Virus record (IMG/VR): IMGVR_UViG_3300011114_000818
Coordinates: 1-33,249 of that record
Length of the DNA stretch: 33,249 nt
Strand: one strand, 5' to 3'
Source: a virus
Shown in pieces: positions 1 through 33,249 of this stretch (the stretch's first letter is position 1; every line of letters begins with the position of its first letter). Both the position numbers and the translations under genes were made by a program. The notes beneath the pieces are model-generated. The model was not told the origin of the DNA and did not search any database. It worked only from the letters and a program-made list of their open reading frames with translations.

Positions 1-127
1 CATAAAATAAAGTAGAACTACCGTTTGCAGCAGTGCCTGAGATATTAGCTACACTTACCGAAGAAATAGACGCTACTGGAAAACCAGAATAAACGTTTAA
101 ACTCAGATCACATTTAGCAGAATAACC
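1..127. repeat. Left copy of 127-bp terminal direct repeat (circular overlap)
   Basis: These 127 bases are identical to the last 127 bases of the window. The nozzle-like reading frame runs through the joint without a break when one copy is removed. A repeat of exactly 127 is a common k-mer overlap of assemblers for circular contigs, so it is most likely an assembly mark of circularity or circular permutation and not a biological terminal repeat. Confidence 0.95.
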
Positions 128-979
128 ATTTGTTGTGCTTAGTCTATAATAATGAACCCATATTGCGCTGTCAGCAGCATCAGCAGATACACTTATGTTG
201 GTGGCTTGATGAGAAGCATCAATGGTTTTTAATGAACTAAAAGTAAGTTGAGAATTAACATAAACCCCTTTAATGCCGTTAGTACCGGATCCGTTCCAAA
301 TTAAATACAAATTACCATTTAAAACAATGCCGTCAAATGCCACAGTTGTAGCCGCTGCATAGTTATTTGAGATCGTAGCAGGTGCGTTCACTGTGAATGA
401 GCTGGTATTAATTGCAATGTAGCTCAGTTGACCTGAAGTGCTCGAATAAACGATGATAAAATAAGGAGCGAGATAAAATACCCGTGGCGTGCCATAAGTC
501 GCATCAGCGCCACTAATTACTGTGGGAGCTAAATAATTCTGCCCAGTAATTGCATCATTCAGAGCGTATTTGTAGGAGTTAGTTCCGCTATTTACTTCAG
601 TGTAAACAATGCAACCCACATTGCTGGAGCTAGTTGCGTAATCGCATTGAGTTTGATTTAAATTGTTTCTAATCGTCGTTTGAGTGCTTAAAGATATAGG
701 TTGAATAAAGCCACGATTTACCCACGTAGATAGTCCCGGACTATAAGCCTGCAAATTAGTACCAATAGCCGTCAGGTCATTATTAAACGTAGTTAAATAT
801 TGAGCCGTGCTTAGTACGCTTGGAAGCTGCCCATATCCGTTACGTTTCTGTAACAAGCCACCCTTTTGAAATATAGAGTTTTCCAAAGATAAGAATTTAC
901 CGAAAGCGACCTGATTAGGATCTGTTTTGGTGTCTAACCCTTGGGCAAAATTTAAATGGAAAGCTTGTTTTTGAATCAT
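1..979 (-). CDS. Tail nozzle-like protein, N-terminal part (continues at 33122..31045)
   Basis: This is the first 326 codons of a protein of 1018 residues whose remainder lies at the right end of the window. The start ATG (979..977) follows the stop of the tail-collar gene by four bases, so translation is probably coupled. No clear Shine-Dalgarno is visible. The N-terminus (MIQKQAFHLNFAQGLDTKTD) has the 'NFAQGLDTKTDP...L.KRNGY' pattern that I recall from nozzle or large tail proteins of podoviruses (T7 gp12 role). Such proteins form the lower tail tube below the adaptor ring. The rest is beta-rich, rich in Ser, Thr and Asn. The gene order adaptor, fibre, this gene, GNAT-like gp13, ejection proteins supports a nozzle role. 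The call rests on pattern and context, not on a catalytic motif. Confidence 0.6.
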   Translation of the reverse strand, partial: MIQKQAFHLNFAQGLDTKTDPNQVAFGKFLSLENSIFQKGGLLQKRNGYGQLPSVLSTAQYLTTFNNDLTAIGTNLQAYSPGLSTWVNRGFIQPISLSTQTTIRNNLNQTQCDYATSSSNVGCIVYTEVNSGTNSYKYALNDAITGQNYLAPTVISGADATYGTPRVFYLAPYFIIVYSSTSGQLSYIAINTSSFTVNAPATISNNYAAATTVAFDGIVLNGNLYLIWNGSGTNGIKGVYVNSQLTFSSLKTIDASHQATNISVSADAADSAIWVHYYRLSTTNGYSAKCDLSLNVYSGFPVASISSVSVANISGTAANGSSTLFY

Positions 980-983
980 AAAT

Positions 984-2129
984 TTATGTCTTAATGATGA
1001 AATTCAAAGCTAGATAAGGCTGTAAGTTATTATGAGCTCCGCCACCACCAGTGTTTTGGTTAGTCGCTGTAGTAGAATTGGTGCTAATTCCACCGGAATT
1101 GAAATTGTCATTATTACCACGCGCAAAATATCGAAGCGGAGTGTTATTAGTATCTGTCACCGTGTTAGCCGTATGCGAGTGCGCATTTTGCACGTGCGTA
1201 TGGCTAGGCATTTCAGGAATAGTTAAAGTATGAGTCGTTTCACCACCAGTTCCACCTAAACTTGCTCCAATAGAACCACCTACACCAACCGGAACATTTC
1301 CAGCCATGTTTGGCAGGTTGAAAGTAGTACTTCCATCTCCCGAACCATAAGTAGTGCCTAAAACTGCATACAACTGCGAGTAACTTGTTCTAGAAATGGC
1401 TGACCCATCGCAAATTAACCAACCCGTTGGAGCCGATGAACCTGCAAAGGCTACAACTGCACCTGTTGGATTAAAATAATTTTGAGGTGTTCCAGCTGAA
1501 ACATTGCCAGCTGTGTCCATCAAAAGAGGTGAATTGCTGACCGACGGAACTCCTGAAGGCAAAGTGATCGAATAACCTGCGCTAGTAAACGAACTTGGTG
1601 CTTGAATGGCTACAAAATTACCCGCTGGGACTGGGTAACTTCCCGGATTACGCACAATCAAAGTGCCCGAATCCATGTTAGCGCCTGATCCTGTCGATTG
1701 CGTGAAAACAAAAGTTCCTGAAATAGCTGTAAACGCTGCGCCAGCCGTACCGCTTGGCAATCCTGTGATCGTGCCCGCCGAGCCATTGACGCTAGAACCT
1801 GTCGTAATCTGTACCGGAGTACTAGAATCATAATTAAAGTACAGATTGCCGTTCACCACATAAAGGCAACTGACATCGCTTGCAGTTGAAAGCGCTGAAC
1901 CTTGGGAAACGTAACGAGTAGTACGCAACGTCGTCGCGTTTTTAGAGTTGAATGACAAGTCAGAAGTCATGCTAATTGCGCTTGGAGTAATCGGCACCCC
2001 TGAGCCTGACACATGGGAATGACCATCTAAAATACTCAAACTTGAGTTAATGTTTTGCGCCCAAGCTGGACCATAATCTTGTCCGACTGCTGGAATGACT
2101 AAACCCATGTTTGGAGAAATGGTGCTCAT
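984..2129 (-). CDS. Tail fibre protein with phage tail-collar domain
   Basis: A protein of 381 residues. The N-terminal part (about 1-110) is a fibre-like region beginning MSTISPNMGLVIPAVGQDYG. A phage tail-collar domain follows at about 225-280, with the family signature GAVVAFAGSSAPTGWLICDG and then STTFNLPNMAGNVPVG. The C-terminal 80 residues hold several His-x-His pairs (SHTHVQ, AHSHTA) and end in LQPYLALNFIIKT. Both features are typical of short tail fibres and collar fibres that trimerise around metal ions. It probably binds the host surface or helps fibre assembly at the tail. The stop lies four bases before the nozzle-like gene start, and its own start overlaps the preceding gene stop, so it belongs to a tightly packed late operon. 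Confidence 0.85.
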   Translation of the reverse strand: MSTISPNMGLVIPAVGQDYGPAWAQNINSSLSILDGHSHVSGSGVPITPSAISMTSDLSFNSKNATTLRTTRYVSQGSALSTASDVSCLYVVNGNLYFNYDSSTPVQITTGSSVNGSAGTITGLPSGTAGAAFTAISGTFVFTQSTGSGANMDSGTLIVRNPGSYPVPAGNFVAIQAPSSFTSAGYSITLPSGVPSVSNSPLLMDTAGNVSAGTPQNYFNPTGAVVAFAGSSAPTGWLICDGSAISRTSYSQLYAVLGTTYGSGDGSTTFNLPNMAGNVPVGVGGSIGASLGGTGGETTHTLTIPEMPSHTHVQNAHSHTANTVTDTNNTPLRYFARGNNDNFNSGGISTNSTTATNQNTGGGGAHNNLQPYLALNFIIKT

Positions 2130-2422
2130 TAAAATACTCCTATATCGACAATAACAGCCGCGTTTGAAACTAAAACTAAAGTCAGTTGAGGATTGGGATT
2201 GGTGTCTTGTTGGTCATAAATGGTCGCAGCACCACGAACCCGAGTTAAAAACCAACCTTGAAGCTTGCTGCCTAACAAATGGTTGATTGTGGTAGTCCCA
2301 TTAATCAGCGACACATTTTTGAGAATGTTTACGCCATTCATGGGATTAGCCAATACTGGGTCCAGCTGCGCTGCCCATTTCGTGTTGGCTAAATCCCAAG
2401 TGAGGTTTCTAGGTAATGCCAT
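2129..2422 (-). CDS. Small virion-associated protein of unknown function
   Basis: A 97-residue protein starting at the ATG that overlaps the TGA of the upstream adaptor gene (TGATG arrangement). A GTG one codon earlier is a possible alternative. The sequence (MALPRNLTWDLANTKWAAQL... GWFLTRVRGAATIYDQQDTN... AVIVDIGVF) has no Cys, no signal peptide and no known catalytic motif. It looks like a compact beta-rich domain. Small proteins of this kind sit beside tail fibre genes in podoviruses, so a virion or fibre-attachment role is likely but inferred from position only. Confidence 0.75.
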   Translation of the reverse strand: MALPRNLTWDLANTKWAAQLDPVLANPMNGVNILKNVSLINGTTTINHLLGSKLQGWFLTRVRGAATIYDQQDTNPNPQLTLVLVSNAAVIVDIGVF

Positions 2423-3483
2423 CACCAGCCGCCGTTAGCGCCCCCGTCGTTACTCATTCCGCCACCTAGCACTGGATCACGGCGAGTATTAGAAATCGTA
2501 TCACTTTGACCTTGATCGCGATTCGATGCGCTTTCTTCAATCCGTGCTTTAAGGAACAAAAGTTCTTGATCCAGTTTTGAAGTGTCCGAACCCTCTTCCT
2601 TATCCAGCGCATATTTCGCCGCACGCACAATGGCATAGCGTAACCATCCCGAATATCCGATCGTTGTTAAGTCAGTATCTTGTAAAAGCGCTGGCAAGAT
2701 TGGCGCATACCAAAGTCTAATCTGCTGATTGCCTGCTGGAGTGGGGATAATATAAAGCGTGTTACCCATAATTCGGTAACGCATATTGTACACGCCGTAA
2801 ATAGTGCTTGTACTATTAGGGTAAATATAAGCATTGCGGTCAATCCAGTTAAACTTATGAATAGTAACCCATGCGTTGTTTGAAGTATTAACTCCCAAAT
2901 CCAAGCCGCTAATTTTGTAGAATCTTTGAGCAGGATTACCGCTGGTGCCCGCGTATACGTTCCCGAGATAGTTAGTGCCACTCGGTAGGGTGTACTGATT
3001 AGTAGTTCCGTTAGTAGAGATATAGCAAGGTGGCGCAATGTTATAGTCCTCGAACGTCGTGATTAGTAAATCATAGAGTTCGTACATTGCTAATCGAATA
3101 ATTGAGTTCCATTCCGAAGCCGTTACAAATTGACTATTTACACGGTCGGCAGTCTGTTGCGCACGGAGTCGAAGTTCGCCTAAACTCATTTCGCCAGGAG
3201 GTGCTGCAATTGCGGAAACTGCATTGGAGTAAGGGCCAGTGACCGTGACAGAACTTTGCACGTTCTGCGCGGCTACCTGATAATAATACTGAATTCCTGT
3301 GCCTGGATAAGAATCCACGTAATTAGGCACCGAAACGTTGGCCAGATTAGTAAAGTTGACACCATCAGTTGACCGCTGAATTTGATAACTGGTCGCGTTC
3401 AAAACAGCATTCCAGGTAATCAAAATGTTTCCGTCGGTCTGTTCAGCGACTAAGTTTTGCGGCTGATAAGGTGCAATCGCCAT
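2422..3483 (-). CDS. Tail adaptor (gp11/connector-like) with N-terminal fibronectin type III domain
   Basis: A 353-residue protein in two parts. Residues about 3-93 look like a fibronectin type III domain (PQNLVAEQTDGNILITWNAV, then TSYQIQRSTDG and QYYYQVAAQN, with the typical Trp and Tyr core). Residues about 97-330 are mainly helical at their start (MSLGELRLRAQQTADRVNSQ) and then beta-rich. This resembles adaptor or tail-completion proteins that sit between portal and nozzle in podoviruses. The gene lies between capsid genes and the fibre, as adaptors do. The fibronectin fusion is the unusual part; such domains on virion proteins may bind carbohydrate or reinforce surface contacts. The preceding intergenic region holds a strong terminator, so this gene starts a separate unit or is reached by read-through. 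Confidence 0.65.
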   Translation of the reverse strand: MAIAPYQPQNLVAEQTDGNILITWNAVLNATSYQIQRSTDGVNFTNLANVSVPNYVDSYPGTGIQYYYQVAAQNVQSSVTVTGPYSNAVSAIAAPPGEMSLGELRLRAQQTADRVNSQFVTASEWNSIIRLAMYELYDLLITTFEDYNIAPPCYISTNGTTNQYTLPSGTNYLGNVYAGTSGNPAQRFYKISGLDLGVNTSNNAWVTIHKFNWIDRNAYIYPNSTSTIYGVYNMRYRIMGNTLYIIPTPAGNQQIRLWYAPILPALLQDTDLTTIGYSGWLRYAIVRAAKYALDKEEGSDTSKLDQELLFLKARIEESASNRDQGQSDTISNTRRDPVLGGGMSNDGGANGGW

Positions 3484-3491
3484 AAATCCTC

Positions 3492-3530
3492 AAAAAAAAA
3501 TAGGGGGGCGGGTTAATTAAACCTACCCCC
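3492..3530 (-). terminator. Rho-independent terminator after the decoration-like gene
   Basis: Read on the minus strand, GGGGGTAGGTT pairs with AACCCGCCCCC (11 positions, one mismatch and one G.U) around a short AT loop. It is followed by TATTTTTTTTT. It lies between the 225-residue gene and the adaptor gene, so it should lower transcription of the tail genes relative to the head genes. Confidence 0.9.
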
Positions 3531-3539
3531 TCCTTTAAA

Positions 3540-4217
3540 TTACTGACCGTTGACGGTGACGGAAGAATCCGACATCCAAAAACTTAAGCCAATGACTGAT
3601 TCGTTTGCAGGCTGAGTCAAAACGTTGCTCAAGAAGGATTGAACCACAATGAATGCGCCGGTTGGACCGCTTGGAGCCTGTCCACCCAAGGTCAAATTAG
3701 GGTTACCAATCACTTCAAAATGATCGACGCCTGAACCTGTGGAAAGTGGAGCTTGAACAGCAGCAGAGCCGCCAATCGTGCCGCTTGCGTTTGCAACAAA
3801 AGCCACACCCACAGCAGGAGTAATTCCAACAGGCAAACCTTTTGCCTGCCACTGTGCAAGGGTTGCAGTTCCTAGAGATACAATCACGTAAGGATTGCCC
3901 GTGGTGACCGTGGTGACAGAAGAACCTGAAAGAGGTGCTACTGCGCCGGCAAAACCAGCCAAGTAACGCTGATAATTACCTTCAAGCTGAACTAAAAAAG
4001 TTCCTGCAGCTGGATTTGGGTTTACGTAACCATTAGAACCAGCACCTGGGGTAGCCGAAGTGTTTCCAAACACATTTGCGATGCCTGGACCCTTTAAAGA
4101 TCGAATGCCAAGGCCGTTGCCGTTCGTGGAATCGACGATAAAGTTACAAGTTAAAAGTACGGGTTTGACGTAGGGAGAGTAAATCTTCCCAGCGTTTGAC
4201 CAATTTGCGTTAGCCAT
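3540..4217 (-). CDS. Probable capsid decoration or head-associated structural protein
   Basis: A 225-residue protein with no recognised catalytic motif. It is rich in Gly, Ala, Ser, Thr and Val and ends GLSFWMSDSSVTVNGQ, a composition typical of beta-sandwich virion proteins. It lies directly downstream of MCP but is set off by terminators on both sides (4335..4374 and 3492..3530). It therefore probably has its own expression level, as expected for a decoration protein needed in many copies. An upstream AAAAGG box seven bases before ATG (4217) serves as ribosome binding site. A tail role cannot be excluded. Confidence 0.7.
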   Translation of the reverse strand: MANANWSNAGKIYSPYVKPVLLTCNFIVDSTNGNGLGIRSLKGPGIANVFGNTSATPGAGSNGYVNPNPAAGTFLVQLEGNYQRYLAGFAGAVAPLSGSSVTTVTTGNPYVIVSLGTATLAQWQAKGLPVGITPAVGVAFVANASGTIGGSAAVQAPLSTGSGVDHFEVIGNPNLTLGGQAPSGPTGAFIVVQSFLSNVLTQPANESVIGLSFWMSDSSVTVNGQ

Positions 4218-4232
4218 TTGATATCCTTTTCA

Positions 4233-4275
4233 CCCCACAATTGCGCCTCAAAAGGCTCACCGCTTTCCCGTGGGG
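4233..4275 (-). promoter_or_regulatory. Structured RNA leader before the decoration-like gene
   Basis: On the minus strand CCCCAC (4275..4270) pairs with GTGGGG (4238..4233). This encloses a second small hairpin, GCCT-TTTG-AGGC. The closed stem ends just before the AAAAGG ribosome binding site of the 225-residue gene. It could stabilise the mRNA or modulate initiation. About 60 further bases (4276..4334) separate it from the MCP terminator and show no gene. Confidence 0.4.
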
Positions 4276-4334
4276 TATGGGTCGCGGGTGAATAGTCGGA
4301 CATCCTAACCACTCACCTGAGTTTAGAATGTCGC

Positions 4335-4374
4335 AAAAAAAAAGGCCCCAAGGAGGAGCATCCCTGGAGCCTTT
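4335..4374 (-). terminator. Rho-independent terminator after the major capsid gene
   Basis: On the minus strand AAAGGCTCCA pairs with TTGGGGCCTTT (ten pairs with one G.U) and is followed by nine T. It sits 26 bases after the MCP stop codon and should end most capsid transcripts. Confidence 0.9.
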
Positions 4375-4400
4375 CTCAATTGCCGAGGTTGGGCGGCAAA

Positions 4401-6683
4401 TTATGCGCTGAGGCTCACAACCATGTTGAAGCCTGGAGCGGAACAAATTACGTTGCCGTAATAAGCAATACGGATTTCGAGAGCATCCGCATTTCCGACT
4501 CGAAGACCTTCAAGGCCTTCCATGCCGTAAGTGAGAATGTGTGGTGCTTTACCCAAGGTCCTGAGTTTCCAGGTGTCTGTGGTCAAGCAATAAGCAGTCA
4601 ATGGAGGACAGGATCTGTCAGCCACGACTGGGATTTTGCCGTAAGCAGAATGAAAGTGAATGGCTTCAAAAGCCACTTCAACTTCATCATGCTCAAGCAT
4701 GACGTACTGAACTTTCGCACCCAAGGAATTGACGAGAGACGCATAGCTGACAAAATCAAGAATGATCAAGTCAAACGATGCACCTTCTCGGTTCCCGTAA
4801 GCGAGAGCAGAAGTTAGACCTTCTTCGATGGTAAGGTTCGTTGCATTGTAACGAAGACCTGCCAAACGAGTTGGGTCAGCAGAGCGATTAACGCCCCAAT
4901 AGTTGTCATTCGATGGTGGATCAACGTTTGGAACCCAAGCAGCTAGGCCGGAAAGACCTAACATACCTGCGATTGTGGAAGATCCAGCAATCCCGATGTC
5001 TCCCAACACCTGAACGTAGTCGTTAGCTGCCCATGAAGTCTGAGGAGCACCTTGCACGACTGTTCCGGTAATGACGCCAGTTCCACGATTCACAGAAGTG
5101 ATCTGAATCGCGTCAATGGTGCCTGGTGTGTTCTGAAGTGCTGCACCGCCATCGGTGACAGAAGCTTGCAGAGTCATCCCCACTTCAAACTGAACTACCT
5201 GCTGACTGTTGGCCAACGTGAAGGTCAAGTTTGGAGAAGAGTAGGTCACACCAGCAGACGAGATCTGTCCACGGGAAGCGGTACCGCCCGAGAAAAGCTC
5301 GAATGCCATGTTGTTGGACAAGTTTCTGAAGCCGTTGTCCATCGTGCGGGAAGCTTCGTCTACGAATGCCCCAGCATTGGTTTTGGTCTGTTCCATCAAA
5401 AGATTTGTGATGGTGACCAATTGATAATCCTGCACAGCGTACACGAAGTAGCTGATGACAGAAGAAGCGGTTTGCTGATTCTGTGCATTAGCAAATGTAT
5501 GTGCGCGGCCTTGAGGGTTCAGTCATGTTCCCATGAGGCTTTTTATCCTCATCTCTGATATTTTATTGTGTAGTTGAATGCTTTTTCAAGAGTTTTTGCA
5601 GTATCACCTAACAATCCTAAGCCTCTATTACATTTATCACACAACAAACCTCGTATTTTATTTGTTGTATGATCATGATCAATTACCAATCCACGAGAAC
5701 TTAGTTTGCTTTCATGAATTCCGCAAATTTCACAACAATAATTACAAGCTAATCTCATTTGATCAACTTGCTCTCCAGTTAAACCAAATTTCGCTTTCCT
5801 TTTAGTATCCCTGATTCTTTTTTTATTGTTGTCTCGCCATTCTTTTTGCTTTGCCGCTAATTTAGGTCCAAAAGCTTTTTTCATTTTCATGTATCGGGTG
5901 CTATCGCACTTTTTACATATATAAGCTAATCCGTCAGGACTTGAATTGCGTTTCCAAAAACAATCACGAGGTTTAAATTCTTTGCACGTACTACATTTTT
6001 TCACATCAGCTTGGCGTACATTTTCACTCATTTTTACCTTTTGAGTGTCAGGCACTCTTGGTTGCTTATATTCTACACTATTTATGTAGGTTCATCAACT
6101 ACGCTCTACGATGGCCTAAGTGCTTTAATTCTTAGGCTTATCTCGGTATTAGCATTTCAGCCTTCACCGATATTGCCCGATTTTAATACGGCAATTCCTC
6201 AAGTTTACCGTATTCCAAAGGAACCAATTTGTTACTCCGGCTTTTGCCGTGGCTTACTCACCTCTTCGGGCTTCAGCTCTTGGATTTATTTTGTTATGTC
6301 CAAGATCAGACTATCGCATACGCTTTCGCGTCCCTCTCGCTTAGTCGTTCACGCTGGCATTACCCTTGCGCCTTGTTGTCCTCTTCAGGAGTTCCAAGTC
6401 AATTAGAGAAGGTTTATCATCCCCAATTCCTTTAGGGATGTATTTCCCTGCAAATCCGTCCAATTCCTTTAGATTTTAAGAGAGACCCGACGGTTAAATA
6501 ATAGGACTCTCGTTTTTAGGAATCATGGCAAGCCACGGATTTTTTGCATACTTGTTCAGGAAAATTTTACATCGTCTATGCTTAAATAACGATGTTTTTC
6601 ATGTAGTCTTTATCGTCTACATAAAGTTCTTTAAGTGCAGCAATCTGATTGCTGCTATTTGCGTATACTGGTGAAATAGCCAT
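4401..6683 (-). CDS. Major capsid protein, gene split into five exons
   Basis: Joining exons 6588..6683 (32 codons), 6503..6550 (16), 6434..6460 (9), 6207..6224 (6) and 4401..5519 (372 plus stop) gives one 435-residue protein. All joints fall between codons. The start ATG (6683) follows AAGGA at six bases. The joined N-terminal region runs MAISPVYANSSNQ, YAKNPWLAMIPKNESP, DGFAGKYIP, VPLEYG, NPQGRAHTFANAQ. I recognise this as the continuous conserved order of podovirus capsid proteins (KNP..A.IPK, GKY.P.P, YG.PQGR..TFANAQ). Neither end is functional alone: unspliced translation from the start stops after 33 codons. The large exon carries the rest of the HK97-type fold, including NLSNNMAFELFSGG. 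The scaffold gene is immediately upstream and a terminator follows. Exon limits were chosen by protein continuity and by P1, P10 and terminal-G signals, which agree at every joint. Confidence 0.88.
5520..6206 (-). ncRNA. Insert 4 in MCP: group I intron (687 nt) carrying an HNH endonuclease gene
   Basis: The upstream exon ends AATACGGT and pairs with GCCGTATT in the insert, giving seven Watson-Crick pairs plus a terminal U.G (P1). CTTGAGG just 5' of the guide pairs with CCTCAAG in the next exon (P10, after a small internal loop). The insert ends ...GACTG with the terminal G expected of group I introns. Inside, GCCTAAG/CTTAGGC forms a perfect P6-like hairpin, and an ATCGGT...ACCGAG pairing resembles P4/P5. 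GTAGTTGA (6102..6095) is an exact 8-base complement of TCAACTAC (5577..5570), a good P7 candidate. ATGAGG/CCTCAT near the 3' end is P9-like. The HNH frame starts inside and its last codons supply the second P7 strand. The first in-frame stop comes after seven codons. Confidence 0.82.
5549..6031 (-). CDS. Intron-encoded HNH homing endonuclease, endonuclease VII-like
   Basis: A 160-residue protein. I chose ATG 6031 because AAAAGG lies five bases before it; an upstream GTG at 6055 would add eight residues. Residues 13-42 hold two CxxC pairs (CSTC, CKKC), a zinc knuckle that probably binds DNA. The middle is Lys/Arg rich. The C-terminal domain (about 96-150) has CEIC at 100-103, the catalytic DHDH at 118-121, IRGLLCDKCN at 126-135 and NRGLGLLGD. 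This is the signature of the recombination endonuclease VII family, in which the four Cys hold a structural zinc. Such enzymes in group I introns cut intron-less alleles and so spread the intron by homing. The gene lies wholly inside insert 4 of MCP, and its last codons overlap the intron core. Confidence 0.9.
   Translation of the reverse strand: MSENVRQADVKKCSTCKEFKPRDCFWKRNSSPDGLAYICKKCDSTRYMKMKKAFGPKLAAKQKEWRDNNKKRIRDTKRKAKFGLTGEQVDQMRLACNYCCEICGIHESKLSSRGLVIDHDHTTNKIRGLLCDKCNRGLGLLGDTAKTLEKAFNYTIKYQR
6225..6433 (-). ncRNA. Insert 3 in MCP: compact group I intron (209 nt) with full core
   Basis: P1: exon CATCCCT with intron GGGGATG, six pairs plus the closing U.G. P10: AAAGGAAT with exon 4 start GTTCCTTT, eight pairs with one wobble. 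Core motifs in order: GGCGCAAGGGTAATGCC (P4/P5), CAGCGTGAACGACTA (P6 and the first P7 strand, GACTA at 6346..6342), ACGC-GAAA-GCGT (P8 with tetraloop, 6331..6320), ATAGTCTGA (second P7 strand, TAGTC at 6313..6309), then TCTTGGA/TCCAAGA (P9) and CGGC-AAAA-GCCG. It ends GTAACAAATTG. The AACGACTA...ATAGTCTGA...GTAAC..AATTG pattern closely resembles my memory of the Staphylococcus phage Twort intron (subgroup IA2). There is no reading frame inside. It is the only insert with a clearly complete and compact core. Confidence 0.9.
6461..6502 (-). other. Insert 2 in MCP: 42-nt core-less mini-intron
   Basis: It lies between ...KNESP and DGFAGKYIP of the capsid protein. P1: exon GAGAGTCCT with insert GGGTCTCTC, seven Watson-Crick pairs, one T-T mismatch and the closing U.G. 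P10: CCGTC directly 5' of the guide pairs perfectly with the next exon start GACGG. The last base is G (…AAAGGAATTG). An in-frame TAA occurs at the third codon. Only about 19 bases remain after P1, far too few for P3-P8. It shares ATTATTTAA at its start with insert 1 (ATTTAA). Its 3' end ATTG before G matches the 3' end of insert 3, so it may be a relic of a full intron that lost its core. Confidence 0.8.
6551..6587 (-). other. Insert 1 in MCP: 37-nt core-less mini-intron
   Basis: It lies between ...DDKDYMKNIV and YAKNPWLAMIPK. P1: exon ACATCGTT with insert GACGATGT, seven Watson-Crick pairs plus the closing U.G at the cut. P10: GCATA directly 5' of the guide pairs perfectly with the next exon start TATGC. 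The insert ends CCTGAACAAG, so the last base is G. The second codon inside is TAA, and 37 is not a multiple of three, so without removal the capsid frame is lost. No ribozyme core fits. Removal by a core supplied from another part of the transcript is inferred; the pairings are seen. Confidence 0.8.
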
Positions 6684-6696
6684 ATTTCATCCTTCG

Positions 6697-7689
6697 TCAT
6701 TTTAATTTGTTCCAGAATGCGGCCATCGCTCGCTCTCTCGGAGACATAGCGGGCTGTACTCCGTCACGGTTGGTTAAAGTTGTCACTGGTGCTTGGCGGG
6801 CTTGCGTGCTCTGCGCCTCTTGCGTCTTAGCTTGAAATTTATTTAGCTTTGAGAACTCTTGCAGTCTTTGTGCGACCGTTGGCTCGAAATAGGATTCAAC
6901 CGCACGTGCAGCAGTTTCCATGTCAAGCAGCTCTCCGGTTTCCCGGAAATGTCTCGCCATGACATCGACTACTGTTTGTTGTGCGTTATTGAATCGAATT
7001 GAAGCATACTCTTCCCCATTAGCCACCAGCGAATTTACTTCAGATTTAATCTGACGCATCACTTGCTGTTCTTGGGCTGTATCGCGTTCCACTTGAGCTT
7101 TCTCAATCCCTTCTTTCATGGATTTAAGTTCGGCTCGAAGCTCTTCGATACCTGCATTTCCTGCATTTTGGTTGAGTACGGCTTCGGTCAACTGGTCGTA
7201 AGTGACGCCGTGTTCTTGCAAAACTCTCAGTGGATTCGTTTTTAGAGATTGAATCAGCTCATCAGTACCCCTCGCGGTGTCTTGTTGAGTGCTAAATTGT
7301 TTCTCTTTGGCTGCAATCGCCTGCTCTCGCAGTTGCAAGGCCCGCTTCGCTCTCGCTAAAGCGGCAATCTGAGGGCTCAGAGGCTTCGTATCGTCAGAAG
7401 CAACTGGCTCTTTCGGACTTTCATCTGTGGTTAAAATGTCGGATTGAACGGGTGCCTCTGTTGCTGGAGGCGTCCAATCCCGGTAAACACTACGCTGAGT
7501 GTTTAATTTGATTCTTTTAATCTGATTTTGAATTGTGTTCTGTTCCACTTCAGCAGGCTTTGCCGTGACGGTGTCAGGACTGACGCCTTGCATGACGGCT
7601 TTAGCGCGCGCCATTCTGTCTGCTCCAGCGGATTGACCGATTTCCATATTAGCTGGCGCGTTCGGCGCAGCCATTGGGGATATTTTCAT
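6697..7689 (-). CDS. Capsid scaffold protein
   Basis: A 330-residue protein directly upstream of MCP and downstream of the portal gene, the standard place for scaffolds. It is highly charged, Gln/Ala/Glu rich and mostly helical, with a probable coiled coil at about 105-220 (LARAKRALQLREQAIAAKEK; then IEELRAELKSMKEGIEKAQV). The C-terminus is short and basic (MSPRERAMAAFWNKLK), as in scaffolds that bind the capsid shell through a basic tail. AAGGAG six bases before ATG (7689) gives a strong ribosome site. No protease motif is visible, so the scaffold probably leaves the procapsid intact. Confidence 0.85.
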   Translation of the reverse strand: MKISPMAAPNAPANMEIGQSAGADRMARAKAVMQGVSPDTVTAKPAEVEQNTIQNQIKRIKLNTQRSVYRDWTPPATEAPVQSDILTTDESPKEPVASDDTKPLSPQIAALARAKRALQLREQAIAAKEKQFSTQQDTARGTDELIQSLKTNPLRVLQEHGVTYDQLTEAVLNQNAGNAGIEELRAELKSMKEGIEKAQVERDTAQEQQVMRQIKSEVNSLVANGEEYASIRFNNAQQTVVDVMARHFRETGELLDMETAARAVESYFEPTVAQRLQEFSKLNKFQAKTQEAQSTQARQAPVTTLTNRDGVQPAMSPRERAMAAFWNKLK

Positions 7690-7703
7690 GATGTGCTCCT
7701 TGG

Positions 7704-8135
7704 TTAAAAATTAGCAGATGCCCAAAGCTTTTTGCCCCAAGAAACTACCATTTCTTTTAAAGTAAGCTTAGGTTCTTCAATGGGCGTAAATTTGGGTGTT
7801 TCCAAGTTCGTTAGGATTTGAGGCTTATGGTATTCCTTGCGCCTTTCTTTAGCTAAGCGCAAACGATTGTTCCACGCTTCAGGATCATTAAGCAGAACTT
7901 TACCCTGCCAAGTCAACTCACCTAGTGGCGCATCGGGTGCAATCTTATTAATCTGACAACTCTTTAACTCTTCCCGTTTGAGATTAAGCGCGGCTAATTT
8001 TTTCGCTTGCTCGGCTCGCCATGCAACGATCTCATTAGGCCCGCCAATCGATGTAATTTTAAATGTAACAGGCCTTTTCTGTTCCTGCACTAATGCAGCA
8101 GGGTTATTCAAGTAATCAGACAGTTTTAAACTCAT
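7704..8135 (-). CDS. Unknown protein between portal and scaffold
   Basis: A 143-residue, Lys/Glu-rich soluble protein with no recognised domain. It starts with an ATG that overlaps the portal stop by four bases (8132..8135), so it is translationally coupled to portal. The scaffold follows 14 bases later. The sequence is mixed helix with a Pro-rich stretch (ETPKFTPIEEPKLTLKE) and a Trp-containing C-terminus. A head assembly accessory role is inferred from position. Confidence 0.7.
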   Translation of the reverse strand: MSLKLSDYLNNPAALVQEQKRPVTFKITSIGGPNEIVAWRAEQAKKLAALNLKREELKSCQINKIAPDAPLGELTWQGKVLLNDPEAWNNRLRLAKERRKEYHKPQILTNLETPKFTPIEEPKLTLKEMVVSWGKKLWASANF

Positions 8136-10048
8136 GCAACAGCAGCTCCAGCGGGTGTGTTAGGCACCATTGGGTTAGTGACGTTAGGTTGAGGAAGCGC
8201 GGTTGGTGCTCCTTGTCCCGGTGCTACGGGGAGAGCTGGCATCGGTGGAGTCATCGCCATTTTAAGCGCATTGAGCTGCGTCCAAAAATCTCTCAGCATC
8301 TGCGCTTTGTCTTCCTCAAGTTTAGCAGCTACGTACAAATTATAGTACTGAACCGTGAGCTGCATGCCTAAATCAAAATCCATCCATTGATCAGGCGGCG
8401 TATAAGTACCTTCTTCAACAATTAGATCAAGGTATTTAAAGATTCGCTCCTCGCTGGCATTCGCCAATTGATCCATTTGATCTTCATCCAAAGAACCTAG
8501 AAGTCTGCGACCTTCTTTCAAGGTCAACATACCGCTTTGAACACGCTCAATGATAGCTTGCGCTCGGCCTGCTGGATCACGGGGGAGTGAGGATTCATTA
8601 AACACTTGAATAATGAACGGATCATTTAAAAACTTAGCTTCCGGCAAATCTATTTCTTTAGTCCCGTTTTTGTTCGGGTAAACGGTGGAGTATTTACCAT
8701 CTCGCTCTGCAATTTCCTTGGCTAGGTTCGTAATCTTATAAGCCAAATCAATGAATACCTGATCATACTTTCGAGACAATTCATTCTGCCTGTCCGTTGA
8801 AATGTCATCGTAAACTCGCTGCGCTTCACCGGAGTTTAAACCCGTAGGCTTTTGTCCCGCCGCCTGCATCTGGCTAATGCCAGTTTGTTGAAAGGCATAA
8901 CCAATTAGGTTCGTGCGTTCATTGTACATTTCAGGAGCATTACAGGGTGCAACCTCATAAGTAGGTTTTGTCCCACGGTATTTGATAATTGAACCAATTT
9001 CATTATTTTGCGCAGCTGCTGAGACTTTAGAACCTTCTTCAATAAACACACGTGGCACACCCACGGTTTGAATGCTTTTGGCAATGGTGTACATGATGCG
9101 GTCTAGACCCATTTGCGTTCCAAAAAGCTGCGCCGCAATACCCCGCCCAAAGAATCCCCTGAAAGGCTCATTGTAATGCAAGAACACGAAAGGGAAATCC
9201 TCTTTATTGTATTCTTCATCTACCAATAACCCGTTGACGCAGGCGATAGCATGGCGTCCATCACCTGCGTCCTTACCGCTCGGAAGCTTCCACGCTTCGA
9301 CGACCATAATTTGGTCGGCTATGGAGCGTCCTGAATTGTGATCATTATCAGGAAACGCGTTTTGCGCTCCTGCAATCGTCTTCTTTTGTTTCGGAAAGCG
9401 CGCCATGACCTTTTTGCGGTCCATTAGCTTGAGTTGATAAAGCTGAGTCGGCTCGCCGTTGATCGCGTCATTCAAGTCTACGTAAAGATCAGCCACACCG
9501 ACTCGGTCAATGGCTATCTTATGATCTGAGTTTTCATAAACCTTGAGGCATCCCGTGCCTGTTACTAGCGCATCTTTTAAACATTGAGTCGTTTTTTGAT
9601 AGGTTTTAGTCTGATAAAACTCACCACCAATGAAGTGATTCAACTTTTCAGCTAAGTGACGTTGCTTATAATCGCCTGCGTCGGTCAAAAATTTAGGCAT
9701 TGGTCTGTTCTGCCCATGCCGAGCCACTAGAGTATCTGTTGCAGATTGCACCAAATTAAATGAAGGCCGATCTTGTGGAAGGGTTTTGGTCTCATCCATT
9801 TTGCTCGTGTTAGAGCCAGCATAGCTGTAAACCGGAAGTCCTGCATAAAGCCTGATGGACGTTGCAATTTGCCTCACTCGCCACGTTTGAGAAGTTTTGA
9901 GATACGCAGCAGTGGAACAAAGTCCCGCTGCTACTTTCATTTCATCAAACTCAGTCCACCACTCCACCAACTCCTCTTTGACCGAGGAGCGGTCTTTGGT
10001 CTTCATGATGATTTTATCAATCGGGGAGTCAGTGGGTTTAACTTTCAT
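8132..10048 (-). CDS. Portal (head-tail connector) protein
   Basis: A 638-residue protein forming the twelve-fold channel through which DNA enters and leaves the head. Family-like segments are ARHGQNRPMPKFLTDAGDYK (about 107-126), KDALVTGTGCLKVYEN (about 157-172), DFPFVFLHYNEPFRGFFGRG (clip region) and GLDRIMYTIAKSIQTVGVPR. A helical stem region and a Pro/Ala-rich C-terminus (PPMPALPVAPGQGAPTALPQ) follow. Length and pattern fit podovirus portals. It lies three genes after terminase and upstream of scaffold. Confidence 0.9.
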   Translation of the reverse strand: MKVKPTDSPIDKIIMKTKDRSSVKEELVEWWTEFDEMKVAAGLCSTAAYLKTSQTWRVRQIATSIRLYAGLPVYSYAGSNTSKMDETKTLPQDRPSFNLVQSATDTLVARHGQNRPMPKFLTDAGDYKQRHLAEKLNHFIGGEFYQTKTYQKTTQCLKDALVTGTGCLKVYENSDHKIAIDRVGVADLYVDLNDAINGEPTQLYQLKLMDRKKVMARFPKQKKTIAGAQNAFPDNDHNSGRSIADQIMVVEAWKLPSGKDAGDGRHAIACVNGLLVDEEYNKEDFPFVFLHYNEPFRGFFGRGIAAQLFGTQMGLDRIMYTIAKSIQTVGVPRVFIEEGSKVSAAAQNNEIGSIIKYRGTKPTYEVAPCNAPEMYNERTNLIGYAFQQTGISQMQAAGQKPTGLNSGEAQRVYDDISTDRQNELSRKYDQVFIDLAYKITNLAKEIAERDGKYSTVYPNKNGTKEIDLPEAKFLNDPFIIQVFNESSLPRDPAGRAQAIIERVQSGMLTLKEGRRLLGSLDEDQMDQLANASEERIFKYLDLIVEEGTYTPPDQWMDFDLGMQLTVQYYNLYVAAKLEEDKAQMLRDFWTQLNALKMAMTPPMPALPVAPGQGAPTALPQPNVTNPMVPNTPAGAAVA

Positions 10049-10050
10049 AT

Positions 10051-10314
10051 TTAGCTCGTTAAGACTTCATCAAGAGCTTGAAGGGCCTCATCCGTATGAG
10101 CTGGCTCCTTCATGTCTCGGTTAGATTCAATTAGAAATGGATTTTCCATTTGAAAAGAAGTCCCAAAGTCGTCAGGAGAAGAAACACCTTGAGACTTCTT
10201 TTCAGGTAGATCGCCAAACTCAAAGGTCAGATCTTTAAGGTTGGCCTTGATAACGCCTTGCTTGCGACAAAGTTTAAAAAGCTGCTCCAAGTCTTTTAGC
10301 TTTGTAATCATCAT
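10051..10314 (-). CDS. Small unknown head-cluster protein
   Basis: An 87-residue acidic protein. Its ATG overlaps the stop of the His-rich gene (ATGA), and its stop is two bases before the portal start. The N-terminal part (LKDLEQLFKLCRKQGVIKAN) looks like a short helix-strand domain that I recall from small proteins encoded before portals in related podoviruses. The C-terminal part is acidic and probably disordered (NRDMKEPAHTDEALQALDEV). Function unknown. Confidence 0.75.
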   Translation of the reverse strand: MMITKLKDLEQLFKLCRKQGVIKANLKDLTFEFGDLPEKKSQGVSSPDDFGTSFQMENPFLIESNRDMKEPAHTDEALQALDEVLTS

Positions 10315-10997
10315 GCGGGATGAGGGTTCCTATCCTTTTTCTTCATCGATTTAAGGATATGTGCCACAACATCATGTCGATCGTGATCCTCACGAGCATT
10401 ACCCAAAAAATCACCATCGTCTTTACCTGTGTTGTGGGTATCTTCTAAATCATCTCTTAATGCCAAATCATCAAATTCGTTTGGTTTTAAGCCAGCCAAG
10501 TGATGATCATCATTGGCGATGCGTCCACCTTTAGAATAGTGCGGAAGCTTCTTTAAAATATGTCCCACAACATCTTCATGATCGTGATGTGACTCACCAC
10601 CCTGGGCCATATGTTTTGAATGGTGAATATCACCGCCATGTGCATGATGAGAATGAGGCAAGCCAGCCTGACAAGCGGCACAAGTAGACTTTTCATCATG
10701 AGCCATACCGCCTTTAGCCATGTGGTGCATTTTGCCACCGTGAGCCATGTGCTGATTCAGATGCTTTTCTTCTTCATGCTCAGCTGCTGCGTTATGCTTT
10801 TCATGTTCCTTCGGCAAAGGAAGATAACCAGAAGCTAAGTTTTCTTCGTGGATACTTCCGCCGTGAGCTTTATGCTGAGCCTTTCGCTTGAGAGAATAGG
10901 CAATCGCCAAAGATTGCTTCAAAGGTTTACCGTGGTGCATTTCCATAGATACATTATGGCCAAACGCTTTCGCGCTTTTGCCGTGGGATAAGGGCAT
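10311..10997 (-). CDS. Histidine-rich repeat protein of the head cluster
   Basis: A 228-residue protein with about 35 His. The start at ATG 10997 is favoured because GAAGGAG lies seven bases before it; an ATG six bases earlier is too close. The N-terminus (PLSHGKSAKAFGHNVSMEMH, then GKPLKQSLAIAYSLKRKA) is a basic pattern that I recall from phage head-cluster proteins. The middle has repeated A-H/K-GG-x-x-H motifs (AHGGSIH, AHGGKMH, AKGGMAH, AHGGDIH, AQGGESH) and one CAAC pair. Near the C-terminus, HEDVVGHILK and RHDVVAHILK are a duplicated segment. The composition suggests metal binding, pH-dependent behaviour or packing with DNA. No enzymatic motif is seen. Confidence 0.8.
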   Translation of the reverse strand: MPLSHGKSAKAFGHNVSMEMHHGKPLKQSLAIAYSLKRKAQHKAHGGSIHEENLASGYLPLPKEHEKHNAAAEHEEEKHLNQHMAHGGKMHHMAKGGMAHDEKSTCAACQAGLPHSHHAHGGDIHHSKHMAQGGESHHDHEDVVGHILKKLPHYSKGGRIANDDHHLAGLKPNEFDDLALRDDLEDTHNTGKDDGDFLGNAREDHDRHDVVAHILKSMKKKDRNPHPA

Positions 10998-10999
10998 GA

Positions 11000-11248
11000 T
11001 CATTCTCCTTCAGGGTGTTCGCCTTCAACATGGGGTTCAGAATCTAAAACTTGAAAAGCGGCCCGAAGTGCCATGACTAAATCTTTAGCGTTCCTTTTAT
11101 GCACTGCGTCCAGTAATTCGTGCGCAATGGCTTCCATCATTTCATCATGTCCATCCATTTCATCCTCATGATCCGAGTCACGGGTAATGTGCTCGATGGG
11201 AGCGGATACAGATATGGATGCTTCTTTTTTCTTCATAAAAGGAATCAT
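11000..11248 (-). CDS. Small acidic protein next to terminase
   Basis: An 82-residue, strongly acidic protein (DSDHEDEMDGHDEMMEAIAH) followed by a helical segment HELLDAVHKRNAKDLVMALR and a C-terminal EPHVEGEHPEGE. A GAGG box six bases before ATG supports the start. The helical segment resembles small proteins I recall between terminase and portal genes in podoviruses. Role unknown. Its stop is two bases from the start of the His-rich gene, so the two are coupled. Confidence 0.75.
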   Translation of the reverse strand: MIPFMKKKEASISVSAPIEHITRDSDHEDEMDGHDEMMEAIAHELLDAVHKRNAKDLVMALRAAFQVLDSEPHVEGEHPEGE

Positions 11249-11296
11249 TTTGGGCCTCTATTCTCTAATCTTGGCCTAGATGTCGCCTGTTTTATA

Positions 11297-11371
11297 TGGC
11301 TGGCGAGGTAGGGCTTGAACCTACGACCGCCCGGTTAACAGCCGGGAGCTCTACCACTGAGCTACTCGCCA
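11297..11371 (-). tRNA. tRNA-Asn (GUU anticodon), CCA encoded
   Basis: On the minus strand a complete cloverleaf is seen. The acceptor is TGGCGAG/CTCGCCA (7 pairs), the D arm GCTC-AGTGGTA-GAGC, the anticodon arm CCCGG-CTGTTAA-CCGGG with anticodon GTT, and the T arm GTAGG-TTCAAGC-CCTAC. A discriminator G is followed by an encoded CCA (11299..11297). The 5' end overlaps the last ten bases of the terminase large-subunit gene, including its TAG stop, so the tRNA must be cut out of the terminase transcript. Virion proteins here are visibly Asn-rich, which may explain carriage (inference). Confidence 0.93.
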
Positions 11372-12804
11372 AATTCATTCCATTGCGGTTCCCATGCCGC
11401 TTGTTCTTGTTCAATCTTTTGAGCTCGTTCTATTTCCTGATCCCAAAGCTTTTTGTTCTCCGCTTCATGCCAAGCTTTTGATCCGCGAGCAATTTGATCC
11501 GGTGCAGGATCGGATAAGTAAGGTCTGCTCATTAAGCCATAGCGAATCATATCATAAGCGTCATCACCTGAGTTGTGATCTCCCTCGATGGCATCGACTT
11601 TTAACACGTCCTCCACTCGATCAGGATCGTGAATCATTCGAGAGAGAGTGTCGTAACTCATTGGGCAGGTATTGAATATTTGAAAACGTGGCGACTCATT
11701 GGGCCGTTGCTGCCAAGCTAAATAGGACCTAAGTTGAGCTGCGCCTTGAATGCGGTCAATTACAGCAGGTTTTAGTTGAATGCCATGCGTTTGAAACTGC
11801 TCAGCGACGGTCGGAGGCTGTGCGTCGTCTCTCAATGTGCTTTTTTGAGTCCAGCAGTCTCGCCCACCGACGATCGGATAAAGAAGCGGCGTGTCTTCAT
11901 AGCTATTGATTAGTTTTGCGAACTGATCGACGCGCATTTGAGCTTGGATAAGTTCTCGGTAGAGGTAAACGCATCCGTCTTCATCGACTGCGAACCATCC
12001 AAAGGCGGCCGGGTGATTGTACCCGTAATCGTACGCTCCAAATCGGTTCCAGTGCTTTGGGATTTGGAAAGGTTTAATAAAATGCTTTTCGCGGTTAATT
12101 TCGCGGAAAAACTGGCCAGCAAAGATGTCCCAATCACCGTATCTAAATGCCTTTCTGATTGCTTCGTTTGGTTCTGATTCAAGCCGATGAACATAGTTTG
12201 GGTCGTTCTCCATCAAGGCCGGATTATCGTCTACCAGGGCTTGGATGAAGGTATAATCCTGAGGACGTTCTCTTTCGTTAAATCGACGGTCAACGAATAA
12301 ACGCTTGAGCCACCCATGACCAATACCACCAGGGTTTCCGGTGAGGATGGCACGGGCTGAAATGTTAGGGTTACTGGTTCGGTTTGATCCAAGCAAAGTT
12401 CTAAACATTTGCTCGGTCCATTGACCAGCCTCGTCGATGGCAAGATCGTGAAACTCTCTTCCTTGGTACGACCATACATCTGATTCATTCGCGCAGTGGC
12501 AGAATTGAAGAACTGAGCCATTAGGAAGTGAAAGAATCTTTTTAGATTCATTATAATATTCCTTAAGGTCTGGATAGGCTTGAAAGAGCGGTCGAATGTG
12601 ATTAGCCTCAAGTTCAGGGTACGTCCTACGGAAGATTGCCCCGTTACTTCCGGCGTATTTAAAACGCCGCAGCAGCATAATCAGCTGCAATCCTTTACTC
12701 TTCCCACCTCCACGTGCCCCTCCATAGAAAGTAACCGGGAAATCTTCTATGGCTTTAGCAAATTGCTTTTGTTTTGGTTGTAACGCAATGCGCAATTCAA
12801 TCAT
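11362..12804 (-). CDS. terL: Terminase large subunit (DNA-packaging ATPase and nuclease)
   Basis: A 480-residue protein. It drives genome packaging at the portal and cuts concatemers. The Walker A motif GGARGGGKS is at 28-36 and Walker B with the catalytic Glu (LAIDEA) at 121-126. A coupling-type segment ILTGNPGGIGHGW is near 153-165. The nuclease domain of RNase H fold starts at about 255 with GAYDYGYN (Asp 259) and carries the later acidic cluster DDAYD at 414-418. Length is usual for the family. The start overlaps the small-subunit stop by four bases, and the last ten bases double as the 5' end of tRNA-Asn. Confidence 0.95.
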   Translation of the reverse strand: MIELRIALQPKQKQFAKAIEDFPVTFYGGARGGGKSKGLQLIMLLRRFKYAGSNGAIFRRTYPELEANHIRPLFQAYPDLKEYYNESKKILSLPNGSVLQFCHCANESDVWSYQGREFHDLAIDEAGQWTEQMFRTLLGSNRTSNPNISARAILTGNPGGIGHGWLKRLFVDRRFNERERPQDYTFIQALVDDNPALMENDPNYVHRLESEPNEAIRKAFRYGDWDIFAGQFFREINREKHFIKPFQIPKHWNRFGAYDYGYNHPAAFGWFAVDEDGCVYLYRELIQAQMRVDQFAKLINSYEDTPLLYPIVGGRDCWTQKSTLRDDAQPPTVAEQFQTHGIQLKPAVIDRIQGAAQLRSYLAWQQRPNESPRFQIFNTCPMSYDTLSRMIHDPDRVEDVLKVDAIEGDHNSGDDAYDMIRYGLMSRPYLSDPAPDQIARGSKAWHEAENKKLWDQEIERAQKIEQEQAAWEPQWNEFGE

Positions 12805-13088
12805 GTTTTGGAATAGTCTTCCACCAAGATCTTGAAGCCTTGACCATCGGAATCGGTCATCACGTGATCCACTGACTTTTTTTGAGGATAAACATAGCGC
12901 ATCAGCTTTTCAATACAGTCAAACCGGTCTTTTGGATCATCAATTTCCCGTAAAGCTGCAACCGCTTCCCTGGGTAAATCAACGCCCAATTGTTCTAACT
13001 GCTCAAGCAGTTGTTCGGTCTTCTTGTTATGCGCTCCTTTTTGTCTGCCACTGCCCGGTGGCTTCGGTCTACCTTTCGCTGCACCCAT
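12801..13088 (-). CDS. terS: Probable terminase small subunit
   Basis: A 95-residue protein that overlaps terL by four bases. The N-terminus GAAKGRPKPPGSGRQKGAHN is the basic Gly/Pro pattern common at the start of phage small terminase or DNA-binding proteins. A helical region follows (TEQLLEQLEQLGVDLPREAV) and then a C-terminal QGFKILVEDYSKT. It should recognise packaging sites and regulate TerL. It is shorter than many TerS, so the call rests partly on position. AAGG nine bases upstream of ATG is a moderate ribosome site. Confidence 0.7.
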   Translation of the reverse strand: MGAAKGRPKPPGSGRQKGAHNKKTEQLLEQLEQLGVDLPREAVAALREIDDPKDRFDCIEKLMRYVYPQKKSVDHVMTDSDGQGFKILVEDYSKT

Positions 13089-13115
13089 ATTTATCTACCT
13101 TAGATTTGTCAAGTA

Positions 13116-13352
13116 TTAGTGTAATTTATTTAATTCCTTAAGAATTAATCTTACCGTTACGTTGCTTTTCCCTCTAAACGTAGCTTTGCCAATGTTTAGG
13201 AGTTGCCATTTCACATTATAGCCTTTGTCACCCACTTCAGGCACTTGATCTAGAATTGAATCTAATTCATTGCCATCAATCTCATAAACATAGTTTACAG
13301 GTTTTCTAAAATCGTTATAATCCAAGATCTTGATCAGTTGAAATTTGCGCAT
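13116..13352 (-). CDS. Unknown small protein
   Basis: A 78-residue protein of unknown function (MRKFQLIKILDYNDFRKP... ATFRGKSNVTVRLILKELNK), probably an alpha/beta domain without Cys or membrane segment. It overlaps the upstream gene by 38 bases in another frame. The upstream gene is well formed, so the overlap looks genuine. It lies 27 bases before the terminase small subunit. Confidence 0.6.
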   Translation of the reverse strand: MRKFQLIKILDYNDFRKPVNYVYEIDGNELDSILDQVPEVGDKGYNVKWQLLNIGKATFRGKSNVTVRLILKELNKLH

Positions 13353-13794
13353 GACTGATTGCCTTAGGCTTGCCAGTTATTGTGACATTTCCTTTGGCAC
13401 CCCCCATAATTTGTTTATTTTGTTGGATCAATGTATCGCTTTGCGACACGACGTTCACATCACTCCCAGGTTTAAACGCATTGGCGCTGGCTTCGCGAGC
13501 AGCTGCCACTTGCGCGTCCATTGGCTTTTCTCGTTTAGAACGTGCTACGGCGGGATGACCTGTAATCTCTTCTTTTTCCATCAACTCACTGGCGTTTAAA
13601 GCGTCCATTGAGGCAACATTTGTGCTTGGCACCAAGGAAATTTTACCTTTAAACTCAATCATCAAGAGTTGATCATCGAAATCATAGGTCAGCACTGCGT
13701 TTTTCTGCGCTGCTATGATTTTAGTGCCAAGATTGGTTCCTTGCATGAAGAGAGGGTTATGAAGTTCTGCAAACGATATTTTGATTTTTCTCAT
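13315..13794 (-). CDS. Unknown protein of the early-late boundary cluster
   Basis: A 159-residue protein. The N-terminal 65 residues form a beta-like domain (RKIKISFAELHNPLFMQGTN; LTYDFDDQLLMIEFKGKISL). The rest is Ala/Lys/Gln rich and probably disordered. It starts four bases after the GNAT-like gene stop. No family recognised. Confidence 0.65.
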   Translation of the reverse strand: MRKIKISFAELHNPLFMQGTNLGTKIIAAQKNAVLTYDFDDQLLMIEFKGKISLVPSTNVASMDALNASELMEKEEITGHPAVARSKREKPMDAQVAAAREASANAFKPGSDVNVVSQSDTLIQQNKQIMGGAKGNVTITGKPKAISHAQISTDQDLGL

Positions 13795-13797
13795 AAA

Positions 13798-14250
13798 TTA
13801 CCTAAACGGGTTAAAGATTATATTCTTATGCTTTTTCCAAATTCGGCGGCCTACCTTTGTCAGATGCGTTACGGTAGTTACATCCCTTGGTACTAAGCTT
13901 GTAGCTATGCCTTGATTGCGTGCTCCAATCTCTTGCTTCACAAACACATAATGGAGCGCATCGCCTTCAAAACAAGCCCAACCCAATAATATGTCAAAAT
14001 CGTCGGGTAATACAGCTAGTTTGAATTGAGTATTGGGCCTGAGCATGATGCGCTTAATCACGTCGTCATAGACTTGATAATAGGTGTCTGTGTCGATATC
14101 ATCGAACCACCCGTTGCCGTATTTGAGAGAGCGTAACCAAGTCTGATAGATGAACCCGTGGTATGGCCTAAGTCCTTCATCGTTTCCAGCGAGAGTAAGG
14201 ATTGACCAGCCCCGGTTGGCTATCGTTTGAGTTTCCAACGTCTCAACCAA
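13798..14250 (-). CDS. GNAT-like acetyltransferase-fold protein
   Basis: About 150 residues. The acyl-CoA loop pattern of GNAT proteins is seen in YVFVKQEIGARNQGIATSLV (R-N-Q-G-I-A in place of the usual R/Q-x-x-G-x-G/A), preceded by strands FKLAVLPDDFDILLGWACFE. The end THLTKVGRRIWKKHKNIIFN is the expected C-terminal half. No ATG exists near the start. TTG at 14250 (with AAAGG eight bases upstream) or TTG at 14238 is likely used; both overlap the HTH gene. The substrate is unknown. Phages encode such proteins both as enzymes and as structural derivatives. Confidence 0.65.
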   Translation of the reverse strand: MVETLETQTIANRGWSILTLAGNDEGLRPYHGFIYQTWLRSLKYGNGWFDDIDTDTYYQVYDDVIKRIMLRPNTQFKLAVLPDDFDILLGWACFEGDALHYVFVKQEIGARNQGIATSLVPRDVTTVTHLTKVGRRIWKKHKNIIFNPFR

Positions 14251-14585
14251 CGTGTAAGCCTTTCGTAAATTGTGGATCGGTGAAGTTTAACACTAAGTTG
14301 CTCCCTGATCTTTTTTTGGGAGACCCCTTGAGAATAGAGAGTGAGAATCTCTAAATCAATGGGGTCTCGGATGGGTTGTTCGTTCATCTTATTTTGAATG
14401 ACGTTGTAGAACTCAACTTTTGCCTCTACCTGCATGTGAGAGACTTTGTACTTAAGTTGAGCACTGGTCTTTTTTAAGTACCATTCCCCTTTTTTTAAAG
14501 TCTCGCAGTCCTCAAAACCTGAGTCAGCAAGCTTTTGGTACCAGCACTGCTGTAGTTCAAGAAACTCCTTGGACTTCCTTTTCAC
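14220..14585 (-). CDS. Small HTH-type DNA-binding protein
   Basis: A 121-residue, basic protein starting at GTG. The C-terminal part holds a helix-turn-helix candidate (DLEILTLYSQGVSQKKIREQ, then LHRSTIYERLTRWLRR), in the style of sigma-region or resolvase HTHs. It is encoded at the head of the leftward late series, just before the packaging genes. A late regulator or a terminase-accessory DNA binder are both possible. It overlaps both neighbours by about 30 bases. Confidence 0.6.
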   Translation of the reverse strand: MKRKSKEFLELQQCWYQKLADSGFEDCETLKKGEWYLKKTSAQLKYKVSHMQVEAKVEFYNVIQNKMNEQPIRDPIDLEILTLYSQGVSQKKIREQLSVKLHRSTIYERLTRWLRRWKLKR

Positions 14586-14961
14586 TCTCCTTAGCCTCTT
14601 TATCTCTTTTGATCTGTTGGAAAACGGAGTGTGCTACCTCGTTAGCAGCGGCCTTTCTTAAAGAGTGAATGAAATAGGAGTCAGGCTTGTGATCTTCCGT
14701 TGGTCCCAAAGCCATGAGCATGGCAGCCAAAGCAGCTTTGAGACTGGTTTCGTCTTCGGTGGGAATCAATGCGCCTGCAATAATGCGTGTCGACCACTCC
14801 TCAAATTCCTTTATACCCATTGGAAGGGGTCGCAACTCCTCCATTTGGGTTAAGATTACACCCTTGGGAGTCAATGCGCTATTGTTGCGGGTGGGAAAAC
14901 AAGTGACCTTGATGGCAGCGGTAAAAAACACCAGTGCAATGATGCAAAGGATTGTGATCAT
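14557..14961 (-). CDS. Membrane-anchored unknown protein
   Basis: A 134-residue protein with an N-terminal hydrophobic segment (ITILCIIALVFFTAAIKV) that should anchor it in the inner membrane, followed by a soluble, mixed-charge domain. Its ATG overlaps the stop of the coiled-coil gene (ATGA). No enzymatic motif. With the coiled-coil neighbour it could be a spanin-like or superinfection-exclusion protein, but nothing decides this. Confidence 0.6.
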   Translation of the reverse strand: MITILCIIALVFFTAAIKVTCFPTRNNSALTPKGVILTQMEELRPLPMGIKEFEEWSTRIIAGALIPTEDETSLKAALAAMLMALGPTEDHKPDSYFIHSLRKAAANEVAHSVFQQIKRDKEAKESEKEVQGVS

Positions 14962-15188
14962 GTTTGTGACTCAGGCGGAAGAACCGATTCAGGCTCAACG
15001 GCTTTTAAAGGTTCAACAGGCAAAGCCAAACCTTCTGCATTCAGCTCTAAAAGTTTTTTGGTTGAGTCTAAAATTTCAGCTTTATAACGGTCAACTTCAG
15101 CTTGAGCTTGAGCCATGACTCGAGTTTTGTGGCCGAGCATAATTGCGATTTGAGAGTATTCTTGGTCAATTTCTTGGCGTGTACGCAT
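14958..15188 (-). CDS. Small coiled-coil protein, first gene of the late leftward series
   Basis: A 76-residue protein: RTRQEIDQEYSQIAIMLGHK and AQAQAEVDRYKAEILDSTKK form a probable coiled coil, followed by a Pro/Glu-rich tail. The start ATG has AAGGAG four bases upstream. It lies right after a strong terminator that ends the replication genes, so a promoter should lie in 15189..15240, although no clear consensus is visible there. Confidence 0.65.
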   Translation of the reverse strand: MRTRQEIDQEYSQIAIMLGHKTRVMAQAQAEVDRYKAEILDSTKKLLELNAEGLALPVEPLKAVEPESVLPPESQT

Positions 15189-15235
15189 AAATCTCCTTAG
15201 TTTTGATGAGATTTACTTAATTTAGACCAATAATC

Positions 15236-15275
15236 AAATAAAAAAGCCCGGCCTTTTGGGGTTTGAGCCGGGCTT
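15236..15275 (-). terminator. Strong terminator separating replication and late genes
   Basis: A perfect ten-pair stem (AAAGCCCGGC/GCCGGGCTTT) with a 13-base loop. On the minus strand it is followed by TTTTTTATTT. The symmetrical stem would work weakly on the plus strand too. The remaining part of 15189..15345 holds no gene. Confidence 0.93.
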
Positions 15276-15345
15276 TCTGTGAGCTTGATTGATTGATTTG
15301 ATTTTTGTTGGTTTGCTTCAGTTTACTGCCTGTAATGAGTTTACA

Positions 15346-15618
15346 TCATTCAAGCAAACGATCAACAGCCGATTTATTTTTTCTGTTTTTATAAATGTTA
15401 ATAAATTTAAGAATTGAATCTAAATAGAGTTGGCCCTCTAGTTTACAACCTTCTGACAATTCAGGTTGATCTAACTCGCCAGCTAAAGCTGTGTCAAAAC
15501 GATCAATGGCCTTTGACCATGCATCATTATAATGGGTGTTAATATACTTGATAGCTCCTGGCAAGTATTCCATCTCTATGTTTTTTTCAATCGTTAAAAT
15601 GATATCAGAGAATTTCAC
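15346..15618 (-). CDS. Unknown protein coupled to the helicase gene
   Basis: A 90-residue protein. I chose GTG 15618 because GAAGGAGGG lies seven bases before it inside the end of the helicase gene; a longer frame from 15660 lacks such a site. The sequence (KFSDIILTIEKNIEMEYLPG... YINTHYNDAWSKAIDRFDTA... LKFINIYKNRKNKSAVDRLL) is helical and resembles no enzyme. It overlaps the helicase by 14 bases and ends the replication block, so a helicase or replication accessory role is inferred. Confidence 0.65.
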   Translation of the reverse strand: MKFSDIILTIEKNIEMEYLPGAIKYINTHYNDAWSKAIDRFDTALAGELDQPELSEGCKLEGQLYLDSILKFINIYKNRKNKSAVDRLLE

Positions 15619-16486
15619 GATATCGCCCTCCTTCAGAAGTAACCCAAACACTTTTGCCAACGTTTTGGCCCATGCGTCTTAATTTTCGTATTGTAATCTC
15701 TCGACACATTGCACCCCGCGATCCTGACTTAATGTCCTCTGGCTTGGGTTTATTTAATAATAGCACGTTATGAGCTTCTTGAACTGCTGTCGATGAACCT
15801 TTAATGTCAAACTCACTTTCGACCCGACCGTGTTCGGTTTTCTTTGGATGCATAACCATGACGATATGAATATCGACTTTTTTGCAAAACATAATTAAGT
15901 CGTGCACCACTTTATCCATCATTTCAATTTGACGATTGTCGGCAACCACTTCCAAGAGAAAGTTGAGATTGTCGATAAAGACGATGTCACATCCTTTAAA
16001 ACGTTTATGCCAAAGGATTTCAGCAAGAACTTTTTCGTGATTAATTCGGTTGTCGTAAAGACTTAAATAAAGCCCTTCGGAAGTAAAATACTTGCCAAAA
16101 TTAGTCTGGAAAGATCGAAGGGTATCTTTGGACACTTTTTCGCCCGTATTTAAATCAGCCCCTAGGAAGGCCGACATTGCCCTTTTGACAAAATCTGTAG
16201 CCCCAGTCTCAACCGACATGACAAATGCCCGCCTTGAGTCAGCTAGAAGGCTTTTAGCCCAATTGGCAAGTAGGGTTGTCTTGCCAGCGCCGGTTGGAGC
16301 GCATAAAATGGTAAATTCGCGCATTCGAAACCCGCCTAGCAACGAATTTAATTGAGGCATGGCGGTCAGTGGAATGGAAGGAAATGGGTCAAGTAATTCT
16401 TTTAGTGCGGGCTCATACATTTCGCCCAATGATTTTGAATTGGGTTGAAAATCATCGGCGAGGGCGAGCTTTTCATACCGCTCCAT
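15605..16486 (-). CDS. Replicative helicase, DnaB/T7 gp4 helicase-domain type
   Basis: A 293-residue RecA-fold ATPase without a primase domain. Walker A CAPTGAGKTT is at 62-71, Walker B DIVFIDNLN at 167-175 and the motif 3 His in MVMHPKK at 213. The C-terminal arginine-finger region is ITIRKLRRMGQ at 264-274. The ring helicase unwinds DNA ahead of the fork. The preceding gene looks like an initiator or loader and ends one base before its start. No phage DNA polymerase or primase was found, so host enzymes are probably used. Confidence 0.9.
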   Translation of the reverse strand: MERYEKLALADDFQPNSKSLGEMYEPALKELLDPFPSIPLTAMPQLNSLLGGFRMREFTILCAPTGAGKTTLLANWAKSLLADSRRAFVMSVETGATDFVKRAMSAFLGADLNTGEKVSKDTLRSFQTNFGKYFTSEGLYLSLYDNRINHEKVLAEILWHKRFKGCDIVFIDNLNFLLEVVADNRQIEMMDKVVHDLIMFCKKVDIHIVMVMHPKKTEHGRVESEFDIKGSSTAVQEAHNVLLLNKPKPEDIKSGSRGAMCREITIRKLRRMGQNVGKSVWVTSEGGRYREIL

Positions 16487-16487
16487 T

Positions 16488-17219
16488 TTATTCCTTCAAT
16501 TTCAACAATGGATGGTTAATATTATCTGGATCAAACCCACGATCTAACAATTCTTGCCGAGTTAGTAAAGCAACTGTATTTATTGAGCCTAATTCTCGCC
16601 AGTCTAATTTTAAAAATCGTTCAAAATGTTTTCGATACTTTGAGTCAGTCGATTGCATGTAATTTTTAATTGCAGTTTTTAATAGCTCTTGATCGTCAGG
16701 CCCAAGCTTCATCGCTTTGAAATCGTCAAAGCTCTTTCGCTTGTCGCCTTTGACTCCCTCTCGTTGATATAGTTGCCAAAAAGACTCAAACTCTGGTGAA
16801 TAAGCCGGAGGCTTTTCACATTTATTTCTCTTCTCTTCTTCTCTCTTCTCTTCTTCTCTAGCGTGACGCGTGCGTAACGTGTACGTAACGTTCGCGTACG
16901 CGTCTTCGTCATTTGCTGCAATTTTCACTGAAATAAAGCCAAATTTGCACAATTGATCAATCGCACGATCGATTTCTTGACTCTTAAAGTTAGCTATTCG
17001 TGTTGCATGGTCTAAATTTAACCTGACTTCTTCACTCTGTTTTCGACTTGCCAGACACAATAAATAGATCAAAAAAACTTTGTCACCGTGATTCAAACTA
17101 AAAAAATCCGAATCGTCAAAAATTGAATTTGGAATCCTAAACCACGACGGATTTTTAACGTCGTTTCGAGGATTGAATTTTTTCCAATTGATAATCCTGA
17201 TGATGTCTCCTGTTTGCAT
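16488..17219 (-). CDS. Replication initiator-like protein (DnaD/phage O-type)
   Basis: A 243-residue protein. The N-terminal half (about 20-110) looks like a winged helix-turn-helix (SWFRIPNSIFDDSDFFSLNH; ATRIANFKSQEIDRAIDQLC). A charged linker EEEKREEEKR follows, and then a C-terminal domain (about 140-225, FESFWQLYQREGVKGDKRKS) like DnaD or phage replication O proteins, which recruit helicase. It is the first gene of the leftward block before the helicase. GAGG six bases before ATG is the ribosome site. The linker DNA is a run of simple TTCTC repeats. Confidence 0.75.
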   Translation of the reverse strand: MQTGDIIRIINWKKFNPRNDVKNPSWFRIPNSIFDDSDFFSLNHGDKVFLIYLLCLASRKQSEEVRLNLDHATRIANFKSQEIDRAIDQLCKFGFISVKIAANDEDAYANVTYTLRTRHAREEEKREEEKRNKCEKPPAYSPEFESFWQLYQREGVKGDKRKSFDDFKAMKLGPDDQELLKTAIKNYMQSTDSKYRKHFERFLKLDWRELGSINTVALLTRQELLDRGFDPDNINHPLLKLKE

Positions 17220-17236
17220 AAATCCTCAAAATAGGC

Positions 17237-17260
17237 CCCAGGGGATTGGCGTCCCCTGGG
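17237..17260 (-). promoter_or_regulatory. Perfect hairpin in the leader of the replication genes
   Basis: CCCAGGGGA and TCCCCTGGG form nine perfect pairs with a six-base loop in the 5' leader of the initiator gene. It is followed by GCCTATTTTG and then GAGG. The short T run makes it a possible attenuator or an mRNA-stability hairpin. Confidence 0.6.
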
Positions 17261-17405
17261 ACGGATGATGTGATTTTGAGACATAGGCACTGAGCGTTGC
17301 GCTCATAGATATAATGAATTTACTTCACCACACCATCGTTACAACTAAAAAACTTTTTTGGCCTACAGTCTCAAGTAGCCTCGCCAAAGGCTGCATTCGA
17401 AAATC

Positions 17406-17434
17406 ACCTTACCGCGCCTATGGCCGCTTGTCAA
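17406..17434 (-). promoter_or_regulatory. Candidate leftward early promoter
   Basis: TTGACA (17434..17429), a 17-base spacer and TAAGGT (17411..17406) on the minus strand. The -35 is perfect and the -10 weak. It would give a leader of about 185 bases to the initiator gene containing GAGCG-CAA-CGCTC and the 17237..17260 hairpin. The 264 bases 17220..17483 hold no gene and are AT-rich in part, a plausible origin or control region. Confidence 0.5.
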
Positions 17435-17465
17435 CGTTCATCAATCTACTTTACTTAATAATTCA

Positions 17466-17495
17466 TTGACTGGATTGACCGCAATGCATTATAGT
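17466..17495 (+). promoter_or_regulatory. Candidate rightward promoter
   Basis: TTGACT, an 18-base spacer and TATAGT on the plus strand, both close to the sigma-70 consensus. It would drive the exported-protein, ERF, SSB and endolysin genes. It overlaps the first possible ATG (17484) of the 17484..17807 gene, so if real that gene starts further in. Confidence 0.5.
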
Positions 17496-17807
17496 GCGCT
17501 TGTGAAATTTGCAATGATAGGAGTTGGTTTATTAATGATTTTTGCTGATATTGCTTTAGGGTGTGAAGTAAAACAAGTGACTCATATGGTTGACATAGTC
17601 GGTCACGTCTACAAAGTAACAGCGCATGATTGCGGACAGACTTTTGAAATTTCTGTGACATGTGGAGACGATACCTATTTAACCCTATATGACGTACCCC
17701 CAAAATTCGTTGAGGAAGCTTTTAAACGTTTAGAAAAAATTATTCCTCAATCTGCGTTATATTGGAAACCTAACACCCGAACTAAATTTATTGCATTAAC
17801 GCACTAA
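17484..17807 (+). CDS. Exported cysteine-containing small protein
   Basis: A 107-residue protein from ATG 17484, or 101 from GTG 17502 (KFAMIGVGLLMIFADIALGC), which would give a compact signal peptide starting Met-Lys. The hydrophobic stretch ends in ALGC, so it could be cleaved as a secretory protein or less ideally as a lipoprotein. The mature part holds two more Cys (HDCGQ, VTCGDD), possibly a disulfide, and a small alpha/beta body. Function unknown. Periplasmic early proteins of phages can act in superinfection exclusion, but nothing here proves it. The promoter at 17466..17495 favours the GTG start. Confidence 0.6.
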   Translation: MHYSALVKFAMIGVGLLMIFADIALGCEVKQVTHMVDIVGHVYKVTAHDCGQTFEISVTCGDDTYLTLYDVPPKFVEEAFKRLEKIIPQSALYWKPNTRTKFIALTH

Positions 17808-17836
17808 GTTTTATAGCTTCGAAACCCAGTTGAGTC

Positions 17837-17882
17837 ACCGTGGTCGGGGGTTTATCGTAACGGCTTAAACATCGACCACGGT
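17837..17882 (+). promoter_or_regulatory. Long leader hairpin before the ERF gene
   Basis: ACCGTGGTCG and CGACCACGGT form ten perfect pairs. Inside lies GTTTA-TCGTAACGGCT-TAAAC, so a long two-part stem forms. It stands between the exported-protein gene and ERF and is followed by ATTTTG, a weak terminator tail, about 20 bases before the GGAG ribosome site. It may be an attenuator or a protein-binding leader. Confidence 0.5.
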
Positions 17883-17909
17883 ATTTTGCCCTAATGGGCT
17901 GGAGTATTT

Positions 17910-18548
17910 ATGAATCAATCTCCCGAAATTAAAGAATTGTTCGCCGCGCTCACCAAGGCGCAAGTTGCCATAAAAGGCGCATCGAAAGACTCTAAAAACC
18001 CTCATTTTAAAAACGTGTATGCAAGTCTTGAGAGCACTTGGGATGCAGTCAAAGACGCACTCGCTGATAACGGTCTCTGCATCACTCAACTGGTGCACGA
18101 AGCTAATTCTCATTATTATTTGATGACTACCTTGGGCCATGTGTCCGGCCAATGGATTAGCAGCAGCATTCCACTGCTTATGCAAAAACATGACATGCAA
18201 GGACTGGGTTCAGCCATCACTTATGCCCGACGCTATGGATTACAAGCAATTCTTTCGTGCCCTAGCATCGACGATGATGGCGAAGGATCAGTAGCGCCTA
18301 GAACTGCGCCCGTTGCTCCTGTAGCGCCGCTTAAAGTTGCCAAACCTGCAACAGTTTTTGGCTCCTGGAAATTTGCTGCTGGTAAATACGCAGGTAAACA
18401 TCCAAAAGATTTAACTGATGATGAATTGGTAAAATATTTTGGCGAATTAAAAGTATTTGTACAAGACAATCCAGGTAAAGCAAAAGATCCCCAGTTGGTT
18501 GAAGTGTTAAGTTATTTAGTAATTGAAATGGAATCAAGAAAACTATGA
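17910..18548 (+). CDS. erf: ERF-family single-strand annealing protein
   Basis: A 212-residue recombinase. Family signatures are KDSKNPHFKNVYASL at 26-40, HVSGQWISSSIPL at 77-89, QGLGSAITYARRYGL at 97-111 and DDDGE at 121-125. The protein anneals complementary single strands, allowing circularisation and recombination-dependent replication. The C-terminal 70 residues (FGSWKFAAGKYAGKHPKDLT and on) are a small domain seen in some ERF proteins after a Pro/Ala linker. GGAG six bases before ATG is the ribosome site. SSB follows with a four-base overlap, a usual partnership. Confidence 0.93.
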   Translation: MNQSPEIKELFAALTKAQVAIKGASKDSKNPHFKNVYASLESTWDAVKDALADNGLCITQLVHEANSHYYLMTTLGHVSGQWISSSIPLLMQKHDMQGLGSAITYARRYGLQAILSCPSIDDDGEGSVAPRTAPVAPVAPLKVAKPATVFGSWKFAAGKYAGKHPKDLTDDELVKYFGELKVFVQDNPGKAKDPQLVEVLSYLVIEMESRKL

Positions 18549-18934
18549 ACGTAAATAAATGTATTATCGTCGGCAAGGTCGGTAACATTCAGGAGCCTAA
18601 GCAAACGAAGGCCGGCCATCAAATGGTGAAATTCTCGGTCGCCGTGTCTAAAAAAGTCAAAGAAGCTTGGGAGACCACTTGGTTTAGTTGCATGCTATTC
18701 AACAAAGGCGCTGAGACGTTTGCCAAATGGTATAAAAAAGGCGATTTAATTTATTGTGAGGGTCAAGTGTCGGCTTCCGCATACATCGCGAAAGATGGCA
18801 CCGCTAAAAGCGATTTATCTTTAATGGTAAACGAGTTCCACAAGTTAAGCACCGGTCAAATAAAAGAAGCCGCACCTACTGAGGTAACAACTCCTTTTTT
18901 AAACGACGACACGCATGAAGACATTCCGTTCTAA
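18545..18934 (+). CDS. ssb: Single-stranded DNA-binding protein
   Basis: A 129-residue protein with an OB-fold at about 1-103 (NKCIIVGKVGNIQEPKQTKA; MVKFSVAVSKKV; WFSCMLFNKGAETFAKWYKK; GDLIYCEGQVS) and an acidic tip ending HEDIPF, the C-terminal hook by which bacterial SSBs recruit partners. It protects ssDNA at forks and in ERF annealing. Start overlaps ERF by four bases and the end overlaps the zinc-ribbon gene by 20. Confidence 0.95.
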   Translation: MNVNKCIIVGKVGNIQEPKQTKAGHQMVKFSVAVSKKVKEAWETTWFSCMLFNKGAETFAKWYKKGDLIYCEGQVSASAYIAKDGTAKSDLSLMVNEFHKLSTGQIKEAAPTEVTTPFLNDDTHEDIPF

Positions 18935-19109
18935 GTGCCGAGATTGCTTGGGTAAGAAAAAGATCCGTTATGAATTTGATGATGGCTACATCGTTAAATG
19001 GTGCTTAAAGTGTACACCGGATGCACCAAAAGAACCCCTTGAAGTAATTGAGAACATTGATTACTGGAAATTTGAAAATTTGCTTCAGTTAGGTATTTAT
19101 AAACACTGA
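18915..19109 (+). CDS. Small zinc-ribbon protein
   Basis: A 64-residue protein overlapping SSB. Two CxxC pairs (CRDC and CLKC) separated by a beta-like stretch KKKIRYEFDDGYIVKW form a probable zinc ribbon. The C-terminus is mixed. It could bind nucleic acid or act as a transcription or replication accessory. A terminator follows 41 bases later. Confidence 0.7.
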   Translation: MKTFRSKCRDCLGKKKIRYEFDDGYIVKWCLKCTPDAPKEPLEVIENIDYWKFENLLQLGIYKH

Positions 19110-19150
19110 ATGACGGTGTACTGGTTTCCTAACGATGAGAAGCGATGAAG

Positions 19151-19184
19151 CCCTGACTGGTCAAAAACGGCTAGTCAGGGTTTT
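19151..19184 (+). terminator. Terminator before the endolysin gene
   Basis: CCCTGACTGGTC and GGCTAGTCAGGG form 12 pairs (two wobble) around AAAAAC, followed by TTTT. It ends the ERF-SSB transcript, so the endolysin gene is expressed by read-through or its own signal. Its A-rich tail runs into the AAAAAGGGG ribosome site of the endolysin. Confidence 0.8.
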
Positions 19185-19193
19185 AAAAAGGGG

Positions 19194-19643
19194 TTGAAAT
19201 TGAACTTTAAACCAGAAGACAAGATCAGCCGATATTTTACTTATAAAGAAGCCCTGTGGCTTCCTTCTTGGGGTCGCATGGCGTCAGAAATTGACGGTCT
19301 TGATCCTGCCGTACTTCATCGCTTAAAAGGTCTATTCACCCTGATGGATCACGTCCGAGACCATTTTAACGCACCCATTCACGTCCACTGCGCCTATCGG
19401 CCTATGGAATACAACGCGCTGGTTAACGGTGCTAAGGCAAGCGCACACCTTGCAGACCGAGACATGCTGGCGGCTGTGGATTTTGATGTAAAAGGAATTA
19501 CCTGTCAGAAAACAATCGTCCGCATCCTTAACTCAAATTTGCTAGATACTTTTAAAATGCGCATGGAAAACAACGGACCTAATCCAGCGTGGATTCATAT
19601 AGACACTAAACCTTGCGCCAAAGATCGCTATTTTATCCCTTAA
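19194..19643 (+). CDS. Endolysin, M15-type peptidase
   Basis: A 149-residue protein of the M15 (VanY/DUF882-like) fold that should cut the peptide part of peptidoglycan. Metal and catalytic motifs are HCAYRP at 65-70, SAHLADRDMLAAVDFD at 83-98 (His 85 and Asp 96, with an insertion compared with the usual SxHxxGxAxD) and WIHID at 133-137 (His 135). There is no signal peptide, so release depends on a holin. The start is non-ATG: TTG 19194 lies directly against the AAGGGG box, and TTG 19200 has better spacing. It meets the lipoprotein gene tail to tail with adjacent stop codons. Confidence 0.85.
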   Translation: MKLNFKPEDKISRYFTYKEALWLPSWGRMASEIDGLDPAVLHRLKGLFTLMDHVRDHFNAPIHVHCAYRPMEYNALVNGAKASAHLADRDMLAAVDFDVKGITCQKTIVRILNSNLLDTFKMRMENNGPNPAWIHIDTKPCAKDRYFIP

Positions 19644-19871
19644 TTACTTTTTGGAACAAGCATTAAGCAGCTTTTGAGCGTCGTCTGGCGTAAATGCAAT
19701 ATAGCCATTGGAGTCCTCAAACTTAACAAAAGACTCCTTCTCAGTGCGCTTGTTATAGCACTGAAAACCACCTCGTTGAGGATCACTCACGCACACTTCA
19801 ACCTCAACCCCACTAATGCAGCCGCTACTTAGGCATGCGAGAAAGAGCGTTAGCAATAGCCTTCGCAGCAT
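19644..19871 (-). CDS. Small outer-membrane lipoprotein (o-spanin-like)
   Basis: A 75-residue protein. I chose ATG 19871 (AGGA eight bases upstream) because it gives a standard lipoprotein signal, LRRLLLTLFLACLSSGC, with lipobox LSSGC and lipidated Cys 18. Three more Cys follow in a short periplasmic part. It starts inside the neighbouring membrane-protein gene in another frame, the nested arrangement typical of Rz/Rz1 spanins. It should act in the last step of lysis. The partner is not a classical coiled-coil i-spanin, so the spanin call is tentative. Confidence 0.65.
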   Translation of the reverse strand: MLRRLLLTLFLACLSSGCISGVEVEVCVSDPQRGGFQCYNKRTEKESFVKFEDSNGYIAFTPDDAQKLLNACSKK

Positions 19872-20034
19872 CTTTATGTTCCTGTTCAGTTTGCGCTGTC
19901 TTAGCTGCCACAATCCCTTCAGATAACTTGGCAAAATAGGTCGCAGGATCGCCATTAGACACCTTCATGACGTACGCCCAAATATCGCGCAGCAGGTTAA
20001 TCAGTACTGGGAGTGCTCCAATGAGTGCTAACAT
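19825..20034 (-). CDS. Small membrane protein of the lysis cassette
   Basis: A 69-residue protein with an N-terminal hydrophobic helix (LALIGALPVLINLLRDIWAY) and a charged helical C-terminus (KTAQTEQEHKDAAKAIANAL). It follows the 55-residue gene with one base between stop and start and has no ribosome site of its own. That suggests coupled translation. It could be an i-spanin-like or holin-partner protein. The lipoprotein gene begins within it. Confidence 0.65.
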   Translation of the reverse strand: MLALIGALPVLINLLRDIWAYVMKVSNGDPATYFAKLSEGIVAAKTAQTEQEHKDAAKAIANALSRMPK

Positions 20035-20035
20035 G

Positions 20036-20203
20036 TCACAGAGGAGGGAGAGCTTGAGCGCCCACAGTTTGAAGAATACGAATAAGCGCTTTAGTAATTC
20101 CGCCTGTTTCAGGGCACCAAAATGCCAATAACTCAGAAAGAACTAACAAAGTAGTGAGTACTTTACCGGGATTGTTTTTAACTAATTCTAATGCTTTTTT
20201 CAT
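20036..20203 (-). CDS. Holin-like small membrane protein
   Basis: A 55-residue protein (KKALELVKNNPGKVLTTLLV, LSELLAFWCPETGGI...). It has one central hydrophobic segment, a positive N-terminus and a good ribosome site (AGGGGG seven bases before ATG). It is the first gene of a leftward cassette with a membrane protein and a lipoprotein, opposite the endolysin, so a holin or pinholin role is likely. No sequence family is recognised with certainty. Confidence 0.6.
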   Translation of the reverse strand: MKKALELVKNNPGKVLTTLLVLSELLAFWCPETGGITKALIRILQTVGAQALPPL

Positions 20204-20214
20204 CAAATACCCCC

Positions 20215-20228
20215 TGTTAAAATTAACA
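20215..20228. promoter_or_regulatory. Operator-like palindrome between divergent genes
   Basis: TGTTAA-AA-TTAACA, a six-base inverted repeat with a two-base centre, lies just upstream of the holin-like gene and between it and the rightward RusA unit. Such a site could bind a dimeric regulator. No regulator with matching sites was identified in the window. Confidence 0.3.
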
Positions 20229-20276
20229 TATCAAACAGAATTTGAAAAACAAATCATTTCATGATGCACTGCGCTT

Positions 20277-20375
20277 ATGTTTATGGACCCAAAAATCGCT
20301 CGGGGTGTTTTTTTTGTGTGCATGTCGATCATGCTCATGTTGTTGATCTATCTTTTGTCGGTCGCTGATGGATAA
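20277..20375 (+). CDS. Possible 32-residue membrane peptide upstream of RusA
   Basis: A short frame MFMDPKIARGVFFVCMSIML and on, with one hydrophobic helix. It ends eight bases inside the RusA gene, giving an ATGGATAA overlap that suggests coupling. The ribosome site is weak. It could be a second holin-like peptide or a chance frame. Confidence 0.35.
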   Translation: MFMDPKIARGVFFVCMSIMLMLLIYLLSVADG

Positions 20376-20733
20376 ATACAGAATTGAATTTAAACTAAGC
20401 TACTTACCAAAACTTCCTAATCAACTTTTGATGTCTCATTGGCGCATTAAACAAAAGGAAATTCAACTTGCCCACCGCATGGTATACGGCGCGACGATGA
20501 AAAAAAGGCCCTTTGCACCATTGGAAAAGGTCCGACTCACTTATATTCGTGTGTCGGCTCGTGAGCCAGATCATGATAACCTAATCTTTAGTTTTAAACA
20601 CGTGCAAGACGGTTTGGTTAAAGCCCGCATTTTAAAGGACGATAAACCTAGCGTCATCATTGATTCTCACTATTCGTGGAAAAAGGGCCCTCAAAAGACG
20701 GGCCACGTTCTCATTACGATCGAAGAAATCTAA
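20368..20733 (+). CDS. rusA: RusA-type Holliday junction resolvase
   Basis: A 121-residue protein. The RusA-family metal centre is visible in REPDHDNLIFSFKHVQDGLV (Asp 68, Asp 70 and Asp 81) and ILKDDKPSVI (Asp 91 and 92), the expected spacing. It resolves branched DNA before packaging and fits the ERF/SSB recombination system. Its stop overlaps the stop of the convergent 108-residue gene by four bases. Confidence 0.92.
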   Translation: MDKYRIEFKLSYLPKLPNQLLMSHWRIKQKEIQLAHRMVYGATMKKRPFAPLEKVRLTYIRVSAREPDHDNLIFSFKHVQDGLVKARILKDDKPSVIIDSHYSWKKGPQKTGHVLITIEEI

Positions 20734-21056
20734 AATCCTTGGCTGTTAATATTGACCGTAATTGTCCCAGTACCAGCGGAAGCGGTCCAGGATGCCCGAA
20801 CAAACTGGTAACTCGTCTGAGTGGTCGGGATCATCGTCACAGCGGAATTAGACACGCTAGCGGTAGCCACCGTGCTCCAATTGGTGGGAGATGTAAGGTC
20901 ATTAGATCCTTGCAACGCCAAGGTTCCAGAGATGCCCGACGTGCTAAAAAAGCACTGAAGGGAAGCTGCATAGATCTGCCCACAATTCAATGCCGCGCTG
21001 ACTTGATTGGTTGCTGCATTTTTAGCATTGATAATCGTCTGGCTTAAATTACGCAT
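20730..21056 (-). CDS. Small structural protein of the tail fibre cluster
   Basis: A 108-residue beta-rich protein (SGTLALQGSNDLTSPTNWST; FVRASWTASAGTGTITVNIN). Its C-terminal pattern 'A-W-T-x-S-x-G-x-G-x-x-x-V' recurs in the 25020..25388 protein (LRAVWTPTSGSGVLNVFVSA), so the two probably share a fold and a role on the virion surface. It is the last gene of the leftward fibre series. Confidence 0.65.
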   Translation of the reverse strand: MRNLSQTIINAKNAATNQVSAALNCGQIYAASLQCFFSTSGISGTLALQGSNDLTSPTNWSTVATASVSNSAVTMIPTTQTSYQFVRASWTASAGTGTITVNINSQGF

Positions 21057-21372
21057 TGGACACCTCGGGTTTTGGATATTTAGCTTTTACAGCTTTGCAA
21101 TCTGCAATGTATTTTTCGATTTGAACCGGATCATTTTTAACAATGCCGTCTAAATAATCAGCCATCGAAGGATATTCCGCTGCTCGTTTGGCGTGGCATT
21201 GCTCAAGTAAATAAACGGCGTCTTGATCTAAATCAATGACCTCAATAGTATAAGAACCTTCTTCACCCCAAGCTTTTGATAATTGGCATTCCTCAATCCA
21301 CTGGGTGGGATCTTCCATGTCCGCGCCGTGAGTTTGGATACCTTCCGAATTTCTAACTATGACTCGTTTCAT
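21049..21372 (-). CDS. Possible tail fibre assembly or accessory protein
   Basis: A 107-residue, acidic, mostly helical protein (AEYPSMADYLDGIVKNDPVQ, then IEKYIADCKAVKAKYPKPEV). Proteins with this pattern are found after tail fibre genes in many phages, where they may act as fibre chaperones; this is memory of context, not a proven function. Overlaps both neighbours by a few bases. Confidence 0.55.
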   Translation of the reverse strand: MKRVIVRNSEGIQTHGADMEDPTQWIEECQLSKAWGEEGSYTIEVIDLDQDAVYLLEQCHAKRAAEYPSMADYLDGIVKNDPVQIEKYIADCKAVKAKYPKPEVSNA

Positions 21373-23435
21373 TAGTTACCTACCCTTGCAATCGAAATAA
21401 AATTGTCAGTTGTTGCATTGGAAAGTGTTGTAGAACCCGAACCCACGTTCATATAGATTTGTATCGTATCGCCTGCATTGCAATTAACTATATTATTTCC
21501 GGTTACCCAAGCCCGGGTTGTTCCAAGCACATAGTTATATCCCAGCGTATTAACGGATGAACCATTTTTATATAAATAAAGTTGTAAATTGTTTGCAACT
21601 GCAAACGCTGTGGAGGCCGTTAAAATTGTGGCCGAAACTAAATATTTGCCAGAAACTGGAACTGTATAAGTTCCGTTTACGTTCATGGCTGAGTGAGAAT
21701 CAAAAACCTTAGTCGGCCAAGGCACAACTGTTGAAGAGCTGGTGATTGAAGTTCCAGCGCCGTTGCCGTAGGCTGCGTTTACCGACTCCGTCGCTGTAAC
21801 GACTGCGGGGCCGCTAATTCTACTTGCACTCAAATTCGTTGCCCCTGTTGCTCCTGATGTTGCGGTCAATGTTGAAACTGAATTATTTCCAGCACCAAAT
21901 AAGTATAATTCAACATAATCGCCCGCATTAAGCGAAATAGTATCAACAACCGTTACACCTAAAGAAACACCGTTTGCAGCAGGAAACAACGCGCCTGCTG
22001 ATGAAATGGTTCCATTTTTATAAAGAGCCGCAGAATAAGAGTTATTTAAAACATTCGTTCCAGCAACAATAATAGTGCCGTTAAATTGATAGAATCCAGA
22101 TATTCCGCAAACGTAACGATTATTTGTAGTTGAAAAAGCACTATTGGTATCGTAATTCGTGGTGTTTAAATTAATCTTCACATACGAGTTATTCGTATTG
22201 ATACCCGTTTGATTAGCACTTAAATAAGCGCGAGTTGAAATCACACGAGTATCGGTATCCGATGAACTAACGCTGTTAGAGCTCCAACCTACAATCGGTA
22301 CCCACGCTTTAATTTGAATAGTAAAATTAGTAGAGGAAAAATTTGCCGCTAAGCTAGATCCCACTGGGTATTGTTGAAGTGCTGTATTTGTATCTGCATT
22401 TCCCGCAATGGTAGTTGAATTGTACGGGAAAAAGCTAATTTTACCCGAGTAATTAACATTACCAGTACTAGTATTTCCAAACCAACCCCAACCAATTTGA
22501 GAACCTCCATAAGACAAAATAGAAGCAGTTGGAAGTGTAGCAGGTAAATTTACTTTATTAGTGTCAATTGAAAAACCAGGAGGAAGAGAAAACAAATAGG
22601 CGCCAGAACCAGCGGTGCCTGCTGAAGTTTGGTTATAATTAAAAGTGATTTCCATCGTGTCGCCGACACGACGATATTTAGCTACATTGGTAAATTGAGT
22701 TCCAAAAGTAGGATTTGATGTGGTGCCTGTAATCGTCATCGTATAAGTCTTCCAATCATCCATGGCAGGAGCTTGCATGGTGACTTGCGGTCCGACTTGG
22801 AACGAGTCAAAATAAAGTGTGATTGCACCCGATGTAGCATTGACGTTGTAAACAATGAACCGGATAGACGCCGTTGTCGCTCCAGTCTGGAAGGTGCCTG
22901 TAGCAATCCCAGTGCCGGAAGATTGAACAATATTAAATGCTCCAGCGACACCCAAAAATACAGAGTTGGTCACATCATAAACCGCAACACCAAAACTATT
23001 GCTAGAGGTGCCTGACCAATTAGCATTTGAAGCATTAGAAATGGCGCTATAGCTGAATTTGAATCCTAACACCTTGGCCTGATCTTCGACATCGATGGTG
23101 TAGGCTTGAGAGGCCAACATATTTCCGGCTGTCGTTGCTGCGCTTGAAACGTAACTAAGAGAAGCTGTTCCAGCTAATTGGTTTGAAGTAACAATCGCAA
23201 TGCTCAGGTTACCCGATGCACCTGAACCGAAAGTCGGCGAGCCTGTGGGTAGACCGTTGGTCAAAGTTCCAATCGTGCCCAACGACCATCCTGTGGTTAA
23301 CTGGTTCTCAAAATTACCATAAGTGATGTAATTCTTAGGCCCATTGTAGGCAAGTAATGCACCTGTAGCCGTAAGCTCGGCATTCTGTAAGTTGTTAGCG
23401 TAGTTATTTGGACCCCATAAAACTGGTGAACCCAT
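21372..23435 (-). CDS. Tail fibre or receptor-binding protein with two C1q-like domains
   Basis: A 687-residue protein, Ser/Thr/Asn-rich. The N-terminal 230 residues look like a carbohydrate-binding beta sandwich (ITYGNFENQLTTGWSLGTIG; GAITLYFDSFQVGPQV). Then come two C1q-like modules, at about 395-540 (NRYVCGISGFYQFNGTIIVA; AALYKNG; LNAGDYVELYLFGAGN) and about 555-687 (GTYTVPVSGKYLVSATILTA; LYLYKNGSSV; CNAGDTIQIYMN). C1q-like trimeric heads occur at tips of phage fibres and bind surface sugars or proteins. This is the strongest candidate for the host-range determinant. Confidence 0.75.
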   Translation of the reverse strand: MGSPVLWGPNNYANNLQNAELTATGALLAYNGPKNYITYGNFENQLTTGWSLGTIGTLTNGLPTGSPTFGSGASGNLSIAIVTSNQLAGTASLSYVSSAATTAGNMLASQAYTIDVEDQAKVLGFKFSYSAISNASNANWSGTSSNSFGVAVYDVTNSVFLGVAGAFNIVQSSGTGIATGTFQTGATTASIRFIVYNVNATSGAITLYFDSFQVGPQVTMQAPAMDDWKTYTMTITGTTSNPTFGTQFTNVAKYRRVGDTMEITFNYNQTSAGTAGSGAYLFSLPPGFSIDTNKVNLPATLPTASILSYGGSQIGWGWFGNTSTGNVNYSGKISFFPYNSTTIAGNADTNTALQQYPVGSSLAANFSSTNFTIQIKAWVPIVGWSSNSVSSSDTDTRVISTRAYLSANQTGINTNNSYVKINLNTTNYDTNSAFSTTNNRYVCGISGFYQFNGTIIVAGTNVLNNSYSAALYKNGTISSAGALFPAANGVSLGVTVVDTISLNAGDYVELYLFGAGNNSVSTLTATSGATGATNLSASRISGPAVVTATESVNAAYGNGAGTSITSSSTVVPWPTKVFDSHSAMNVNGTYTVPVSGKYLVSATILTASTAFAVANNLQLYLYKNGSSVNTLGYNYVLGTTRAWVTGNNIVNCNAGDTIQIYMNVGSGSTTLSNATTDNFISIARVGN

Positions 23436-23444
23436 GAGCTCTCC

Positions 23445-25019
23445 TTAGGTATAAAGATTGATAATTCCAGTTCCACTGGTCGCCGATGTGCTCACGGCTT
23501 TAACAGAAAGCCTGGTGCTCGCAGCAATTGCAAAAGGTACCTGACCGTTTCCGCCTGGATAAATCACGAATTGATTGACTTCAGATCCCGCTGCGCCCGT
23601 TGCAAAATAAAGCGCCACGCCTGAGCTATCAAAGATTTCAATCATGTTAATCGCCGACGTCGTGGATGCAACTAACTGAACGTAAGCCGCTGAAGTGACA
23701 TTGGTCGAACTATAAGTCGTTACCACTGGCGTGTTTGCTTTAGCGCGGCCCGTGGGTGCGGCAATACTCAAAGTATTATTTGGGCTCACTGCGACGACTA
23801 ACGCCGTATCGCCCGCCACCGCTGCAGTTGAAGCGGCCTTGACGGTTGCTGTATTCGTTCCATCGTTAATCTTGCTGGTTTGAGATCCCAGCGTTGTCTG
23901 ATTGGATGATGTCGCTGCGCCAGTTGGCAAAGATACCGTGCCTGAAACGTTTGAGATCGATCCAATCGTGTTGGTTCCACTTGGAAGAGAATTTAATACC
24001 GAGATTGCTCCAACCGAATGGTTGGAAATTAAATTAATCGTCGCGGTTCCGGACGTTACAGTTGTCCCGCGCATCCGAATGTACGCAAGACCTGCGACGC
24101 TCGCTTGAAAGATATTGTTAACCGAAAAAACAGACCCAATGCCACCTGAGGTAAGTGCTGCACAAGGTAGAGCACTGTAATTGGTGCCGTCCACCGAACC
24201 CTCAGAAGTGATGCTTCCTACCCACGTGCCAGAAATTTGAATCCCAACGGTTCCAGCTCCGTTTAAAGCGATTGAAACACTTTGATTGCTCGTAATAGTT
24301 CCAGTAGCAGTTGCATCTTGTTGCTGAACCAAGAGTTCGCCCGCAGAATCTAATTTTAATCCTGTTAAGTTTCCGCCGTAATTTCCTGCAATGTATGTAG
24401 CTTGAGTCGGTACAGCTGACCCGGTGTTTCCATTGGCGCTATTTGTAGCAGTTACGGTGCCTGATGAAACATTGACGTTCAACGCGTTTGAAGTCGAAGC
24501 AATGACGTTTCCCGACGCATCAACAATCTGTGTCTTTTGCGTTCCGTTTGTTTGATTGTCGCTTGTCGATCCGCCCGTAATGGGAGTCAGAGTCGTTAAC
24601 TGTGCAGCCGTTAACACTACTGGCAAACTTGAAGCCGCTAATTGCTGGCCTAAAGCAAATGACGTGCCGCCTACTTGTGACAGGTTTACAGATTGGTTAG
24701 CGCTTAATGATACTGGAATAGCGGTTCCAGATGCGTTTCCTTGAACGGTTACAAGCCCCGTTGCAGCTCCCGATCCAGCAGCCGTGGTGCCAACAACGGT
24801 CGCGTTTAAATTAGAAGCCGTTGCTTGAGTAACTGCAACGGTTGAAAGGGGAGTTAAAGTGCTAAGCTGTGCAGCGGTAAGCACCACAGGCAAACTGGAT
24901 GCTGCAAGCTGCTGGCCTAGCGTAAAAGTAGAACCGCCCACTTTAATCAAGTTAACGTCTTGCGTTCCGCTTAGCGTTATTGTTGGATTTGAAGGATATC
25001 GGATGTATAAATTAGCCAT
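23445..25019 (-). CDS. Repeat-containing virion protein, probable fibre
   Basis: A 524-residue, Ser/Thr/Val-rich protein almost without charged residues. A segment of about 30 residues is repeated (near 29-55 and 123-150): GGSTFTLGQQLAASSLPVVL and GGTSFALGQQLAASSLPVVL, each followed by TAAQL-S/T-TLTP. The C-terminal 100 residues (SAINMIEIFDSSGVALYFAT; VIYPGGNGQVPFAIAASTRL) look like a compact beta domain typical of surface virion proteins. It lies between two other fibre-cluster genes. Confidence 0.65.
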   Translation of the reverse strand: MANLYIRYPSNPTITLSGTQDVNLIKVGGSTFTLGQQLAASSLPVVLTAAQLSTLTPLSTVAVTQATASNLNATVVGTTAAGSGAATGLVTVQGNASGTAIPVSLSANQSVNLSQVGGTSFALGQQLAASSLPVVLTAAQLTTLTPITGGSTSDNQTNGTQKTQIVDASGNVIASTSNALNVNVSSGTVTATNSANGNTGSAVPTQATYIAGNYGGNLTGLKLDSAGELLVQQQDATATGTITSNQSVSIALNGAGTVGIQISGTWVGSITSEGSVDGTNYSALPCAALTSGGIGSVFSVNNIFQASVAGLAYIRMRGTTVTSGTATINLISNHSVGAISVLNSLPSGTNTIGSISNVSGTVSLPTGAATSSNQTTLGSQTSKINDGTNTATVKAASTAAVAGDTALVVAVSPNNTLSIAAPTGRAKANTPVVTTYSSTNVTSAAYVQLVASTTSAINMIEIFDSSGVALYFATGAAGSEVNQFVIYPGGNGQVPFAIAASTRLSVKAVSTSATSGTGIINLYT

Positions 25020-25388
25020 TTAAATTTCCTTTGCCGAAACAAACACGTTTAAAACGCCGCTACCGCTAGTTGGAGTCCAAACTGCACGCAAGTAAGGTGC
25101 GCTCATTTGATTACAATCAATGACCACCACACCTGCTGCTGCAATGGTTGGAACTGGATTAAGGGTTAATGGCGTCCAATTTCCTGCATTCAGTACGTTT
25201 CCGTAAGGATCTTGTAAATAATCGCCTGAAAGTTGAATTTCATAAGTTCCAGCGGGTGCGCCCGTGGAAACAAACTCAACAAGAATGTTATCCAAAAATT
25301 TGATGGTGACGACTGGGCTGGTGATGGTTGAGGCCATCGCGCCATTGGTCACAAGCTGGTAGCGTTCTAATACGTTTTTTCTAGGCAT
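25020..25388 (-). CDS. Small beta-rich virion protein
   Basis: A 122-residue protein (LVTNGAMASTITSPVVTIKF; YLRAVWTPTSGSGVLNVFVS) whose C-terminus resembles that of the 20730..21056 protein. Its stop is directly next to the 524-residue gene start. A surface or fibre-base role is likely from context. GGGG six bases upstream of ATG is its ribosome site; 61 bases before it hold no gene. Confidence 0.65.
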   Translation of the reverse strand: MPRKNVLERYQLVTNGAMASTITSPVVTIKFLDNILVEFVSTGAPAGTYEIQLSGDYLQDPYGNVLNAGNWTPLTLNPVPTIAAAGVVVIDCNQMSAPYLRAVWTPTSGSGVLNVFVSAKEI

Positions 25389-25449
25389 AAAATTCCCCGG
25401 TAGAGGTTAAGGCATGGTTAGCCCAATTCAATTATGCCCCGGATGTCGT

Positions 25450-28227
25450 TTAGATTTTATTGGCTCGCGCTTCTCGAGATTGAACTTTAGTCATAAGCGA
25501 ATGCGGAATCTTATTGAGTGCCAAAGTTGACCCTTTGCGCTGTGGCTTCATTTGCTGCTCAGGAGCTGGACCTGTCGGACCTGCAAATGTGGATTGAATG
25601 CTTTGCAACCCTTGCGGCGTAAAAGTAGCGTCTAAAGGTTGCCCAAAAAACAAACTTAAGCTTTGTCGTCTTGCGTAAGGAATTGGAGTTCCAAGCGTCA
25701 ATTCGTTGTTCATTTGGATGCTTAATTGCTTAACAAGTCTTTGGTAAAGTTCAGGATGTAACGATTGCATATGCTTTACATCGCTTGGCAGTAAAGTCCC
25801 ATTTCTGATTTGATCCAAAATAAATAAAGGATGCTCAGCAATTAAAAGGGCTCGTTGATGCTCCATTTGCTGTTGCATCGTAGGAGGAACTGGTCGGTCT
25901 AATAAGTTTTGTTTTACACTTGGGTTTTTAGTGCTAGCCAAATACCGCGCACTGTTTGCAGCATGATTTAACATCATTTGAGATAAATTAGGCATGTAAT
26001 GAGCAATGTCAGGCTCTGCTTGAAAAAACGGCGCTGTGTTTTGAGCTAATTGTTCGGCTTGTTTGCTTAATTTGCTGTATTCATCTGTTTGCCGAAAATA
26101 CTCAGCAGGAATGACCGCGTTACCCGCTTTAAATACATTTTTAATCCCTGACTCAATCGCAGCATTCCCCTTGCCAATGTTTGCAGCTATTTTAATCATT
26201 TTTCCAAAAGCGGTTGAATCAATTTCTTTATCACTCGCTAAAAACTTGAGTAACGCCACACGTGCATAATCAGGTGCTATTCCATTGACTCGCGATGCAG
26301 CAGCCACTAAAAGCGCACTGGCAGGGTTATGCGTACTTAAAGCAGTAGCAAGGGCCATGGCTCCGCCCACAATCGGTTCCAACATTTGTTTGGAGACCCG
26401 AGCCGTATTGCTGAAATTGAAATTTCCATCTTTTAAGTGATTAAGCATCACTTGACCCGCTTGAATTTTTTGAATTTGCTCAGGGGTAAAAATAAAGTTT
26501 TTGAACTCTGGAGAAGTTTTATTGAGTTGAGAAATTTTATCCATGATGACGCTCGCGTCAATAAATCCCTTTTTTTCTCCTTTTACTGCTGCCTCTGTCA
26601 GCATTTTATCAACGAATTGTTTTTTGATTTGGGCTGCTGCTTCAGGAAAGTTTTGATTCAAATAAGTTAAAAATTGTACGTTTTTTGTATTGGCTAATTT
26701 GTTCCAAAAATTAGCTCCATGTTCGGTTGCTTCTTCAATCAATCGATCAGCGTAACCCGTAGGTGTATAATCTGTTAATTTGAAATGTTCATTGAGAGCA
26801 TCGACCGTTTGAGCATGGGCTCTAAATGCTGATCGCGTATCATTAAATAAAGCCTGAGCCGCTTCACCGCCATCTTTGCCAATTGCCTGGCTTAACGCCT
26901 CAAATTGCCCTTCTCGAATGATGTTATTAATTTTAGATGAGGCATAAAAAGATTTATCTTTTTGCGCGGCATTAGAAACTTGCTTCATCAAGTCTTCCAA
27001 ATTGCCAATCGTTTCCATTTTAGGAAGCCGATTTTGAGCGAAATGAACTAATTTCAAAGCATCTTCAGCGCCTTGCCAGTTTTGATCAACTATTAAATGA
27101 CCCAACTGATCTCCTAAAGTTTTCAAAACTTCAGGAGATTGATTTAAGCCTATTTTAGAATACTGATCTTTTATTTGTTTGTACCCTGTTTCGATGGGTC
27201 CAAAATTCTCTTTTAATTTTTCAGCAATCGTAGTGACAGGTTGTTTACCTGCCTCATATTGCGACCAAGTGTCAGGCAAATCAGCAGGATTGCCCCCAGC
27301 TACGCGAATAATATCTTGCTGGATTGCGTCTCGATCTTTAGCTAATGCCGTAGAAACTTCAGCACCTGGCGCATTAGGAGCCTGACTGGTAATAGACACC
27401 ATGTTCTTAATTTCAGGATTGGCGCTTGCTGCGCCTTCTCCAAAAATGCTGATATTGGTGCCTAATAAATTTTGAGCATCTTTAAACGAATCAGAAGCTA
27501 AGCCTTCAATCCCGCTGGCTTTGCGTTGCATCGCATGAAGGAGTGTCTTGTTTTCATTGTGAGCTATTAAATCTGCGGCCGTTTTTTGCCCTAAGACTTT
27601 ACCTAGTCCAATTTCAACTGTTGGGCTAAGTACAGTTCCAATGACTCCTGAGGTAGCCATGTTGGCCAAAGCCGAAGTAAATGCATCTTGAGTAAATTCA
27701 GGATGTAAAATCTGTTTTGAAACTTCATCGCCTGCTTGATACGCAGCGTTTTCAATTGCGCCTTTCACAGCAAGAGAGCCAATTTTGCCCATACCCTCTG
27801 GAACAAAACGAGACGCTAAAGTTTCAAGTGCTCCAGCTTGAGTGAATCGAGATGCAGCCGCAAGAGTTCCAGCCGCTCCCGCTTGCCCTAAAACTGAAGC
27901 CCCTAACGTGGCTAGTGCTGGACCTGCAAAGCCTGCAATTTCGCCAGCGGTAGAAACATAAGGGTGCTCTCGTTGACGGGCTTCAATCATTGCAGGACTA
28001 ACTCCTGCAAGACGCTCTGCTCCTGTAAATAAAGGCCCTGCTAAACCGCGCCCAACCGCTTCAGCACCAGCCTTTAAAGCTTGCCCGGGTCCCTGAGCCA
28101 TTGCGCTGTCATCTGGCAATTCATCAAAACTCAAAACAGGTTGTTCAGGTTGTACGGCTCCACCATTATCAAAATGTTGAACTAATCCACCTTGAGCGAA
28201 TTCAGGTAAACCCTCTTCAAAGTTCAT
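25450..28227 (-). CDS. Large internal virion (ejection) protein candidate, gp16-like position
   Basis: A 925-residue, mostly helical protein. The N-terminus has two 'x-GG-x-V' motifs (FAQGGLVQHF, FDNGGAVQPE) followed by Ala/Gly-rich segments (about 95-215, LGASVLGQAGAAGTLAAASR) that may insert in membranes. The middle is helical with Lys and Gln and the end basic (RKGSTLALNKIPHSLMTKVQ). It has no lysozyme or transglycosylase signature (unlike T7 gp16). It is third in the series after the nozzle and gp13-like gene, the place of ejection proteins, so a DNA-ejection channel role is inferred. Confidence 0.6.
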   Translation of the reverse strand: MNFEEGLPEFAQGGLVQHFDNGGAVQPEQPVLSFDELPDDSAMAQGPGQALKAGAEAVGRGLAGPLFTGAERLAGVSPAMIEARQREHPYVSTAGEIAGFAGPALATLGASVLGQAGAAGTLAAASRFTQAGALETLASRFVPEGMGKIGSLAVKGAIENAAYQAGDEVSKQILHPEFTQDAFTSALANMATSGVIGTVLSPTVEIGLGKVLGQKTAADLIAHNENKTLLHAMQRKASGIEGLASDSFKDAQNLLGTNISIFGEGAASANPEIKNMVSITSQAPNAPGAEVSTALAKDRDAIQQDIIRVAGGNPADLPDTWSQYEAGKQPVTTIAEKLKENFGPIETGYKQIKDQYSKIGLNQSPEVLKTLGDQLGHLIVDQNWQGAEDALKLVHFAQNRLPKMETIGNLEDLMKQVSNAAQKDKSFYASSKINNIIREGQFEALSQAIGKDGGEAAQALFNDTRSAFRAHAQTVDALNEHFKLTDYTPTGYADRLIEEATEHGANFWNKLANTKNVQFLTYLNQNFPEAAAQIKKQFVDKMLTEAAVKGEKKGFIDASVIMDKISQLNKTSPEFKNFIFTPEQIQKIQAGQVMLNHLKDGNFNFSNTARVSKQMLEPIVGGAMALATALSTHNPASALLVAAASRVNGIAPDYARVALLKFLASDKEIDSTAFGKMIKIAANIGKGNAAIESGIKNVFKAGNAVIPAEYFRQTDEYSKLSKQAEQLAQNTAPFFQAEPDIAHYMPNLSQMMLNHAANSARYLASTKNPSVKQNLLDRPVPPTMQQQMEHQRALLIAEHPLFILDQIRNGTLLPSDVKHMQSLHPELYQRLVKQLSIQMNNELTLGTPIPYARRQSLSLFFGQPLDATFTPQGLQSIQSTFAGPTGPAPEQQMKPQRKGSTLALNKIPHSLMTKVQSREARANKI

Positions 28228-29759
28228 TATTTAACCTCTATCGCTTCACCGTTAGGGCCGCGCATGTACTTTTTCCCACCAGAAAACTTGTAACGTTGCT
28301 TGTTAGCAAAAGATGCTTGCTCTGTATAAGGCGCGGTAGATTCAAAACGATTCAAATCAATTCCATACCCTTTTGCAGTTGAGGCAGAAGCTTTACTTTG
28401 AAGATAATCTAACAAAGCTTGTCGTTTAGTTTGAATTTTATACTCTGCATCTCCAGGCATTGGAGTAATGTTTTTAAACGTATTATCCATTGCAGCTTGC
28501 CTTACAGTGCCTTCTAAATCTTTAAAGGTTGGTTGCATGGCTTGATGAAGCGCATAAACAGATCCAGGAGTTCTTAATAATCCAGCTCCTGTTCTCAAAA
28601 TCGTATTTTCTTCCGCTGCTTTATCAAAAGAATCAATAATTGATTTTGCCATGCGCCTGGTGTCTTGCGCTGCATTAATTTCTTTAAAGACTTGAGTCTG
28701 ATGCTCTTTAGGAACCATTGTGGAAACATAACCTGATGGATCTTCAGGTTGAAGCTGGGCAGGTTGCTTGGCACTGCCCGGAGCGCCAATACCTAATGCC
28801 ATGCCTCGAATCGCCATTTGCTGTTGGAGTTGTGCGTTTTCTAAATCAAACTTACCCGCTATGCTTTGAAGCATTCCTTTGGCTTGTAAGTTTTGAGTTG
28901 TCAACGCACCTTGTTTCAAATAATTTGAAATGACATCATTATGCTGAAGTCTTAACAAATCTTGAGCAGCACGGTTATCACCCAATGCTTGAAGATTATG
29001 AGATAACAAATTCTCTTTTTTACCAAGATCTGCTTTTTGAGCTAAAATGTCGTTATCAATCTCTTTTTCAAGCATGTTGTAAGCCAAATTAGGCCCATGA
29101 GTTAAACCAGCACCGAAGCCGCCAAAAATTAACCCAATGGCGTTAGTAATCCTGTTCCCAACACTCAAGTTTTTCAAATACCGATCAGGATCAATTTGGC
29201 CATTTGAAATGGCGTTTTGTAAATTTTGTCTCTCGTTGGTTAAATAATCATGATCATTTTGAACCTGTTTTAGTCGATTTTGATACGCCTCATTTTCAGG
29301 TTCCATTAACTTTTGAGACTGCTGAGCGCCTGTAGCTAATGCTTGCGCTTGCATCGTCTCGCCTAATTGTTGTTTTTCCAAAGCATCTAATTGATTTTGA
29401 GTCAGTTGATTAAAATTGGGTGCAGCGGGTGTTGTTGTAGTAGTTTGAATAGGAACAACAGGACGAATTGGTTGTTGTGGTTGAAATTCTGGATTCATCA
29501 TTGGAATTGATGCTGCTGGTTTAATTCCAAATCCAGGAAGTGTTGACGGATCAATATGCACTACTCGATCACTATCTGACTGATCAACGTCTCCACCTTC
29601 TGCATAATGAGGTAGCTCATCTAATTGCTTACGAAGTTCAGGTTTAAGAGATGCGTGAGCAATTCTAATTTCATGACCGTCTTTATGTTTTAATACGGAT
29701 GAATGCTGATCCGTTTTAATTTTTTTGAAATGTTTTAAATTCAAAGGAAAGGGTTTCAT
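28227..29759 (-). CDS. Internal virion (ejection) protein candidate, gp15-like position
   Basis: A 510-residue protein. The basic start (KPFPLNLKHFKKIKTDQHSS) leads to a YAEGGDV motif, a Pro-rich linker (about 80-110) and a long Gln-rich helical part (LEKQQLGETMQAQALATGAQ; NAQLQQQMAIRGMALGIGAP). The GG motif is shared with neighbours. It overlaps both neighbours by one base. Position and composition suggest an ejection protein; no enzymatic domain is recognised. Confidence 0.55.
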   Translation of the reverse strand: MKPFPLNLKHFKKIKTDQHSSVLKHKDGHEIRIAHASLKPELRKQLDELPHYAEGGDVDQSDSDRVVHIDPSTLPGFGIKPAASIPMMNPEFQPQQPIRPVVPIQTTTTTPAAPNFNQLTQNQLDALEKQQLGETMQAQALATGAQQSQKLMEPENEAYQNRLKQVQNDHDYLTNERQNLQNAISNGQIDPDRYLKNLSVGNRITNAIGLIFGGFGAGLTHGPNLAYNMLEKEIDNDILAQKADLGKKENLLSHNLQALGDNRAAQDLLRLQHNDVISNYLKQGALTTQNLQAKGMLQSIAGKFDLENAQLQQQMAIRGMALGIGAPGSAKQPAQLQPEDPSGYVSTMVPKEHQTQVFKEINAAQDTRRMAKSIIDSFDKAAEENTILRTGAGLLRTPGSVYALHQAMQPTFKDLEGTVRQAAMDNTFKNITPMPGDAEYKIQTKRQALLDYLQSKASASTAKGYGIDLNRFESTAPYTEQASFANKQRYKFSGGKKYMRGPNGEAIEVK

Positions 29760-30715
29760 TACTTTTTGCCTTTCTTAGCTTGAAGAGCTGCTACAAACTT
29801 CGCTGCTCCATCTACCGGATCAGAAGATTGAGCTACAGATCGAGGTATTACAATCTCGCCGGGAGATAGCATGGCGTGAACCGTGTCATTTTTAAGTGAA
29901 TCCCCTTTAACAGAAGCATGACCTGGAACGTGACCGCCTGATTTTAAACTTTCGCCTACATCGCCGCCTTTGGCCATCATGGGATTCATTTTTTGAATGT
30001 AGCTTTGAATAATACTAGGTCTTGGTTGAACCATTCCGCCGTCGGCAAAATTGGGTTCAATTTCACCTCCGTGAGCGGCCATAGCCGCAGCTGATGCGCC
30101 TTGAGCTGCTCCACCAATGGCTTGACCCGCCATTCCCATCACGTTTTTTGCCATCTCAGCTTGTTGCTGAGAATACGCAGTATTTGCGCCTTGCAAGGTC
30201 TGTTGCTGTTGAAGTTGAGCTTGAAGGGCCGCATTTTGAGCCGCTTGTTGCTGACCCACTTGAGTGGTAGCCAAATTACCCGCGCCCTGAATTGCGCCTA
30301 ACTGTTGTTGCGCTTGAAGGGCTGCGGCTTGTCCTGCTGCTTGTTGTTGAGTCTGAGCACCCTGTTGAGCGGCTTGTCTGGCCATAAGTCCCACGTTAGC
30401 ACCTGCGCCCCGTTGCCCCGCCATTAACGCAGCTTGATTGGCTACATTTGCGCCCGTGGCTTGTTGGAGCTGTGCTTGTGCAACATTCCCCATTTTACCA
30501 GCCGCAATGTCTTGAAGCTGCTGATAAATCTGTTGCTGGTTTTGTATGCCGCCCTGTGCGCTTAAAGCCTGGAGTAAGGCTTGCTGCTGTTCCAAACTGC
30601 CTTGAGTGCCCGCGTAAGACGCCTTGAGCTGATCCGGAGTAACACCTTGTACTGTCGAAAAGCCTGTTCCACCTTGACCCCCTGCTAATCCTAACATCCC
30701 TGCAATTGCGCCCAT
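29759..30715 (-). CDS. Gln/Ala-rich internal virion protein candidate, gp14-like position
   Basis: A 318-residue protein. The start ATG 30715 is favoured (AAGGA eight bases upstream); an upstream start at 30733 lacks a site. After a Gly-rich N-terminus (GAIAGMLGLAGGQGGTGFST), residues about 25-200 are a long Gln/Ala helical region (QQQTLQGANTAYSQQQAEMA). The C-terminus has GG motifs (AHGGEIE, FADGGMVQ, MAKGGDVG, LKSGGHVPG) and the segment HAMLSPGEIVIPRSVAQS, which I recall from other phage virion proteins. Probably helps form the ejection channel (inference). Confidence 0.6.
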   Translation of the reverse strand: MGAIAGMLGLAGGQGGTGFSTVQGVTPDQLKASYAGTQGSLEQQQALLQALSAQGGIQNQQQIYQQLQDIAAGKMGNVAQAQLQQATGANVANQAALMAGQRGAGANVGLMARQAAQQGAQTQQQAAGQAAALQAQQQLGAIQGAGNLATTQVGQQQAAQNAALQAQLQQQQTLQGANTAYSQQQAEMAKNVMGMAGQAIGGAAQGASAAAMAAHGGEIEPNFADGGMVQPRPSIIQSYIQKMNPMMAKGGDVGESLKSGGHVPGHASVKGDSLKNDTVHAMLSPGEIVIPRSVAQSSDPVDGAAKFVAALQAKKGKK

Positions 30716-30716
30716 T

Positions 30717-31043
30717 TTAAATATCCTTTTCAAACCAAATCAAATCATTTTGAGACGATTGAAGTCTAAAGCCATACGCCAAGAGTACTTTTAAACTTGC
30801 CGTGGATGTTTTAGCCGATGGAATTACGGTTCCCAGTAGCTTAAGACACCCATTTTCCCGGGCAATCGCTTCAATAGAGTTTGCTATGTCGCTTGCTTTT
30901 TTTTGAGTCCGGCATTCAGGCTTGATATAGATTTCTTTAATGTAACACACTTGGTCGGTGATGATGTACATCGCAAAACCCTCGTCAGTCTCAAGCACAT
31001 CCCCCATGCTCAATTCCCTCACGTAATCAGCATAAAGACTCAT
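30717..31043 (-). CDS. GNAT-fold protein, T7 gp13-like
   Basis: A 108-residue protein starting at ATG 31043, right after the nozzle-like stop. The GNAT core is seen in the strand CYIKEIYIKP and the following loop-helix CRTQKKASDIANSIEAIARE, with the end VLLAYGFRLQSSQNDLIWFE. The acyl-CoA loop is weak (RTQKKA), so enzymatic activity is doubtful. T7 gp13 (internal virion protein A) has a degenerate GNAT fold and occupies the same place after the nozzle gene, so this is probably its counterpart. Confidence 0.7.
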   Translation of the reverse strand: MSLYADYVRELSMGDVLETDEGFAMYIITDQVCYIKEIYIKPECRTQKKASDIANSIEAIARENGCLKLLGTVIPSAKTSTASLKVLLAYGFRLQSSQNDLIWFEKDI

Positions 31044-31044
31044 A

Positions 31045-33249
31045 TCACCCCGCGCTGTTAGCTGCTGCAATTGGTCTGAAGTCCTTCTTATGACCGATTA
31101 CAATATTGAGCCCAGTCAAATTAAAACCCGCACCAGCAGGAACACCCAAGGATGGGTCATACACTTCAGATAAAGTGATTTGAAATGAGGTGCAGCGTTG
31201 CCGAGCCAGGAAAATACGCCAATTCTCAACACTTCCCGATCCACCGTAAGGAGAATCTTGTCCGTACGTTGTAACTTGCCCATTGGATTCAGTGCCTCCG
31301 TACGTAGGAGTGAAATTATCAGGAGTAATCAAAGTTGCCTGAGCCACGCTTGGATTATAGTCGTAGGCAATCTGACACAAAATCTTGTGAGGACTTAAGT
31401 ATTGAGCCAGCAAGTAAAAGAAATAAGCCCGTTGATACCCTTGGATGCCCGTCAAATTAAGCCAGCTTGTCGTAAAACTCATCACCACCGGATTTGACCC
31501 GTCTAAATAACTGCCTGGAGTTTCTTGGAACACTTGCTGATTGCCATTAATGTACGTGTGTAACCCTTGATAAAGTGTTGCGCTAATGGCAGGCACATTT
31601 ACAAACGTTCCCCATTGTTGATAGAAAAAGTCATACATCAAAGTAACGCCGCTGCTCATCGTAAACCTGACTTGATTGGTGCCTGGAATGTTAACAGCGC
31701 TTTGAACCGTAGCGTTTAAGGTTAAACCTTCAACAGGCGCACCGATGTAACTCGTCGATAAATCACGACCGAGTAACCAAATCTGATTGCCAGCCTCGGA
31801 TTGGAATTCAAACATCAACCCATTGGGCATAAAGACAATTGAATTTTGGTTTGTGCATCCCAACGTGCTGGTGATCAAGACAGGCGGGCTATATTGGGAA
31901 TTGGCGCCCGTGTTATCCGGCCCCGTGCCGTTGAAGTAGGAAATTGAAGCCTGCTTGAAAAGCACGGCCTTATCATCCATCGGAAACCCACACTTAAGCG
32001 CACCGGATGGTCCTTGAGCACCTAAAGAGGGTGGAATGTACATGGTAAACAAGTCACTCATTTCAACGGGAGTGGCTTCAATCACTTGCTTAGAGAACCA
32101 AAGCAAGTTGGGATCTTCCGAAGAAATTCCCCACATTCGGTCATCGAACAAAAATACGCTTGAGAAACTAGGCGGGCCAATGTCTTCAACCACGCCGCCC
32201 GTGGTGTAAAGAATTGAATTACCTAAAATTGTGCTATCTGCGTTGGTGTCTGTAAACGTCCAGCTATCGGCTGTAGTACTATTTAAAATAGGAGCTGTAA
32301 TGCTGGTCGTTTGGTAATAAATTTGCTGTGCGGTACTCCATCGATAAATTACAATTTTAACAGGATTAGCCGTTTTATAGGTCAGGCGTAAATTCGGGCC
32401 CTTGATGGTAACCGTATTCGTGCTAGTTCCACTCGGAACAACAATACTTACGGGAATGGATGGCGCGGATCGAAACGCATTCCCCTGATTGTCCGTCCAC
32501 TCGTAACAAACTTGGTAATAATAAGTCTGAGCAATCATGCTACCGCCTGTGGTTGCGGTGCTGAGCGTAATTAAATCAGGATATAAAAAGAAGTTTTGTT
32601 CTGTAGCTGAATATCCATCATACGCCCAAGTAATTCCTCCCGGGATGTTTAAATTTGAACCCATCTCGACACTTTGAAAGTTAGTTTCAAAATTAAAATT
32701 AACTAGATTAATCCCGTATTGAGAATAAACAGCAGCCGTTTGCCCGGTTGCATTAGTGTTTTTATTTACCGATGCAATCAGGTCGGCAAATAGATAAGCA
32801 TAAATGACTTGTGAGCCATTCAGGGTAGCGCTAGACAAGCCTGTAACCGCGTAACCGCTAGCATTTTGATAAGCTAATTTGCCAATGATTTGACCGCTTG
32901 AGTTAATTAAAAAATACGTATTTTGATAACTCGTTGTGGCGCTCGTTTGATAAACCGCCAGGAAATAAGCCACTGAGTTATAAGTGAAAGCTTCGCCAAA
33001 AATACCGATACCCCGCGCAACAAGAGCCGGGGAGCTGACACTTGCAGCTGAGTTAACAACTACTTGGTTGACGTAGTGACTAGGAATAGAGCCGCCACCA
33101 AAAGTATAATTGTTATTTACCTCATAAAATAAAGTAGAACTACCGTTTGCAGCAGTGCCTGAGATATTAGCTACACTTACCGAAGAAATAGACGCTACTG
33201 GAAAACCAGAATAAACGTTTAAACTCAGATCACATTTAGCAGAATAACC
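31045..33249 (-). CDS. Tail nozzle-like protein, C-terminal part (start at 979 across the junction)
   Basis: This is the remainder of the 1018-residue protein begun at 979. The frame at 33123 equals the frame at base 1, and the sequence reads on without stop (…STLFY, then EVNNNYTFGGGSIPSHYVN). A GTG at 32973 is internal and not a real start. The C-terminal part is beta-rich with propeller-like segments (FDDRMWGISSEDPNLLWFSK; NQIWLLGRDLS; YDFFYQQWGTFVNVPAISAT), as in large tail-tube proteins. Its stop precedes the GNAT-fold gene start by one base. See 1..979 for the role. Confidence 0.65.
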   Translation of the reverse strand, partial: GYSAKCDLSLNVYSGFPVASISSVSVANISGTAANGSSTLFYEVNNNYTFGGGSIPSHYVNQVVVNSAASVSSPALVARGIGIFGEAFTYNSVAYFLAVYQTSATTSYQNTYFLINSSGQIIGKLAYQNASGYAVTGLSSATLNGSQVIYAYLFADLIASVNKNTNATGQTAAVYSQYGINLVNFNFETNFQSVEMGSNLNIPGGITWAYDGYSATEQNFFLYPDLITLSTATTGGSMIAQTYYYQVCYEWTDNQGNAFRSAPSIPVSIVVPSGTSTNTVTIKGPNLRLTYKTANPVKIVIYRWSTAQQIYYQTTSITAPILNSTTADSWTFTDTNADSTILGNSILYTTGGVVEDIGPPSFSSVFLFDDRMWGISSEDPNLLWFSKQVIEATPVEMSDLFTMYIPPSLGAQGPSGALKCGFPMDDKAVLFKQASISYFNGTGPDNTGANSQYSPPVLITSTLGCTNQNSIVFMPNGLMFEFQSEAGNQIWLLGRDLSTSYIGAPVEGLTLNATVQSAVNIPGTNQVRFTMSSGVTLMYDFFYQQWGTFVNVPAISATLYQGLHTYINGNQQVFQETPGSYLDGSNPVVMSFTTSWLNLTGIQGYQRAYFFYLLAQYLSPHKILCQIAYDYNPSVAQATLITPDNFTPTYGGTESNGQVTTYGQDSPYGGSGSVENWRIFLARQRCTSFQITLSEVYDPSLGVPAGAGFNLTGLNIVIGHKKDFRPIAAANSAG
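33123..33249. repeat. Right copy of the 127-bp terminal direct repeat
   Basis: Identical to bases 1..127. It duplicates coding sequence of the nozzle-like gene and should be counted once. Confidence 0.95.

What the first reader, a model, noticed from the sequence alone, without database searches (positions are those of the whole stretch)
6461..6587. Two core-less mini-introns (37 and 42 nt) with complete group I substrate helices in the capsid gene
Inserts 6551..6587 and 6461..6502 break the capsid frame, and both have stops in the first three codons. At each, the upstream exon ends in U and forms P1 with the insert (ACATCGTT/GACGATGT; GAGAGTCCT/GGGTCTCTC), closed by a U.G. The five bases just 5' of the guide pair perfectly with the first five bases of the next exon (GCATA/TATGC; CCGTC/GACGG), which is P10. 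Both inserts end in G. These are all the substrate signals of group I splicing, but there is no space for a catalytic core. The pairings are seen. It is established that group I ribozymes can act on P1/P10 substrates in trans, and engineered trans-excision splicing does remove short segments ending in G. That nature uses this for core-less introns is the inference, and I know of no described example.
Basis: partly seen in the sequence, partly recalled or inferred. Interest (0 to 1): 0.96.

Follow-up and report, generated by a model that had tools for sequence, protein, structure and literature searches.

The report
Core-less mini-introns borrowing neighbour ribozymes
A phage coat-protein-type gene is interrupted by introns of only 30-59 bases that have the splice-site helices of self-splicing (group I) introns but no catalytic part, and comparison of 27 related genes indicates that a complete group I intron further along the same RNA does the cutting for them, an arrangement I know only from engineered ribozymes.

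Summary
Confirmed and extended. The inserts 6551..6587 and 6461..6502 are real: intron-free relatives fix their boundaries. The same gene also holds two complete group I introns the finding did not mention (6225..6433; 5520..6206, with an HNH/endonuclease VII ORF). IMG/VR relatives gave 29 mini-inserts (30-59 nt, 26 distinct) in 27 genes. All have U at the 5' site, a U.G-closed P1, P10 next to the guide and a terminal G. All 27 genes also carry a full group I intron downstream; none of 86 genes without one has a mini. New here: the mini's 3' tail pairs with the exon ending about 7 nt before a full intron's 5' splice site, flush with its P1 (24 of 26; -12 vs -4.6 kcal/mol for shuffled tails), and co-varies with synonymous exon changes. 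Large full introns with their own P2 are never partners (0/11); those without usually are (22/24). Best explanation: mini P1/P10 plus a tail-exon helix standing in for P2 assemble with the neighbour's core, which splices the mini and then itself. No RNA data exist; splicing is inferred. Translational bypassing is disfavoured (0/29 matched codons).

The parts
6588..6683 (-). Exon 1 of the capsid-type gene (MAISPVYANSSNQIAALKELYVDDKDYMKNIV); last 8 nt (6588..6595) are the exon strand of mini-intron 1 P1
6551..6587 (-). Mini-intron 1, 37 nt, no core. P10 strand GCATA 6577..6581; P1 guide GACGATGT 6569..6576; tail strand ATTTTCCTG 6557..6565; terminal G 6551
6503..6550 (-). Exon 2 (YAKNPWLAMIPKNESP); first 5 nt TATGC form P10 of mini-intron 1
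6461..6502 (-). Mini-intron 2, 42 nt, no core. P10 strand CCGTC 6489..6493; P1 guide GGGTCTCTC 6480..6488; tail strand TCTAAAGGAAT 6463..6473; terminal G 6461
6434..6460 (-). Exon 3 (DGFAGKYIP); CAGGGAAAT 6442..6450 pairs with the mini-intron 1 tail; CATCCCT 6434..6440 is the P1 exon strand of full intron 3
6225..6433 (-). Full intron 3, 209 nt, class B group I intron without ORF; guide 6418..6424; P7 GACTA 6342..6346 / TAGTC 6309..6313; predicted core for mini-intron 1
   Evidence: and reading of the sequence
6207..6224 (-). Exon 4 (VPLEYG); GTTCCTTTGGA 6214..6224 pairs (11 bp) with the mini-intron 2 tail; its end is the P1 exon strand of full intron 4
5520..6206 (-). Full intron 4, 687 nt, class A group I intron with ORF; guide 6185..6192; P7 GCGTA 6100..6104 / TACGC 6014..6018; predicted core for mini-intron 2
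5549..6055 (-). HNH/recombination endonuclease VII-type ORF inside full intron 4 (in-frame ATG at 6031); presumed homing endonuclease
4401..5519 (-). Exon 5 of the capsid-type gene (NPQGRAHTFANAQ... to stop)

Best explanation
The mini-inserts are non-autonomous group I introns. Each supplies its own 5' splice site in a P1 hairpin (exon U paired to a guide G), a P10 strand and a terminal G, but no catalytic core. The core is lent by a full group I intron further along the same transcript. The mini's tail, between guide and terminal G, base-pairs with the exon ending about 7 nt before that intron's 5' splice site, so that the duplex abuts that intron's P1. This tail-exon helix stands where P2 stands in an ordinary group I intron (P1 - P2 - P3), so mini P1 plus tail helix plus neighbouring core form a composite ribozyme. 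Proposed order: the core first cuts at the mini's U, joins the exons at the mini's terminal G using P10, then splices itself out with its own P1. Shown by sequence: boundaries, P1, U.G, P10, terminal G, the tail-exon helix and its covariation, the group I cores, co-occurrence, exclusion with P2. Inferred: that splicing happens, its order, and that the helix acts as P2.
For: 29 mini-inserts in 27 genes at several different sites, all with U at the 5' site and P1/P10 as in group I introns; terminal G in all once the equivalent boundary is taken for L250. Every mini-bearing gene has a full intron downstream (27/27); none of 86 genes without a full intron has a mini (Fisher 2e-18). Full introns are group I: P3, P4, P7, P7.1, P8 covary, P7 types GCGUA/UACGC, GACUA/UAGUC, GCAUA/UAUGC, GAGUA/UACUC. 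The tail-exon duplex peaks 6-7 nt upstream of the full intron's 5' site: -12.1 kcal/mol vs -4.6 shuffled and -3.9 swapped. Window mini 2 and the L113 mini skip the nearest full intron and pair beside the next one. Each tail prefers its own gene's version of the exon (permutation p 5e-5); covariation 0/500 shuffles. Minimum-energy folds contain P1, tail helix and full P1 together in 17/25. Class A introns with own P2: 0/11 partners; without: 22/24. The base before the terminal G is U in 19/26 minis, as in full introns. Engineered group I ribozymes remove internal segments in vitro and in E. coli (PMC4094466).
Against: No RNA or protein evidence. Exact searches for two spliced junctions of this phage found nothing. 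Two minis (L194, and L048 at aa 26) have no convincing tail helix, and one P2-less full intron (L190 aa 29) has no mini. Genes are related by descent, so p-values overstate independence; co-occurrence could partly reflect co-transfer by homing. P10 makes a pseudoknot that was not modelled in 3D, and P9.0 was not established.
Confidence: 0.85

Rival explanations
1. The minis are removed by a group I ribozyme acting from a separate RNA molecule (an excised phage intron or a host intron), as in engineered trans-excision splicing; the link to the downstream intron is incidental.
For: P1/P10-type recognition suffices for engineered ribozymes (PMC4094466). Excised introns keep their cores (general knowledge).
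Against: Minis occur only where a full intron is in the same gene (27/27 vs 0/86), upstream of one in every case; tails pair specifically next to that intron's P1. No minis were seen in neighbouring genes within about 4.5 kb.
Confidence: 0.06
2. Translational bypassing (as in T4 gene 60 or mitochondrial byps): ribosomes hop over the insert, which is never removed from the mRNA.
For: Short inserts with early in-frame stop codons and a hairpin at the take-off point.
Against: Take-off and landing triplets match in 0/29; 5 of 29 inserts split a codon. The strict U.G, terminal G, P10 and link to full group I introns are unexplained. The P1 exon strand would be melted by the ribosome before take-off (inference).
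Confidence: 0.03
3. The inserts are non-functional relics (deletion remnants of full introns) or assembly artefacts in dead genes.
For: Minis and full introns share the insertion site FAG|K, so core deletion is a plausible origin.
Against: Seen in many separate metagenomes, including near-identical copies from different samples. The coding sequence stays intact and conserved once inserts are left out. Maintained covariation and tail-own-exon matching imply selection.
Confidence: 0.03
4. The minis are removed at the RNA level by some unknown protein enzyme that uses the P1/P10 splint, the group I introns being incidental.
For: The P1/P10/tail pairs bring both exon ends together, as a splint would for cleavage and ligation.
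Against: The U.G wobble at the 5' site and the terminal G are hallmarks of group I chemistry; partner exclusivity with P2 makes sense only for a group I core.
Confidence: 0.03

Closest known systems
Trans-excision-splicing ribozymes and 'spliceozymes' (engineered group I ribozymes; PMC4094466, PMC4509937)
   Same: A group I core removes an internal segment from an RNA with two splice sites; P1 and P10-type recognition; up to 28 nt (trans-excision) or 100 nt (spliceozyme).
   Different: Engineered and acting from a separate molecule, with the guide in the ribozyme. Here natural, in the same transcript, with the guide inside the mini and a tail-exon helix tethering it to the core.
Exon skipping between tandem group I introns (phage Twort orf142; Coxiella 23S rRNA; described in PMC10136302)
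   Same: Splice sites of one group I intron used together with another intron in the same transcript; short exon between introns.
   Different: There each intron has a full core and the product skips an exon. Here the upstream intron has no core and the short exon must be kept.
Phage group I introns with homing endonucleases (T4 td/nrdB, Twort; Bastillevirinae, PMC11878797; cluster J capsid intron, PMC3706429)
   Same: The two full introns of the window have the group I core, U.G 5' site and terminal G; one carries an HNH-type ORF.
   Different: The minis lack all of P3-P9. The full introns here are not detected by the Rfam group I model.
Degenerate group II / group III introns of Euglena plastids
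   Same: Tiny introns that have shed ribozyme parts and presumably rely on help from elsewhere (general knowledge; papers located, not read).
   Different: Group II chemistry, helpers unknown; here group I signals with an identifiable partner core.
T4 gene 60 bypass and yeast mitochondrial byps
   Same: Short untranslated-looking insert inside a coding sequence, early stop, hairpin.
   Different: No matched take-off/landing codons (0/29), and linked to group I introns.

Membership tests
Group I intron (mini-inserts) | U at end of 5' exon in a U.G wobble closing P1 | tested here: met
   29/29 end in T and have a guide G partner
Group I intron (mini-inserts) | P10 between guide extension and 3' exon | tested here: met
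   5 bp or more directly 5' of the guide in all but one (1-nt offset in L048 aa 43); null rate 0.7%
Group I intron (mini-inserts) | Terminal G | tested here: met
   28/29 directly, the remaining one (L250) at an equivalent boundary
Group I intron (mini-inserts) | Catalytic core P3-P9 with the G-binding P7 | tested here: not met
   30-59 nt in total; P1, P10 and tail use most of it
Group I intron (mini-inserts) | Self-splicing or splicing in vivo | not testable with these tools
   needs RNA; junction searches negative
Group I intron (full introns of the same gene) | P3/P7 core with covariation | tested here: met
   class A: 89.8% of cells paired, 151 two-sided changes, 0/500 shuffles; class B P7 GACTA/TAGTC read by eye
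Group I intron (full introns of the same gene) | Match to Rfam group I model RF00028 | tested here: not met
   no match at E 1 in the window or in 8 relatives; this is a detection aid, not a functional criterion
Trans-excision splicing / spliceozyme substrate | P1 and P10 substrate helices | tested here: met
Trans-excision splicing / spliceozyme substrate | P9.0 pairing before the terminal G | tested here: inconclusive
   U before terminal G in 19/26 minis and 43/46 full introns; pairing partner not established
Trans-excision splicing / spliceozyme substrate | Ribozyme on a separate RNA | tested here: not met
   tail helix and co-occurrence point to the same transcript
Translational bypass element (gene 60 / byps) | Matching take-off and landing codons | tested here: not met
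   0/29

The most novel reading that the evidence does not exclude
A natural class of satellite introns: core-less group I introns that dock onto a full group I intron in the same transcript through a tail-exon helix replacing P2, so that one ribozyme core splices two or more introns in turn. This would be a natural counterpart of the engineered spliceozyme and an early step from self-splicing introns towards introns that depend on a shared splicing machine.
Probability: 0.8. Interest if true: 0.97.

Novelty: categorically new. Interest (0 to 1): 0.95.

Why it matters
Group I introns are defined as ribozymes that remove themselves. Here a set of introns has apparently lost the ribozyme and kept only the splice-site helices and a docking helix, relying on a neighbour. 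It bears on the old question of how self-splicing introns could become dependent introns served by a common catalyst, as spliceosomal introns are, and it makes that step testable in a small, fully defined RNA. It also gives a simple natural design rule (P1, P10, tail helix flush with P1 of the helper) for cutting short segments out of RNA. Practically, it means that short out-of-frame gaps in phage genes may be introns that present annotation misses.

Tried and rejected
Rfam search for group I introns in the window and in 8 relatives: no hit at E up to 1, so cores were established by covariation instead. Translational bypass: take-off/landing codons never match. Tail pairing with the intron core itself (P3, J8/7, P9.2): considered by eye, no consistent partner; the exon partner was found instead. 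Minis in other genes within about 4.5 kb of the capsid-type gene: none. A core-like signature outside the capsid-type gene in L258: regex false positive in an intergenic stretch. Spliced-junction searches in viral contigs: none. Relatives in genome contigs: none; in GenBank phage records: none. Structure of the capsid-type protein: low-confidence model (pLDDT 52.5) with only a weak phage-capsid match, so the name 'capsid' rests on gene order.

Full report
What is there. The minus strand of the window carries a gene that follows terminase, portal and a scaffold-like gene. I call it capsid-type from that order; a low-confidence model (pLDDT 52.5) has only a weak phage-capsid match. It is in five exons. 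The two inserts of the finding lie between exons 1-2 (6587..6551, 37 nt) and 2-3 (6502..6461, 42 nt). Two further interruptions follow that the finding did not mention: 6433..6225 (209 nt) and 6206..5520 (687 nt, with an HNH/endonuclease VII-type ORF). Most of the 80 closest IMG/VR relatives have the gene uninterrupted and encode the exons joined exactly as proposed.

A family of minis. Six scans of viral contigs gave 267 loci. A spliced protein-to-DNA alignment of 58 non-identical genes without one continuous annotated frame found two clearly separate size classes: 29 inserts of 30-59 nt and 50 of 193-888 nt. The small ones sit at several sites (after DD, KNIV/LVY, NP, NESP, FAG and others). 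All 29 have U at the 5' site, a guide G opposite it, and a terminal G (one after choosing the equivalent boundary). P10 of 5-8 bp lies directly 5' of the guide in all but one, which is offset by 1 nt. Random segments of the same length reach P1+P10 of 12 pairs or more in 3 of 3600 cases; 16 of 26 minis do. With the guide placed by P1 alone, P10 of 5 bp or more is seen in 20/26 against 0.7% expected. At the NESP site the exon variants GAGAGUCCU and GAAAGCCCU go with guides GGGUCUCU and GGGGCUUU; the codon CCU is used in 9/9 interrupted genes but in about 7/64 uninterrupted ones. 28/29 have an in-frame stop inside the insert, mostly within two or three codons, as phage group I introns tend to have (general knowledge).

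The full introns are group I. Rfam does not find them, but an alignment of 29 class A introns shows covarying P3, P4, P5, P7, P7.1 and P8 (89.8% of cells paired, 151 two-sided changes, no shuffle as good). P7 occurs as GCGUA/UACGC, GACUA/UAGUC, GCAUA/UAUGC and GAGUA/UACUC. Class B (about 200 nt, no ORF) has the T4-like GAACGACUA...GAUAGUCUGA. The minis have no room for any of this.

Minis go with full introns. Every one of the 27 mini-bearing gene variants has a full intron, always 3' of each mini (28 of 29 within 118 nt, the other at 302 nt); 12 genes have a full intron and no mini; none of 86 genes without a full intron has a mini (Fisher 2e-18, relatedness ignored).

The tail helix. The stretch between guide and terminal G is complementary to the exon just upstream of a full intron. 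Scanning the exon, the mean duplex energy is at background (-3 to -5 kcal/mol) except around one place, ending 6-7 nt before the full intron's 5' site, where it reaches -12.1 against -4.6 for shuffled and -3.9 for swapped tails. That is flush with the full intron's P1. In the window, the mini-1 tail AUUUUCCUG pairs with CAGGGAAAU beside full intron 3, and the mini-2 tail UCUAAAGGAAU pairs with GUUCCUUUGGA beside full intron 4, skipping intron 3. The mini in L113 likewise skips a nearer full intron and pairs (10 bp) beside a second one about 1.1 kb away. 24 of 26 distinct minis fit (one of them, L250, weakly); L194 and the L048 mini at aa 26 do not. The helix covaries at synonymous positions (GCG/GCA/GCU, GGU/GGA/GGC, AAA/AAG) with no shuffle as good. 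Each tail pairs better with its own gene's exon than with the same exon of other genes (-14.2 vs -8.4; permutation p 5e-5), which common descent alone does not explain. In 17 of 25 cases the minimum-energy fold contains mini P1, tail helix and full P1 together.

The helix probably replaces P2. Class A introns that are partners have no P2 hairpin between P1 and P3 (spacer 0-6 nt). 11 others have a clear insertion with a P2 hairpin there and none is a partner; of those without P2, 22 of 24 are (for most of them, alignment A6 for the rest; an ORF-bearing intron of L048 that the script misread is left out; Fisher 2e-7). The order P1 - tail helix - full P1 - P3 is the ordinary P1 - P2 - P3 order, with the full intron's P1 stacked where a P2.1 would be. 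This is an inference from secondary structure.

How it most likely works. The composite P1/P2 brings the mini's 5' site to the neighbour's core; guanosine attacks after the U; the mini's terminal G, a few nt beyond the tail helix, enters the same site and P10 aligns the exons; the mini leaves. The full intron then uses its own P1 and P10. Chemistry, order and use of the core in cis are inferred. Some full introns and minis share an insertion site (FAG|K: full in L250, L015, L266, L084, L204, L222; mini in L044/L045, L190), which suggests minis arise by loss of the core once a neighbour can serve.

Known relatives. Engineered trans-excision and spliceozyme ribozymes do this from a separate molecule with P1, P9.0/P9.2 and P10 recognition (PMC4094466). 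Exon skipping in tandem introns, e.g. Twort orf142, shows natural exchange of splice sites between complete introns (PMC10136302). I found no natural core-less group I intron in the open-licence library; most subscription papers are not in it, so priority is not certain.

Limits. No RNA data; related sequences inflate p-values; linkage through homing could add to the co-occurrence but does not explain tail covariation, own-exon preference or the P2 exclusion. The capsid identity rests on gene order.

Noticed in passing
window 6472..6458 and 6436..6420: A 13-nt near-repeat CTAAAGGAATTGG in mini-intron 2 and across the start of full intron 3; explained because both copies can pair with the same exon 4 start (6224..6214), one as tail helix, the other as P10.
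   Followed up: yes
L028 vs L029; L003 vs L045: Pairs of closely related phages (99% and 94% identical flanks) with and without introns. In L045 identity drops in the exons around the insertions, as expected of homing co-conversion tracts.
   Followed up: partly
L048, L174, L179 at capsid-type residue 12: Full interruptions of 637-888 nt with a GIY-YIG-like ORF (IIYFV...VYIGQT by eye) instead of the HNH type.
   Followed up: no
L041, L045, L061, L236, L244, L219 (3' half of the capsid-type gene): Compact class B group I introns of 201-216 nt without ORF at several different C-terminal sites; seem a mobile ORF-less family.
   Followed up: partly
L194 mini (aa 20), L048 mini (aa 26), L190 full intron (aa 29): Exceptions to the tail-helix/P2 rule: two minis without a recognisable tail partner and one P2-less full intron without a mini.
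   Followed up: partly
window 4345..4359: Hairpin plus T run just after the capsid-type gene looks like an intrinsic terminator; it also gives a sub-threshold Rfam ctRNA_p42d hit at 4333..4376, probably chance.
   Followed up: no
window 11297..11371: A tRNA-Asn (GTT) gene next to the terminase gene.
   Followed up: no
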